Origin: a bacterium
Lineage (GTDB): Bacteria; Myxococcota; UBA727; JAUIJE01
Assembly: GCA_030431455.1 (NCBI GenBank)
Contig: JAUIJE010000001.1
Location: 372,001-436,000 of the forward strand
Length of the DNA: 64,000 bases
Direction of reading: 5' to 3'
How positions within the stretch are numbered: position 1 is the first letter of the stretch; each line of letters starts with the position of its first letter. Below the pieces are notes generated by a model. That model did no database searches, had not been told where the DNA came from, and saw nothing but the letters and a program-made list of their open reading frames with translations. Made by a program: the position numbers and the translations under genes. Of the stretch, positions 1 through 64,000 are shown one piece after another.

Positions 1-332
1 CCGACGATGTGCAGCCCCGTGCCGGGGAGCTTCTCGGTGACGACCCCGGCCGGACCTGCATCCACGCTGGCCGCGTCCGGGGCGGCCGCGTCCGGGGCGG
101 CGGCATCCAGCGGGCCTGCGTCGAGGGCGGCGGCCCCGGCGTCGGCATCGACGAGCCCAGCGTCCAGACCGCCCGCGTCGGGTACGCCGGCGTCCTGTGC
201 GCCCGCGTCGTGAACGCCCGCGTCGTGAACGCCCGCGTCGGGTATGCCGGCGTCTTGTCCGCCCGGACCGGGGCAGGCCGCCCAGAGCAGGCTCAGTGAC
301 ACAGACAGCAGGGCTCTGGTGGTTCGACCCAT
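1..332 (-). CDS. Lipoprotein with Asp-Ala-Gly repeats (3' part outside window)
   Basis: The gene starts at 332 and runs off the left edge, so only about 110 N-terminal residues are visible. The first 20 residues are a signal peptide ending in a lipobox (LLWAAC), predicting an envelope lipoprotein. They are followed by a low-complexity spacer of repeated DAG/PDAG/HDAG units (about residues 25-90) of the kind that tethers a folded domain to the membrane. The functional domain is not in view, so no activity can be assigned. There is no Shine-Dalgarno; the hexamer TATTGT (344-339) ends six bases before the ATG, suggesting a leaderless transcript. Confidence 0.75.
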   Translation of the reverse strand, partial: MGRTTRALLSVSLSLLWAACPGPGGQDAGIPDAGVHDAGVHDAGAQDAGVPDAGGLDAGLVDADAGAAALDAGPLDAAAPDAAAPDAASVDAGPAGVVTEKLPGTGLHIV

Positions 333-485
333 CCGGACACAATACCGCAATGCGTCGGGTCGGGCGCGCCACCGGTTGGTCGAGGCGCGCCACGATCTGG
401 CCGGGGGGCGGGTCTTCAGAACGTTTTCAGCGGGGGACGGCGCGGGCCCAATTGACGGGCGGTCGTCGACGACCGTCGATGGAGC

Positions 486-1760
486 ATGGCCAAAAAGCAC
501 ATCGCAATCGTCGCTGGGTGGGGAATGGTGTTGGCGCTGTCGTGCACGGGCGCGAGCGGGGACGACGCGCCGGACGGGGGCGGCGACAACCCCGCGGACG
601 GCGGCGACGAGGACGGGGACGACGCCGGGGTGTCCGGTGACGGTGATGGGGACGGTGATGGGGACGGTGGGGACGGAGACGGCGATGGCGACGGCGACGG
701 GCCGCCTGACGGCGGCTCGGAAGGACCGTCGGACGGCGGAGCCGTCGACTCCGGTCCTTCAGGCGATGGAGATGGCGATGGCGATGGAGATGGAGATGGA
801 GATGGAGATGGAGATGGAGATGGAGATGGAGATGGCCCCACCGTCGTCGAGCAATGTTTCTCGGACCTGGGCGGCGGAGCGGGGGCAGGGCCGGTGTACG
901 ACGCGTACGGCCCCGTGGTCGGGGCGCAATGTTTTGGCACCGCGCACCAGGCGATCAGTGGCATTGAGCGGGTGGTGTTCTTGGGGGACTCGGTCACGGT
1001 GGGCACGCTCCCGGCGGGGTCGGGCGACTACTACCGCAACCTCTTGGCCGACGACCTCGCGGCCGCGTTCGGTCTGGATGCGCCCGGGGCGGTGTGGCGC
1101 AGCGGCTTGACCGGGAGCGCGGGCCAGGTGAACTCGGGGGACTTTTGGAGTTGCGCCAAGTCCGGCGCGCACAGCAAAGACCTGCTCATCGAGGACAACC
1201 AGATCGGGACGTGTTTTCCCCCGGCGGTGCGCGATCAGACCACGTTGGTGGTGATGACCATGGGGGGCAATAACATTGCGAGCATGGCCGCGGCCGGCAC
1301 CGACGGCGTGCCGGTGGACACGCTGTATCAGTACATCGATCAGTTCAGCGGGCAGGTCCGGGACGCGGTGGAGTGGATGCTGGACCCGAACAATGTGCCG
1401 GGCACGACGTACATCGTGATGGGCAATCTGTGGGAGTTCACCGACGGGACGGGCGACATCGCGAGCTGCCCCGCGGCCTCGCTGGGTGGGCTGTCGCCGT
1501 GGGACGACCCGGACGAGCTCGCGGGCCTGATGTACGCGGCCAACGAGGCGTACATGGACATTGCGACGTCCACCGGGATCGATTTGGTGTTCATGCTCGA
1601 GCAGTTTTGTGGGCACGGCTACAAGAACGACGACCCCGCCGCGCCCTGCTACCGCGGGGCGAACACCCCGCGCTGGTTCGACTACTCCTGCATCCACCCC
1701 AACGTCGAAGGCCACGCGATGTTGCGCGACATGTTCGGCGCGGTCATCGGCCTCCCCTAG
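486..1760 (+). CDS. SGNH/GDSL-family hydrolase lipoprotein with GDGDG linker
   Basis: 424 residues. An N-terminal signal peptide ends in LALSC (lipoprotein). A linker of about 100 residues follows, made of PDGG/PSDGG elements and two (Gly-Asp)n blocks, and then an SGNH hydrolase domain from about residue 160. The family blocks are visible: GDSVTVG (block I, nucleophile Ser), GGNN (block III Asn) and CIHPNVEGH near the C terminus (block V, catalytic His). This predicts an esterase or lipase acting outside the cytoplasm on an unknown ester. TTGACG at 452-457 stands 17 bases before a poor -10 (GTCGAT, 475-480), five bases ahead of the ATG. The linker cassette is shared at DNA level with the lipoprotein gene at 44148. 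Confidence 0.85.
   Translation: MAKKHIAIVAGWGMVLALSCTGASGDDAPDGGGDNPADGGDEDGDDAGVSGDGDGDGDGDGGDGDGDGDGDGPPDGGSEGPSDGGAVDSGPSGDGDGDGDGDGDGDGDGDGDGDGDGPTVVEQCFSDLGGGAGAGPVYDAYGPVVGAQCFGTAHQAISGIERVVFLGDSVTVGTLPAGSGDYYRNLLADDLAAAFGLDAPGAVWRSGLTGSAGQVNSGDFWSCAKSGAHSKDLLIEDNQIGTCFPPAVRDQTTLVVMTMGGNNIASMAAAGTDGVPVDTLYQYIDQFSGQVRDAVEWMLDPNNVPGTTYIVMGNLWEFTDGTGDIASCPAASLGGLSPWDDPDELAGLMYAANEAYMDIATSTGIDLVFMLEQFCGHGYKNDDPAAPCYRGANTPRWFDYSCIHPNVEGHAMLRDMFGAVIGLP
636..835 (+). repeat. (Gly-Asp)n-coding hexanucleotide repeats
   Basis: Two imperfect GAYGGN runs (about 636-700 and 763-835) lie inside the SGNH hydrolase gene and encode Gly-Asp dipeptides. The second run is almost pure GGAGAT and therefore prone to length change. 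Between them lies a PDGG/PSDGG module nearly identical to two copies in the gene at 44148. Confidence 0.85.
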
Positions 1761-1847
1761 AGCGAGTATCGAACATCAAAGACGCCGTGCGCTCGCCAGG
1801 GCCACGACGAGCGCACCATCGGGCGTCTCGTCGCCGGACACGAGACC

Positions 1848-3409
<1,562 letters not shown>

Positions 3410-3413
<4 letters not shown>

Positions 3414-4261
3414 TCGGTCTCTCCTCCGGGGGCGAGCGCGACCATCGCGACCCCGGCCCCGGTCGCGGCGAGGGCCAGCACCGCGGCGCCCGCCCCCGCG
3501 CCCGCGGCGATCATGCCCCACGGCGACCACCACCCCGCCCACATGCTCTGCGTGGCCTGGAGCGCCTTGGCGTCGTCGAGGTTGTCCAGCGTTTGTTCGG
3601 CTTCAAGGGCGTCGATCTGGCCCCGGGCCACGGCATGGCCCACCCCGGGCACAAGCCCGACGACCAATCCCAAAAGCCCCACGGCGGTGCCGGCGGCGCC
3701 GACCCCCACCAGGCTCCAGCCGACCACCGGCCACACCGCCCCTCCAGCCCCATTGTCCTCGGAGGCAGCGGCCGGGGCTTGGGTGAGCTCCTTGACCGCG
3801 GGCGGGATCGCGTCCGCCAAGGCCTCTTCGCTCTCGACGCGGAAGCCGATCCGGGCCCGGGGCCGGACCTCCTCGGAATCGAACAGCGACAGGTTGACCA
3901 GCATGATCGACCCGAGCCGCGAGATGTCGCCGAACACCACCAGCCGCGTGCCCATCGCCCCCGCGATCTCAGCCAAGCAGCTGTTGTCGCCGTCGCAATC
4001 CAGCTTTTGCCGTTCGCCCTCGAGCGCGGCGACCTGTTGCAGCTCCGCGCTGGTCACGACGTCGTAGCGGGCATCCTCGCTCAGCTCCAACGACACCAGA
4101 CGCGTCGCGACCTGGGCGACGCGGGGCTCCACCCCGCTCGGCTTGAGGTCGAGCACCAGGATGCGCTCGGGGGCCGCGGGCGCGACCGCGTCACCGGCGG
4201 CGGCCGGAGACGCCGCGGCCAACCACACGCCGAGCCAGGACAGGACGGGGAAAACACGCAT
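3410..4261 (-). CDS. CsgG/TolB-like envelope protein with C-terminal membrane segments
   Basis: 283 residues. A cleavable-looking signal sequence (about 1-22, ending AAA-type) precedes a domain of about 130 residues starting ILVLDLKPSG. It has the alternating pattern of CsgG/TolB N-terminal domains: conserved start, VTSAEL, CLAEIAGAMGTRLVVFGDI. Two hydrophobic stretches near residues 180-205 and 245-275 could anchor it. Such proteins typically sit in the periplasm or at the outer membrane; here the partner may be the FG-GAP lipoprotein, encoded directly downstream with an ATGA overlap. TAAGCT (4273-4268) ends six bases before the ATG, with TTGTTG 18 bases further upstream, so a leaderless promoter is likely. 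Confidence 0.7.
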
Positions 4262-4342
4262 GGCGCGAGCTTAGTCCCCCGTCGGGTCCGACAACAACAC
4301 CGCCTCACCATCGCGGACAGCCAAACGCGCTATACCTGGCCC

Positions 4343-6922
4343 ATGGGGGAGCGCGCGCTCATCGTGCACGGGAGCAGTCTGCTGGACCGCGCCTATGATA
4401 CTGCATCGCCCGGTCGGACCGGCGCGGACGGCGCGCCCACCCACGCCCTGTACGTGATGGCCCGGGCGCTCGAGACCGCGGTGGGGTTCAAGGCGCCGGC
4501 GTTCGCCGTGGCCGTGCTCGACGACGCGCCCCGCGCCCGGGACGCCCCGGCCGCGGCCCAACACGAAGCGCTCGCCGCCCTGCTGGAGGGGCTCGGGGTG
4601 TCCTGCGTGCGCGCCGCCGACGCCGCCGACGTGGTCGCGGCCTACGCCGACGCGTGGCTGGCCCGGGGCGACGACGTCGTCGTGGTGGGCAGCGACAAGC
4701 GGCTGGCCCAGTTGGTGAGCGAAAACTGCTGGTGGTACGACGCGATCAAAGGGGCCCGGTACACGCCGGACATGGTGGAGAAACGGTTCTGTGTCGCCCC
4801 CGCGCAGGCCGCGGCCTGGCTCGCCCTGGTCGGCGACGACGATACGCTTCCGGGCGTCAAAGGCATCGGCAAGAAGGGCGCGACCACGCTGTTGCAGACC
4901 TACGGGTCGGTCGACGAGGGGTTGGCCCACGTCGACGACATCAAAGGACGGCTGGGCAACGCATTGCGCGCGGCCCCCGACGAGGTGCGCCGCCAGGTCG
5001 AGCGCGCGACCCTGGCCCGGGGGGCGGCGATGCCCGTGCCCCTCGAGGAACTCTCGTACCGGCCCCCGTCCGACGACGAGCGCGACGCGCTGTACGCCGC
5101 GCACGGCTTCTACGAGATGTTGACCCACGACGGGCAAAGCGCGGGGCCCGCGGTCGCGTGTATCGAGGATGCCGCGTCGCTGGCCGCGCACATCACGCGC
5201 TGGCGCACGACAACCACCGCGCTCTACGCGGTCACCGACGACCCCAGCCCCCCGCGGGGGCCGCTGGTCGGGCTCTTATTCGCCACCGAGGACGGGGCCG
5301 CGGCCTACGTGCCCGCGGCCGGCGCTGCCCCCCTTTTGCACGACGAGGCGTTGGTCGCGTATCTCGAGGACGCGGGGGCGGCGAAGCTTGGGCACAACGC
5401 CAAGGCCGCGCAGGTCGCGCTCGCGCGGCGGGGCATCACGTTGCGCGGGGTGGTGTTCGACACCGAGCACGCGTCCCACCTGCACGAGCCGAGCGAGATG
5501 GCGCCGCACGACCTCGAGCGATTGTGCAAACGGCTGTTGCACCAGCCGCTCCCCGAGGAGGACGCGTTGCGCGGGGTGGGGCGTCGCCGGCGCGCCCTCG
5601 GCGATCTGCCCGTGCGCGACGTGGCCGACTTCGCCGCGGCCCGGGCCCGGCGGTTGTTTGCCCTCCGCGAGAAGCTCGCGCCTGGGCTCGCACAGGACCT
5701 GCTCGACGAGTACGCGGGGCTGTCCGACACGTTGGTGCGGATGGAGCTGCGCGGCATCGCCTGCGACGCGGACAGCCTGTCGCGGTCGGGCGACGACTTT
5801 GAGCGCATCGGGGCCGGGCTCGCGGCGGAGATTTACGACCTCGCCGGCCATGAGTTTTTGCTCAGCTCGACCAAACAGCTCGGTGAGGTGCTGTTCGGCG
5901 AGCTCGGGCTGCCGGTGTTTCGGCACACCAAGACCGGGTGGAGCACGTCCAACGAGGCCCTGGAGCGCATCGAACACGCGCACCCCATCGTGCCCCGGGT
6001 CATCCGCTGGCGGCGGCTGCGGCGGCTCACCGACACCTGGGTCACGGCGCTGATCGCGGCCATCGACGACGACGGGCGGGTGCGATCGACGTTTCACCCC
6101 GCGCGCTCGTTCTCCGGTCGGTTGGTCAACTCCCACCCCGACCTCGGCCGGGTCCCGGGCCGCACCCCCGAGATGAAACGCATCCGCCGGGCGTTCGCGG
6201 CGCCGGCGGGCACGGTCTTGATGTCGGTCGACTACAAGCAGCTCGGCCTGTACGTGCTCGCGCACCTCACCGAGGACCCTGCGCTCATCGAGCCGCTGCG
6301 CGCGGGGGCGGACATGCACGCCATCACCGCGTCGCTGGCGCTGCAAATCCCCGTCGAGGGCATGACCCGCGCCCAGCGCCAGGTTGGCAAAGTCGTGAAC
6401 TTCGCGACCTTCGCCAGCCAGGGCAAAAGTGCGTTGGCCCAGCAGCTCGGGATCGAGCCGGCCGAGGCCCAGGCGATGATCGATCGGTTCTTCGCCCGCT
6501 ACGCGAAGGTGCGCGCGTTCTTTGACGAGCAGTACCATTTGGCCAAGACCCGCGGCTACATCGAGACCATCGCCGGCCGGCGCTGGCCCATCGGGGGGCT
6601 CGACAACCCCGATGTGCATCTGCGCGCCTACGCCGAGCGTTTGTCCCGTCGCGCGACCCACGAAGCGTCGGTGGCGGACATCTCCCGGCGGGCGTTGTGG
6701 CACGCCGACCTCGCGCTGCAAAAGGCCGGGCTGCGGACGGTGCCGTTGCTGTCCATCCTCGACGAGGTGCTGTTCGAGGTGCCCGCGGACGAGGTCGAGG
6801 CCGCGGCGGAGGTGGCGGCGGAGGCCATGCGCCACGCGTTCGAGTTGGTGGTCCCGCTGCGGGTGGGGGTCAAGGTCGGGCCCAACTGGGCCGACCTCAA
6901 GGCCTGGCCTGCGCCCCGCTAG
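4343..6922 (+). CDS. polA: Divergent family A DNA polymerase (DNA polymerase I-like)
   Basis: 859 residues with the full Pol I layout: flap/PIN nuclease (about 1-270), 3'-5' exonuclease-like domain (about 275-450) and polymerase domain (about 470-859). Active-site positions deviate, judged by eye against E. coli Pol I. The first nuclease Asp is His9, and one Asp of the GDKD motif is Arg. The exonuclease DxE and its partner Asp are missing, so no proofreading is expected. In the polymerase, the metal ligands Asp630 and Asp807-Glu808 and the Arg679/Lys683/Phe687 helix remain. The Glu of motif A is Gly635, the following Arg is Tyr637, the O-helix Tyr is Ala691 and the motif C His is Leu806. Probably polymerises DNA with altered fidelity; it may be a second copy. 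TATACC (4331-4336) ends six bases before the ATG. Confidence 0.85.
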   Translation: MGERALIVHGSSLLDRAYDTASPGRTGADGAPTHALYVMARALETAVGFKAPAFAVAVLDDAPRARDAPAAAQHEALAALLEGLGVSCVRAADAADVVAAYADAWLARGDDVVVVGSDKRLAQLVSENCWWYDAIKGARYTPDMVEKRFCVAPAQAAAWLALVGDDDTLPGVKGIGKKGATTLLQTYGSVDEGLAHVDDIKGRLGNALRAAPDEVRRQVERATLARGAAMPVPLEELSYRPPSDDERDALYAAHGFYEMLTHDGQSAGPAVACIEDAASLAAHITRWRTTTTALYAVTDDPSPPRGPLVGLLFATEDGAAAYVPAAGAAPLLHDEALVAYLEDAGAAKLGHNAKAAQVALARRGITLRGVVFDTEHASHLHEPSEMAPHDLERLCKRLLHQPLPEEDALRGVGRRRRALGDLPVRDVADFAAARARRLFALREKLAPGLAQDLLDEYAGLSDTLVRMELRGIACDADSLSRSGDDFERIGAGLAAEIYDLAGHEFLLSSTKQLGEVLFGELGLPVFRHTKTGWSTSNEALERIEHAHPIVPRVIRWRRLRRLTDTWVTALIAAIDDDGRVRSTFHPARSFSGRLVNSHPDLGRVPGRTPEMKRIRRAFAAPAGTVLMSVDYKQLGLYVLAHLTEDPALIEPLRAGADMHAITASLALQIPVEGMTRAQRQVGKVVNFATFASQGKSALAQQLGIEPAEAQAMIDRFFARYAKVRAFFDEQYHLAKTRGYIETIAGRRWPIGGLDNPDVHLRAYAERLSRRATHEASVADISRRALWHADLALQKAGLRTVPLLSILDEVLFEVPADEVEAAAEVAAEAMRHAFELVVPLRVGVKVGPNWADLKAWPAPR

Positions 6923-6955
6923 CCACAGTTGGGCGCGCACGGTCCCCACAAAAAA

Positions 6956-6974
6956 GCCCCCGCGGGGCGGGGGC
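6956..6974. terminator. Bidirectional intrinsic terminator
   Basis: A perfect 8-bp GC stem (6956-6963 with 6967-6974) and a 3-base loop, flanked by an A-run on the left and TTT on the right. It sits between the stops of the convergent genes polA (6922) and the small membrane protein (6998) and can serve both. It is one of few clear intrinsic terminators in the window. Confidence 0.75.
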
Positions 6975-6997
6975 GTTTCTCTGCGCCGGCGGCGTGC

Positions 6998-7498
6998 TCA
7001 GGCCGCGACCATCAAGGGGATGACCAACGCGATGAGCATGCTGAACACAAACGTGCCCCCGATCATGATGATCATCGCCACCCCCAGGGTCTTCCAGAAC
7101 AGGCGGTTCTCTTCGAGCGCCTCCTCGAGGAGAGCCCGCTGATCGGCGCCCTGGCGGTCGATGCGGCCCGCGGCCCGCGCGAACTTGTAAAGGCGGATGG
7201 CGGGCAGCAGGTACCCGGCGCTCATCCCGATGTACATCAGGCCCATGAGGAAGAACATCGCCACCGGCATGCCCGCTTCCTCGGGGGCGAAGGCGCCCAT
7301 CGCTCCGCCGCCGATGAGCATGATCACCCCGCCGAGCACCATCATCGCCGCCCCCCCGATGGCGAGCACCGCGAGCACCATCGCCCAGGGCGAAGTGCCC
7401 GACAGCGACGAGGTCATTTGGGCGGTGATCTGTTGCGGGCTCATGCCGAGCCGGCCTTGGGCCGGGCTGGCGGGAATGGCGTGGTCGGGTTGGGTCAT
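6998..7498 (-). CDS. DUF5362-like small integral membrane protein
   Basis: 166 residues from ATG 7498, preceded by a good Shine-Dalgarno (GGAGG, spacing about 6). About four hydrophobic helices are visible: two around residues 38-70, one around 75-100 and one at the C terminus. The cytoplasmic stretch LYKFARAAGRID plus a charged helix precedes the last segment, the arrangement seen in DUF5362 proteins, whose function is not established. It ends at the shared terminator downstream of polA. The family assignment is by pattern only. Confidence 0.65.
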   Translation of the reverse strand: MTQPDHAIPASPAQGRLGMSPQQITAQMTSSLSGTSPWAMVLAVLAIGGAAMMVLGGVIMLIGGGAMGAFAPEEAGMPVAMFFLMGLMYIGMSAGYLLPAIRLYKFARAAGRIDRQGADQRALLEEALEENRLFWKTLGVAMIIMIGGTFVFSMLIALVIPLMVAA

Positions 7499-7601
7499 CG
7501 GGGCCTCCAAAACGAGAACATCGAAAACAGGGGCACACAGTACGTCCGGCGCCGGGGGGCGGCAAGCCGCGCGGCGGGGCCCGGCTGTGCGTGCGGTCAA
7601 C

Positions 7602-9062
7602 TCAGCTCATGATGCGGTCCAACAGGCCCCCGGGCAGTCCGGGATCGCCGAAGTCGACGACCGGTCCCCCGTCGGACGCGCTGACGCCCGCGGCGGTGGC
7701 AATGGTGTTGTGAAGCTGGGCGATGGTGGTCGGGGCTTGGTCCGGCGATCGGCTGCAGCGGGGGCCGCCTCCGGTGCGTTCGACCACGTCGACGTACTGG
7801 CCCTGTTTGAAAAAGCCGTTGGCGCTTCCCGCGAGGATCCAGGGCGTGTCCCAACTGCAGTGCTGGGGCCCGTTGGAGTTGTCGTTGAACCACGCGGACA
7901 CGCCCGCGTCGAGCAATGAAGTGCCGTCGGGCATCTCGAACGCATCCAACGCGTCGAGCAACGTGCGGAACATGCGCGCGAAGTGACGATCGACCTTGTG
8001 GTGCAGGACGTCGGACCCGGCGATGATCGAGCCGCTGCTGTCGTGGGAGAGCCGGCGGTGTGAGATGTAGTGGAAGTTCTCCATCAGCGAGCCGTTGTCG
8101 GGGTCGGTGAACCGCAGCTCTCCCCCATTTCCACTCCCGACCTGGATCACCACCGAACGCCGCAGGCCGCACGCCACCGCGAGGGCCGCGACCCGGGCGT
8201 GGAGCTCCACCGTGGTCACGAGGTTGTCCCCGGTGGGGTCGTTGTATCCGGCGCTCCCCATCGCGATGGCCGCCTCCTCGGCGGCATCACGCTCACAGGT
8301 CACCGCGACCTCGAGGTCGCGGATGGCATCGAAATGATCCTGCAGGCGCGAGCGATCGTGACTGGACAGCCGGGGGTGGGCGAGCAGGGACTGCATCTGG
8401 GTCCGGACCAGGTCGTTGATCGCGGTCCGGCGGGTGGCCCGGATGGTGTCGTCACCGTCCCCGGGCTGGTCCGTGCCGAACAACAATGTAAATGCATTGT
8501 ACGGATCGCGGATCGCGGCGTGGGGCACGGCCGCGTCCCGCCAGGCCACGCAGGGCCCGCCGAGCCAGCCGTTGGCGCTCCCCGCGTGCAAGAACAGCGA
8601 GTCGTTGCCCCCGTCGACCGCTTGGGAGATGAACATGTCCAGCGACACCCCGCCGCCTTTGGCCTCCCCGGCGTAGGTGCCGGGGGCCGGGGGCCGGGAG
8701 GTCAAGGCTTGCAGCACGCCGCGCGCGTGCCCGTCGCCGAAGTCAAAGCCCGCGTAGTTGACGTTGCCGAGCACGAGCATGCGATCGAGGTAGGCGTTGA
8801 GCTCGTCCAGGGCGCGTCCCGCGACGTTGTCGACGGTGAGCGCGCCCTTTTCACGCGGCCAGAACCGTTCGGGTTCGGCCCCGACCTCGTCGGTGTCCTG
8901 TTGGGCCGCGACCCCGCAGGGTTGGCGCAGGAAGATCGCGTAGGGGTCGGCCTGGATCGCGTCCCGGGCGTTTGCCGGTCCCGCGCGCAGTCCTTCGAGG
9001 AGGGGCAGGGAGACGGTGACGCCGCCCAGGCCGCGCAAGAAAAGTCGACGATTCGATTTCAT
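7602..9062 (-). CDS. DUF1552 domain protein (Tat-like signal)
   Basis: 486 residues. The N terminus MKSNRRLFLRGLGG is a twin-arginine-like signal (RRxFLRG) before a hydrophobic core, so export is expected. The rest matches the DUF1552 family: an N-terminal GVSLDMF region, a long helical middle, and a C-terminal part with NDNSNGPQHCSWDTPW and an LLDRIM end. DUF1552 genes nearly always follow DUF1592 genes in Myxococcota and Planctomycetota; the function is unestablished, though association with cytochrome-like partners suggests an extracytoplasmic oxidoreductase. Its ATG overlaps the upstream stop (TGATG at 9064-9060), so it is translationally coupled to the DUF1592 gene. Confidence 0.9.
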   Translation of the reverse strand: MKSNRRLFLRGLGGVTVSLPLLEGLRAGPANARDAIQADPYAIFLRQPCGVAAQQDTDEVGAEPERFWPREKGALTVDNVAGRALDELNAYLDRMLVLGNVNYAGFDFGDGHARGVLQALTSRPPAPGTYAGEAKGGGVSLDMFISQAVDGGNDSLFLHAGSANGWLGGPCVAWRDAAVPHAAIRDPYNAFTLLFGTDQPGDGDDTIRATRRTAINDLVRTQMQSLLAHPRLSSHDRSRLQDHFDAIRDLEVAVTCERDAAEEAAIAMGSAGYNDPTGDNLVTTVELHARVAALAVACGLRRSVVIQVGSGNGGELRFTDPDNGSLMENFHYISHRRLSHDSSGSIIAGSDVLHHKVDRHFARMFRTLLDALDAFEMPDGTSLLDAGVSAWFNDNSNGPQHCSWDTPWILAGSANGFFKQGQYVDVVERTGGGPRCSRSPDQAPTTIAQLHNTIATAAGVSASDGGPVVDFGDPGLPGGLLDRIMS

Positions 9063-10726
9063 CACAGCTCCTCCGTGGTGCTGCGGTGGCGGAAGGCGTC
9101 GCTGGTCACCAGGCCGACGATCAGCGAGGCGATGGACGCGTGCTCGGACAGGCTCATGTCGGCCACGCGGCCCACCAGCGGTGAGTCGATGTCCTCGTCG
9201 AGCTCCCGGCCATACAAGAAGTCCAGCCAGTGACCGGCGTAGCACGCGTGCACCGCGCCGGAGGTGGCGAGGGCCTCGGCGAGCTCGACCCCGTTTTGCA
9301 CCGAGACGTTCTCGGTCCCGAGCAGCAGCGAGCTGCTGGCGTCGATGGCAAAGCCGTTGTCCTCGGTGATGTAGCGACCGAGGGCGTCGTAGTTTTCGAA
9401 CGGGAAGCCGAAGGGGTTGATGATGGTGGCGTGGCACTCCCGGCAGTTGGTGCCGGCCCCTTCGGTGAGGGTCTCGACGAGCTGCCGGTTGGTCTGGCCC
9501 TCGGCCACGGGGTAGGGGGGAATGGTGTCGGGCGGCGCGGGCACGTCGTTGCAGGCGAGGCGATCGGAGATGAACACCCCGCGGTGAATCGGGTCGGGGG
9601 ATCCTCCAGCGGCATTGCGGGCGAGGAAGCCGGCCATGGTCAGCACCCCGCGCCGGGTCTCGGGGTCGAGCTCGGCGGGGGCGAAGTCGTCGTCGGGGAA
9701 CGTGCCTTCGAGCCCGTACACGTCGGCGAGCTCGGCGTTGACGAAGGTGCGGTTGGTGGTGAGCAAGCCCTCCAGCCCACCGTCGGTCTCGAACAGGTCG
9801 GTGACCAGCCGGCGGTGTTCCTCGGCCAAGGCCTGGCCAAAGTCCGCGGACGCGCCCAGGGCCGGGGGCGGCTGCACGAGGGCGTAGCTGGCCACGTCGA
9901 ACAGCCGGACGTGAAAGTCCTCGACCACCCGGGCCGCGCGCGGGCTCTGCAGCAGGCGCTCGGCCTGCTGGGCCACGCCGTCTTTGGTGGCGAGCTGGCC
10001 GGTCCCGGCCGCGTCGAGCAAGGCTTGGTCCGGCATGGTGCCCCACAGGGCGTACGACAGGCGCGACGCCATCTCGTAACCGTCGAGGGGAATGCGCGAT
10101 CCCGCGCCGTCGACCGACAGCTCGGGGCGGTACAGGAAATACGGGGACTGGAGCCAGGCCTCGACCACCACCCGCACGCCCGCGGCCAGGGGGGTCAGCC
10201 CTTCGCCCGACGGGTACATGGTGGGCGCGGCGGCGAACAGCGCCCGGTAGGCCTCGACTTGGGCGTCGGTGAGCGGCCGGCGGTGGGCCCGGGTGCCGTG
10301 GGTGCGAATGAAGCGGTCGATGCGCGCGTCCTCGGTGCCCGAGGTCGCGGGGATGAGGGCGTCGAGCAGGGCGGGGTCAGCGGCGACATCCCGGGCCACG
10401 TCTTCGGCCACCTGTTGGTAGCCCTGCCACAGCGCTTGGTCGACGCGCAGGTCGCCGTGATGCACAAAGATTGTGCCCCCCGCGTTGGGGTCGTTGCGCA
10501 AGCCGGCCGCGTAGGTGGTGTCGTCGGGGAGGAACAACAGGTCCCGGACCGAGCGCTCCCACTGGTCGTGCGAGAGCCGGGGAAACCGGGTCTGGGGGGT
10601 CGGCTCTTCGGTGTCGCGGTCGCCGTCGCCATCGCCAGGGCCGCCCGGCTCGCCCGGACACCCGAGCGTCCCGGGGACGACGGCGCCCAGGGCGAGAGCG
10701 CCCCACAGGATCATGAATCGTTTCAC
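9062..10726 (-). CDS. DUF1587/1595/1592/1588/1585 lipoprotein
   Basis: 554 residues starting at GTG 10726, chosen because GGAGG lies five bases upstream; an ATG four codons inside is the alternative. The signal peptide ends in GTLGC (lipoprotein), followed by a short GDGDGD spacer. The family modules appear in order: the DUF1587-like N terminus (RLSHDQWERSVRDLL), DUF1595, DUF1592 (SPYFLYRPE; ASRLSYALWGTMPD), DUF1588 (TNCRECHATINPFGF-type region, with CRECH resembling a haem c CxxCH) and DUF1585 at the C terminus. Known family context is a haem-bearing secreted protein of unknown reaction, partnered with DUF1552. The pair forms a two-gene operon. Confidence 0.9.
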   Translation of the reverse strand: MKRFMILWGALALGAVVPGTLGCPGEPGGPGDGDGDRDTEEPTPQTRFPRLSHDQWERSVRDLLFLPDDTTYAAGLRNDPNAGGTIFVHHGDLRVDQALWQGYQQVAEDVARDVAADPALLDALIPATSGTEDARIDRFIRTHGTRAHRRPLTDAQVEAYRALFAAAPTMYPSGEGLTPLAAGVRVVVEAWLQSPYFLYRPELSVDGAGSRIPLDGYEMASRLSYALWGTMPDQALLDAAGTGQLATKDGVAQQAERLLQSPRAARVVEDFHVRLFDVASYALVQPPPALGASADFGQALAEEHRRLVTDLFETDGGLEGLLTTNRTFVNAELADVYGLEGTFPDDDFAPAELDPETRRGVLTMAGFLARNAAGGSPDPIHRGVFISDRLACNDVPAPPDTIPPYPVAEGQTNRQLVETLTEGAGTNCRECHATIINPFGFPFENYDALGRYITEDNGFAIDASSSLLLGTENVSVQNGVELAEALATSGAVHACYAGHWLDFLYGRELDEDIDSPLVGRVADMSLSEHASIASLIVGLVTSDAFRHRSTTEEL

Positions 10727-10740
10727 GGTTGCCTCCGCCC

Positions 10741-10767
10741 CCGAGGGTACAAGACCTGACCCCTCGG
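10741..10767 (-). promoter_or_regulatory. Inverted repeat in the 5' region of the DUF1592 operon
   Basis: Perfect 7-bp arms CCGAGGG and CCCTCGG (10741-10747 and 10761-10767) with a 13-base centre lie just upstream of the Shine-Dalgarno of the DUF1592 gene. The octamer AAGACCTG inside it recurs 42 bases upstream at 10793-10800. It could be an operator or an RNA hairpin; no regulator is identified. Confidence 0.4.
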
Positions 10768-10917
10768 CGCGAACCCGACGCCAAAGTGTCGGAAGACCTG
10801 GTCTGATGTAGGTGGGTGCGCGCCAATGCTGTTGCAGCCGCGAACCCGACCGCATCGGCCTGAGGCACCGCTCGCCGCGAGGGGGCGGCGTGCGGTACCG
10901 TTCGGTGGGGTTCGGAC

Positions 10918-11376
10918 ATGATGCACACCGAATGGGACCACTGGCCGGTCCTGCTGTTCACCTTTCAGGGGGTGGCGGGCAAAGACGAAGCGGATGGCGC
11001 GCTGTCTGCGATCCAGGCGGGCCTGGACCGGGCCACGCTGGAGCAGCGGCGGTTCGTGTTGCTCGTGGACGCCCGCACCCTGGAGCAGGCCACGCCCGTG
11101 TTTCGTTCGATCGTGGGCGGTTTTGCCCGGGACTTGGCCGACGAGGACGCGCGCCGGCTCGCGGCCCACGTGTTGGTGACCCAGAGCCGCATCGTCCGGG
11201 GCACGGTCACCGCGCTCTCGTGGGTGAGCCGGCGTTTTGCCTCGATGCGCGCGGTGGACACGGTGCAGGAGGCCGTCGACCACCTGCGCGCCGACCCCGC
11301 GGTCGACACCCTCGGCATCGACCCCGATCAGTGGGCCCTGGTGGTGCGCCGGTTCGACGCCGCTCCGCGGGCCTAG
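10918..11376 (+). CDS. Small cytoplasmic protein, possibly STAS/SpoIIAA-like
   Basis: 152 residues with no signal peptide. The predicted alternation of strands and amphipathic helices, with a central VLLVDARTLEQATP element and a final helix, resembles STAS/SpoIIAA-like folds (short single-domain proteins that bind partners). No catalytic motif is recognisable. Two ATGs in a row (10918 and 10921) make the exact start uncertain, and neither a clear Shine-Dalgarno nor a -10 at the leaderless distance is present. It is transcribed divergently from the DUF1592 operon, and its stop is four bases from the stop of the convergent lipocalin gene. Confidence 0.6.
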   Translation: MMHTEWDHWPVLLFTFQGVAGKDEADGALSAIQAGLDRATLEQRRFVLLVDARTLEQATPVFRSIVGGFARDLADEDARRLAAHVLVTQSRIVRGTVTALSWVSRRFASMRAVDTVQEAVDHLRADPAVDTLGIDPDQWALVVRRFDAAPRA

Positions 11377-11380
11377 AGGC

Positions 11381-11953
11381 CTAAGGCGCGTCGGGCTGCG
11401 CGGTGAAGCTCAAGCGGTCGAAGTCGTACTGTTGCTCGTCGATCACGGCCCGCAGGCGCGCCAGCGTGTCGTCGTCGATCGCCGGGGTCCGCGAGAGAAT
11501 CCACAACGAGTCGCGGCTCGGCGCCCCCACCAGCGCTTGCTGGTAAGGCGCGTCGGGATCGGCCGACTCGACCAAATCCAGGATCCAGTAGTCGCCCCAG
11601 ATGGGGCCGAAAAAGCTGACCTCCAGCTTACCTTCCGCGAGGTCGACCGGGCGGGCCGCGCCGAACGCTTCCACCGGGTCACCGTCGACCGTGCAGGTGT
11701 TGCGCACGTCGATGAGGTCGCCGTCTCCTTCGCGGTAGTGCGCCTCGGTGCCCACGCACCCCTCTTGGAAGGGCTGGGGGAAACTCGCGATCTCGTACCA
11801 GTCGCCGAGGTACCGCTCGACGTCGAACCCATCGATGGTGTCGGGGGGCGGGAGACCGAGCCGCTCGGTGGTGGTGGGTTGGCAACCGGTGCCGCCGACG
11901 AGGACGCACACACCGGCCGCGCACATCAAAGACAAAACGCCGGGGCGAGACAT
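11381..11953 (-). CDS. blc: Bacterial lipocalin lipoprotein (Blc-like)
   Basis: 190 residues from ATG 11953, with AAGGA upstream. The lipoprotein signal ends in GGTGC. The lipocalin hallmark GxW occurs as YLGDWYEIASFP shortly after, followed by the FQEGCVG, VRNTC and WILDL stretches of Blc/apolipoprotein D-type proteins. Outer-membrane lipocalins of this class bind fatty acids or lysophospholipids and are often stress-induced. Length fits the family (about 175-190). A fatty-acid carrier would suit the lipid-oxidation genes at 25-35 kb, but no linkage is shown. Confidence 0.9.
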   Translation of the reverse strand: MSRPGVLSLMCAAGVCVLVGGTGCQPTTTERLGLPPPDTIDGFDVERYLGDWYEIASFPQPFQEGCVGTEAHYREGDGDLIDVRNTCTVDGDPVEAFGAARPVDLAEGKLEVSFFGPIWGDYWILDLVESADPDAPYQQALVGAPSRDSLWILSRTPAIDDDTLARLRAVIDEQQYDFDRLSFTAQPDAP

Positions 11954-12056
11954 GGTTCCTTCTTTCCGGCCAAAACTGGCCTGTAGGGTTGGGATGCCGG
12001 CGGGGGCCGCCGGGTTACGCCGTGACCTTCGCGGCCGCGCCCGCATCCAAACTCCC

Positions 12057-12611
12057 ATGACCCAACAACCTCCCCCTTGGGTGCAGGCCGCCCGCGACCA
12101 GTGGACGTACCGGGGCACCCGCCGCCCGCCCTTCGCCGCCATCCCCCGTCCTGGGCAGGAGTCCGTGTGGGACTTCCCCCGGCCTCCCCTGCTCCGGCGC
12201 ACCGACGCCCACCTCGTCGTGCGCCGCCGCGACATCGTGCTCGCCGAGACCCGCCGCGGCTTCGAGGTCTGCGAGACGGGCCACCCCCCGACCTACTATT
12301 TTCCCCGCGAGGACGTGGTCATCGAGCACCTCGCCCCCGCCCCCGGCGAGAGCTTCTGCGAATGGAAGGGCGAGGCCCGGTACTATGACATTGTGGCGGG
12401 GGGCCACACCCTGCAGCGGGCCGCCTGGACCTATGTCGAGCCGTTCGCGGAGTTCGCCGACATCGCGGGGGCGATCGCGTTTATGCCCGGCGAGTTGACC
12501 TGCCGCGTCGACGACGAACCCGCGGTGCCCCAGCCGGGCGGTTTTTACGGCGGCTGGATCACGGCCCGGTACGCGGGGCCGTTCAAGGGGGAGCCCGGGG
12601 TCTCGGGCTGA
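12057..12611 (+). CDS. DUF427 family protein
   Basis: 184 residues, cytoplasmic. The DUF427 signature is clear: VVVRRRDIVLAET-type strand, TYYFPREDV, CEWKGEARYYD and the late GGWITARYAGPFKG segment. The family is widespread in actinobacteria and proteobacteria with a small beta-tent-like fold and no firmly established function. Only ATG 12057 keeps the complete domain with little N-terminal excess. No Shine-Dalgarno is obvious. It is divergent from the lipocalin and upstream of an unrelated lipoprotein gene. Confidence 0.85.
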   Translation: MTQQPPPWVQAARDQWTYRGTRRPPFAAIPRPGQESVWDFPRPPLLRRTDAHLVVRRRDIVLAETRRGFEVCETGHPPTYYFPREDVVIEHLAPAPGESFCEWKGEARYYDIVAGGHTLQRAAWTYVEPFAEFADIAGAIAFMPGELTCRVDDEPAVPQPGGFYGGWITARYAGPFKGEPGVSG

Positions 12612-12650
12612 CGCGGGTTGTCGCGCGGCAGGGACGCGCTATGACGCGGG

Positions 12651-13733
12651 ATGCGTGCTCCGACTCATCCTTTGTGTGGTCTTGTCGCCCTGCTGGCCGG
12701 GGCGGGGGGCCTTTTTGCGGTCGGCTGCGCGAGCACGCCCGGCGGTGGCGGGCCCTTGTCGTACGCCGACCCCGACGGGTTGTACGCCCTCGACCTCCCG
12801 TCGTCGTTTCGGCAAGTCGAGCCCCCCAACCAGGCGTTTGACTGTTTTTTCGTCAACCGCGCGGACGACATCGTGGTCGGGGTCGTGGTCGACGGACCCA
12901 GCGCCCTGCTCGACGAGCTCGACGCGGCGGTGGCGCACAACGCCCGGGCCGCGTACGGGAACGAGCGGCTCACCGTCGTCGCCAAAGGGCGCGACCGCGA
13001 GCTGGGGGGGCTCCCCGCGCGCGAGACCGAGATGCGCATCGAGGCCGAAGGGGACACCCCCGCGGTGCTCAACTTCAATGTGCACACCGCGACCACCGAC
13101 CACAACGTGCAGGTCATCGTCGGCGGGCCCGCGCCGCTCCGCAATGTGATTGCGCATACCTTGGCGAAGCTCGAGGGCGGCGATTTTCGATTCGTCCGCC
13201 CGGTCTCGCCAAAGCCGGGACCCAAGGTCTGGGCCCTCGATGACCCCGACGTGCCCGTGCGGTTCACCGGGGACATTGCGGGCTGGAAACGGCTGCCGCC
13301 CCAAAAGCTGCACGAGGACGCATCGCTGGATATGGCCCAGCCGGAGGCGGGGCTGTTCATGATGCTGATCATCGAGCCCCTCGACGCGGAGACCCAAGCC
13401 GCCGCCGCCTCGGACCCGGACTATTTTGGCCGGCTGCGGGCGTTGGTGCACAGCGACACCGCCGACCGGTTGACCGCGGTGCCGCCCGGGACGACCGCGC
13501 CCTTCGCGCCGGCGGGGAACGCCCCCGACGTGCGCTGGGCGGTGTCCGGCACCATGGCCGGCGATCCCCCAGTGACATTGACGTACCGCATCCGGCTCCG
13601 GCTCGAAGCGGACCGGGTGTTTCGTTTTTATTGCTGGGGCGCGGCCTCGGAGCGGGTGCTCACCGGCTGCGACGCGCTCTACGACGCGGTCGACCTCCCC
13701 GCGCTCGCCCCGCGCGCGGTCGAGACCCTGTAG
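12651..13733 (+). CDS. Lipoprotein of unknown function
   Basis: 360 residues. A signal peptide ends in FAVGC (lipoprotein). The mature part starts with YALDLPSSFRQV, resembling the opening of PsbP/DUF1795-type domains (YSIxxPxxW), and a second similar strand-rich segment follows from about residue 200 (VRFTGDIAGWKRL). It may therefore contain two related beta-rich domains. No enzyme motif is seen. The promoter TTGTCG-N16-TATGAC (12618-12645) ends five bases before the ATG and there is no Shine-Dalgarno, so a leaderless message is predicted. Confidence 0.7.
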   Translation: MRAPTHPLCGLVALLAGAGGLFAVGCASTPGGGGPLSYADPDGLYALDLPSSFRQVEPPNQAFDCFFVNRADDIVVGVVVDGPSALLDELDAAVAHNARAAYGNERLTVVAKGRDRELGGLPARETEMRIEAEGDTPAVLNFNVHTATTDHNVQVIVGGPAPLRNVIAHTLAKLEGGDFRFVRPVSPKPGPKVWALDDPDVPVRFTGDIAGWKRLPPQKLHEDASLDMAQPEAGLFMMLIIEPLDAETQAAAASDPDYFGRLRALVHSDTADRLTAVPPGTTAPFAPAGNAPDVRWAVSGTMAGDPPVTLTYRIRLRLEADRVFRFYCWGAASERVLTGCDALYDAVDLPALAPRAVETL

Positions 13734-13742
13734 CGGTCGCCC

Positions 13743-14336
13743 TCAGCCGGTGCGGCGGCGGCGCCAGCGTCGCCAGACCGCCGAGGCGCTGACGACAAAC
13801 ACGAAGCCACCGCACAGCGCGAGCACCAACGCGATGCCCGCGAACGCCACCGCGAGGACGACCCCGAGGGCGCACGCGAGGTCTTCGAACAGGCTCATCA
13901 CCGGGCTCGCCGCTCCCGCGCTGGCCGCGCTCGAGGCCAGGCGGGTGCTCGACTTGGCCACGTGCACGGACAGGGCGGTGCCGCCGCCGATGATGAGCGC
14001 GAGCAGGGCGATGACCCAGCCGGGCAGCTCGAACGCCACCGACGCGTAGATCAAGGCCCCGGCCGCGGTGCGCACGGGGGTCTGCAGGGCGTTGAGCAGG
14101 GTGTCGACCCCGGGCACTTTGTCCGCGAGCAGCTCGCACAAAGCGGCCAGCGACAGCGCGAGGAGGGCCTCGGTGCTGGTCAACCAATCGAACGAATCGT
14201 GCAGGCCCACCCAGTCGGTGAACCGGGCCAACAGGCCGGTCAGAAGCAGCGGCAAAAACGCGCGCAGACCACAGCTGCTGGCCAGGGCCACGCCGAGGAT
14301 GGCCGAGCCGAGCAGGGGGAGCAGTTCGATGTCCAT
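13743..14336 (-). CDS. DUF4126 family membrane protein
   Basis: 197 residues and strongly hydrophobic, with about five transmembrane helices and a very basic tail (WRRWRRRR). It carries the DUF4126 pattern: SCGLRAFLPLLLTGL near the N terminus, LCELLADKVPGVD, and LIYASVAFELPGWV with a Gly-rich helix. The family's function is unknown. A very good -10 (TACAAT, 14347-14342) ends five bases before the ATG and no Shine-Dalgarno is present. Its stop is nine bases from the stop of the convergent lipoprotein gene. Confidence 0.85.
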   Translation of the reverse strand: MDIELLPLLGSAILGVALASSCGLRAFLPLLLTGLLARFTDWVGLHDSFDWLTSTEALLALSLAALCELLADKVPGVDTLLNALQTPVRTAAGALIYASVAFELPGWVIALLALIIGGGTALSVHVAKSSTRLASSAASAGAASPVMSLFEDLACALGVVLAVAFAGIALVLALCGGFVFVVSASAVWRRWRRRRTG

Positions 14337-14391
14337 GCCCCATTGTATCGGGTCGCGGGGCTGTCTATTCAGCGCGTCTCAAGGAGTGGGC

Positions 14392-15639
14392 ATGACCGAC
14401 AAAAAGCCTCTTGAAATCAACGGACAACGGCTCTGGCAGAGCCTCATGGACATCGCCAAGATCGGCGCCACCGAAAAAGGTGGCAGCTGCCGCTTGGCCC
14501 TGACCGACCTCGACAAAGAGGCCCGGGACACGTTCGTGGGCTGGTGCAAAGACGCCGGGTGCAGCATCCGCATCGACCAGATGGGCAATGTGTTTGCACG
14601 GCGCGCGGGCGAGGATGACAGCCTGGCCCCGGTGATGACCGGCTCGCACATCGATACCCAGCCCACCGGCGGCCGGTTCGACGGCGTCTACGGGGTGTTG
14701 GCCGGGCTCGAGGTCATCCGCACGCTCAACGACCACAACGTCAAGACCAAGCACCCCATCGAGGCCAGCATCTGGACCAACGAAGAGGGGTCGCGGTTTG
14801 CTCCGGCGATGGTCGCCTCGGGGGTGTTCGCCGGGGTGTTTGACCTCGAGTACGGGCTGTCCCGCAAAGACCAGGACGGCAAGACCATGGGCGAAGAGCT
14901 CAAGCGCATTGGGTACGCCGGCGACGAGCCCTGCGGGGGTCGGCCGGTGCACGCGTTCTTCGAGGTCCACATCGAACAGGGCCCGATTCTCGAGGAAGAG
15001 GGCAAGCCCATCGGGGTGGTGACCCACGGCCAAGGCCAACGCTGGTACGAGCTGACCTTCACCGGGGTCGAGAGCCACGCGGGACCGACCCCGATGGACC
15101 GCCGCAAGGACGCGCTCCTCGGCGCGGCCCGGGTCATCGAGCTGGTCAACAAGACCGCCCTCGCGCACGCCCCGCTCGCCTGTGGCACGGTGGGCATGGT
15201 CAACGTCTACCCCAACTCGCGCAATGTCATTCCGGGCAAGGTGTTCTTGACCATCGACATCCGCCACCCCGACGACGCGACCTTGAGCAAGATGGACGCC
15301 GCCATCCGCGCCGGGGTCGAGGAGATCGCGTCCGGCATCGGCCTGTCCGCCGCGCTCGAACAGATCTTTTATTACGCCCCGATCCCCTTCGACGAAGGCT
15401 GTGTGGGCGCGGTGCGCGAAGCGGCCGCGGCCCTGGGCTTGCCCCACCGCGACATCGTGGCCGGGGCGGGGCACGACGCGTGTTACCTGTCCAAGGTCGC
15501 GCCCGCCTCGATGGTGTTCGTGCCCTGTGTGGGCGGCATCAGCCACAACGAGATCGAGGACGCCAAGCCCGAGTGGATCGCCGCGGGGGGCAGCGTGCTG
15601 CTCAACGCGATGTTGTCGCGGGCCGAGCGGGTCGACTGA
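14392..15639 (+). CDS. M20-family Zn amidohydrolase (N-carbamoyl amino acid hydrolase/ureidopropionase type)
   Basis: 415 residues, cytoplasmic, with AAGGAG six bases upstream of the ATG. Metal-site motifs of the hydantoinase/carbamoylase branch of peptidase M20 are present: GSHIDTQPTGGRFDG, the EEGSRF glutamates, the HIEQGP histidine and, near the end, GAGHDACYLS. The dimerisation insert carries TGVESHAGPTPMDRRKDAL. Members hydrolyse N-carbamoyl amino acids, beta-ureidopropionate or allantoate; the exact substrate cannot be told from sequence alone. Length is normal (410-420). It is divergent from DUF4126, and no pyrimidine or purine degradation partners are nearby. Confidence 0.9.
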   Translation: MTDKKPLEINGQRLWQSLMDIAKIGATEKGGSCRLALTDLDKEARDTFVGWCKDAGCSIRIDQMGNVFARRAGEDDSLAPVMTGSHIDTQPTGGRFDGVYGVLAGLEVIRTLNDHNVKTKHPIEASIWTNEEGSRFAPAMVASGVFAGVFDLEYGLSRKDQDGKTMGEELKRIGYAGDEPCGGRPVHAFFEVHIEQGPILEEEGKPIGVVTHGQGQRWYELTFTGVESHAGPTPMDRRKDALLGAARVIELVNKTALAHAPLACGTVGMVNVYPNSRNVIPGKVFLTIDIRHPDDATLSKMDAAIRAGVEEIASGIGLSAALEQIFYYAPIPFDEGCVGAVREAAAALGLPHRDIVAGAGHDACYLSKVAPASMVFVPCVGGISHNEIEDAKPEWIAAGGSVLLNAMLSRAERVD

Positions 15640-15644
15640 GCCGG

Positions 15645-17306
15645 CTAGGGCCCACAGTCGAACGACACCGGCGCGGCCAGGGCCTCATCACAGGTCCAGG
15701 CCGCGTCGAAGTCGGCCTGGGTGTAGTACGGCTCGAGGGTGACCCCCGTGCGAAATAGAGAATAGCTGACGCCGTCCACTGTCACGTCTCCGCGCAGGGC
15801 GTTGACGTCGTCGCCCCAGCGCCCCCGCACCGCGAACAGCGCGGGGGCGGACACGTCCAGCACCGCGGTGAGCTCGTCCGAGACCAGGGTCGCTTCGACG
15901 CCCGACATCGTGAGCGGGTCGACGCGCAGGACCGGGCTCTTCACCGCACAGCCCCCGTCGGGCCCCGCGGCCCAGCGCCGCTCGACGGTGGCGGCCAGGC
16001 CGCCGCCCGAGAACGCGACCGTCTGCCCGGTGGCGTCGGCGGACAGCCGCAGGTCGTCGAGTTCGAACACGTCGAGGTCGTAGACCAGCGGACGGTCGCC
16101 CGCCGGGATCACGAACGTGCCGGTCTCGTCGACGACCCCGGACACCGTTCGCGCTCCCGACACCGTGAACGCGCCTTGGGCGGTCAACGTCTCGCCGGTG
16201 CAATCGGTATGCACGGCGCGGGGGGACAGGAGCGCCACCGTGCAGCCGGCGATGGTGGTGGTGGCGGTCCCGCTCTGGCCCGGGGCCCCGTCGATGACCG
16301 GGGCGCGCCCGGGGGCGTCAAAGCCGCACGCATCGTCCTGCTCGAGCAGGTCGACGACCGCGGCCAGGGTCCGGACCGCGGCTTGGCCGGTGCGCACGGC
16401 GAACAGCCGGTCGAGGCCCGGGCACACGTCGGTCTCGGGGCGCAAGGGGGCATCATCGGCGGTCTCGTCGACGCAGCTCTGGTAGCTCTCCACAAAAGAC
16501 GCGCGGTCGTAGGCGGGGTCGAGCCCTTCGTCGCCGGCCACGGGGAGCGGGGTGACGGTGCCGTCGATGTCGATGGTGCCGGCGAGGTGGTTTTCGGTGT
16601 CGGGACCCTGGCCGGTCTGGGCGTCGAGCGAGGACGACGGCACGGTGAGCGCGAGGGGGAGGGCGCTGCGATCGGTGTGCAAGGTGAGCCGGGCGTCATC
16701 CCACACGATGTCGGAGAAGGCCACGTGGGGGGTCACGGCGCCACAGATGCCGGGGTACCGGTCGAGGGCCGCGAGCCGGGGCACGGCCCCGAACGAGAGC
16801 GCTCCCGCGTGGTGGGTGAGGTGGTTCTCATCGTCGGCGGAGGTGACGAGATCGAACTCGTCGAAGCGCGCGGACAGCTCGAGGCGGGCCGCGTCGGGGG
16901 TGTGGGGGGCGACGGGGGCGTCGTCGTTGCCGGTGAGCAGCCCGGTCATCTCCAGGGCGCCCCCGAGGGTCACGGTCCCGGTGGCGGTCCATTGTACGCC
17001 GTCACAATCCTCTTGGATCACGGTGGGCGCATCGAAGGTCACGGTGCAGTCTTCAAAAGCCACCCGGCGGGTGCCCTGGCGGCCGATGTCCGCGCTGTGG
17101 GTGGCCGCGGCCTGCACCGTGGCATCGGCGAACGCACAGGGGGCGTGGTCGTCGGCGATGACGAGCAACGCGGCGGCATCGAGCACGGTCAGGCGGGCCA
17201 CCCCGGTGGCGAGCTGCTCGCTCAGGGTCGGGCCGTCACAGGCCGCGCACCCCGGGGCCAGGGCGGCGCACAGCGTCAGGCACAGGGCGAGGGGTCGGGT
17301 CAGCAC
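15645..17306 (-). CDS. Lipoprotein with two tandem homologous domains
   Basis: 553 residues from GTG 17306. The signal peptide ends in LAPGC. The mature protein consists of two related halves (about residues 30-290 and 300-553). Each has a Cys-x-Phe near the start, a G-CTV segment, a DC-G---TA-G strand, an FDEFDL/FELDDL element, a late GC pair, and a closing L-P-Y--A-F---W/Y--C motif. It is beta-rich and looks like an envelope structural or binding protein; I do not recognise the family. A GGGAG lies close before the GTG. It is divergently transcribed from the copper-protein gene at 17349 across only 42 bases. Confidence 0.75.
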   Translation of the reverse strand: MLTRPLALCLTLCAALAPGCAACDGPTLSEQLATGVARLTVLDAAALLVIADDHAPCAFADATVQAAATHSADIGRQGTRRVAFEDCTVTFDAPTVIQEDCDGVQWTATGTVTLGGALEMTGLLTGNDDAPVAPHTPDAARLELSARFDEFDLVTSADDENHLTHHAGALSFGAVPRLAALDRYPGICGAVTPHVAFSDIVWDDARLTLHTDRSALPLALTVPSSSLDAQTGQGPDTENHLAGTIDIDGTVTPLPVAGDEGLDPAYDRASFVESYQSCVDETADDAPLRPETDVCPGLDRLFAVRTGQAAVRTLAAVVDLLEQDDACGFDAPGRAPVIDGAPGQSGTATTTIAGCTVALLSPRAVHTDCTGETLTAQGAFTVSGARTVSGVVDETGTFVIPAGDRPLVYDLDVFELDDLRLSADATGQTVAFSGGGLAATVERRWAAGPDGGCAVKSPVLRVDPLTMSGVEATLVSDELTAVLDVSAPALFAVRGRWGDDVNALRGDVTVDGVSYSLFRTGVTLEPYYTQADFDAAWTCDEALAAPVSFDCGP

Positions 17307-17348
17307 AAACTCCCGGGCACACGGTCTCCGCTACGGTACCATCCGTGT

Positions 17349-18998
17349 GTGGACCGGGCTCGTCCCCTCCTGCGAATCGTGTGCGCGACGTCGTTGGCGT
17401 TGGCCGCCGGGTGCCCGGTCCCCCCCGACGAGCCCGCGCCCCCGACGTGGCAGGACGACATCCGGCCGTTGTTCGCCCGGTCGTGCGTGCCCTGCCACAC
17501 CCCGGGTGGCCAAGCCCCGTTTCCGCTCACCACCTACGACGAGGTCGCGGCGTTTGGCCCGGTGGTGCGCAGCGTGGTCCTCGAGCGCTCCATGCCCCCC
17601 TGGGGGCACGACGAGGACTGTCGGCCCGCGCTCGGTTCGCTTTGGCTCAGCGACGAGGATGTCGCGCTCGTCGACGCGTGGGGGGCGGCCGACTTTCCCC
17701 CCGGGGACAATCCGGTCCCGGCCGAGGCCGCCCCGTTTGCGCCGGTGGCCCGGCCCGACCCCGACCGGGTGTTGACCTTCAGCGCCCCGTACCCGCTCGA
17801 CCCGCAAAAGCGCGACGATTACCGCTGCATCGTGCTCGACGAGCCCTTCGTCGAGGACACCTACGTGACCCTCACGGACTTTTTTCCCGACAACACCGCG
17901 GTGGTCCACCACGTGATCGTGTACGTGGTGGGGGCGCAACAGGTCGCCGCGCTCGAGGCCCTCGACGAGGCGGACCCCGGCCTCGGCTACACGTGTTTTG
18001 GGGACTCTGGCATCCCCGAGGCGAACTGGCTCGCGGGCTGGGCCCCGGGGCAGGGCGCGGGCTTTCCCTCGGCGGACACCGCGGTGCGGTTGCCCGCCGG
18101 CTCCCGCATCGTCATGCAGATGCATTACAACGTGGTCGCGGCGGGCCCCGAGGACGACTTGACCGATCAGACCCAGATCGCGCTCTGGACCTTGCCCCCG
18201 GGGCAGACCCCCGACTACCTCATCACCACGTTGCCGGTGCCCAACTACGGCATCGACATCCCCGCGGGGGAGGCCGCGAGCGTGCACCACTCCAGCCACC
18301 GGCTGCCCTTGTCGACGACCATCGTGGGCGCGGCCCCCCACATGCATCTGCTGGGTCAGTCGCTGCGCATGGACCTCGTGCGCGAGGACGGCGGCCGCGA
18401 ATGCCTGGTCGACGTCCCCCACTGGGATTTTGATTGGCAGCGCGGCTATCTCTATCCGCTGCCGTCGCAGCTTTCCGCGAGCGTGGCGGACCGGTTTGAG
18501 ATGACCTGCACGTTCGACAACTCCGTCGACAACCAGCCCCGCGTGGGCGGGGAGGTGCGCCCGCCCGAGGCGGTGGGGTGGGGCGAAGGGTCGCTCGACG
18601 AGATGTGCCTGATGACCCTGGTGTTGCGGGAGCCGTTCTTCCCCGCGGCCGGGACCGGGGTGTGCGCGGGGTTCTCGTCGTGCATGACCGGCTGCGCCGC
18701 CGGCGACGCGTTCTGCCCGTTCGCGTGCATGACCAAGTTGGGGCTCGGCTGCTTGCAGTGCGGCTCGGACGCCATCTTCGGGCCGTGTACACGGGAGCAA
18801 TGCCCGGTCGAGACCGTCGACTTCGGGGCCTGCTTTTACCAATGCCCCGTCGACGACGAGGACCCCTACGCGGCGTTTTCGTGTATGGCGGACCGGTGCC
18901 GTGGCCCGCTGGAGGCGTTGTATGCCTGCGCCGAGCCGCGGCTGCGCGACGGGACCTGCGCCGACGACTGGGCCGCGTGCGGCGGCGTGTCCCCGTAG
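17349..18998 (+). CDS. Copper type II monooxygenase-like lipoprotein with cytochrome c motif
   Basis: 549 residues from GTG 17349. The lipobox is LAAGC. A single haem c motif CVPCH (residues 46-50) follows, in a domain resembling the N-terminal cytochrome part of DUF-type myxobacterial oxidoreductases. The middle carries the copper ligands expected of ascorbate-dependent (PHM-like) monooxygenases: HH at 187-188, MQMH with His259, and PHMH with His331/His333. The last 130 residues are very Cys-rich. A secreted copper/haem oxygenase is inferred; the substrate is unknown. TACCAT (17337-17342) ends six bases before the GTG, so the message may be leaderless. Confidence 0.8.
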   Translation: MDRARPLLRIVCATSLALAAGCPVPPDEPAPPTWQDDIRPLFARSCVPCHTPGGQAPFPLTTYDEVAAFGPVVRSVVLERSMPPWGHDEDCRPALGSLWLSDEDVALVDAWGAADFPPGDNPVPAEAAPFAPVARPDPDRVLTFSAPYPLDPQKRDDYRCIVLDEPFVEDTYVTLTDFFPDNTAVVHHVIVYVVGAQQVAALEALDEADPGLGYTCFGDSGIPEANWLAGWAPGQGAGFPSADTAVRLPAGSRIVMQMHYNVVAAGPEDDLTDQTQIALWTLPPGQTPDYLITTLPVPNYGIDIPAGEAASVHHSSHRLPLSTTIVGAAPHMHLLGQSLRMDLVREDGGRECLVDVPHWDFDWQRGYLYPLPSQLSASVADRFEMTCTFDNSVDNQPRVGGEVRPPEAVGWGEGSLDEMCLMTLVLREPFFPAAGTGVCAGFSSCMTGCAAGDAFCPFACMTKLGLGCLQCGSDAIFGPCTREQCPVETVDFGACFYQCPVDDEDPYAAFSCMADRCRGPLEALYACAEPRLRDGTCADDWAACGGVSP

Positions 18999-19199
18999 GC
19001 GCTCTCCTGACACGTTGCGTCAAGGTCCCGGACTGTGAACAGCGTCGGTTTGTCGACGACCAGTGCCCGGCGGCGGGCCGGCCGGGCGGCGGGGCCGGTC
19101 CGGTCGAAACCTGGGCGGCCCGGGCTGGATCCTTGCGGATCAGGGGCGTAAAGGGCGGGGGTGAAAGCGGCTGTTTGGGGCCGCCAGGGACAGGACTGA

Positions 19200-21428
<2,229 letters not shown>

Positions 21429-21521
21429 GCCGCCCGCCGATGCGCCGGCCGGGGAATCCTGGCCGGCAAAACTTCCGTGGTCGGCCCTGGGGGGTTAAAA
21501 CCGACCACCACGAGGTGTGCG

Positions 21522-24500
21522 TTGCCCCCCGAGTCCCCCCGCCACGAGCGCTACGACATTCGCGACAAGCTCGGTGCGGGGGCGATGGGGGTCGTCTACC
21601 GCGCGTTCGACACCGCGCGGGATGAGGACATCGCCCTCAAGACCATCAGCGAGGTCGACCCCAACCGCCTGTTCCACCTCAAACAAGAGTTTCGGGCGGT
21701 GGCCGACCTCCACCACCCCAACCTCATCGAGCTGCACGAGCTCGTCGTCGACGAGAGCCGCGCGTTCTTCACCATGGAGCTGGTCGAGGGCACTGACCTG
21801 CTGACCTGGATCCGGGCCGACGCGCCCCCGCATCTCATCCAGCACGGCTACGAGACCGAGGCCACGGTCAACGACAAGGTCGGGCGGTCGTCCTCCAAAG
21901 ACAGCGACGAGCCGTCCAAAGAGCGTCCGCCGCCGTCCCCCGCGCCGTGGCACCCGTCGGTGGCCGAGCGCCTGCGCCGCATCTTGCCCCAGCTCGTCTC
22001 CGGGCTCGCCGCCCTTCACGACGCCGGCATCATTCACCGCGACGTCAAGCCCAACAACATCCTCGTCGACGACGAGGAGCGGCTGGTGTTCCTCGACTTC
22101 GGCGTGTCCGTGCACCGCGATTGGCTCGAGCCCGAGGACATGATCGGCGGGACCCTCGTCTACATGGCCCCCGAGCAGTTCATGCTCGGCGAGATCGACC
22201 CCGCGTCGGATCTCTACTCATTGGGGGTGGTCCTCTACGAGGCGCTCACCGGGGTGCTGCCCCACGTCGGGCGCAGCCAAGCCGAGGCGTTCGACAAGAA
22301 AATATCCGAACCCCCGCGCCCGATCCTCGACGTCGTGCCCGACATCCCCGAGGACCTCGCCGCCCTCACCATGTCACTGCTCAGCGCCAACCCCCGGCTG
22401 CGCCCCAGCGCGCACGAGCTGTCGTCTCGTCTCGGCGGCGGGCCCCGGGCGCTGTCCCACCACCGCTTCATCGGGCGCGCGCGCGAACTCGAGACCCTCA
22501 CCCACGTGCACGGCCTGGTGACCCGCACCGCGACCCCGCACTTGGTGCACGTGGTCGGTCCCTCCGGCATCGGCAAGACCGCGCTCGTCGAGCAGGCGGC
22601 CAGCCTGTTTCGGGCCCAAGGGGCGCGGCTGTTGCGGGGCCGTTGCTTGCCCCACGAGTCGACCCCGTTCCGGGCCCTCGATGCGCTCGTCGACAACCTC
22701 AGCCGCGTGCTGGTGGCCCCCGAGGGCGAGGCCACCGAGCCGTTGGACATTCCCCCGGTGTTGGCCCGGTTGTTCCCGGTGCTGGCCCGGGCCTCGGCCC
22801 CCGCCGCGCTGCCCGACGACGTGCGGTCCTTGCCCCCGGCGGATCTTCGGCGCCAGGGGGCGAGCGCCCTGCGGACCCTGATCAGCACCCTGTGTCGACG
22901 ACGGCGGCTGGTGATTTGGATCGACGACATGCAATGGGCCGACCGGGGCAGCTTGCCCCTGTTGGCCGAGCTGTTGCGCGCGCCGCGGGCCCCGGCGGTG
23001 ACCTGGGTGCTCACCTACCGCGACGGCGAACTGCTCGGGCCCAGCGCGTTCGAGGCCTTGGCCCCCGCCGAGGTCCAACACCGGCTCGACCTCGGCCCGC
23101 TCCCCACCGAGGAAGCGGTCGCTTTGCTCGACGACCACATCCCCGACGACCGGGGCCACGTCGACACCTACCGGCAGGCGCTGCAAGACGTGGGGGGCAG
23201 TCCTTTCTTGTTGCTCCAGCTCGCCGACGCCATCGGCGGCGACCCCGACGCGTCCTTCGCCGCCGGGCCGCTGCTCGCCACCGAGTCGTTTTTGGGCCGC
23301 CGCCTGCGGCGCCTTGACGACACCGAGATGCGGGTGATGCAGACCATCGCCCTCGCCGACCAGCCGGTGCCGCGGCCGGTGGTGGCCCGGGCCGCCCAAT
23401 GTGACGACATCAACCCGCATCTCAAAGCCTTGGTGCGGGGGCGCTGGGTGCGCACCGTGCTGTCCGGGCGCGGCCACGCCCTGGTGCCCGAGCATGGTCG
23501 CATCCGCGACGCGGTCCTCGACGAGCTCGCCGACGAGTCGTTGCGCGAGGCGCACCGGCGGCTGGCCGACGCGTTTGAGCAGGAGCCGGTCCCCGACGCG
23601 GCCGCCATCGCCCGCCACCGGGCCGAGGCGGGGCAGCGCGAGCCCGCGGCGCGGTGGGCGGTGCGCGCGGCCCGGGACGCGATGGACGCGCTCGCCTTCG
23701 AGCGCGCCATCGGCCAGTACGAACTCGCGGTGTCGTGCGACGAGACCCTGACCGCGTCGGTGCCTTTTTTGCGCGAACGCGCCGCGGCGTTGCGCGCCCA
23801 AGGCCTGGCCGAGGACGCGGCCCACGACCTCATGCGGGCCGCGACCTTGGATTCCTCGGGCGACTCCTTCGACGACCTGCGCGGCGCGGCCGAGCTCCTC
23901 ATCGGGTCCGGCCGGCTCGACGAGGGCCGGGCGGTGCTCGACCGGGTGCTGCGCCGGGCGGGGGTCACGCCGCCGAGCTCCACCGGACAGACCGTGCTGC
24001 GCTTGTCCTGGGACCGGGTGCAGCTGTGGGCGGGGTTGAAGCGGCTGAAGCTCGACGGGCCCGATGACTCGGTCGAGACCAAAATGTTGCTGCGTCGCGC
24101 GGACGCGTGTTTCATCGCCTCCAGCCTGCTCGGGTTTTTGAACTCCCTGCAATCCTTCGGGGTCCACACCCAGTTCGCGCGGGCCGCGGTGGCGTCCAAG
24201 GACCCGGGCCGCATCGCCCGGGCCATCGCCCTGGATCGGATCTACCTCGGGCCGCTCGGCCGCCGGCCCAAGGGCACCGACCGCTTCGACGCGTTGCTCG
24301 ACGAGGTGCGCCCCTTGGTGCACGACCCCGACGACCGCGCGTTCCTCACGCTCATGGACGGGTACAACGCGTTCTTGTGGGGGCACTTTGACCAGGCGGT
24401 GGGCTTGCTGGGCACCGCCGCGTCCCACTACGGGCGCGAGGGCTACGCCCGGTGGGAGCGCAGCTTGGCCCAGAATCTCCGGCTCGCGTCGCTTGAGTTT

Positions 24501-25205
24501 TGCGGGCGCTTGGCCGAGGTGTGCGAGGGCTACGACGAGTTGCTGGATCGGTTCTTGACCGTCGACGACCGCCTGGCCGCCGACACCCTGCGGGTGGCGG
24601 TGGGGGCCACAGTGGCATTGGCGAGGGACGAGCTCGGGCACGCCCGGCTGCTGCTCAGCGCCTGCAAAGAACGTTGGCAAGAGAGCCTGCCCCCCACCTT
24701 CCGGTTGAGCGTGCTCACCGCCGAGGTCCGCAACGACCTGTACGCCGGCGACCCCGCGCGGGCGTTGGCCAAGCTCGACGGGGCGGATGTGGTGCGCCAA
24801 GAGATGGGCGCGTTCCAGACCGTGCGCATCATGCTCGCCTGGTTGACCGGCCTCGCCGCGGCCCAAACCCGGGCCGCGGACCCGTCGTCCAAGGCGGCGC
24901 GGGCCTCGCTCGACGAGGCCGCCCGCGCCCTGGCCGCGGAGGCCGGCGGCTGGGGCAGCGGGCTGTTGCCGTTGCTGACCGCGGCCCAGGCCGTGGCCGA
25001 CCGCGACCGCGACCGCGCCTTCGCCGCGCTCGACGACGCCGAGGGCCTGTGCGCGTCCCACGGGGGCATGGGTTTGCACGTGTTGGGCGCGGCCCGCATG
25101 CGCGCCCGGTTGCGCGACGAGGACGACAGCGCGTTGCTCGCCCAGGTGTCCGGTTCTGGCGTGGCCGACGCCGCGCGTTACCTGCGGGTGATCACGCCGG
25201 GTTAA
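21522..25205 (+). CDS. Ser/Thr protein kinase fused to AAA ATPase and helical repeat domain
   Basis: About 1227 residues. I place the start at TTG 21522 because GAGG lies six bases upstream; an in-frame GTG at 21477 is the alternative. The N-terminal kinase domain (about 1-290) has the GAGAMG P-loop, the ALKTI Lys, HRDVKPNN catalytic loop, DFGVS and MAPEQF. An AAA/STAND-type ATPase follows (Walker A VGPSGIGKTALVEQ, Walker B LVIWIDDMQWAD). The last 600 residues are Ala/Leu-rich helices, probably TPR-like. Such proteins act as large intracellular signalling switches. The lipoxygenase gene starts 22 bases downstream, so it may regulate, or be co-expressed with, lipid oxidation. Confidence 0.88.
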   Translation: MPPESPRHERYDIRDKLGAGAMGVVYRAFDTARDEDIALKTISEVDPNRLFHLKQEFRAVADLHHPNLIELHELVVDESRAFFTMELVEGTDLLTWIRADAPPHLIQHGYETEATVNDKVGRSSSKDSDEPSKERPPPSPAPWHPSVAERLRRILPQLVSGLAALHDAGIIHRDVKPNNILVDDEERLVFLDFGVSVHRDWLEPEDMIGGTLVYMAPEQFMLGEIDPASDLYSLGVVLYEALTGVLPHVGRSQAEAFDKKISEPPRPILDVVPDIPEDLAALTMSLLSANPRLRPSAHELSSRLGGGPRALSHHRFIGRARELETLTHVHGLVTRTATPHLVHVVGPSGIGKTALVEQAASLFRAQGARLLRGRCLPHESTPFRALDALVDNLSRVLVAPEGEATEPLDIPPVLARLFPVLARASAPAALPDDVRSLPPADLRRQGASALRTLISTLCRRRRLVIWIDDMQWADRGSLPLLAELLRAPRAPAVTWVLTYRDGELLGPSAFEALAPAEVQHRLDLGPLPTEEAVALLDDHIPDDRGHVDTYRQALQDVGGSPFLLLQLADAIGGDPDASFAAGPLLATESFLGRRLRRLDDTEMRVMQTIALADQPVPRPVVARAAQCDDINPHLKALVRGRWVRTVLSGRGHALVPEHGRIRDAVLDELADESLREAHRRLADAFEQEPVPDAAAIARHRAEAGQREPAARWAVRAARDAMDALAFERAIGQYELAVSCDETLTASVPFLRERAAALRAQGLAEDAAHDLMRAATLDSSGDSFDDLRGAAELLIGSGRLDEGRAVLDRVLRRAGVTPPSSTGQTVLRLSWDRVQLWAGLKRLKLDGPDDSVETKMLLRRADACFIASSLLGFLNSLQSFGVHTQFARAAVASKDPGRIARAIALDRIYLGPLGRRPKGTDRFDALLDEVRPLVHDPDDRAFLTLMDGYNAFLWGHFDQAVGLLGTAASHYGREGYARWERSLAQNLRLASLEFCGRLAEVCEGYDELLDRFLTVDDRLAADTLRVAVGATVALARDELGHARLLLSACKERWQESLPPTFRLSVLTAEVRNDLYAGDPARALAKLDGADVVRQEMGAFQTVRIMLAWLTGLAAAQTRAADPSSKAARASLDEAARALAAEAGGWGSGLLPLLTAAQAVADRDRDRAFAALDDAEGLCASHGGMGLHVLGAARMRARLRDEDDSALLAQVSGSGVADAARYLRVITPG

Positions 25206-25227
25206 CGTGGGGCCAAGGAGGGTGCGG

Positions 25228-27414
25228 ATGGTCGAGCGCAGGCTGGACATCAAGGGGCAGGTCGACCTGACGGGCGGGGCAGACGCGTCTCAATACCGGG
25301 TGGAGGTGCGGGACCCGCGCGATGACCGCGTGCTGGGGCGGGGCACGGTCGACGACCAAGGCCGGTTCTTGGTGCGGCTTGTCAATCCCGACCACGCGCC
25401 CCATCCCGCCCAGACCAAGCACGAGCTGGCCAAGCGACACCACGGCATCAGCCGCCTGTTCGGTCTGCACGACGTCGAGGAGAAGCTGCTCTCGCTCGCG
25501 ACCGGGGACCTGGTCGAGGCCGGGGGCGAAGGCAGCGTGGCCGCGGACGAGCTCAAGCGGGACCTGCACCGGCTGCGCGCGGACGTGGCCCACTTCGTCA
25601 GCCTCGCCCCCCACTTCGCGGCCGCGGCCGAAGGCCGGGCCCCCTCGCGCGAACACGCCAACCTCGAGGTGCACATCCACCACCGAGACGATCGCGGGGG
25701 CGCGGCGCTGGTGCACCCGTTGGCCGTCACCGCCGAACACGACGCCCTCGACCTCGGCGCCCTCGGCCGCATCGAAGCCTCCCACGATCCCGACCACTGG
25801 GCCTACGATCCCGACGACGACTTTCCCCGCCGGAAATGGGGCAAGCAAAAAGTGGATAGCCCGGTGTTCAGCGAAGGCTGGACCATCGCTTACCTGCGCT
25901 TCCTCACCGAGCGTCGGGTCCCCACCTTGCTCAAGCCCTACGGGGTGTTGACCAAGAACTTCCTGCACAAAGACGAGCTGCGCGATTACTGGTCGTTCAA
26001 GATGGACATGTTGTGCCTGCCTGGCATCGCCACCGTGTTCGAGGACAACCGCGCCGCCCAGGCTTGTTTCCCCGGCAACGCCAGCCAGAAGGCCAAGGCC
26101 GAACTCGGGGTGCGGTTTTTGCCCGACGACTATCTTGTCACCCGCCTGCTCCAGGGCATGCACCCGGTGATGTTCCGCACCAGCACCGTGGCCGGGGCCG
26201 ACCTCGAGGTCGGCTTTTCCTGGGACGCCTACGAACAGGGCACCGACCTGACGCTCAACAACGTCACCGCCTATTTTGCCTTCGCCGGCGACCCCGCGGA
26301 GATGCCGGCGCTCGCGTTCATTGACGTCGACGGCACCCGCCACACCCCCACCGGCAACACCGCGACCTGGGACGAATGGAACTGGGCCAAGTACCAGTTC
26401 ATGGTCAGCGTGTTCCTCGCCGGCGAGGCCGACTCGCACCTCACCCGCGCCCACCTCAACATGGAGCAGTACGCGGTCCCCATGATGATGCACCTGTCCG
26501 CGGACAACCCCATGCGACAGGTCATGGGCCCCCACCTTCGCGACGTCTGGGGCATCAACAACTTCGGCACCATTCTCATCTTCGGCGAGACCGGGGTGCT
26601 GGCCAAGAGCAGCGCGCTCACCGCCCGCGGCGTGCGGGACCGGCTCAAGGACTGCCTCGGGGGCGAAGACTGGCGCGGCTATCACCCCCGGGCCCCGCTG
26701 TGCGACGCGCACGACTACGCCCACGCCGCCAATGTCTTTTGGTCGGTCGCGCGCGAACACGTCGAGGAGTGGTTCGCCGAGCACTGGGACATCGCCCCCG
26801 ACCGGGACCGGGCCCGGTGGTGGCAAGAAATCGAACGTTTTTCCCGCGACCTCGTGGCCCACGCGGTCCCCTACGTGCCCACCTACGGGGGGGGCGAGGG
26901 CCTTTTGGGCCACACCGAGTGCGCCCCCGGCACCGACCGGCAAGGCCGGGCCAAGACCGGGGCGGTGAGTGGGCTCGAGACCCTCGACGACGTGTTCCAG
27001 GTCTGCACCTACGTCTTGTTCCACTGCACCATGCTGCACGATTGGAGCAACGACCGGCAGTTCGCCGACGGGGGCGACCTCTACCACGCGTCGCTCGGGC
27101 TGCGGGAAAAGCAGCCCCCCACCGACGGGGACTGGGAAGCGTGGTGGGCCCGGGCCGAGCCGCCCCCCGGGGCCGCTGCCTATACATTGTTTTTGTCGTA
27201 CTTCCTGTCCAACCTGCGCTGGGGCTACTTGCTGGGCCGCCCCCCCGAAGAGGCCGCCGAACGCACCGACCACGTCGACCACGACGAAGAAAAACAGATC
27301 GCGGCGTTGCTCAAGGTCATGCACATGCCACGCAACGGCGGCCCCTCCGCGGCGGAGCTGCTCGAAGGCTGGGGCCAACCCCTCGACAACATCCGCGCCC
27401 GCATCAACACCTGA
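25228..27414 (+). CDS. Lipoxygenase-family non-haem iron dioxygenase
   Basis: 728 residues from ATG 25228, six bases after AAGGAGG (an upstream GTG at 25207 is rejected for that reason). Lipoxygenase iron ligands are recognisable: His404 and His409 in a H-x4-H helix followed by a conserved Glu, PHLRDVWGIN matching the family PH-RD--NIN segment, and His604/Asn608 in LHDWSN (family LHAAVN). Expected reaction: insertion of O2 into polyunsaturated fatty acids to give hydroperoxides. The C-terminal residue is Thr, whereas lipoxygenases usually end in Ile, whose carboxylate is the fifth ligand. Residues 1-150 resemble no PLAT domain I can name. It is in one operon with the kinase and the catalase-related gene. 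Confidence 0.85.
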   Translation: MVERRLDIKGQVDLTGGADASQYRVEVRDPRDDRVLGRGTVDDQGRFLVRLVNPDHAPHPAQTKHELAKRHHGISRLFGLHDVEEKLLSLATGDLVEAGGEGSVAADELKRDLHRLRADVAHFVSLAPHFAAAAEGRAPSREHANLEVHIHHRDDRGGAALVHPLAVTAEHDALDLGALGRIEASHDPDHWAYDPDDDFPRRKWGKQKVDSPVFSEGWTIAYLRFLTERRVPTLLKPYGVLTKNFLHKDELRDYWSFKMDMLCLPGIATVFEDNRAAQACFPGNASQKAKAELGVRFLPDDYLVTRLLQGMHPVMFRTSTVAGADLEVGFSWDAYEQGTDLTLNNVTAYFAFAGDPAEMPALAFIDVDGTRHTPTGNTATWDEWNWAKYQFMVSVFLAGEADSHLTRAHLNMEQYAVPMMMHLSADNPMRQVMGPHLRDVWGINNFGTILIFGETGVLAKSSALTARGVRDRLKDCLGGEDWRGYHPRAPLCDAHDYAHAANVFWSVAREHVEEWFAEHWDIAPDRDRARWWQEIERFSRDLVAHAVPYVPTYGGGEGLLGHTECAPGTDRQGRAKTGAVSGLETLDDVFQVCTYVLFHCTMLHDWSNDRQFADGGDLYHASLGLREKQPPTDGDWEAWWARAEPPPGAAAYTLFLSYFLSNLRWGYLLGRPPEEAAERTDHVDHDEEKQIAALLKVMHMPRNGGPSAAELLEGWGQPLDNIRARINT

Positions 27415-27426
27415 ACGGAGACCGGC

Positions 27427-28476
27427 TTGGACTTTTCGGACATCGAGAAGGACATCGAACAGCACTGGCGCCGGTTGGTCGACGGCTACCAACCGGTGGA
27501 CACCGGCGAGCCTCTCCCCGCCAACTACATGGCATTGCCCGCGGCCGAAAAGCGCGCCCTGCTCCAAGACCGGCTGGGCGTTCCCTACGACCACCTCCCC
27601 ACCCGGGCCGAGGGCAACGCCCTGCGCTTGGTGGACAAGGACTACCTCCAGCCGCTGTTCACCCACGCCGCCGACGAACAACCGCCCGCCCACGCCGACG
27701 ACCCCCAAAACCTGCGCGACAAGCTCGTACATTGCTTCGGCGCCGCCGGGTCGATGACCTTCACCCCCCGTCCCGACTCGCCCTACACCGGGGTCTTGGC
27801 CGAGCCCGCCGACGTGATCGTGCGTTTGGCCGACGCGGCCAACCCCAGCGATCCCCACATGCCCTACAACCAGAGCGTGGCGGTGAAGTTCCTCGTCGAC
27901 GGGCGCCCCTCGGTCAACCTGCTCACCCTCGCCGACCCCGAGGGGCAGGGCGCGGACACCAACTTCTTCGCCCGGGACCTGGCCACCTACAGCGGTTGTC
28001 CGTCGTCGTTCGCGCTCAAGGTCTGTTACGTCGCGTTCCAGCGTGCGATCGCCGACCCCGCGATCAGCCACGGCTGCCCCCAAAGTGCGCGCCAATTGCC
28101 ACTGCATGCCCTCGCCGCGATCTCGGGGCACGGCGCCTCCGTGCACCTGGACCGCGTCCGGGCCCCGGTCGGCATCCGGTTGCAGCCGGCCGAGGGGCTG
28201 CGCGGGTGGTGGGCCGAGACCGTGCAGGAACATCCCGGTGAGGATTGGCGGCTCACCCTCGGCCGCATCCCGGAAAAGTCCCATCTCTACGACGTGGTGG
28301 CGGCGACCCCGGCCACCGGCCTGGCCCCCGGGCAGCGGCCCGACCCCGAGCGGCCGCGGGTGATCGGTCGTCTCGACACCCTGACCCGGTTGTTGCCGAG
28401 CGCGTTCGCGGATCGGCGGCTGATGTTTCAGCACCCGTTGCGCACCGAAGACGAGGGCGCCTTCCCCCCTTGCTGA
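27427..28476 (+). CDS. Catalase-related haem protein (allene-oxide-synthase-like candidate)
   Basis: 349 residues starting at TTG 27427, with GGAG six bases before it. The catalase-like core is visible by eye: VHCFGAAGSM around His102 matches the distal-His VHAKGAGAxG segment of catalases. PADVIVRLADA, VAVKFLVDG and NFFARDL follow in the family's order. The C terminus (RVIGRLDTLTRLLPSAFADRR) recalls small catalase-family proteins; I could not identify the proximal haem-ligating Tyr. In corals and some cyanobacteria a catalase-related domain fused to a lipoxygenase converts fatty-acid hydroperoxides to allene oxides. Here the same two modules are separate genes 12 bases apart, suggesting lipid-hydroperoxide metabolism. 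Confidence 0.7.
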   Translation: MDFSDIEKDIEQHWRRLVDGYQPVDTGEPLPANYMALPAAEKRALLQDRLGVPYDHLPTRAEGNALRLVDKDYLQPLFTHAADEQPPAHADDPQNLRDKLVHCFGAAGSMTFTPRPDSPYTGVLAEPADVIVRLADAANPSDPHMPYNQSVAVKFLVDGRPSVNLLTLADPEGQGADTNFFARDLATYSGCPSSFALKVCYVAFQRAIADPAISHGCPQSARQLPLHALAAISGHGASVHLDRVRAPVGIRLQPAEGLRGWWAETVQEHPGEDWRLTLGRIPEKSHLYDVVAATPATGLAPGQRPDPERPRVIGRLDTLTRLLPSAFADRRLMFQHPLRTEDEGAFPPC

Positions 28477-28480
28477 GGGC

Positions 28481-29386
28481 TCAGATCCCGGAGGTCACCT
28501 TCGCCCAATGTTCTTGCAGCGCTTGGTTGACCTGGTCGGCGGCTTCCGCTTGCACCCAGTGTCCGGCGGCGTCGAGCAGCACCCGGTCAAACTCGGGGGC
28601 GAAGGAAAAGTACGCCTCCGATGTGGCGAACCAGGGCCCCAGCGCGCTGTCCTGCAGCCCCCAAATCAGGCGGGTGGGCACGCCGATGGGGGCGGGGGGG
28701 GGCGGGGGGGGCCAGCGGTTGGCCCGGTAGTAGTTCACCCCGGGGATGCCCCGTTCGCTGAGTTGGCGCACGTAGGGGGCCAGGTCGTCGTCGGTGAACG
28801 GCGTTTTGTTGTAGGCGGTGCCGCGAAAAACCCCGTCTACGGTTTTTGCCGGGTCCCGGCACATGAACCACTCCGGCAGCCAGGGCAGCTGAAAAAACAG
28901 CATGTACCAGGACCGCAAGAACTGCCGCGGATTGGTCACCAAGGCACGCTGTAACATGTGCGCAGGGGGGCAGTTGAGCACCGACAGCGTGTGCAGCCGA
29001 TCCCCCAGGGGCCCGGCCGCGGCCCAACACACCGCGCCCCCCCAGTCGTGCCCCACCAGGTGCACCGGTCCGCCGAGGTGGTCGATCAGGCCGGCGAGGT
29101 CGTCGCTGAGCTTGTCGACGGTGTAGTCGAGCCGGGCGGGGGGCGCGTCGGTGCCGCCGTAGCCGCGCATGTCCGGGGCCACGCACCGGACCCGCTCGGA
29201 CAGGGCCGCGAACTGGAACCGCCAGCTGACCGCGAGCTCGGGAAAACCATGCACAAACAGCGCGGTCGGCCCGTCTTCGGGACCGCGCGCGTAGTAGCGC
29301 ATGTGCAGCCCGTCGGGCAGGGTCACCTCGTGTACGGTGGTGTGGTCAGGAAAACTCGCGAGTTCTGGCTGTCCGGGGGCGTTCAT
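28481..29386 (-). CDS. Epoxide-hydrolase-like alpha/beta hydrolase
   Basis: 301 residues if it starts at ATG 29386. An ATG four codons earlier is part of the -10-like TATGGT (29399-29394), which argues for the inner start. Motifs fit epoxide hydrolases: HGFP oxyanion motif (46-49), nucleophile Asp114 in GHDWGG (Asp rather than Ser), acid Asp246, His276 in AGHW, and the cap-domain NYYRANRW tyrosines. The likely reaction is hydrolysis of an epoxide to a diol; haloalkane or fluoroacetate dehalogenase relatives are the alternative. Its stop is four bases from that of the convergent catalase-related gene, so it may act on epoxides made by that pathway. Confidence 0.85.
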   Translation of the reverse strand: MNAPGQPELASFPDHTTVHEVTLPDGLHMRYYARGPEDGPTALFVHGFPELAVSWRFQFAALSERVRCVAPDMRGYGGTDAPPARLDYTVDKLSDDLAGLIDHLGGPVHLVGHDWGGAVCWAAAGPLGDRLHTLSVLNCPPAHMLQRALVTNPRQFLRSWYMLFFQLPWLPEWFMCRDPAKTVDGVFRGTAYNKTPFTDDDLAPYVRQLSERGIPGVNYYRANRWPPPPPPAPIGVPTRLIWGLQDSALGPWFATSEAYFSFAPEFDRVLLDAAGHWVQAEAADQVNQALQEHWAKVTSGI

Positions 29387-29463
29387 GGCGCGGACCATAG
29401 CCCGGGGGCGCGGCGGGGGGCGATCTCCGCGGTGGCCCCCGCACCAGCGCCAGTTGGGCGGGT

Positions 29464-29492
29464 TTGTAGTTTGCTACATAAGTAAATACATG
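29464..29492 (+). promoter_or_regulatory. Candidate promoter upstream of peroxiredoxin
   Basis: An AT-rich island in the 231-base gap between the divergent hydrolase and peroxiredoxin genes. TTGTAG (29464-29469) and TACATG (29487-29492) are separated by 17 bases. A small hairpin GTAG-TTTG-CTAC overlaps it. Short open frames in this gap show no convincing coding character. Confidence 0.4.
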
Positions 29493-29617
29493 AACGAAAT
29501 CGGCCGCTTCCAGCCCCCCGGCCGCCGCCGCGGGGCCGCGGGGGTACCGGGCGCACAATCCCGCACCCCAGGCGCTGGTTTTGCGAAACGTGTCCAGATC
29601 CACGGCATCCAAGGGGC

Positions 29618-30121
29618 ATGCTCGACGTAGGACACCGCGCCCCCGATTTCATCGCCGAAGACCAATACGGCGAGCGCTGCACCCTGGACCAGCTCGTCAA
29701 AGACGGGCCGGTGGTGTTGTACTTTTACCCGCGCGATTTCTCGTTCGTCTGCACCCAGCAGGCGTGCGCGTTTCGCGATGAGCACGAGCTGCTGACCTTC
29801 GCGGGCGCCACCGTGTGCGGGGTCAACGGCGCCACGGTGGAAAGCCACGGCGATTTCGCGGACGCGCACAACATCCCGTTCCCCTTGGTGTCCGACTCCG
29901 GGGGGGACATCGCCGACCTCTACCAGGTCGGGTCGATCCTGGGCCTGGTTCGCCAGCGGGTCACTTACGTCATCGACCGCGACAAAACGGTGCGGGGGGT
30001 CCACCACCACGAGCTGTCCACCCGCCGCCACCTCGATGGGGTGTTCGACACGCTCGAGGGCATGGGGCTCCCGCTCGACGAGGCCCGCACCATGCTGGCC
30101 CGCGCCGGCGGCGCGGCCTGA
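29618..30121 (+). CDS. bcp: Peroxiredoxin of the BCP (atypical 2-Cys) type
   Basis: 167 residues, cytoplasmic, with AAGGGG just before the ATG. The peroxidatic Cys45 lies in FVCTQQAC, with the resolving Cys50 four residues further (C-x4-C), the BCP arrangement. The YPRDFSFVC context replaces the common PKDxTPGC. It reduces hydroperoxides, including lipid hydroperoxides, at the expense of thioredoxin. It lies next to the lipoxygenase/catalase-related/epoxide-hydrolase genes and may detoxify escaped hydroperoxides. Confidence 0.9.
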   Translation: MLDVGHRAPDFIAEDQYGERCTLDQLVKDGPVVLYFYPRDFSFVCTQQACAFRDEHELLTFAGATVCGVNGATVESHGDFADAHNIPFPLVSDSGGDIADLYQVGSILGLVRQRVTYVIDRDKTVRGVHHHELSTRRHLDGVFDTLEGMGLPLDEARTMLARAGGAA

Positions 30122-30251
30122 TAGAGTCTCGTCATGATCGCCGCCACCTGCCTGTTCGGGCGCTGCTTCGCCGCACAACGCCAGCGTTGAGGGCCCGCGG
30201 CCCCGGCCGCACCTCGCCCTGGTTCGATCACTTCTGACAACAGGTGAAGCA

Positions 30252-30740
30252 ATGTCATTGCTTATTCGTCTCGCCGCCGCGGATGACCGCGCGCGGCTTC
30301 AATCCATTCGTGCCGCCGCGTTCGCGCCGGTGTTTGCGTCCTTTCGGTCCCTCCTCGGGGACGACGTCTACGATCTCGCCCAACGGGCGAGCGACGATCG
30401 ACAGGGGGCCACCCTCGATTCCCTGCTCGCCGGTGCGGGCGGCTGGACCACGTGGGTGGCCGAGCTCGACGGTGCGGTGGTGGGGTTTGTCACCACCCAC
30501 CACGATGACGACACCGGCGTCGGCGAGATTGGGCTCAACGCCGTCGACCCGGTCCACGCCGGGCGGGGCGTGGGGTTGGCCCTGTACCGCCACGCCCTCG
30601 ACGGCATGCGGGCGGCCGGGCTGAAGGTGGCCACGGTGAGCACCGGCGGCGACGCCAGCCACGCCGCGGCCCGGCGGGCGTATGAAAAGGCCGGGTTCGA
30701 CCGCGTCGTGCCCTCGGTCTGGCTCTGCCAGCGTCTGTGA
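30252..30740 (+). CDS. GNAT-family N-acetyltransferase
   Basis: 162 residues, cytoplasmic. The acetyl-CoA binding motif A appears as VDPVHAGRGVGLALYRHALDGMR (Q/RxxGxG/A type, here GRGVG). The C-terminal AARRAYEKAGFDRV segment completes the fold. AGGTGA precedes the ATG. The acceptor (protein N terminus, amine, antibiotic) cannot be predicted. Confidence 0.9.
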   Translation: MSLLIRLAAADDRARLQSIRAAAFAPVFASFRSLLGDDVYDLAQRASDDRQGATLDSLLAGAGGWTTWVAELDGAVVGFVTTHHDDDTGVGEIGLNAVDPVHAGRGVGLALYRHALDGMRAAGLKVATVSTGGDASHAAARRAYEKAGFDRVVPSVWLCQRL

Positions 30741-30853
30741 GCCCCGGGCTGGAGGCCACCGCGGTGGTCTCCAGCTTCATTGGCACGCGGGGTGGAGAGA
30801 CACCGATCCCCACAAACTTTCATTCCCCCGCGCCGCCGTCGTAAAACCCTCTC

Positions 30854-31798
30854 ATGAGGTCCCGCTGGGCTCTGGTCGTTCTTGCGTACACCGCCGGGTG
30901 TGCCCACGGAGACGCGTTGGTCGACCCCCCGGTGGACGTGGTCATCGAGGTGAACAACGTCGACGCCCGGCAGCGCGCCCTCGTCGAGCAACACGTGTGC
31001 GCGCTCGACGACGTGTCCGATTGCCGGCTGGAGGTGGTCGATCCGGTGGCCGAAGCGGCGGCGGCGGCGGCGGCCAAAGGCAAGAAGGGCAAAAAGAAGA
31101 AAAAGGCCGCGAAGCCCGAGGACGAAGAGCCCCCCATCGAGCCCGAGCTGCAAAAAAAGACCGCGCTGCTGACGTTCAAATACGCCGGCGGCCTCGATCA
31201 CCTGCGGCACCAGATCGCGCAGCTTCCGCACCCCGGGCTCAACGCGATGAAAGCGCGGGCGGACCTCCGCTACGACGGGTTCGACAACACCCCGCCCACC
31301 GTGAGCGCGGAAAAGCCCGAGCCCGGCAGCGTGCTCACCAGCCAAGAGGTCGAGATCATCCTCGCCATCCCCGACAAGGACACCAAAGCGGTGACCATCG
31401 ACGGCGAAGCCGCGACCCCGCTGTTCGACGGGAAGTGGATCGCCCACCTCACCCTCGTCGACGGCAGCCACAGCCTCGAGGTCAAAGCCGAGGACAGCAG
31501 CGGCAACGTCACCACGTTTGTGCACAGCTTCTCCATCGACACCACCCCGCCGGGCATCCGCGTGGCGGTGACCAAGGTCGGCGAGGTGCGGTTCATGCTG
31601 AAGGGCGAGGTGGACGAAGACGCGGAGAGCTTCACCATGGACGGCAAAGCCGTCTCCACCTCCGCGTTCGGCAACGATTTTGAGGTCGCGGTGACCTATG
31701 ACCCGGACAAGACCAAGGTGACGTTGGTGGCCGTCGATGCCCACGGCAACGAAAACGTGCTCCAGGTGCCGCTCGAAGACGGCACGATTCTCCCGTAA
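30854..31798 (+). CDS. Lipoprotein with Ig-like domains and a Lys-rich segment
   Basis: 314 residues. The signal peptide ends in YTAGC. Residues 75-100 contain an unusual Ala-Lys-Gly tract (KGKKGKKKKK). From about residue 135 two or three beta-sandwich units follow, with the DNTPPTVS, VDGSHSLEVKAED and IDTTPPGIRV patterns of bacterial Ig-like modules. It probably has a surface-associated binding or structural role. TAAAAC (30842-30847) ends exactly six bases before the ATG and no Shine-Dalgarno is present. Confidence 0.7.
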   Translation: MRSRWALVVLAYTAGCAHGDALVDPPVDVVIEVNNVDARQRALVEQHVCALDDVSDCRLEVVDPVAEAAAAAAAKGKKGKKKKKAAKPEDEEPPIEPELQKKTALLTFKYAGGLDHLRHQIAQLPHPGLNAMKARADLRYDGFDNTPPTVSAEKPEPGSVLTSQEVEIILAIPDKDTKAVTIDGEAATPLFDGKWIAHLTLVDGSHSLEVKAEDSSGNVTTFVHSFSIDTTPPGIRVAVTKVGEVRFMLKGEVDEDAESFTMDGKAVSTSAFGNDFEVAVTYDPDKTKVTLVAVDAHGNENVLQVPLEDGTILP

Positions 31799-31857
31799 GA
31801 TCCTGAAAAGATAGAGAATTGACGACTTGACCGGCCACGCCGGGGGCGCGGCCAGGG

Positions 31858-31885
31858 TTGACGCCGGCCGCCCGCCCTCTACCCT
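31858..31885 (+). promoter_or_regulatory. Sigma-70-type promoter for the Kazal protein gene
   Basis: TTGACG (31858-31863) and TACCCT (31880-31885) with a 16-base spacer, about 42 bases upstream of the start codon. Unlike most genes here, this one has a normal leader with a Shine-Dalgarno (GGGAGA, 31915-31920). Confidence 0.55.
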
Positions 31886-31927
31886 GTGGGCGTAGTAGGG
31901 AATTGTCTTACCCCGGGAGATGCTGCC

Positions 31928-32380
31928 ATGGCTCGTGTGTTCGCTTCGTCGTTGTTGTTGGTGGGTTTTGTGTTGGTGATGTCGGGCTCGACCTGCGGCG
32001 GCACCGGCGGCACGCCCCCCGAAGAATGTTACTGCGCTGAGATCTGGGACCCGGTCTGCGGCACCGACGGCGCGACCTACGACAACCCCTGCAGCGCCGA
32101 GTGCCTGGACGTGGCCATCGACCACCCCGGCGAGTGTGGCGACGTCGACTACAACCCGTGCGCCACCGTGCTGTGCGCGCCCGGCCAAGTCTGCGTCGAG
32201 GTGCAGGTCCAGTGCGTGACCACCCCCTGCTATCCCATCGCCAACTGCGTGGCCCCCGAGCAGGTCTGCGGCGACAACATCTGCCAGGGCGACGACACCT
32301 GCTGCAACGCCAGCTGCGGCACCTGCGCGCCCCCCGGCGCGTTCTGCACCCAGGAAGCGTGCGAACCCATTTCCGAGTGA
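31928..32380 (+). CDS. Secreted Kazal-type protease inhibitor-like protein
   Basis: 150 residues. A signal sequence (about 1-22) is followed by a Cys-rich mature protein. The Kazal domain spans about residues 32-68 with the pattern C-x-C, DPVCGTDGATYDNPC and a closing C. A second Cys-rich module (about 70-150, including DTCCNASCGTC) is of unknown type. Kazal domains inhibit serine proteases of the subtilisin/trypsin type; here the protein may protect the cell from its own or prey proteases. The start is set by the Shine-Dalgarno GGGAGA. The stop codon lies inside the first unit of the palindromic repeat array. Confidence 0.88.
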   Translation: MARVFASSLLLVGFVLVMSGSTCGGTGGTPPEECYCAEIWDPVCGTDGATYDNPCSAECLDVAIDHPGECGDVDYNPCATVLCAPGQVCVEVQVQCVTTPCYPIANCVAPEQVCGDNICQGDDTCCNASCGTCAPPGAFCTQEACEPISE

Positions 32381-32508
32381 TTTGGGTTTGAAATGGGTTC
32401 GTGCGAACCCATTTCCGAGTGATTTGGGTTTGAAATGGGTTCGTGCGAGCCCGTTTCCGAGTGATTTGGGTTTGAAACGGGCTCGTGCGAGCCCGTTTCC
32501 GAATGAGG
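32359..32508. repeat. 3.5 copies of a 42-bp unit, each carrying an 11-bp inverted repeat
   Basis: Units lie at 32359-32400, 32401-32442, 32443-32484 and a truncated one from 32485. In units 1 and 2 the arms are GAACCCATTTC/GAAATGGGTTC around a 16-base centre. In unit 3 both arms change together to GAGCCCGTTTC/GAAACGGGCTC, preserving pairing. Unit 4 has only the left arm. The array begins within the last codons of the Kazal gene and fills the space to the convergent fadH gene, so it may also act as a transcription barrier. Confidence 0.9.
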
Positions 32509-32524
32509 TCGCGCCCCCTGGGGG

Positions 32525-34636
<2,112 letters not shown>

Positions 34637-34645
34637 TCACCCATG

Positions 34646-34685
34646 CGTAAATGCCATTGACAAAACCGTGAATGGTATTTACGAT
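34646..34685 (+). promoter_or_regulatory. TetR promoter with overlapping palindromic operator
   Basis: The -35 TTGACA (34657-34662) and -10 TACGAT (34680-34685) have a perfect 17-base spacer. An inverted repeat with 13-bp arms, one mismatch (34646-34658 CGTAAATGCCATT and 34671-34683), covers both hexamers. This is expected for autorepression by the TetR protein. The predicted start of transcription falls on the ATG at 34692, so the mRNA would be leaderless. Confidence 0.8.
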
Positions 34686-34691
34686 TTGGGC

Positions 34692-35342
34692 ATGGGACTG
34701 CCGATGACCCCGCGCGAACAGCAACGCCTCGAGCGCCACGAGGAGATCGTGGCCCGGGCCCTGCGCACCGTGACCGAGCAGGGCATCGATGCGCTGTCGA
34801 TGAACAAGCTGGCCAAGCAGGTCGGCTTCACCCCCGGCGCGCTCTACCGCTACTTCGACTCGAAGGACGCGCTGCTCGCGGAGATCGCCCTGCGCATCAT
34901 CGACGAGGCCGGGCATGTGCTCGAGCGCTCGGTGGCGGTCACCCCCGACGAGGACCCGCTCGGGTTTTTGCGCGGGACCATCGATGCCTACCTCGCGTTC
35001 GCGGCGGACAATCCCGGGGCCCTCGCGTTCATCTCCGTCCTGCTCGGCGACCCCCGGGTGCTCGTGCCCGACGTGGACCGGGCCGCCGAAGTGCTCTCTG
35101 GCCTCACCCGCTCGGTGGCGCCTTTGTGCCAAGCCCTCGACGCGGCGGTGGCGCGCGGGCTGCTCACCGACGCGCCGGCCATGCCCCGGGCGCTGTCGCT
35201 GTTTTCGTCGGTGCAGGGCGCGCTCTTGCTCAAAAAGCAGGAGCGCCACGATTTTTTCCCCCTCGCGGTGGACGCGCTCGCCCGCCTCACCGTCGAGGGC
35301 TTGCTCGCGGGCTGGTCCGCGCCAGGAGAGCGCCATGGCTGA
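34692..35342 (+). CDS. TetR-family regulator, probably of lipid metabolism
   Basis: 216 residues. The N-terminal helix-turn-helix is typical (ALRTVTEQGIDALSMNKLAKQVGFTPGALYRYFDSKDALL), with a variable ligand-binding C-terminal domain. The start is ATG 34692, not the in-frame GTG at 34668, because that GTG lies inside the operator/promoter. A fatty-acid hydroxylase-type gene overlaps its 3' end by eight bases and fadH is divergent, so a fatty-acid or acyl-CoA effector is likely, by inference. It probably represses itself and the hydroxylase, possibly fadH too. Confidence 0.9.
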   Translation: MGLPMTPREQQRLERHEEIVARALRTVTEQGIDALSMNKLAKQVGFTPGALYRYFDSKDALLAEIALRIIDEAGHVLERSVAVTPDEDPLGFLRGTIDAYLAFAADNPGALAFISVLLGDPRVLVPDVDRAAEVLSGLTRSVAPLCQALDAAVARGLLTDAPAMPRALSLFSSVQGALLLKKQERHDFFPLAVDALARLTVEGLLAGWSAPGERHG

Positions 35343-35913
35343 CTTTTCTGCTGTGACATTGTGGGGCGTGCTGTCCGCGGGGGTGGCGTTCGCCGTCGGC
35401 GCGGGGCTCTGGACGTTCGCCGAGTACAACATCCACCGTTTTCTCGGCCACCACCCGCGTTTTCGCGGCAACATCTTCGAAAAAGAGCACACCCGGCATC
35501 ACTCGGTGGGCAACTACTTCGCCCCCGCGATCAAAAAGGCCGGGGCCGCCATCCTCGCCGCCATTCTCCTCGGGGGGCCCAGCGTGTGGCTGCTGGGCGC
35601 GCTGGTGGGCGGCGCGTTCACGCTCGGGTTCGCCCTCATGTACCTGACCTACGAGGGCCTGCACTGGCTCGACCACGTACACCCCGGCTGGACCCCCCGC
35701 ATGCGCCGCCTGCGCCGGCATCACTTTTGGCACCACTTCGGCAGCCCCAAGCTCAACCACGGGGTGACCACCACCTTCTGGGACCGGGTGTACGGCACCT
35801 ACGCCGAGCCGGGTGTCATCCGGGTGCCCAAAAAGCTCGCCATGCGCTGGCTCGTCGACGACCGCACCGGCGCGGTCCGGACCGAGCACGCCGCGCACTA
35901 CCGCCTGCAATAG
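35335..35913 (+). CDS. Fatty acid hydroxylase/sterol desaturase superfamily membrane protein
   Basis: 192 residues with about four membrane helices. The di-iron histidine motifs of the superfamily are present: HRFLGHH, HTRHH, HWLDHVH, HHFWHHF and a final NHG. The small size and HxxHH pattern resemble FA2H/carotenoid hydroxylase-like proteins; the acyl substrate is unknown. AGGAGA stands five bases before ATG 35335, which overlaps the TetR stop, so both are in one operon. Oxygen-dependent modification of a fatty acyl chain is the likely reaction. Confidence 0.85.
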   Translation: MADFSAVTLWGVLSAGVAFAVGAGLWTFAEYNIHRFLGHHPRFRGNIFEKEHTRHHSVGNYFAPAIKKAGAAILAAILLGGPSVWLLGALVGGAFTLGFALMYLTYEGLHWLDHVHPGWTPRMRRLRRHHFWHHFGSPKLNHGVTTTFWDRVYGTYAEPGVIRVPKKLAMRWLVDDRTGAVRTEHAAHYRLQ

Positions 35914-35919
35914 CGTCGG

Positions 35920-36885
35920 CTATTCCCTTTTGGCCGCGGGTTCGTTCGGGCGCCGCGCGAGCAGGCGTTGCAGCCCGCCGTAGCCGGCCAGCGTCATCAC
36001 CATCGTGAACGGCAGCTCCAACAGGGCGATCGCCGCGAGCAACAGCGCCCGCCAGCTCAACGGCTTTCGCGCGACTTTGGGCATCAAGCCCTTCGTGAAC
36101 AGCATCACGAAGCTGCACGCGAACTCGCCGAGCTGCATGCCGCGCTGGGTGCGCACGACCTCGAAGCCGGCCTGTTCGAACAGGCGGCGCAAGGTGTCCT
36201 CGGAGAAATGCCAGAGGTGCGCGGGGGCTTGCAGCGGCACCCAGTAGCGGCCCATCAACCAAGCGATGGGGGTGCGGGCCGGGACCTCGACGAAGCAGCA
36301 CCCGCCCGGCCGGGTGATGCGGAACAGCTCGGCCAAGATCTCGTCCGGCTCGTACACGTGCTCCAAATAGTGCCAAGCGGTGACGAGGTTGAACTGCCCG
36401 TCTTGGTACCCTTGCTGCTCGAGTTCGCCCGGGTCGACGTCGATGCCGTACACGTCGCGGGCAAAGTCAGCGCAGTTTTGTCCGAAGTCGACCCCGCGCA
36501 CGCTCTTGGCCCCGGCTTCCTTCAAGGCCCCGAGAAAATGGGCCAAGCCGCAGCCCACGTCGAGCACGTCGAGGTCCGAGACCGGCCCGATGACGTCCCC
36601 GCCCATCCGGGCCACGACCTTGAGGCGCCGGTGCCGCATGGACTTGAACTTGCCCGCGCGGATCGCGCGGCCCGCGCGCTCGAGCCGGTCGGCGGGGTAG
36701 TAGTCGGCGTAGTAGGGCCCGAGCGCGTCGGGGGCGGGGCGCGGGTCGAGCGCCATCGTGCCGCAGGTGGTGCAGCGCGCGTAGGCAAACGTGCCGTCGT
36801 GACCCCAGAAGCGGTCCTCGACGTCGGCCATCACGGTGTGGGGCACATCTTGGTGCAGCGGGCAGCGGCCCTGGGTCTCGACCAT
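35920..36885 (-). CDS. Class I SAM-dependent methyltransferase with N-terminal zinc-binding motif
   Basis: 321 residues from ATG 36885. The N-terminal segment carries a CxxC (CTTCG) preceded by Cys/His (CPLH), typical of methyltransferases of the hypothetical sugar or polyketide type. The SAM site is LDVLDVGCGLAHFLGALKE, with FNLVTAWHYLEHV as motif II/III. A hydrophobic C-terminal stretch (about 280-305) may contact the membrane. The substrate is unknown. TATGGT (36897-36892) ends six bases before the ATG, suggesting leaderless translation. Confidence 0.85.
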   Translation of the reverse strand: MVETQGRCPLHQDVPHTVMADVEDRFWGHDGTFAYARCTTCGTMALDPRPAPDALGPYYADYYPADRLERAGRAIRAGKFKSMRHRRLKVVARMGGDVIGPVSDLDVLDVGCGLAHFLGALKEAGAKSVRGVDFGQNCADFARDVYGIDVDPGELEQQGYQDGQFNLVTAWHYLEHVYEPDEILAELFRITRPGGCCFVEVPARTPIAWLMGRYWVPLQAPAHLWHFSEDTLRRLFEQAGFEVVRTQRGMQLGEFACSFVMLFTKGLMPKVARKPLSWRALLLAAIALLELPFTMVMTLAGYGGLQRLLARRPNEPAAKRE

Positions 36886-36931
36886 GGCCCGACCATACCC
36901 CACGCGCCGGCCCGCGTCGGGGCCTTCGGGC

Positions 36932-37375
36932 TCAGCTCCGGCGGGGGCGCACCAGGTAGTGACCGACCATGGTGGCCACGGTGGTGCCCTGGCTGTCCTT
37001 GAGGGTCACGTCGAGGGTGAACGTGCCTTCGCCCGCGGCCACGTCGGCCTTGAGCTTATCCTGCGCGGCCTGGTCGAACACGCACTCGGCCACGATGTCC
37101 CGCCGCGCGGGCCGCACAAACTCGATGTCGACCTTTTTCACGACGAGGAAAAGCCCTGAGAGCCCGTCGAACACGTGCAGCGTCACTGTGCCCCCGAGCA
37201 GCTCGCCCGCGGCCCACTGAAACGCGGGGTGGATGGTGCCCTCGTGGGCCATCAACGCGTCGGTGCGCGGCACCTCGGCGAAGAACCGGTCGCCGTCGAC
37301 GCCGGTGGTCACGTCCATGTGCCCGTAGAGAGGAACGATCTTGCGGATGAAGGCATTGAGTGCAGCTTGGTCCAT
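36932..37375 (-). CDS. Hotdog-fold thioesterase-like protein (DUF4442/PaaI type)
   Basis: 147 residues, cytoplasmic. The single hotdog-fold pattern is visible: HPAFQWAAGELLGGTVTLHVFD (helix with a Glu) followed by beta strands with VKKVDIEFVRPARRDI and a C-terminal GHYLVRPRR. It probably hydrolyses or binds an acyl-CoA; the substrate is unknown. It is transcribed divergently from prfC over 83 bases. Confidence 0.75.
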   Translation of the reverse strand: MDQAALNAFIRKIVPLYGHMDVTTGVDGDRFFAEVPRTDALMAHEGTIHPAFQWAAGELLGGTVTLHVFDGLSGLFLVVKKVDIEFVRPARRDIVAECVFDQAAQDKLKADVAAGEGTFTLDVTLKDSQGTTVATMVGHYLVRPRRS

Positions 37376-37458
37376 GCCGCGGTCTACCCGGCGACGGCCC
37401 CGGCGAGAACCCGGGCAAAGGGGCTCGGCAGGTCGGATTTTTCCAGGTAGGGAAGGGC

Positions 37459-39096
37459 ATGGGCGCCAAAGGTCCTTCTGTAGACGGCAAGAAGCTCGCC
37501 AACGAGGTGGGCCGTCGCCGCACGTTCGCCATCATCAGCCACCCCGACGCGGGCAAGACCACGCTGACGGAAAAGCTCTTGCTCTACGGCGGGGCGGTGC
37601 AGATCGCGGGGGCGGTGAAGTCCAAGCGCGCGGCGAAGAGCGCGACCTCGGATTGGATGGCGATCGAAAAGGAGCGCGGCATCTCGGTGGCCTCGAGCGT
37701 GATGCAGTTCGAGCACCACGAACACATGTTCAACCTGCTCGACACCCCCGGCCACAACGACTTCTCCGAGGACACCTACCGCACGCTGGCCGCGGCCGAC
37801 TGCGCGGTGATGCTCGTCGACGTGGCCAAGGGCGTCGAGCCGCAGACGATCAAGCTGTTCAAGGTGTGCCGGGTGCGGGGCATTCCCATTGTCACCTTCG
37901 TGAACAAGATGGACCGCGAGGGCAAGCCGCCCCTCGACATCCTCGCCGACGTCGAGGAGGTGCTCGAGATCCCGACCTCGCCCAAGGTGTGGCCCATCGG
38001 CATGGGGCAGAGTTTTCAAGGGGTGTACGACCGGGCCGGGGAGCGGCTGGTGCGGTACCAACGCGAGGCGAGCGGGCGCAAGGCCGCGGCCGAGGACATG
38101 GCGGTGGACGATCCGCGCCTCGACGAGGCCCTCGGCGAAGAGGCCGCGGCCCAGCTGCGCGAGGAGCTCGAGCTGCTCGAGGAAGCGGGCAACCCGTACG
38201 ACCGTGAGGCGTTCTTGAAAGGCGAGCTCACCCCCGTGTTTTTCGGCTCGGCCATGAACAGCTTTGGCGTCGACGTGTTCCTCGACCAGTTCACGGATTT
38301 GTGTCCCGCCCCCGGCCGGCGCAAGCTCGAGCCCGAGGGCGAGGTCGCGCCCACCGACGACGAGTTCTCCGCGTTTGTGTTCAAGATTCAGGCGAACATG
38401 GACCCCCGTCACCGGGACCGCATCGCCTTCGCCCGGGTGTGTTCGGGGCGGTTCGAGCGGGGCATGCGGGCCAAACACCCGCGCAGCGGGCGGTCACTGT
38501 CACTGGATCGTTCGGTGAGTTTTCTCGCCCAGACCCGCAACACCGTCGAGGAGGCGTACGCGGGGGACATCGTGGGCCTGTGGGACCCGGGCATGCTCCG
38601 CATCGGGGACTCGCTCACCGAGGGCAAGGACGTGGCGTTTCAGCAGCTGCCGGTGTTCTCGCCCGAACACTTCGTGCGCCCCCGCCTGCAAGACCCGATG
38701 AAGCGCAAGGCCCTCGACAAGGGCTTGGCCCAATTGAGCGACGAAGGCGCGGTGCAGCTCTACATCGATCCCATCCGCGGCAGCGTGGACCCGATCCTGG
38801 GCGCGGTGGGTTGGCTGCAGATCGAGGTCGTGACCCACCGGCTCAAGGCCGAGTACTCCGTCGACGTGAAGATGGACCGGCTCGGGTACACGTGCGCGCG
38901 TTGGGTGTTCGGCGAGGGCGTGGATGAAAAGATGAAGAGCATGCTCATGCGCCAATCGGTGGGCTATCTGCTCGACGTCGAGGACCGGCCGCTGCTGTTG
39001 TTCGAGAGCGACTGGATGCGCCAGCGCACCGAAGAGAAATACCCCGAGCTCGAGTTCAAGGCCGCGGTGCAGCCCGCCCGGGCCAAACGCCGCTGA
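37459..39096 (+). CDS. prfC: Peptide chain release factor 3
   Basis: 545 residues, slightly longer than E. coli RF3 (529). The GTPase motifs are complete: G1 SHPDAGKTTLTEKLL, G2 region GISVASSVMQF, G3 DTPGHNDFSED and G4 NKMDRE. The downstream domains follow the RF3 pattern (CADFSGxF-like SGRFERGMRAKH, then QFEVV-like LQIEVVTHRLKAEY). RF3 recycles RF1/RF2 from terminated ribosomes and takes part in post-peptidyl-transfer quality control. A GGGAAGG-type Shine-Dalgarno precedes ATG 37459. Confidence 0.97.
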   Translation: MGAKGPSVDGKKLANEVGRRRTFAIISHPDAGKTTLTEKLLLYGGAVQIAGAVKSKRAAKSATSDWMAIEKERGISVASSVMQFEHHEHMFNLLDTPGHNDFSEDTYRTLAAADCAVMLVDVAKGVEPQTIKLFKVCRVRGIPIVTFVNKMDREGKPPLDILADVEEVLEIPTSPKVWPIGMGQSFQGVYDRAGERLVRYQREASGRKAAAEDMAVDDPRLDEALGEEAAAQLREELELLEEAGNPYDREAFLKGELTPVFFGSAMNSFGVDVFLDQFTDLCPAPGRRKLEPEGEVAPTDDEFSAFVFKIQANMDPRHRDRIAFARVCSGRFERGMRAKHPRSGRSLSLDRSVSFLAQTRNTVEEAYAGDIVGLWDPGMLRIGDSLTEGKDVAFQQLPVFSPEHFVRPRLQDPMKRKALDKGLAQLSDEGAVQLYIDPIRGSVDPILGAVGWLQIEVVTHRLKAEYSVDVKMDRLGYTCARWVFGEGVDEKMKSMLMRQSVGYLLDVEDRPLLLFESDWMRQRTEEKYPELEFKAAVQPARAKRR

Positions 39097-39196
39097 CGGT
39101 CAGGTCCAACTTGACGGTTTGTGAGGTTTGGCCTGCTTGGCGGGCCTGGGGCCCATTGGTACAAAACGCGCTTCAACTCCGAGCCGAGGTGCAAGC

Positions 39197-39829
39197 GTGG
39201 ACATCTACGATCAGGTCTTTGAGAACAACAAGAAGTGGGTCGAGTCGAAGAAGGCGGAAAAGGCCGACTTTTTTGAGCACCTGGCCAAGTCCCAATCGCC
39301 GGACTTTTTGTACATCGGCTGCGCCGACAGCCGCGTGCCCGCCAACGAGATCATGGGCCTCGAGCCCGGCGACGTGTTCGTGCACCGCAACGTGGCCAAC
39401 CTCGTCATCGGCACCGATCTCAACGTGCAGTCGGTGATCGACTACGCGGTCAATCACCTGCACGTGAAGCACATCGTGGTGTGTGGCCACTATGGCTGCG
39501 GCGGGGTGGGCGCGGCGATGCAGCCCCAAGACCTCGGGCTGCTCAACGGCTGGCTCCGGGAGGTGCGCGACGTCTACCGCCTGCACGCCGACGAGCTCGA
39601 CGCCATCGGCGACGAAAAAGACCGCTACAACCGCCTGGTCGAGCTCAACGTGCGCGAGCAATGCATCAACGTGATCAAGACCGCGGCGGTGCAGCGCGCC
39701 TACCTCAAGGACAAGAGCGCCCAGGTGCACGGCTGGGTCTACGATCTGCACAACGGCCTGCTCAAAGACCTCAAGATCCCCTTCGAGGCGGTGCTGCGCG
39801 ACATCCAGCGCATCTACAACCTCGGCTGA
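39197..39829 (+). CDS. can: Beta-class carbonic anhydrase
   Basis: 210 residues from GTG 39197, with a GAGG Shine-Dalgarno. Zinc ligands Cys42 (GCADSR), His98 and Cys101 (GHYGCGG) are in place, and the Asp44/Arg46 dyad is conserved. It interconverts CO2 and bicarbonate, supplying bicarbonate to carboxylases. Length and motif spacing fit the E. coli Can type. Confidence 0.96.
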   Translation: MDIYDQVFENNKKWVESKKAEKADFFEHLAKSQSPDFLYIGCADSRVPANEIMGLEPGDVFVHRNVANLVIGTDLNVQSVIDYAVNHLHVKHIVVCGHYGCGGVGAAMQPQDLGLLNGWLREVRDVYRLHADELDAIGDEKDRYNRLVELNVREQCINVIKTAAVQRAYLKDKSAQVHGWVYDLHNGLLKDLKIPFEAVLRDIQRIYNLG

Positions 39830-39848
39830 TCACGTCGAGGGCGCGCGC

Positions 39849-40259
39849 ATGGAGCGCTTCGATTGCCAAGCTTGCGGCGTATGTTGCTGCAACACCGAAG
39901 CGAACCTGCGCGCGTTTTCCGCGGCCTACATCGAGGTCACCAAAGACGACCGCCTCTACCGCGAGGACCGCGCCCGGCTCAAGGTGCTCGCCGACCGGGA
40001 CGGGGACGGCCGCTGGCACATGAAACTGCAAGGCCGCGACGCCCGCTGCATCGGCCTCGAGGGTGAGCTCGGCTACGGGGTCGCGTGCACCATCTACCCG
40101 TGGCGCCCGAAGGTCTGCAAGAACGTCGAGGCCGGCGACGAGGAGTGCCTCAAGGCCCGCCGCCGGTTCGGCCTGCCTCTGACCCGGGCCGCGGACGAAG
40201 CCCGCATCGACCGCGACGAAGGCTGCGGGCTCGATCCGTTCGGTCCGTCCGACCGGTGA
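39849..40259 (+). CDS. YkgJ-family Cys-cluster protein
   Basis: 136 residues. The UPF0153/YkgJ pattern is clear: FDCQACGVCCCN at the N terminus, a CTIYPWRPKVCKN segment in the middle and a last Cys near the end, giving a probable zinc or iron-sulphur binding cluster. The function of the family is unknown. A distant paralogue is encoded at 55687-56139. It follows carbonic anhydrase by 19 bases and may share its transcript. Confidence 0.88.
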   Translation: MERFDCQACGVCCCNTEANLRAFSAAYIEVTKDDRLYREDRARLKVLADRDGDGRWHMKLQGRDARCIGLEGELGYGVACTIYPWRPKVCKNVEAGDEECLKARRRFGLPLTRAADEARIDRDEGCGLDPFGPSDR

Positions 40260-40263
40260 GCGG

Positions 40264-41166
40264 TTAGGCCTCGAGGCCAAACATCAGCGAACGGTGCAGG
40301 GCGGCCCCGGCCATGACCCCCGACGCGGCGGCCAGCGTGGCGTTGCTCATCATCACCGCCGCGTCCCCGGCCGCGAACACCCCGGGCACGGTGGTGCCCT
40401 GCATCTTGTCCACCACGATGCGTGGGCCCATGGGGCCGGACTCGATGGCGCAGCCGAGCTGTTCGGCGAGGTCGCTGGCCAGGGACACGTCAGGGGCCAC
40501 AAACAGCGCGGCGGTGGGCACCGCGGTGCCGTCGTCGAGCCGCACCGCGTCGAGGTCGGTGCCGTGGCCGGACAGTCCGGTAACTTTGCGTTCTTCGACC
40601 TTTGTGCCCCGGGCGTCGAGCTGCGCGCGCTCTTCGTCGGTCGGAGCCCAATGCCCTTGTGTGAAGTAGGTGGTCGGGCCCCAATCGGGAATCATCAGCC
40701 CTTGGTGCACCGACAGGGGCGAGGTCGCGAGCACCCCCAGCGGCCGGTTCATGAACTCGAAGCCGTGACAGTACGGACAGTGCAGCACGGTGCTGCCCCA
40801 GCGTTCGCGCAGGCCGGGCAGGTCGGGCAACGTGTCGCGCAGGCCGGTGGCGAGCAGCAGACGCGCGCCCTCTTGTTCGCTCCCGTCGTCGAGGGTGAGC
40901 ACGAAGTGTTCGCCCGCGGCCCGGGCGCGGGTGGCCCGCGCCGTCCGCTGGGTCACCGCGGGGTAAGCGCCAAGCTGGGCCCGGGCGTCGGCGAGGATGT
41001 CGCCCGGGGGCCGGCCATCGTGGCCCAGAAAGCCGTGGGCGGCCGGGGAGGTGCGGTTGCGCGGGGCGCCCGCGTCGACGAGCAGGGTCTTTTTGCCCGC
41101 CCGGCCGAGCATGGTCGCGGCCGCCTGGCCCGCGAAGCTGCCGCCGATGATGATCGCCTCGTACAT
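40264..41166 (-). CDS. Thioredoxin-reductase-like NAD(P)/FAD oxidoreductase
   Basis: 300 residues with GAGGAG before the ATG. The FAD-binding motif IIIGGSFAGQAAA starts at residue 5. A CPYC motif (VLHCPYCHGFE) resembles the redox-active dithiol of thioredoxin reductase, while the NADP domain is short and unusual. The C-terminal FAAGDAAVM completes the FAD site. It probably reduces a thiol or disulphide partner. It is divergent from an Rrf2 regulator and carries the candidate Rrf2 operator in its 5' region. Confidence 0.88.
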   Translation of the reverse strand: MYEAIIIGGSFAGQAAATMLGRAGKKTLLVDAGAPRNRTSPAAHGFLGHDGRPPGDILADARAQLGAYPAVTQRTARATRARAAGEHFVLTLDDGSEQEGARLLLATGLRDTLPDLPGLRERWGSTVLHCPYCHGFEFMNRPLGVLATSPLSVHQGLMIPDWGPTTYFTQGHWAPTDEERAQLDARGTKVEERKVTGLSGHGTDLDAVRLDDGTAVPTAALFVAPDVSLASDLAEQLGCAIESGPMGPRIVVDKMQGTTVPGVFAAGDAAVMMSNATLAAASGVMAGAALHRSLMFGLEA

Positions 41167-41177
41167 GGTCTGCTCCT

Positions 41178-41200
41178 CACGTAAGCGTGTTTGTTACGTG
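41178..41200 (-). promoter_or_regulatory. Candidate Rrf2 operator
   Basis: A perfect inverted repeat, CACGTAA-N9-TTACGTG, lies 11-34 bases upstream of the thioredoxin-reductase-like start and beside the divergent rrf2 gene. A second short dyad, ACAT-AAA-ATGT, lies at about 41228-41238. On the minus strand TTGCAT and CTATCA with 17 bases between could form the promoter. Confidence 0.55.
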
Positions 41201-41273
41201 ATAGCGAAGGGCCCGCCGTTCATGCAACATAAAATGTTCTGTTTGGCCTCTGCGCCCGTGGTATGACTTGTCC

Positions 41274-41735
41274 ATGCGCCCCGACCGCCGCCTGTCCCGG
41301 ATGCTGCACGTGCTGATCCACCTCGACCGGCACGGCGGCCGGCTCACCTCGGACGACATCGCGCAGATGCTGGGCACCAACCCGGTGGTGGTGCGCCGGT
41401 CCATGGCCGGGCTCCGGGAGCGCGGCTACGTCGAATCCGTGAAGGGCCACGGCGGGGGCTGGGCCCTGACCCGGCCGCTGTCGGACATCACCTTGCTCGA
41501 CGTGTACATGGCGTTGGGTGAGCCCGGGCTGTTCGCCCTGGCCACGAGCCAGGACAACCCCCGTTGCCTGGTCGAGCGCGCGGTCACCGACCGCCTGGAC
41601 GAGACCCTGGACCAGGCCCGCGAGCTTTTGCTCGGGCGGTTCGCGGAGATCACCGTGGCCGAGGTGGCGGGGGATTTTGAGCACCGCTTCGCCGCGCTGG
41701 ACGACGACGAACGGTGCGCGAGCGACGCGGGCTAG
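41274..41735 (+). CDS. Rrf2-family transcriptional regulator
   Basis: 153 residues. The winged helix typical of Rrf2 is present (MLHVLIHLDRHGGRLTSDDIAQMLGTNPVVVRRSMAGLRERGYVESVKGHGGGWAL pattern). The cysteine cluster of Fe-S-type Rrf2 members is not evident; only Cys near residue 101 and one at the C terminus are present, so sensing may be through thiols. TATGAC (41262-41267) with an upstream TG ends six bases before the ATG, so the message is predicted leaderless. It likely controls the divergent flavoprotein gene. Confidence 0.88.
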   Translation: MRPDRRLSRMLHVLIHLDRHGGRLTSDDIAQMLGTNPVVVRRSMAGLRERGYVESVKGHGGGWALTRPLSDITLLDVYMALGEPGLFALATSQDNPRCLVERAVTDRLDETLDQARELLLGRFAEITVAEVAGDFEHRFAALDDDERCASDAG

Positions 41736-41741
41736 CCGCGT

Positions 41742-44039
<2,298 letters not shown>

Positions 44040-44147
44040 GCACAATCTATAGCGCGGCGATGTCGCGCGGCCACGGGGGCTGGCGATTTGGCGTTTCACC
44101 CGCGGGGCCCGGGCGGGTCTATGGTGGTTTACGGGAGGCATGGACGA

Positions 44148-45662
44148 ATGAGAATCTGGACAGGCGCAGGGCTGGCGTTGTGGTTGGGGCTTTTCGCGGG
44201 GTGCCCAGGCGAGACGGACGGGACGGACGCAGGGCCCGGCGAGGACGCGGGTGGTGGGGCGCCTGACGGCGGCCTGGAGGACCCGTCGGACGGCGGAGCC
44301 GACGCCGGTTCTTCAGGAGATGGGGATGGCGATGGAGACGGAGATGGAGATGGAGATGGAGATGGTGATGGAGATGGAGATGGTGATGGAGAGGGGCCGC
44401 CTGACGGCGGCTTGGAAGAACCGTCGGACGGCGGAGCCGCCGACGCCGGTTCTTCAGGCGACGGCGACGGGGATGGGGATGGAGACGGAGACGGAGACGG
44501 AGACGGCGACGCGTCGTGCGCGGGCAGTTGTGGCTTGGCCCTGTCCCCCGGCGGGACGTGCAGCTGTTCGGCCGCGTGCCTGACCGCGGGCGACTGCTGC
44601 GCCGACTACGAGGTCGCTTGCGGGGGCCCGGGGATGTGCGGTCCCGCGGCGCCCCCCGACAACTACTGCCAAGAGGGCACGACCCCGTCGGGCATCGCGC
44701 CGCCCATGGACTACGGGGCCCCCGGCAGCTACGCGGTGGCCGAGGCGACCTTCGCCAACCCGCTCGACACCATCGGTCCGCCCAACCCGGGCGACATCAC
44801 GGTGTTCACCCCGGTGGGCGAGACCGACGTGCCGGTCATTTTCTTCAGCCATGCCTTCGCCGCCATCAACGTGAACCTCTACCGGCCGTTGCTCGAGATG
44901 CTCGCCAGCCACGGCTTCGCGGTGGTGTTCGTGCCGTACCCCATCGGGGGCGGGGCCGACGGCAACGAGACCAAATACGCGTGGCTCGACGCCGGCTTCG
45001 TCGAGGCCGCGGCCCAGTTTCCCACCGTGTTCGACCTGACCCGGGTCGGCTTTGTCGGCCACTCCTTTGGCGCGGGCGCCACCCCGGAGATGGCCCGGCT
45101 CGGCATCGTCGAGCGGGGCTGGGGGAGCGCGGCGCGCTTCATGTTCATCATCGCGCCTTGGTACTCGTGGGGCACGGGCTACGACACCCTGCCCACCGAC
45201 ATGCTCACCATCGTGCAGGTGTACGCCGACGACGACGTGAACGATCATGAGATCGCGGCCCAGGACATCTGGGACGCGCTCCCCGCGGCCATGCCCAAAC
45301 AGTGGCAAGTGGTGCGCAGCGACACCTGCACCTGCGCGCTCACCGCCGGCCACTCCGTGCCCGGCTGCGGCGCCGGCACCGTCAACCCCGAGGCGGGGGG
45401 CACGCTCAATGCCCATGACCGCTGGGCGGTGTGGCGCCGGATGCACGCCGCGGCCGCCTATGCCCTGTTGTCCGACGCCGCGGCGTCGGACGTCGCCCTC
45501 GGGGTGGACCGCTACCTGGGGCATTGGGTCGGCTGCGAGGATGACCGCGACGTGACCCCGCTCGAGGTCTCGGCCGCGCCCGCGCCCACCGCCTGCCAGC
45601 CCTACATGTACGACTACGCCGCCCGCTGCGACAACGCCGACGTGGGCTATCCCTGCCCCTGA
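44148..45662 (+). CDS. Lipoprotein: GDGDG linker, somatomedin-B-like domain and alpha/beta hydrolase
   Basis: 504 residues. The lipobox is LFAGC. Two PDGG/PSDGG modules and two (Gly-Asp)n runs fill about residues 28-122. A small Cys-rich domain (about 124-158) with C-x3-C, CSCSAAC and DCCADYEVAC matches the somatomedin-B pattern. The remainder is an alpha/beta hydrolase: FFSHAFAA oxyanion region, nucleophile Ser306 in GHSFGAG, a His near 405 in AGHSVPGC. Similar catalytic domains occur in PET/lipase-like and chlorophyllase-like secreted hydrolases; the substrate is unknown. GGGAGG stands nine bases before ATG 44148. Confidence 0.82.
   Translation: MRIWTGAGLALWLGLFAGCPGETDGTDAGPGEDAGGGAPDGGLEDPSDGGADAGSSGDGDGDGDGDGDGDGDGDGDGDGDGEGPPDGGLEEPSDGGAADAGSSGDGDGDGDGDGDGDGDGDASCAGSCGLALSPGGTCSCSAACLTAGDCCADYEVACGGPGMCGPAAPPDNYCQEGTTPSGIAPPMDYGAPGSYAVAEATFANPLDTIGPPNPGDITVFTPVGETDVPVIFFSHAFAAINVNLYRPLLEMLASHGFAVVFVPYPIGGGADGNETKYAWLDAGFVEAAAQFPTVFDLTRVGFVGHSFGAGATPEMARLGIVERGWGSAARFMFIIAPWYSWGTGYDTLPTDMLTIVQVYADDDVNDHEIAAQDIWDALPAAMPKQWQVVRSDTCTCALTAGHSVPGCGAGTVNPEAGGTLNAHDRWAVWRRMHAAAAYALLSDAAASDVALGVDRYLGHWVGCEDDRDVTPLEVSAAPAPTACQPYMYDYAARCDNADVGYPCP
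44258..44515 (+). repeat. Two linker cassettes (PDGG/PSDGG plus GDGDG) homologous to 700-835
   Basis: Cassettes beginning at about 44258 and 44394 each consist of a 65-70 bp segment encoding PDGG-x-E-x-PSDGGA followed by GGAGAT/GACGG repeats (about 44320-44392 and 44458-44513). They are nearly identical to 700-768 of the SGNH hydrolase gene, 43 kb away, including the same codons. Confidence 0.85.
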
Positions 45663-45751
45663 CCGGGGCGAGAAATTTCGGTCGTTTTTTTGGAGCCGGC
45701 CCCGGTCGCCCTTAGGCTCCTCCTTGCCCCACCGAGGGCCAGGAGGCAGCC

Positions 45752-46165
45752 ATGGGCGTCGATGTACAACAAGGTCGTACCTTTCAAAGCACCGTGATTC
45801 CCCTCGTGTGGGCCGCGCCGGAGCTCACCCGGGTTCCCGTGGCGATGCGGGCCTGGGTCGCGGGCGAAAACGGCGCCGGCGCGCACATCGTCAGCCACGT
45901 GGGCGAAGACGCGGTCGAGCTGGTCGGCGCGGTCAGCGGCCTGACCATCGGCGAGACCGTGGCCATCTCCCTGCGCACCGAGACCCACGGCAACATCGTG
46001 CTCTCGGCGAGCGTGCACCGGGCGGACAAGGGCAAAGCGGTGTTGTGGTTTGACCGCCCGTCCGACGAGGCCCACAAGCGGCTCGTGCGGTTCGTGAACG
46101 ACGCCCGCATCGGCAATGCCGCTGCACGCCGGGGCGGGCTCTACGAGTTTTTGCACGCGGCCTGA
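45752..46165 (+). CDS. Small protein, possibly a degenerate PilZ-like domain
   Basis: 137 residues, cytoplasmic, with a strong AGGAGG. The strand pattern (a basic first strand, GxHIVSHVGEDAVEL, LTIGETVAISLRT, a Gly-rich loop, a final helix) resembles PilZ domains, but the RxxxR and D/NxSxxG signatures for c-di-GMP binding are absent. No other family is recognised. It could be a non-binding PilZ-type adaptor. Confidence 0.55.
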   Translation: MGVDVQQGRTFQSTVIPLVWAAPELTRVPVAMRAWVAGENGAGAHIVSHVGEDAVELVGAVSGLTIGETVAISLRTETHGNIVLSASVHRADKGKAVLWFDRPSDEAHKRLVRFVNDARIGNAAARRGGLYEFLHAA

Positions 46166-46171
46166 CCCGGG

Positions 46172-46735
46172 CTACGAGCTGGCCGCGGCCTCCGCGGCGG
46201 TCTTCAGGTCCTGGGCGAAGGTCTCGAAGCTCTTCCGAAAATCGGGCAGCGAGCCTTCGATCATGGAGAGCATGCCGCCAGAGAACACCTCTTGCATCGC
46301 GAAGGTCGTGCCCGCGTCCGACCTGGTCAGGCGGTAGGTCCGCACCCCCGCAAACATGCCAAGCGGCATGCCGTCCTCCCACACCATCTCCGTGGGCGGG
46401 CTGAACGTGGTCACCGCGAGGTTGAACGTCTGGTCCGGCGCGTCCTTGACCACCAACGTCACTTCCCCGTCCTGTTCGATGCTGCCCTCGATGGACACCA
46501 GCGCGCTGTTCCACTCTCGCCAGCGGGTCACGTCGGTGAGCGCGGCCCACACCACCTCGGGCGGGGCCGCGATCTCCACCGACACGCCGTACGCCACATG
46601 GTCGTCGGTCTTGTCCATCACCGCCTTGCCGTCCGCGGCCTGGAGCAGTCCCGGTACCTCCCGCGTGGTCGAACACCCGCTCACCAGGATGGTCGCTCCC
46701 ATCAGCCAACCGCACACCAAAACCCCGCGCGTCAT
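46172..46735 (-). CDS. SRPBCC-domain lipoprotein
   Basis: 187 residues. The signal peptide ends in ILVSGC, so the protein is exported and lipidated, which is unusual for an SRPBCC (START/Bet v1-like) fold. The domain is clear: VSVEIAAPPEVVWAALTDVTRWREWNSALVSIEG, then beta strands and a final amphipathic helix. It presumably binds a hydrophobic ligand in the envelope. Its ATG overlaps the upstream stop (TGATG) with GGGAGG before it, making it the third gene of the ArsR operon. Confidence 0.85.
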   Translation of the reverse strand: MTRGVLVCGWLMGATILVSGCSTTREVPGLLQAADGKAVMDKTDDHVAYGVSVEIAAPPEVVWAALTDVTRWREWNSALVSIEGSIEQDGEVTLVVKDAPDQTFNLAVTTFSPPTEMVWEDGMPLGMFAGVRTYRLTRSDAGTTFAMQEVFSGGMLSMIEGSLPDFRKSFETFAQDLKTAAEAAASS

Positions 46736-47169
46736 CACGCCTCCCTCTCGATGGACTCGTCGATATATTGTGAATAGCTGCCCAGCACCCGGTCCCAAGA
46801 CCTGACGAAAATGTCCATGACCTTGTCGAACCGATCCCCGGCCGCCCCCGCGGAGTGGATCACGTCCACCCGGGTGGTCTCGCCCTCGGGGGTGAACGTG
46901 ACCTCGACGGTGGTGGGCGCGTCGAGCGCCCCCGGCCACCAGGTGAACACCAACGCGTCGGGGGGCGACCAGCGCACCACTTCGCCGAGGGTGAACGTCT
47001 CCCCGGAGGGCGCGGTCTCCACAAACGCGCCCTGGTCAAACGCCAGCCGCGACCCGTCGAACTTCTTGTGGCCGGCCGGCCACCACAAATCCACCTCGGC
47101 GGTGAACGCGCTGAACGCCCGCGCGGGCGAGCACCGGACGACCACGGACTTGCGCAACGGGTCAGTCAT
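46735..47169 (-). CDS. SRPBCC (AHSA1-like) protein
   Basis: 144 residues from ATG 47169. Bet v1-like features include a first strand with CSPARAFSAFTAEVDLWWP, the VVRWSPPDALVFTWWPG segment and a C-terminal helix (FDKVMDIFVRSWDRVLGSY). Such ArsR-SRPBCC pairs are common in bacteria; ligand and role are unknown. It overlaps the arsR stop by eight bases and the next gene by TGATG, so all three genes are one transcript. Confidence 0.88.
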   Translation of the reverse strand: MTDPLRKSVVVRCSPARAFSAFTAEVDLWWPAGHKKFDGSRLAFDQGAFVETAPSGETFTLGEVVRWSPPDALVFTWWPGALDAPTTVEVTFTPEGETTRVDVIHSAGAAGDRFDKVMDIFVRSWDRVLGSYSQYIDESIEREA

Positions 47170-47482
47170 CCAAGTTCTCCGCGACCATCGCGAACCGGGC
47201 GAGGGCTTCATCCCAGAACGCGTCCAGCCAGGCCCGGGCCTCGTCGAACCCGCGCTTGTCCAATGCATAGACATTCTGGTTGCCGTAGGCGCTGTGGGAG
47301 ACCAGACCCGCCCCCTGCAGGACCTTCAGGTGCTTGGACACCGCGGGCCGCGAGATGGGCAGCGCCGCGGCCAGGGCCCCCACCGAGCGGGGGTGGGCGG
47401 CCAGCCGCCGCATGATCTCCCGCCGCACGGGATTGCCCAGAGCATCAAAAACTGCTGATTTTTCAACTGGTTGTGCGCCCAT
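47162..47482 (-). CDS. ArsR-family regulator (SRPBCC-associated type)
   Basis: 106 residues from ATG 47482. It has the winged-helix region AVFDALGNPVRREIMRRLAAHPRSVGALAAALPISRPAVSKHLKVLQGAGLV and lacks the metal-binding Cys pair of classical ArsR, as is common in SRPBCC-linked members. The start is supported by a GAGG upstream. Two 16-bp palindromes sit directly upstream and should be its operators. Confidence 0.92.
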   Translation of the reverse strand: MGAQPVEKSAVFDALGNPVRREIMRRLAAHPRSVGALAAALPISRPAVSKHLKVLQGAGLVSHSAYGNQNVYALDKRGFDEARAWLDAFWDEALARFAMVAENLDD

Positions 47483-47487
47483 GTCCG

Positions 47488-47530
47488 GTAACCTCAAAGT
47501 TACCGTAACTTGGAAGTTACCACGCGTCAA
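47488..47530 (-). promoter_or_regulatory. ArsR operon promoter with two palindromic operators
   Basis: TTGACG (47530-47525) and TACGGT (47507-47502) are separated by 17 bases on the minus strand. Two copies of the dyad GTAACYT-N2-AAGTTAC lie at 47505-47520 (perfect) and 47488-47503 (one mismatch), 17 bases apart. They cover the spacer, the -10 and the start region, which fits autorepression. Confidence 0.75.
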
Positions 47531-47623
47531 CCGGCAACCGCCAAGCGGCAACCATCAACCGCCAACCGTCAACCGGCAACCGCCAACCGCCAACCGCCAG
47601 CCGCCAGCCGCCAGCCGCCACCC
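47526..47623. repeat. Fourteen degenerate 7-bp repeats (GCCAACC-type)
   Basis: Fourteen consecutive heptamers of the form (G/A)(C/G/T)CAACC or GCCAGCC occupy the gap between the MFS gene 3' end and the arsR promoter. The first unit contains the -35 of the arsR promoter. Seven is not a multiple of three and the tract is intergenic, so length change would not disturb a protein but could alter promoter context. Confidence 0.85.
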
Positions 47624-47671
47624 CGTCAGCAGGCAACCAGAACCGCAGCCGCACCCTTCGACCGCCTGGCG

Positions 47672-48967
47672 TCAAGCGTCCGCGGGGGCCTCGGCGCCGT
47701 CCCCGGGGGGCACGGGGGCGGGGGAGGCGCCGGGGGCGTCGCCGTCGGTGCCCAGGTCGGGGTGCCGGCGCAAGGTGGCGAGCACCACGAGGAGGGCGAG
47801 GGCCATGAAGCCGGCGCCCGCGAAAAAGGACACGCCGGGAAGCTCGGCGATGGCGTCCTCGCCGCTGAAGTGCGCGAACAGCTGGGTCGAGATGAGGGGC
47901 GCGAACACCGCGGTCAGGGACATCAAGGAGGTGAGCGCGCCTTGCACGCTGCCTTGTTCGTTGCCGGGGACCGCGCCCGCGACCATGCCCTGGATCGCGG
48001 GGCCGGCGATGCCGCCGAGGGCGCCGAACAAGATGGTGGCGATGACCATCCAGCCCTGGGTCGCGGCCCCGTAAAAGCAGAACGAGACGATGGCGATGAG
48101 AAACCCGAACACCACCGCCCGGCGCTCGCCGAGGACGGGCATGATGCGCCGGATGAGGCCCCCTTGCACGACGGCGGCGGCGAGGCCGACGACGGTGAGG
48201 GCGAGGCCGTTTTCGAGTTCGCCCCAGCCGTAGCGGTAATTGGTGTACAGCACCCACACGGTCTCGAGGCCCCGCTGGGCCAGGGAGAAGAACAAGAACG
48301 CAAACGCGAGGCCGAGGACCGCGGGGTAGGCCTTGAGCGCGTACAGGCCTCCAATGGGATTGGCGCGGGCCCAGGAAAAGGGGCGGCGGTTCTCCTCGGG
48401 GAGCGACTCGGGGAGCACAAAAAAGCCGTACGCGGCGTTGAGGAGGGTGACGAAGGCAGCGGCGAAGAACGGGAGCCGGAGCCAGACCTCGCCGAGCAGG
48501 CCGCCGAGGGCGGGCCCGAGGATGAAGCCGAGGCCGAAGGCGGCGCCGACCAGGCCGAAGTTTTGGGCGCGGGTCTCCTTGGTGGAGATGTCCGCGATGT
48601 ACGCGTTCGCCGCGGTGATGGTCGCGCCGGTGAAGCCCGAGACCACCCGGGCCGCGAACAGCCACCACAACGTGGGGGCAAAGCCCATCACCAGGTAGTC
48701 GACCCCGAACGCGAACAGGGCGAGGAGAATCACCCGCCGGCGCCCGTAGCGATCGGACAGGGCGCCGATCAAGGGCGCACAAAGAAACTGCATCAGCGAG
48801 TAGACCGCGGCGAGCACACCGTAGTAGCTCGCGGCCTCGCTGGCGCTGCCGCCGGTCATCTCGGTGACGAGCTGGGGCAGAACAGGGATGATGATGCCGA
48901 TGCCGAGCACATCGAGCAGAAGGGTGATGAAGATGAACTTCACGCCCGCTTTGCGGTTCTGGGCCAT
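47672..48967 (-). CDS. MFS drug efflux transporter, TetA/TCR-like
   Basis: 431 residues and 12 predicted transmembrane helices. The hallmark loop motif A is LSDRYGRRRVIL between TM2 and TM3, and the N-terminal LLDVLGIGIIIPVLPQL is typical of the TetA(TCR) group of proton-driven antiporters. No tetracycline specificity can be claimed; close chromosomal homologues export diverse compounds. The Pro/Ala-rich C-terminal tail is about 35 residues. It is divergent from ppk2 over 175 bases that contain GC-rich hairpins (about 49033-49096). Confidence 0.9.
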   Translation of the reverse strand: MAQNRKAGVKFIFITLLLDVLGIGIIIPVLPQLVTEMTGGSASEAASYYGVLAAVYSLMQFLCAPLIGALSDRYGRRRVILLALFAFGVDYLVMGFAPTLWWLFAARVVSGFTGATITAANAYIADISTKETRAQNFGLVGAAFGLGFILGPALGGLLGEVWLRLPFFAAAFVTLLNAAYGFFVLPESLPEENRRPFSWARANPIGGLYALKAYPAVLGLAFAFLFFSLAQRGLETVWVLYTNYRYGWGELENGLALTVVGLAAAVVQGGLIRRIMPVLGERRAVVFGFLIAIVSFCFYGAATQGWMVIATILFGALGGIAGPAIQGMVAGAVPGNEQGSVQGALTSLMSLTAVFAPLISTQLFAHFSGEDAIAELPGVSFFAGAGFMALALLVVLATLRRHPDLGTDGDAPGASPAPVPPGDGAEAPADA

Positions 48968-49142
48968 GCGACCTCCGGTGGCGCGCCCCGTGACCTAACG
49001 TCCTTTCGGGCCTGCGTCGATGCCGGGGGCGCGGGTTGGCCCACTTCGGTCGGCGGGGTGGGCAAAATCGCCCAACCCCGGCGGGGGCCAGGCCCCAAAA
49101 GACCTGCCGGGAGCTGGCACATGCCTTGTAGTCTCCTGGGCC

Positions 49143-50027
49143 ATGACGCTCTCCATCGCCTCGCCGCTCGCCCCCGAAGCCACCTTCACCGAAGACGAAC
49201 TCGTCGCGCTCAACAGCGAACGCGGCCTGCGCCAGGTGGTGCGCCGGGGGAAGAACGCCCGGCTGTCCAGCGCCCTCCGCTACCTGAAGTACGAGCGCCG
49301 CTTGCGCGCCCTCCAGGTCGAGCTGGTCAAACTCCAGCGCGCGGTCCAGGACGAAAACCGCCGGGTGGTGATCATCTTCGAGGGCCGGGACGCGGCCGGC
49401 AAGGGCGGGGCGATTCGTCGCTTCACCCACCACCTCAACCCGCGGGCCATGCGGGTGGTGGCGCTGCCCAAGCCCACCGACGAGGAGAAGGGCCAATGGT
49501 ACTTCCAGCGCTACGTCAACCAGCTGCCCAACCCCGGCGAGATCTGTTTCTTTGACCGCAGCTGGTACAACCGGGCGGTGGTGGAGCCGGTCAACGGTTT
49601 TTGCACCTCGGTCCAATACGAGCGCTTCATGCGCCAGGTGCCCGACTTCGAACACATGCTGCACGAGGACGGCATCGAGCTCATCAAGTTTTGGTTCTCC
49701 ATCACCCGCGACGAACAAGAGCGCCGCTTTGACGCCCGGCGCAAAGACCCGCTCAAACAGTGGAAGCTCTCCGACGTAGACCAGAAGGCCCAATCGCTCT
49801 GGGACGAGTACACCCACTACAAAGAAGCGATGTTCATGCGGACGCACACGTCGTTCGCCCCCTGGGTCATCGTCAAGGGCAACTCCAAAAAGACCGCCCG
49901 GCTCGAGAGCATCCGCTACGTGCTCACCAACGTGCCCTATGCCCAGGGCCGGCCCAACGTGCGCACCACCCCCGATCCCGAGTTCGTCTCGCGCTATCGT
50001 CGCGCGGTCGACCAGCTCGACATCTGA
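49143..50027 (+). CDS. ppk2: Polyphosphate kinase 2
   Basis: 294 residues. PPK2 motifs: Walker A GRDAAGKGGAIRR (about 79-91), the DRSWYNRAVVEPV Walker B-like region, and the lid Arg-rich RRKDPLKQWKLSDVD. It transfers phosphate between polyphosphate and nucleotides (ADP or GDP), belonging to the class I size group. The start is the only ATG giving a normal N terminus; TAGTCT (49129-49134) ends eight bases before it and there is no Shine-Dalgarno. Confidence 0.95.
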   Translation: MTLSIASPLAPEATFTEDELVALNSERGLRQVVRRGKNARLSSALRYLKYERRLRALQVELVKLQRAVQDENRRVVIIFEGRDAAGKGGAIRRFTHHLNPRAMRVVALPKPTDEEKGQWYFQRYVNQLPNPGEICFFDRSWYNRAVVEPVNGFCTSVQYERFMRQVPDFEHMLHEDGIELIKFWFSITRDEQERRFDARRKDPLKQWKLSDVDQKAQSLWDEYTHYKEAMFMRTHTSFAPWVIVKGNSKKTARLESIRYVLTNVPYAQGRPNVRTTPDPEFVSRYRRAVDQLDI

Positions 50028-50049
50028 CTTGTCCCGAAAGGCAACCGCT

Positions 50050-51213
50050 ATGCACGGTTTTTCGCTCACTCCCTCGCGAACCCTCTCGGCCCTGATCGCG
50101 GCCTCATTGTTGCTGGTCGCGGCCCCCGCCGCCCACGCCACCCCCGACGAGGGGGAGGTCCGGGCCTCGATGGTCTCGCTGTTTGCATCGTTGCGCTACG
50201 TGCTCATCGCCACGTCCACCGCCCACGACGGCGACAAGGCCCTGGACCCCGCGGTGCTCAAAGAGATCAACCACATCCGCAACAACGCCCACCTCGTCGA
50301 GCGCCACTTCGCGGCCCAGGACTCGGACGCGACCTTCTTCGCCCGGCGGGTGCGCCGGACCGCGGCGTCCCTGCAGCACTACTATGGCAAGCAGGATCAC
50401 GACCGGGTGCGCCACGTGGTCCACAACCTCGTCGACAGCTGCATGTTCTGTCATGTGCGGCTGCCGGACCGGACCGACTCCTTGATGTCGCGCGGCTTTC
50501 TGCAAAACGACGACCTGCAAAAGCTCCCGCTGCCCGCCCGGGCCCGGGCGCTGGCCGCCACCCGGCAGTTCGACGCGTCGTCGCAGGCGTGGGAACAGGC
50601 GTTCGCCCAGATGCCGGCCAAGCCGTTCCCCGACTATCGCGAAGACCTCGTCGACTACCTGACCGTGCGCGTGCGGGTGAAAGAAGACACCGCCCGGCCG
50701 GCCGAGACCCTCGAACAGCTCGCGGGCAAAAAGGGACTGCACAAAGAGGACAAGGCGCTGCTCACCCAGTGGGCGACGGCGCTGCGCCAGGCCCACAACC
50801 CCGGGCTCGCCTCGCGCACCGACCTCGAGCGCTGTGAGGCCCACGCCTTGGCCGCCGAGACCCACCGGGACGCGCCCGCCGACGAGCGCGCGCTGATCTA
50901 CTCGATCCTGGCGTCGGCCTCCTGCTACATGGCGGCCTCCCCCCGGGCCCCCGCGGCCCAGCGCGCCCAGGCGTATTTTTATCTCGCGGAGTCGGAAAAA
51001 CAGATCCTCGGGGCGCGGGACCCGGGCCGGATCGAAGACCGGCTCGAGCACGCCATCCGTTTGGCGCCACACAGTGACATTGCGGACCGCAGCTACCACA
51101 CACTGGAGGAGTGGGTGGTGGCGCAGAACACCGGCAGCTCCGGCACCCACATGCCCGGCGATGTACGCGAGCGGTTGCGGGCGCTGGAGAAGCTCGCCCA
51201 GCCGAAGCGGTAG
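50050..51213 (+). CDS. Exported mono-haem cytochrome c-like protein
   Basis: 387 residues. A signal peptide (about 1-31, ending AHA-T) is followed by a helical domain with one haem c motif, CMFCH (131-135). The remaining 230 residues are alpha-helical without a second haem. AAAGG lies before ATG 50050. It is probably a periplasmic electron carrier or sensor; the partner is unknown. The stop codon is one base from the stop of the convergent sigma factor gene. Confidence 0.78.
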   Translation: MHGFSLTPSRTLSALIAASLLLVAAPAAHATPDEGEVRASMVSLFASLRYVLIATSTAHDGDKALDPAVLKEINHIRNNAHLVERHFAAQDSDATFFARRVRRTAASLQHYYGKQDHDRVRHVVHNLVDSCMFCHVRLPDRTDSLMSRGFLQNDDLQKLPLPARARALAATRQFDASSQAWEQAFAQMPAKPFPDYREDLVDYLTVRVRVKEDTARPAETLEQLAGKKGLHKEDKALLTQWATALRQAHNPGLASRTDLERCEAHALAAETHRDAPADERALIYSILASASCYMAASPRAPAAQRAQAYFYLAESEKQILGARDPGRIEDRLEHAIRLAPHSDIADRSYHTLEEWVVAQNTGSSGTHMPGDVRERLRALEKLAQPKR

Positions 51214-51214
51214 C

Positions 51215-51781
51215 TCAGACCGCGAACAAGGCGCGGGTGGGGGTGAGCTGCCGCTGCAGCACCTGCCGTGCGCGGTGCAGGCGGGTCTTGATCGCGGCCG
51301 GGGACAGGCCGACGTCGTCGGCGACCTGCTGCGTCGACCAGCCTTGCTCGAGCCGCAGGATGACGATGCGCTGGTCGGTGTCCGACAACGCGCCCACCGC
51401 CTCGGCGAGCACTTCACGCAGTCTCATTTGGTCGAGCTGGGCGTCGGCCGAGGGCGGGGGCTCGGCGGCTTTTTGCACCGCGTGTTCGGCCACGCTCGGG
51501 ACCATGGCGTCGAGGCTGTCGGCGCCCTTGCGGCGCTTCTTGCGCAGGTGCATCAGCGCGGTGTTGTAGGTGATGCGGTACATCCAGCTGGTGGCCTCGG
51601 CCCGGCCTTCGAACTTGTCGGCGGCGCGGATGGCGTTGACGAAAGCTTGTTGGACCACGTCCTCGGCGTCGGCCGCGGAGCGCACCACACGACGAGCGAC
51701 GGCCAGCAGCTGGGGGCGCGCCTGCTCGAACAGGGTGTGGAAATCGAGGTCGTCGGGAGCGGTCGATCGTTCGGTGTTCAT
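51215..51781 (-). CDS. ECF-type sigma factor
   Basis: 188 residues with sigma-70 region 2 (AEDVVQQAFVNAIRAADKFEGRAEATSWMYRITYNTALMHLRKKRR) and region 4 (ALSDTDQRIVILRLEQGWSTQQVADDVGLSPAAIKTRLHRAR). No anti-sigma gene is adjacent. AGGAGTG precedes the ATG. Its promoter carries three nnACA direct repeats like those recognised by CarH proteins, and a CarH-like gene lies immediately upstream on the same strand, so light/cobalamin control of the sigma factor is inferred. Confidence 0.93.
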   Translation of the reverse strand: MNTERSTAPDDLDFHTLFEQARPQLLAVARRVVRSAADAEDVVQQAFVNAIRAADKFEGRAEATSWMYRITYNTALMHLRKKRRKGADSLDAMVPSVAEHAVQKAAEPPPSADAQLDQMRLREVLAEAVGALSDTDQRIVILRLEQGWSTQQVADDVGLSPAAIKTRLHRARQVLQRQLTPTRALFAV

Positions 51782-51791
51782 GTCTCACTCC

Positions 51792-51839
51792 TGTCCAGTT
51801 AACTCTGGACATATTAGAGACAAATATGGACAGGGTCAA
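51792..51839 (-). promoter_or_regulatory. ECF sigma promoter overlapped by triplicate (T/G)nnACA operator
   Basis: On the minus strand the -35 is TTGACC (51839-51834) and the -10 TAATAT (51816-51811), with a 17-base spacer. On the plus strand TGGACA occurs at 51806 and 51827, exactly 21 bases apart, with GAGACA at 51817 between, giving three repeats 11 and 10 bases apart. TGTCCAG at 51792-51798 makes an inverted repeat with the first. A repressor here would block RNA polymerase. Confidence 0.7.
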
Positions 51840-51885
51840 GCGGTGGGAGATCGCCGAGCGACGGCCCACAGAGCCGTGGATTGGC

Positions 51886-51924
51886 TTTGCCTATCGCTAG
51901 ATAGGCAAAATATAGGCATATTTT
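51886..51924. promoter_or_regulatory. Two adjacent perfect palindromes between carH and the sigma gene
   Basis: TTTGCCTATC-GCTA-GATAGGCAAA (51886-51909, 10-bp arms) is followed by AAAATAT-AGGC-ATATTTT (51907-51924, 7-bp arms). They lie just after the carH stop and about 105 bases before the sigma start. They may be a terminator for carH or a further operator. The AT content is far above the window average. Confidence 0.55.
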
Positions 51925-51934
51925 GGAGTCTTGG

Positions 51935-52852
51935 TCAGCTGCTGCGCGCGAGCTGGCGGGCGGTTTTCAGCAACCCGGGCAAGTCGACGTAGGAGACATT
52001 GTCCAGATTTAGCGCGTTCGCGAGGGCCGGTCCGGCGTCGCCGCCCAGGTAGACGTGCGCCCGCGCGGGCAAGCTCTGCGACAGCGCGGCGCGGAGCGCA
52101 TCGACGGTGGCGTCGGTCGGCGCGAGGGTCGCGGCCAGGGCCACGAACCGCGGCCGGCGGGTCTCGATGACCTGCCCAAGCTCGTCCGCGGGCAGATCCG
52201 CGCCGAGGTAGAGCACTTGGAGCCCCACGTGTTGCAGCAGGATCGCGGACGCGAGCAGGCCCGCCTCGTGGCGCTCGCCGGGGGTGCAGGCACAGACCAC
52301 CAGCGGGCCCGACGGCTCGGCCTGGTTGGCGAGGATGCTCATCATCCGGCTGGTGACCAAACGCTCGATGAAGTGTTCGCTCGCCACCGACAAGGTCCCC
52401 GCGTGCCAGCGGTCGCCGACCTCGACGAGCAACGGCAGGTAGAGGCCGAGCACGACCTCGAGCGCGTGCCGGTGGAGGCCAGGGCGGTCGAGGAGCTCGG
52501 CCGCGCGGGTGTTGTCGAAGGTCGCCGCGGCCTCGAGCAGGTCCTGCAGGATGTCGTCGAACTCCGGCACCCGGCTGTCCACCGGGGTCTGGCCCGCTGA
52601 GGCCAGGATCGCCTCCGGGCCCATCTTGGACAGGCGCCCGATGCGCTCGCCGCCGTCGACCAAGGTTTTCAACGCCGACAAAACCTGGACATCGTGCTCG
52701 GAGTAGACCCGGTGCCCGCCGGGGGTGCGGGTGGGTTGGATGACTTGGTACCGGCGCTCCCAAATGCGCACGGTCTCGACGGGCACGCCGCTTTTTTCGC
52801 TCGCGCCGCCGATGCTGTAGGTCTTCTCGCCGTTTTCGCTCAGGGGGGGCAT
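51935..52852 (-). CDS. carH: CarH/LitR-like MerR regulator with B12-binding photoreceptor domain
   Basis: 305 residues. The MerR-type helix-turn-helix is at 11-60 (SIGGASEKSGVPVETVRIWERRY). A B12-binding helical cap follows, with Trp149-x9-Glu159-His160, the W-x9-EH signature of CarH photoreceptors. The cobalamin domain contains the lower axial ligand His195 in ERHEAG (ExHxxG type). In Thermus and Myxococcus such proteins bind adenosylcobalamin, repress DNA in the dark and release it on light. It is divergent from the VKOR operon, with repeated TGGACA boxes between, and lies upstream of the sigma factor. Confidence 0.92.
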   Translation of the reverse strand: MPPLSENGEKTYSIGGASEKSGVPVETVRIWERRYQVIQPTRTPGGHRVYSEHDVQVLSALKTLVDGGERIGRLSKMGPEAILASAGQTPVDSRVPEFDDILQDLLEAAATFDNTRAAELLDRPGLHRHALEVVLGLYLPLLVEVGDRWHAGTLSVASEHFIERLVTSRMMSILANQAEPSGPLVVCACTPGERHEAGLLASAILLQHVGLQVLYLGADLPADELGQVIETRRPRFVALAATLAPTDATVDALRAALSQSLPARAHVYLGGDAGPALANALNLDNVSYVDLPGLLKTARQLARSS

Positions 52853-52897
52853 ATGGCAGTTCCGGGATGTAGGTTCTGCAGTGTTCGATGACCGGCC

Positions 52898-52955
52898 TGG
52901 ACAATGGTTACATATCCCTGGACAGGAGCGGGCGTCCAGCCCATTTTTGTCCAGG
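52898..52955. promoter_or_regulatory. CarH-type operator region between carH and the VKOR operon
   Basis: CTGGACA at 52898 and 52919 are direct repeats 21 bases apart with GTTACA at 52908 between, repeating the spacing in the ECF sigma promoter. An inverted TGTCCAG lies at 52949. On the minus strand TGGACG-N18-TATGTA (about 52939-52910) could be the carH promoter. The region is shared by carH and the divergent VKOR gene. Confidence 0.65.
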
Positions 52956-53001
52956 TGTGCCCGGCCCCAGCCCCGCTGTAGACTCGCGCCGAGGAGGCGC
53001 C

Positions 53002-54330
53002 GTGCCTGACTACCCCAGCCAGATGAACGAGCCGAACATCCTGCCCGACGACCTCGACCTCCCCGCGGAGGGGCGCCCCGCCGAGCGCAGCACCGCGGCC
53101 TACGAGTACTCGATCAACGCGTCCACCATGGGCAGCAGCCCCGATCAGGCCAGAAAGCTGCTGTATGGCTCGGCCGCGGCCGCGTTTTTGGGCGCGTTGT
53201 TCTCTGGCTTCTCCACGTCCGATTTCGTCGCCCACCTCGACCGGCAGGTGCACTCGATCCACTGCTCGTTCATCCCGGGGGCCTCGGCCCAGCTCGGCGA
53301 GAGCGGGTGCCGGACGGTGATGATGAGCCCGTACAGTTCGCTGTTCCGCGAGAGCATGTGGGGGGGCCTGCCCATCAGCCTGCTGGCGTTGGCGGTGTTT
53401 TGTTACCTGTTGGCGCGGAGCGTGACGTTCTCCCTCGAGAACACCCTGACCAAGCGCCACACCACCTATCTGCTCGCGGCCTGGACGCTCCCGGTGATCA
53501 TGAGCGTCATCTACGGGCTCATCTCCGCCAGTGCCATTGGCGCCTTGTGCAAGCTCTGCGTCGGCGTCTACCTGACCTCGGCGGTGGGGTGGGGGGCGGC
53601 GTTTTTGGCCCACCGCAAGGCCCCCGTCGAGGTGGGCGACCATCTCGGCGCGTGGGGGCGTTGGTTCGCGGTGGGCTGCGCCTACGTGCTCACCATGGTG
53701 CTGATCTTTTTGGTGTTCTCGCCCAAGGACGTGGCCCCCGCCAATGGGTGTGGATCGCTGGTCAAGCGCAGCGACGACGCGGGCATCATGCTCACCCTGC
53801 ACCAAGGCCGGGGCCAGGCGGACGCGGTGGCGGTGCTCGACCCGCTCTGCCCCGCCTGCCGGGCGTTCGACAAGCGCATCGCGGCCAGCGGGCTGCACGA
53901 CGAGCTGGCGATGAAGACCGTGCTCTTCCCGCTCGACAACAGCTGCAACTGGATGGTCAAAGACGCCCTGCACCCGGGGGCGTGCAAGGTCTCGGAGGCG
54001 CTTCTGTGCGATGAGCAACGCGCCCCCGAGGTCATGGCCTGGGCCTTCGAGCACCAAGAAGAGATCAAGGACAAAGCCAAGACCAACCCCAAATCTGTGC
54101 ACAGCGATCTGCTCAAGCAGTTCCCGCACCTCAAGGGATGCCTCGGCAGCGGTCGCATCAAAAACAAGCTCAACAAAAGCCTGCGCTGGGCGGTGGCCAA
54201 CGCGTTGCCGGTGTTGACCCCCCAGCTGTTCGTCGAGGGCACGCGGGTGTGCGACGAGGACACCGACCTCGGCCTCGAGTACACCGTGGCCGCGATGGTG
54301 GACGCGGCGAAGTCGAAAGGGGGCCGCTGA
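53002..54330 (+). CDS. Vitamin K epoxide reductase (VKOR)-thioredoxin fusion
   Basis: 442 residues from GTG 53002, with GAGGAGG before it. The N-terminal VKOR domain has about four to five helices with Cys88, Cys103 and the active CKLC pair (183-186). A periplasmic thioredoxin/DsbA-like domain follows, with CPAC (283-286) and further Cys residues. Such fusions couple disulphide formation in exported proteins to quinone reduction, replacing DsbB and DsbA. It is the first gene of a coupled set with an OmpA-like and a TlpA-like gene, fitting the many Cys-rich exported proteins in this window. Confidence 0.9.
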   Translation: MPDYPSQMNEPNILPDDLDLPAEGRPAERSTAAYEYSINASTMGSSPDQARKLLYGSAAAAFLGALFSGFSTSDFVAHLDRQVHSIHCSFIPGASAQLGESGCRTVMMSPYSSLFRESMWGGLPISLLALAVFCYLLARSVTFSLENTLTKRHTTYLLAAWTLPVIMSVIYGLISASAIGALCKLCVGVYLTSAVGWGAAFLAHRKAPVEVGDHLGAWGRWFAVGCAYVLTMVLIFLVFSPKDVAPANGCGSLVKRSDDAGIMLTLHQGRGQADAVAVLDPLCPACRAFDKRIAASGLHDELAMKTVLFPLDNSCNWMVKDALHPGACKVSEALLCDEQRAPEVMAWAFEHQEEIKDKAKTNPKSVHSDLLKQFPHLKGCLGSGRIKNKLNKSLRWAVANALPVLTPQLFVEGTRVCDEDTDLGLEYTVAAMVDAAKSKGGR

Positions 54331-55007
54331 TGAACCCCAAAACCGTGGCGGTGATGGCCACCGGGGTGTTCCTCCCCGGGATTTTGTTGCTGTACTGGTT
54401 GATGAGCGCGGACCAAGCGATGCAGAAGGCCCCGCCCACCGCGGCGGAGGTGGCCATCGCCAGCGTGGCCGAGGACGATTACTGCACCCCGGAGCTGAAG
54501 AAGATCCTCCGCCGGGTCGCGGGGGCGTGCGGTCTGCTCGAGGGCGCGGGCCGGGGGTGCGCGCCCGCCGACGTGAAGAAGGTCGCGTCGCTGTCGGGGG
54601 CGGACTTCAACGCGCTGTTTGTGCCCATGGCCGAGCGGGTCTCGATCGTGCAGTTTGATTCGAACCAGACCGAGGTCGACCCCGACGGGCAGAGGGCGGT
54701 GGAGGCGGCCTGGGCGGAAAAGCGCGGGGCGAGCTTCTTTTTTGTGGTCAGCCGGGCCAGCCCCGACGGGGACGCCGCCTACAACCAGATGCTCAGCCAG
54801 CAACGGGCCGAGTCCGTGCTCCAGCACCTGGAGACCAAATACGACGACCCCGACCTGAAGAAGGAAGTGGGCCTGATGAGCTTGGGCGAAGAGTTCGCGC
54901 AGCTGGGGCAGGAGTTCTGCGATTGGCGGCGCAGCCGGGACGGCAGCTGCAACCAGACCGAGATCAACCGCTCGGCGTTCGTGGCCTGGATCGACTGTGC
55001 GATTTAG
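54330..55007 (+). CDS. Membrane-anchored OmpA-like protein
   Basis: 225 residues whose ATG overlaps the VKOR stop (TGATG at 54328-54332). One N-terminal transmembrane segment (about 5-25) anchors a periplasmic part. The C-terminal half resembles an OmpA/peptidoglycan-binding domain: VQFDSNQTEVDPDGQRAVEAAW, then the NQMLSQQRAESVLQHL helix. Several Cys residues (e.g. CGLLEGAGRGC, CDWRR) could be VKOR substrates. It probably links the folding apparatus to the cell wall. Confidence 0.72.
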   Translation: MNPKTVAVMATGVFLPGILLLYWLMSADQAMQKAPPTAAEVAIASVAEDDYCTPELKKILRRVAGACGLLEGAGRGCAPADVKKVASLSGADFNALFVPMAERVSIVQFDSNQTEVDPDGQRAVEAAWAEKRGASFFFVVSRASPDGDAAYNQMLSQQRAESVLQHLETKYDDPDLKKEVGLMSLGEEFAQLGQEFCDWRRSRDGSCNQTEINRSAFVAWIDCAI

Positions 55008-55614
55008 TGTTGCCATACCATTGTTCGCCCTGGTGGTCGTCGCGCCCGGCGGCTGCAAGGACAAGGCGGCGGACGCCCCGGCCCCGGATCGGTTCCAGGC
55101 GGTCAAAGCCTCGGAGGGCGCGGTGAAGACCGCCCAGAAGGCGTTTTGCGAACACGCCTACGACAAGACCGGCGACAACGTGCGCGCGTTCATCGCCCCC
55201 GCCGAGCGGCAGGTGCCGGTCGAGGTCAGCGCGGCCCGGGAGGCCAAGAGTTGGCGGTGGGTCAATCTCTGGGCCACCTGGTGCACGCCCTGCATCGAGG
55301 AGTTCCCCTTGCTGAAAAAGTGGCAAGCAGCCCTGACCAAGGACGCGGCCCCGGTCGAGCTCGAGCTGTGGAGCATCGACGAGGACGAGGCCAAGCTGAA
55401 GGATTGGCTGGCGGAAAAGACCCCGCCCGGCGAGGTGCATTGGTTGGCCGAGGGCGCGCTGGCGGCGACGTTCGAGAGCTTCGGCATCGAGCCGGACAGC
55501 GCCATCCCCGTGCACCTTTTGGTGGACCCCCAGGACCAGATCCGCTGCGTGCGGGTGGGGGCGGTGCACGACAGCGACTACGGCAAGGTGCGCACCATCG
55601 TGCAGGGCGGGTGA
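54997..55614 (+). CDS. TlpA/ResA-like thioredoxin lipoprotein
   Basis: 205 residues from GTG 54997, overlapping the previous gene by 11 bases. The lipobox is APGGC (Cys20). The thioredoxin active site is WCTPC (Cys96/Cys99) after NLWATW. Proteins of this type reduce disulphides in apocytochrome c or other exported proteins. Paired with the oxidising VKOR fusion, the operon has both an oxidase and a probable reductase or isomerase. Confidence 0.88.
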   Translation: MRFSVAIPLFALVVVAPGGCKDKAADAPAPDRFQAVKASEGAVKTAQKAFCEHAYDKTGDNVRAFIAPAERQVPVEVSAAREAKSWRWVNLWATWCTPCIEEFPLLKKWQAALTKDAAPVELELWSIDEDEAKLKDWLAEKTPPGEVHWLAEGALAATFESFGIEPDSAIPVHLLVDPQDQIRCVRVGAVHDSDYGKVRTIVQGG

Positions 55615-55686
55615 CGTCGACGAGGTGTGACCCGAGAAAGGCCGCCTGGGTTCACCCCGGGGCCGACCCGTGACAGGCTTTTGCCC

Positions 55687-56139
55687 ATGAGCGACGACGG
55701 CCAAGACCAGCCCTTTGATTGCCAAGACTGCGGCGCGTGCTGCCATCTGCCGGCCAAGTTCTTGGACGACCCCGCGCGCTACGTCGACGTGTACCCCGAC
55801 GACGAGATTCGCCGGGACGTCAAGCACCGCACCAAGCTGCGGCAGGTGGCCGAGTACCGCGGCCAAGGCTACTGGGGGCTCAAGATGACCGACGGGGACA
55901 AGCCCCGCTGTCAGCAGCTCGACGGGGTGCTCGGCGAGCGCGTGGGCTGCACCATGTACGAGCTGCGCCCGACGCCGTGTCGTACGTTCACCGCTGGCAC
56001 CGTGCGTTGTGTCGAGGCCCGGACCCGGATGGGCATCCCCACCCCGGAGGATTTTGTGCCCACCGACATCGACGCGCAGCCCAAAAACACCGTCGAGCGC
56101 ATGCTGGGCAAGCCGCGCTGGTTGCGCTCCGAGGAGTAG
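55687..56139 (+). CDS. YkgJ-family Cys-cluster protein (second copy)
   Basis: 150 residues. The cluster motifs FDCQDCGACCH, a central CTMYELRPTPCRTF and a late C are as in the protein at 39849, with about the same spacing, so the two are paralogues. They probably bind zinc or an iron-sulphur cluster; the function is unknown. No clear Shine-Dalgarno or -10 in the leaderless position is seen. It lies 72 bases after the TlpA-like gene, so co-transcription is possible. Confidence 0.87.
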   Translation: MSDDGQDQPFDCQDCGACCHLPAKFLDDPARYVDVYPDDEIRRDVKHRTKLRQVAEYRGQGYWGLKMTDGDKPRCQQLDGVLGERVGCTMYELRPTPCRTFTAGTVRCVEARTRMGIPTPEDFVPTDIDAQPKNTVERMLGKPRWLRSEE

Positions 56140-56146
56140 CGTCTGG

Positions 56147-57622
56147 CTACCAAGCGGTGGGTTTGTAGTCCTTGAGGAACAGGCCCCAGAGGTGCTCGCC
56201 GGTGTTGGCCCCGTGGAAGATCGGGTCCACGATGCGGGCGGCGCCGTCCACGATGTCCAGCGGCGGCGAGAATCTGTGCATAGCCGCTTTCTCTTCCGCG
56301 AGGTGGGCGGGGTCCTCGTCGGTGACCCAGCCGGTGTCCACCGCGTTCATGTGGATCCCGTCCATGCGGTAGTCGGGGGCGGACGTGCGGGTGAGCATGT
56401 TGAGCGCGGCCTTGGCCATGTTGGTGTGGGGGTGCTTGTCGGTTTTGTGTTCTTTGTAGAACTGCCCCTCCATCGCCGAGACATTGACGATGTGCAGGTC
56501 GCGCGCGCGGTGGCGGGTCATCAGGGGCTTGAGCCGCTTGGACAGGACGAAGGGGGCCACCGCGTTGACCAAGAAGACCTCGAGCAGCTCGACGGTGGGC
56601 ACCTCCGCGAGGGTCAGGCGCCAGCTGTTGTGTTCGCGCAGGTCCACCTGCTGGAGGTCTTTGTCGAGCAGCCCGTCGGGGAACAGCTCCCGCGGCCCCT
56701 CGCCGCCGTCGCCGAGCAAGCGGTCGGCGGGGGAGGCGAGCTGGGACAGCTCGGCGGGGGCGGGCAGGGCTTGCTGCTTCAGGTGGGCGTGGTGGGCCTC
56801 GACCAAGGCGCGCTCGGCCGCGGGCAGGGCGTCGAGCGGGCGGCGTTCGTCGTCGAGCAGATGCGCGTAGAAGCCCGGCGGGCGCCGTACGGTCTGACAC
56901 GCGTTGTGAATGATGTAGTCGAGACGGGGCAGGTCGCGCTCGAGGCTCTCGGCCAAGGCTTCGACCGAGGGCGTGTGGCGCAGGTCGCAGCCGTAGATCG
57001 AGAGCCGGTCTTTGAAGGTGTCGAAATCCGCCTCGGCCGCGAAGCGTTTGGCCGCGTCGTGCACAAACCGCGTGGTCACGACGACGTGCGCCCCGTTGCG
57101 CAGCAGCATGATCACGGCCTGGTACCCGATCTTGACCCGGCCCCCGGTGACGAGCGCGACCCGTCCGGCGAGGTCGGCGCGGGGCGAACGTTTTTGTTGG
57201 TTGAAGTCGCCACAGGCCGGGCACATCTGGTCGTAGAACGCGTGTACCTCGTCGTACTTCTCTTTGCACACGTAGCAGCGGCGCTCGTCGGTGTAGCGCG
57301 GCCGTTCGCCGGTGCCCTGACCGGTGCCGAGGGCGAGGGGGGGCGTTTGGTAGACCTTGCGTTCGCGCTCGACGCGCAGGCCGGTCTTTTCCCGGAGCGA
57401 CTCGTTGTGGGCGCGTTTGTCGAGGACCTTTTTTTTGCGCAGGGCTTTGACCAGCCGCTTGCGCGCCATCTTGTCTGGCCGCATCACGATCCCGGCCGCG
57501 GTCTGGAGCGCCTTGCGCTGCTCCTGTGAAAACTGCGCCATCACCGCGAGGTCATCGGCCACGGCCTCGAGCACCCGGATGCAGGTCGCGAGCTCCTCAT
57601 CGTCGAACGGCGGCTGGTCCAT
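56147..57622 (-). CDS. SDR-family oxidoreductase with N-terminal zinc ribbon
   Basis: 491 residues from ATG 57622; an earlier in-frame ATG at 57658 is rejected because TATGCC (57635-57630) looks like the -10. Residues about 100-150 carry two Cys pairs, CYVC and CPAC, a probable zinc ribbon. The SDR domain begins with VALVTGGRVKIGYQ (TGxxxxIG) and has NVSAMEG. At the usual YxxxK position it reads TNMAK, so the catalytic Tyr seems to be Thr. The substrate is unknown; the long N terminus is unusual for SDRs. It is divergent from tesB with overlapping promoters. Confidence 0.85.
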   Translation of the reverse strand: MDQPPFDDEELATCIRVLEAVADDLAVMAQFSQEQRKALQTAAGIVMRPDKMARKRLVKALRKKKVLDKRAHNESLREKTGLRVERERKVYQTPPLALGTGQGTGERPRYTDERRCYVCKEKYDEVHAFYDQMCPACGDFNQQKRSPRADLAGRVALVTGGRVKIGYQAVIMLLRNGAHVVVTTRFVHDAAKRFAAEADFDTFKDRLSIYGCDLRHTPSVEALAESLERDLPRLDYIIHNACQTVRRPPGFYAHLLDDERRPLDALPAAERALVEAHHAHLKQQALPAPAELSQLASPADRLLGDGGEGPRELFPDGLLDKDLQQVDLREHNSWRLTLAEVPTVELLEVFLVNAVAPFVLSKRLKPLMTRHRARDLHIVNVSAMEGQFYKEHKTDKHPHTNMAKAALNMLTRTSAPDYRMDGIHMNAVDTGWVTDEDPAHLAEEKAAMHRFSPPLDIVDGAARIVDPIFHGANTGEHLWGLFLKDYKPTAW

Positions 57623-57629
57623 GGCCCGG

Positions 57630-57680
57630 GGCATAGCCGGCTCGTGCGCCCTCGTCATGGGGGACTGGCTGGGCTATTTC
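57630..57680. promoter_or_regulatory. Overlapping divergent promoters of SDR and tesB genes
   Basis: Plus strand: TCGTCA (57652-57657), 17-base spacer, TATTTC (57675-57680), then six bases to the tesB ATG. Minus strand: ATGACG (57658-57653), 17-base spacer, TATGCC (57635-57630), then seven bases to the SDR ATG. The two -35 elements lie on the same seven base pairs, so only one polymerase could bind at a time. Confidence 0.65.
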
Positions 57681-57686
57681 GAGGCC

Positions 57687-58550
57687 ATGACCGATGTCCT
57701 GTCCCAGCTCGTCGACCTCCTCGCCCTCGAACAGATCGAAGAGAACCTCTTCCGCGGCCAATCCCAGGACCTGGGCTGGGGCCTGGTGTTCGGCGGCCAA
57801 GTGCTGGGCCAGGCCCTGTCGGCCGCGGTCCAGACCGTGCCCAAAGACCGCAAGGTGCACTCCCTGCACGCGTATTTTCTGCGGCCGGGGGACGCCAAAA
57901 AACCCATCGTGTACGACGTGGACCGCATCCGCGACGGCAAGAGCTTCACCACCCGCCGGGTGGTCGCGATCCAGAACGGCCGCCCCATCTTCAACTTCTC
58001 GGCCTCGTTTCAGATCGAAGAAGAGGGCTTCGACCACGCCGACGAGATGCCCGCGGGCATCCCCGGCCCCGAGGGCATCAAGAACGAACAGACCCTGTGG
58101 CAAGAGCGGGAGCACCTCATCCCCGCCCCCTTCCGCGACCGGGCCCTGGCCGAACGGCCCATCGAGCTGCGCAGCGTCGACCCCCAAGACCCCTTCAACC
58201 CCAAAAAGCTAGAGCCCCAAAACGCGGTGTGGGTCCGGGCCATCGCCCCGCTCCCCGACGACGACGCCCTGCACCGGTATCTGCTCGCGTACTGCAGTGA
58301 CTTTGCGTTCGTGACCACCTCGTTGCGGCCCCACGCCGCGAGCTGGGTCTCGCCCAAGTTTCAGGTCGCCAGCATCGACCACGCGATGTGGTTTCATCGG
58401 CCCTTCCGCGTCGACCAGTGGCTGCTCCACGTGATCGAGAGCCCCTCCGCGTCGGGGGCGCGGGGGTTGGTGCGCGGGCAGTTCTTCACCCAGGACGGGG
58501 CGCTGGTGGCGTCCACCATCCAAGAGGGCCTGCAGCGCCGGCGGGGCTGA
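57687..58550 (+). CDS. tesB: Acyl-CoA thioesterase II
   Basis: 287 residues, matching E. coli TesB (286). The double hotdog is recognisable: FRGQSQDLGWGLVFGGQVLGQAL, VHSLHAYFLRPGD, and in the second half the ASIDHAMWFHRPFRVDQWLL segment with the catalytic Asp/His. It hydrolyses medium- to long-chain acyl-CoAs to free fatty acids. The ATG is preceded by TATTTC at the leaderless distance, which excludes the earlier ATG at 57658. Confidence 0.95.
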   Translation: MTDVLSQLVDLLALEQIEENLFRGQSQDLGWGLVFGGQVLGQALSAAVQTVPKDRKVHSLHAYFLRPGDAKKPIVYDVDRIRDGKSFTTRRVVAIQNGRPIFNFSASFQIEEEGFDHADEMPAGIPGPEGIKNEQTLWQEREHLIPAPFRDRALAERPIELRSVDPQDPFNPKKLEPQNAVWVRAIAPLPDDDALHRYLLAYCSDFAFVTTSLRPHAASWVSPKFQVASIDHAMWFHRPFRVDQWLLHVIESPSASGARGLVRGQFFTQDGALVASTIQEGLQRRRG

Positions 58551-59761
58551 TGGACCAGCTGTTCACCTTTCCGCCGGACTTCACCCGGGCCCAGCGCAAG
58601 CAGGCCCGCATCTGCGCGATCCTGGCCGCCCTCGCGGGGTTTTTTCATGTGTTGCAGGGAGCCTACTTCTGGTGGCGCGGCTTGGACGTGTACGCGGTGG
58701 GCAACCTCTTCTCCGTGCTCGCCTACCTGGCCGCGATCGTGCTCATCCTGCGCGCCCGGGTGATGGCCGGGGTGCTGGTGGTGGGGCTGGAGCTGCTCGT
58801 GTACGTCAGCGCCTGTGCTGTGACATTGGGCTTCGACGCCGGGTTCTATTGGTACTACCTGACCATCACCATCGTCGCCTACATGATGTTCCGCCTCGAC
58901 CAAAAGTGGCCCCGGCGGGCTTGGCTGTTCGGCTTTGGCCTTTCCGGGGTGGCGGTGACCTGGGTGTCCCGGTGGACGTTCGCCCCCGACCACGTCACCG
59001 AGACCACCCTCGAACAGATCTACGCCATCAACGTCACCACCAACGTGCTCGTGCTCTGGGCCGCGGGGGCCTTCTTCGCGTCGGTGTCCGAAGCCGCGGA
59101 GCAAGAGGCCGAGCGGGAGCGTCTCCGGGCGGAGAAGCTGCTGCTCAACATCCTCCCCGCCCCCATCGCCGAGCGGCTCAAGAGCGAGCCGGACAAGACC
59201 ATCGCGGACCATTTCACGTCGGTGACGGTGCTTTTCTCCGACATTTGCGGATTTACCGAAATGTCCAGCCGCATCGGCACCGACGAGCTCATCGGCATCC
59301 TCAACGACATCTTCTCGCGCTTCGATCGGCTGGCCACCCGCCACGGGCTCGAGAAGATCAAGACCATCGGCGACGCCTACATGGTGGTGGGGGGCCTGCC
59401 GCTCCCCGTCGAGGAACACGCCCGCCGGGTGGCGGACATGGCCTTGGACATGCGGCAGGCGCTGGCCGAGTTCTGCGCCGAGACCGAACACAACATCGAC
59501 GTGCGCATCGGCATCCACACCGGGCCGGTGGTGGCCGGGGTCATCGGCATCGAAAAGCTCGCCTACGATCTGTGGGGCGACACCGTGAACGTGGCCAGCC
59601 GCATGGAGTCGCACGGGGCCCGCGGCCGCATCCAGGTGTCCGCCAGCACCCGGGCCCTGCTCGACGACGCGGCCTTTGACATCGAGGACCGCGGCACCAT
59701 CGAGGTCAAGGGCAAGGGGCCGATGGCCGCCTACTGGCTGAACGGACGGCGGGCGGCATGA
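58550..59761 (+). CDS. Membrane-bound class III adenylate/guanylate cyclase
   Basis: 403 residues; ATG overlaps the tesB stop (TGATG). Six transmembrane helices (about 20-190) are followed by a coiled linker and a catalytic domain with LFSDICGFTEMSS (metal Asp), KIKTIGDAYMVVGG, HTGPVVAGVIG and LWGDTVNVASRME (the Asn/Arg transition-state pair). It makes cAMP (or cGMP) as a second messenger. The stop overlaps the next start (ATGA), so it is co-translated with arfB. Confidence 0.93.
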   Translation: MDQLFTFPPDFTRAQRKQARICAILAALAGFFHVLQGAYFWWRGLDVYAVGNLFSVLAYLAAIVLILRARVMAGVLVVGLELLVYVSACAVTLGFDAGFYWYYLTITIVAYMMFRLDQKWPRRAWLFGFGLSGVAVTWVSRWTFAPDHVTETTLEQIYAINVTTNVLVLWAAGAFFASVSEAAEQEAERERLRAEKLLLNILPAPIAERLKSEPDKTIADHFTSVTVLFSDICGFTEMSSRIGTDELIGILNDIFSRFDRLATRHGLEKIKTIGDAYMVVGGLPLPVEEHARRVADMALDMRQALAEFCAETEHNIDVRIGIHTGPVVAGVIGIEKLAYDLWGDTVNVASRMESHGARGRIQVSASTRALLDDAAFDIEDRGTIEVKGKGPMAAYWLNGRRAA

Positions 59762-60195
59762 GCCAGCTGCGCGACCTCGTCGTCATCGGTCACCGCACGG
59801 TGCCGGCGCGTTTTCTCGACGTGCGGTTCGCGCGGAGCTCGGGGCCTGGCGGCCAAAACGTGAACAAGGTCGAGACCAAGGTCGACCTGCGCCTCGACGT
59901 GAACCGGCTGGTCGAGGTCTTGGCCCCGAGCGTGGCCGCGCGGGTGCGGCATCAGCTGTCGGCCCGGCTCGACGCCGACGGCACCTTGCGGGTGGTGTGC
60001 GACGAGCACCGAGAGCGCGCGCGCAACGTCGCCACCGCCCTCGACCGCATGGAGCAGATGCTTCAGGCCGCGGCCAAGCCCCGCAAGAAACGCCGCGCGA
60101 CCAAGCCCACCCGGGGGAGCAAGGAGCGCCGGCTCAAGGAAAAGAAACGCCGCGCGGGCCTCAAAAAGGACCGGGGCAAAAAGGACTGGACCTGA
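59758..60195 (+). CDS. arfB: Alternative ribosome-rescue factor ArfB (peptidyl-tRNA hydrolase)
   Basis: 145 residues with the GGQ motif in FARSSGPGGQNVNKVETKVDLR, and a long basic tail rich in Lys and Arg that enters the empty mRNA channel of stalled ribosomes. It releases peptides from non-stop complexes. Overlap with the cyclase gene (ATGA, 59758-59761) indicates an operon with tesB and the cyclase. The stop is four bases from the convergent gene. Confidence 0.93.
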   Translation: MSQLRDLVVIGHRTVPARFLDVRFARSSGPGGQNVNKVETKVDLRLDVNRLVEVLAPSVAARVRHQLSARLDADGTLRVVCDEHRERARNVATALDRMEQMLQAAAKPRKKRRATKPTRGSKERRLKEKKRRAGLKKDRGKKDWT

Positions 60196-60199
60196 GCCG

Positions 60200-62405
60200 C
60201 TACCACAGCCACCGGAAGCCGAGATAGATCGACAGCCCGACGTGGGCGGTGATGAGCAGGACCATGAAGCTGGCCAAGCTCACGTGCAGGGCGAGCCACA
60301 ACCGGAAGAACCCCTTGAGCTCGCGGTAGGCCGCGACCTGGAGCTTGAGCAGGATCAGCGCGCGGGCTTGGGCGGAGATGTCGGCGAGGGCGCGGGGGTC
60401 GTTCACCTCGGGCTCGATGTAGTGCATGAACCGTGACAAGGCACGCCGCCGCCGGGGGACATGCAGAATCATTTTGCCGAGGGTGAGCGGGCGCGGGACC
60501 TGGCACAGGTCCATGAGCTCGGCCGCGCGCGCGGGGGAGCCGGTGACGCGTTCGAGCCGGACCCGGCCCTCGGCAAATCGCTCCTCGAGGGTGGTCAGGG
60601 CCAGGAGCTTGCCCTGGGCCGAGGGGATGAGGCCGTACAAGAAGCGGCCGAACACCCCGGTGCTCACCACGATGAACAGCGCCACCCACGTCCACACCGC
60701 GAGCAGATTGCGAAACAAGAACGCGGCGTGAAACGCGATCACCACCGGGCTCATCACCCCCACGAACATGTGAAACGTCAGCCAACGCCGGATCGGGGCC
60801 GCGCGTTTGAGCAGGCCGAGACGTTTGCGCATCGAGTACAGGAAGTTCGAGAGCATGAACAACGTGGCCACGACCCCGATGCCATGTCCCCACAACCCCG
60901 AGGGGCGCAGCAGCCGGTGCAAGGCGTGCTCGTCGCGCTCGGCCACCGGCACGGTGTAGTAGTCGCCCCCGACCCACAAAAGGCCCGCGAACAGCGCGGT
61001 CCCGAGCAGCGCCAACCACACCCCCCCGGACACCCGCCGACGACGGCCGGCCGCGGCCTGGTCGTCGTCCCGGGCCGCGACCTGGCGTTCGCCGGTGTAG
61101 CGGCGCAACGTGACCCCCGGCGCGCTCGAGCAAGGGGGTGGGCAGGCTGCCCCCGATGCAGACAATCACATTGTCGTTGGGCAGCGTCTCTTGGCCGTCC
61201 TGGTGTCGCAGCACCGCCGCGTCGGGACCGATCTCGGCCACCACCGACGACATCACCGCCCGAACGCGCTGGTTGGCCACCAACCGCCCGATGCGTTCGC
61301 GGTTGATCGGCCGGCACCGGGTGAACGCGGCCCGCCGGTGGCTGATCACCACCTCGGCGTCGCTCTCGTCGGCGAGTTGGATCGCGGCCTCCACCGCGCT
61401 GTCCCCCCCGCCGACGACCAGCACCCGGCGCCCGTCGTATTGGCGGGGGTCGGCGAGGCCGAAGGTCACCTTCTGGGCGTGCTCGCCGGGAAGCCCCAGC
61501 CGGCGGGGCGTGCCCCGCACCCCGAGGGCCATCACCACCACCGCGGCGTGGTGCGGGCCCTGGCTGGTGTCGACGACGAACCCGCCGAGGGCGCCTTGCA
61601 CCCCGCCCACCCGGACCCCGTCGGTGATGTCGAGATGGTGGGCGCGCACAATGCGTTTGAACGACGCGATGAGCTCGTCCTTGGTCATCTCATCCGCCCC
61701 GAACGGGCCGTAGCCGGGGATGTCCACGGTGTCGTTCATCACCACTTTGCCGCGCGGGAAGTTCTGCACCGCGCCCCCCACCGCGCCCTGCTCGAACACC
61801 GTGAAGCGCAAGCCCGCTTGGCGGCAGGCCACCGCCGCGGCCAAGCCCGCCGGACCCGCGCCCACGATGATCACGTCGTCGGGGGCGGTGGCCCCCGCGG
61901 CCCGCGCTTGTTGGACCCGGAGCGCGACCCGCGGCCCGATGGACAGGCCTTGGCGCAGGGCGTTTTTGATCAGGCCCATGCCCCCGAGCTCGCCGACCAC
62001 GAACAATCCAGGCACATTGGACTCGAACTGGCCGTCGGTCTGGGGCATCACCGCGCGCTCGCGCGTGCCGAACACCAGCTCGATGGCCCCCACCGGGCAC
62101 TCCGCCGCGCACCGCGAATGGCCGATGCAGTTGGCCGCGGTGACGAGGTGGGCGCGCCCGTCCACCAGCCCGAGGATGTCCCCCTCGGGGCAGGCCTTGA
62201 GGCAGGACAGGCTGCCGATGCAGGTGTCGAGACTGATCACCGGGTGCAGCGACGCGGGCACGGACAGGCCGCTGGCCACCGCGACCTGGAGCCGGTCCCG
62301 GTCGCGCTCACCGCGGCGGGCCCGGACAACGACGAAGACGAAGAAGCCGGCGATCACCACCATGAGCGCGACGAGGCTGGTGGCGTAGAGAACATTGTCG
62401 GCCAT
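60200..62405 (-). CDS. Fe-S flavoprotein/membrane oxidoreductase, apparently frameshifted
   Basis: One frame from ATG 62405 encodes a membrane helix, a two-[4Fe-4S] ferredoxin-type domain (CIGSLSCLKACP and CIGHSRCAAECP), an FAD/NADPH disulphide-reductase-like domain ([27 protein letters not shown]) and ends its meaningful part at PTPLLERAG. From about 61110 the sense continues in another frame (ORF down to 60200) with GVTLRRYTGER and four to five membrane helices with His residues, like a cytochrome b561/ferric-reductase domain. A run of five C (61114-61118, five G in the mRNA) lies at the junction; removing one base joins the frames. Either a real frameshift, a sequencing error or programmed slippage. 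TATTTG (62416-62411) precedes the ATG. Confidence 0.75.
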
Positions 62406-62511
62406 CGTCACAAATACGCAGCCGGGGGCGATCCGTGTGCCGTACTGCACGGTACTGGAAACCTCCCGGGCCCCCGCGCGTGGTGGGGAAAACAAAACAA
62501 ACGGAGGACGT

Positions 62512-63084
62512 ATGCGCGGACACGCGGTGTGGGGGATCGGACTGTTGCTGGGGATGGGGTGCGACGGGGGCGCCATCGGGTTTGGGCCCGCCACCTACGT
62601 GACCAAATCCATTGCCAATGCAAGCAGCCGATCGGGCTCGTGCGTGATCGAGTTCGACGCCCCCGCGTGTTACGAGACGTTTGTCGATCACGACTGCGAC
62701 ATCACCCCGAGCTGCGAGGGGGGGGTGTTGGGGCCTTCCCCGGACAGCCCGTGCCCGGTGTGTTTGCCCGCGGTCGAGGGCGACACCTGCGAGATGGCCG
62801 AGCAAGGCTTGCCCGAGATGCTCGCCCACACCGTGCCCGCGTCCTGCGCCAATTGGTGCAACGCCGACGAGGAGTGTTTCGCGTTCAAGTTCGACACCGC
62901 GTGCGGCGAGGTCTGCGCGGCCCTGCAGGGCGGGATCGACGAGGAGACGGAGTTTGCGATCCAGGAATACGCCACCCGGCGGTGTGGCCTGTGCGGCGAC
63001 ACCGAGGTCACGGTGGAGCGCCTGGGCGCCACCGGTCATTGCGTCGATCACCGATGTGTCTTTGCCGAAGAAGAGGCCGAGTAG
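62512..63084 (+). CDS. Cys-rich lipoprotein
   Basis: 190 residues. The signal ends in LGMGC. About 18 cysteines lie in the mature part in spaced pairs (CDITPSC, CPVC, CANWC, CEECF-like, CGLCGD), predicting several disulphides and export through the VKOR pathway. No family is recognised. CGGAGG is present before the ATG. It is divergent from the flavoprotein gene and its stop is three bases from the convergent acidic protein. Confidence 0.7.
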   Translation: MRGHAVWGIGLLLGMGCDGGAIGFGPATYVTKSIANASSRSGSCVIEFDAPACYETFVDHDCDITPSCEGGVLGPSPDSPCPVCLPAVEGDTCEMAEQGLPEMLAHTVPASCANWCNADEECFAFKFDTACGEVCAALQGGIDEETEFAIQEYATRRCGLCGDTEVTVERLGATGHCVDHRCVFAEEEAE

Positions 63085-63087
63085 GCG

Positions 63088-63339
<252 letters not shown>

Positions 63340-63446
63340 CTCGTCCTCCTGTTCGGTTGCGCGCCGCGAGGTTGCCCCAGGTCGCTCGCCCAGAGAACCC
63401 TTTTCAACCTCGACCCAAGATGCTTTGTGACCCTGCGGAGGACCTT

Positions 63447-63788
63447 ATGGCCAACGAAGGAATGCACGAGCCCATTTCTGAACTCACCGACGAGGTGCGC
63501 GACATGCACCGGGCGATCATCTCGTTGATGGAGGAGCTTGAGGCGGTCGACTGGTACAACCAGCGCGCGTGCGCGACCAAAGACGAAGAGCTCAAGGGCG
63601 TGCTCGAACACAACCGCGACGAGGAGATGGAGCACGCGGCCATGACCCTGGAGTGGATCCGCCGCCGCAGCCCGACCTTCGACAAGGAGCTGCGCGATTG
63701 GTTGTTCACCGACAAGCCCTTGGCCCACCATGGCGGGGACGCGGCCGGCGACGACAGCGGCACCACCGTGGGATCGCTCAAATCCTGA
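63447..63788 (+). CDS. Encapsulated ferritin-like protein (EncFtn)
   Basis: 113 residues with GCGGAGG before the ATG. The EncFtn signature is strong: the LMEELEAVDWYNQRA helix with iron-binding glutamates (about 29-32) and EHNRDEEMEHAAMTLEW with Glu60/His63. It forms an annular decamer with ferroxidase activity inside encapsulin shells. The C-terminal TVGSLKS matches the encapsulin cargo-loading peptide. No shell gene follows in the window: the next gene is a lipoprotein. It is divergent from the acidic-tail protein. Confidence 0.95.
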   Translation: MANEGMHEPISELTDEVRDMHRAIISLMEELEAVDWYNQRACATKDEELKGVLEHNRDEEMEHAAMTLEWIRRRSPTFDKELRDWLFTDKPLAHHGGDAAGDDSGTTVGSLKS

Positions 63789-63826
63789 GCCCGTGCCCGC
63801 CGGCCGGGCGGTGGTACACTGAGGCC

Positions 63827-64000
63827 ATGCGCCGCGGCCCCCTCCTGTTGTTCGTCGTGCTCTTGGGGGCTTGCCCCGACACCACCGGGCCCGCGCCCGA
63901 GCCCGAGGGGTTCGTGGTCGGCCCCAGCCCCTACGTCGAAGACTTCGAGACCGCCGCGGAGAACATGGACCCCGCGGTGCGCGATCAAGGGGTGGGCATC
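63827..64000 (+). CDS. Lipoprotein, truncated by window end
   Basis: 58 residues are visible. The signal peptide ends in LLGAC, followed by a Pro/Glu-rich spacer (PDTTGPAPEPEG) and FVVGPSPYVEDFET. No domain can be named. TACACT (63815-63820, extended by TG) ends six bases before the ATG, another case of the leaderless arrangement. There is no sign of an encapsulin shell sequence. Confidence 0.75.
   Translation, partial: MRRGPLLLFVVLLGACPDTTGPAPEPEGFVVGPSPYVEDFETAAENMDPAVRDQGVGI

Follow-up and report, generated by a model that had tools for sequence, protein, structure and literature searches.

As Brash et al. reportedly described in 2014, Nostoc punctiforme carries a linoleate 10S-dioxygenase and a catalase-related 10S-hydroperoxide lyase (Npun_R5469/R5468). 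Published as neighbours (PMC6307994), these genes, Np-diox and Np-cat, match the arrangement of dioxygenase and catalase-like genes that we found in Nostoc genomes; their products are a 10S-dioxygenase and a haem catalase that cleaves 10-hydroperoxides (PMC9410191, PMC13049297). A similar two-step logic is seen in corals and cyanobacteria, where a catalase-related allene oxide synthase (AOS) or hydroperoxide lyase (HPL) is fused to a lipoxygenase (3dy5; Capnella cHPL). A 64,000-nucleotide stretch of a Myxococcota genome (hereafter, the window) contains a locus that shares features with both systems. As in Nostoc, a dioxygenase gene stands next to a catalase-related gene, but the Nostoc dioxygenase is a COX-like haem enzyme, whereas that of the window is a lipoxygenase, and catalase-like proteins of the Nostoc type are only ~25% identical to that of the window. 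As in corals, a lipoxygenase has a catalase-fold partner, although here the two are separate genes. The logic of a dioxygenase plus a catalase-related protein is thus known; what is new at this locus is the lipoxygenase as exchanged partner and an unexplained proximal ligand.

Table 1. Features of the lipoxygenase/catalase-like locus, in window positions.
Feature	Position	Strand	Basis
Kinase-ATPase: Ser/Thr protein kinase + AAA_16 ATPase, ~1227-1242 aa	21477..25205	+	PF00069 E=8e-43, PF13191 E=1e-24
Putative ribosome-binding site AAGGAGG of the lipoxygenase gene	25215..25221	+	sequence
Lipoxygenase, Cyanothece CspLOX1 (9R-LOX) / Myxococcus type, 728 aa	25228..27414	+	PDB 5ek8, alignment, residues
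Putative ribosome-binding site (GGAG) of the catalase-like gene	27417..27421	+	sequence
Catalase-fold protein, dioxygenase-partner family, 349 aa	27427..28476	+	family profile, fold, residues
Alpha/beta-hydrolase, epoxide hydrolase residue set	28481..29398	-	PDB 5ng7 E=1e-42, residues
BCP/PrxQ-type peroxiredoxin, Cys45/Cys50	29618..30121	+	PF00578 E=4e-33, residues

All five open reading frames named in the initial annotation were found at the positions it had given (Table 1), and its spacings between genes were exact. The kinase stop (25205) is separated by 22 bases from the lipoxygenase ATG (25228), which has AAGGAGG ahead of it; 12 bases lie between the lipoxygenase stop (27414) and the TTG start of the catalase-like gene (27427), which follows GGAG; and the stop of the latter (28476) is 4 bases from the end of the convergent, opposite-strand hydrolase (28481). 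The first gene does encode a kinase-ATPase, its length of 1227 residues being one option, with a start at 21522 in a frame that opens at 21477. Because of the ribosome-binding sites and the 22- and 12-base gaps, the kinase, lipoxygenase and catalase-like genes look like a single transcription unit, and the kinase-ATPase is probably co-transcribed with the lipoxygenase. A search of the region for a sigma-70-like promoter found none; the terminator-like sites seen there are of doubtful weight. The core of the locus is a two-gene unit, the lipoxygenase followed by the catalase-like protein. We estimated that these genes would be adjacent by chance in about 1 in 1,000 to 2,000 cases, based on two lipoxygenase genes and a single member of the catalase-like family in a 7.7-Mb genome, and that a same-strand spacing of 12 bases would be rarer than plain adjacency.

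Judged by homology and ligands, the first protein of this unit is a real lipoxygenase. It matched the Cyanothece structure 5ek8 over most of the catalytic domain (phmmer E=7e-53) and scored 20.9 bits against PF00305, under the Pfam cut-off. Its class and ligands are those of CspLOX1 (5ek8, a 9R-LOX) and the 11- and 12-LOX of Myxococcus, and, as in these, no PLAT domain was found in it. The iron ligands that had been proposed, His404, His409, His604 and Asn608, occupy exactly those positions, and all 15 lipoxygenases in the alignment have the three histidines, while Asn608 is found in 14. These relatives are only ~23-28% identical to the window protein and differ from it at the C-terminus: most end in Ile or Val, the usual carboxylate-ligand residue, and one in Ser, while the window protein ends in Thr (...RINT). 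As a terminal carboxylate is still present, the C-terminus may nevertheless ligate the iron. The Coffa-Brash position is taken by a glycine (Gly447), as is that of CspLOX1 (Gly401; PMC5437038); under the usual rule, this residue would point to R stereochemistry and so to an R-hydroperoxide as product. In the Myxococcus fulvus lipoxygenase, an Ala-to-Gly mutant kept its main product unchanged (PMC6612559). A further lipoxygenase, of more typical kind, is encoded on a different contig of the genome, where its neighbours are a GMC oxidoreductase and a ChaN-like protein, and a search of plasmids with the lipoxygenase found nothing.

The partner protein was more elusive. By sequence it had no match in Pfam, NCBIfam or the PDB, and the first genome scan, with this single protein as query, gave no confirmed relative. 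The label of catalase-related that it carried in the initial annotation is, however, supported by its predicted fold. Its AlphaFold2 model (pLDDT 78, pTM 0.80, from an alignment of only 21 sequences) retrieved first in Foldseek the catalase-related protein 3e4w of Mycobacterium avium subsp. paratuberculosis (E=1e-4, prob 1.0), to which it is ~15% identical over the structural alignment. Almost all of its other top matches were catalases, together with the catalase-fold chanoclavine synthase. To our knowledge, the 3e4w protein has no dioxygenase partner. The model of a cyanobacterial family member (pLDDT 83) had significant matches only to 3e4w and to the coral AOS-LOX 3dy5 (E=3e-4), with lipocalin-type barrels among the weaker ones. 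Since the TM-scores are low (~0.33), the assignment depends on the consistency of these matches, which supports a catalase beta-barrel for the modelled protein. By hhalign, the curated catalase-family protein of the same genome gave a weak match (prob 13%), with only the VRLxD...VKFL region aligned.

The first relatives of the catalase-like protein were on plasmids of Pseudomonas veronii and Calothrix and in a single genome from the same order. A profile from a three-row alignment located the family, which has no curated entry, at 23 genome loci, mostly in cyanobacteria, gammaproteobacteria and Bdellovibrionota. At 19 of the 23 loci fetched, a COX-like gene (animal haem peroxidase family) was nearby, adjacent or fused, in most cases immediately adjacent; a 20th locus begins at a contig end. 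Eight of the 19 were fusions, proteins of 911-956 aa, and in gammaproteobacteria the COX-like dioxygenase and the catalase-like protein form one polypeptide; across the Pseudomonadota, family matches occurred in 4 of 398 sampled genomes, all in frames of 922-954 aa. In Nostoc, every genome with a close dioxygenase (9/9) has an adjoining catalase-like gene and then a GMC oxidoreductase, which in some cyanobacteria is followed by a patatin-like phospholipase gene. By profile and BLAST, the window protein is assigned to this family of genes that stand beside COX-like dioxygenases, and gene order identifies the family as that of the Nostoc punctiforme 10S-hydroperoxide lyase Npun_R5468.

The residues invariant in 17/17 family members include His102, Arg133, Lys154, Ser162, Gly173-Gln174, Asn179, Asp273, Arg275, Asp329 and His336. 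His102 lies in a distal-His-like motif and Arg133 in a motif like that of the propionate arginine of catalases, and Asn179-Phe-Phe is similar to the Asn...PxFF segment of catalases; these equivalences, drawn by motif and the weak hhalign match, suggest that the distal His, the Asn and the haem-propionate Arg have been retained. The proximal Tyr of catalases (RxxxY) has no counterpart and no Tyr is invariant among the 17 members, the chain stopping right after an invariant FxH, ahead of the proximal-Tyr helix; the genome's own PF00199 protein has the segment, with RRPVY. With the proximal Tyr absent, haem ligation in this family is a prediction, and, if haem is bound, the obvious candidate ligand would be His336 of the FxH near the C-terminus, the only other invariant histidine besides the distal one. 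The missing tyrosine makes the family's haem ligand an easily tested question. Loss of the proximal helix and of any invariant Tyr, along with the lipocalin-type barrels, would also be expected of a protein that no longer binds haem and either carries lipids or assists the dioxygenase as an accessory subunit, a reading that the complete conservation of His102, Arg133, Asn179 and His336 makes very improbable.

The same features bear on the analogy that had been drawn with corals, in which the lipoxygenase and AOS modules were thought to appear here in split form. That the modules are a real lipoxygenase and an unfused, catalase-fold partner is supported, but the analogy with coral AOS is not. 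The window protein belongs to a different catalase branch from coral AOS (cAOS), with no sequence relation to it detectable, and the partners of its family are COX-like dioxygenases. Compared with the residues listed for cAOS (R64, T66-H67, R102, N137, Y353, R360; PMC5617202), the H67-, R102- and N137-type residues are kept, Lys is found at R64 and Val at T66, and the Y353/R360 region has no counterpart. As the chain ends before the proximal helix and no Tyr is invariant, a coral-type allene oxide synthase is not supported. A split pathway, with an allene oxide synthase whose product is acted on by the convergent epoxide hydrolase, has points in its favour in the fold match to 3dy5, the retained distal His, Asn and Arg, and a hydrolase that is genuine by its residues, with an Asp nucleophile, an Asp-His pair, two cap Tyr and HGxP all present (HGFP50-53, Asp118, Asp250, His280, cap Tyr165 and Tyr224). 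Allene oxides, however, normally hydrolyse without an enzyme, and the hydrolase is convergent and has no homologue beside the related loci examined, so we regard this pathway as unlikely. There is a precedent in Myxococcus xanthus, where a lipoxygenase and an epoxide hydrolase produce trioxilins and the hydrolase gene is, by locus number, no neighbour (PMC5760719); a role for the window hydrolase is for that reason conceivable.

Lipoxygenases were also found as partners of the family outside the window. In 2 of 386 genomes of the cyanobacterial phylum, a divergent, secreted-looking family member lies directly downstream of a lipoxygenase; full-length lipoxygenases of the window class occurred in eight sampled genomes of that phylum, of which these two pairs are a quarter (2/8). 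Relatives of the lipoxygenase mostly have P450, lipase or patatin genes at their flanks rather than a catalase-like one; in genomes other than these two, the lipoxygenase gene stands behind a P450 gene, which is often accompanied by one for a Tle1-like lipase, or behind a patatin gene. The synteny search that the initial annotation had called for in other Myxococcota found no second case, the window genome being alone among 195 of its phylum. As the pair recurs in two cyanobacteria, the objection on grounds of synteny that the initial annotation had foreseen does not apply. In a tree, the window protein branched elsewhere than the lipoxygenase partners from the two cyanobacteria, which suggests, with the caution due to long branches, that lipoxygenase pairing had separate origins. 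Both window proteins are long branches (2.2-2.7 changes per site) and only 21-31% identical to their relatives, which is too distant for product specificity to be carried over from these.

The gene pair, the lipoxygenase ligands, the family membership and the partner pattern were read from the sequence, and from there we infer haem binding, substrate and product as follows. The most probable reading, in which we have reasonable confidence, is that two enzymes form a unit for the oxidation of fatty acids. The lipoxygenase would add O2 to a polyunsaturated fatty acid, and the resulting hydroperoxide, in place of H2O2, would be the substrate of the catalase-like protein, which would bind haem in its catalase-type barrel. 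By analogy with Nostoc, the second step would most likely be of the hydroperoxide-lyase type, giving an oxo-acid and a short alcohol or aldehyde, with rearrangement as the alternative to cleavage. Because the lipoxygenase gene directly precedes a gene of the dioxygenase-partner family, the two enzymes probably act in sequence, one making and the other breaking or rearranging fatty-acid peroxides. The family's partner would then have changed in the window, a lipoxygenase replacing the usual adjacent or fused COX-like haem dioxygenase. More tentatively, and with more doubt than conviction, the family may be a catalase-fold branch without the proximal Tyr that holds haem through His336 and processes hydroperoxides as an exchangeable module, one that has been joined to COX-like dioxygenases, as neighbour or in a fusion, and to lipoxygenases on at least two independent occasions. 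One uncurated partner family links lipoxygenases with otherwise unrelated COX-like fatty-acid dioxygenases, so that one can test directly which of the two, partner or dioxygenase, determines the product. The locus further adds to the oxylipin-type chemistry of a bacterial group in which work on lipoxygenases has centred on Myxococcus.

The flanking genes had been read as parts of a five-gene cassette with a dedicated sensor kinase, and both ideas were dropped. The peroxiredoxin, like the hydrolase, is genuine by its residues, but homologues of neither were seen beside the related loci examined. The kinase-ATPase had 119 matches in its own genome and belongs to a very large group of paralogues, being one of about 100 such kinases there. 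With a peroxiredoxin 1.1 kb downstream and a partner of catalase fold, the locus might instead be protective, the two proteins detoxifying lipid hydroperoxides from the lipoxygenase or from stress with no specific product. This is quite unlikely, given the tight pairing and fusion of the family with COX-like dioxygenases, a biosynthetic pattern, and the lack of peroxiredoxin homologues at the other loci. Upstream of the kinase-ATPase is a monomeric isocitrate dehydrogenase gene, and a GNAT acetyltransferase gene follows the peroxiredoxin.

The genome to which the window belongs encodes a second, typical lipoxygenase, which terminates in Val and has a GMC oxidoreductase and a ChaN-like haem-binding protein as neighbours. 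Within the window itself, a FadH/old-yellow-enzyme family gene lies approximately 2.4 kb past the peroxiredoxin, and some enzymes of this type reduce polyunsaturated acyl chains. The 3' end of another ORF (31886-32380) is overlapped by a tandem repeat.

Coordinates of lipoxygenase loci, other window features and Nostoc dioxygenases
Feature	Location	Detail
Second lipoxygenase, window's genome	G000 contig C4 396863-398203 (L001)	PF00305 E=4e-70
Tandem repeat	window 32358-32506	42-base unit, 3.5 copies, 95% match
FadH/old-yellow-enzyme family oxidoreductase	window 32525-34558 (-)	TIGR03997 413 bits, below cut-off
Divergently placed lipoxygenase pair, same phylum	L057 9290-14992	P450 directly downstream
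Ser/Thr kinase next to a lipoxygenase, cyanobacterium	L101 8618-10153	kinase directly 3'
More distant COX-like dioxygenases, Nostoc	G628:C414 15642-17387	
	G623:C4 1654-3612	

In cyanobacteria, genes for a P450 and a Tle1-like phospholipase often precede lipoxygenase genes of the CspLOX1 type (loci L054 and L099-L102), possibly as a lipase-P450-lipoxygenase set. One of the two L057 lipoxygenases carries a PLAT domain. The kinase in L101 follows its lipoxygenase and that of the window precedes its own; the adjacency of the two genes in both may be due to chance.

The more distant COX-like dioxygenases of the two Nostoc genomes lie in frames of 944-973 aa, longer than the stand-alone enzyme, and these are possible fusions. 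Lastly, a genome recorded as ‘Euryarchaeota archaeon’ has the same catalase-like gene as genome G013 (loci L009 and L016). In the genome set, G013 is assigned to the order of the window's bacterium, and the archaeal label looks wrong.
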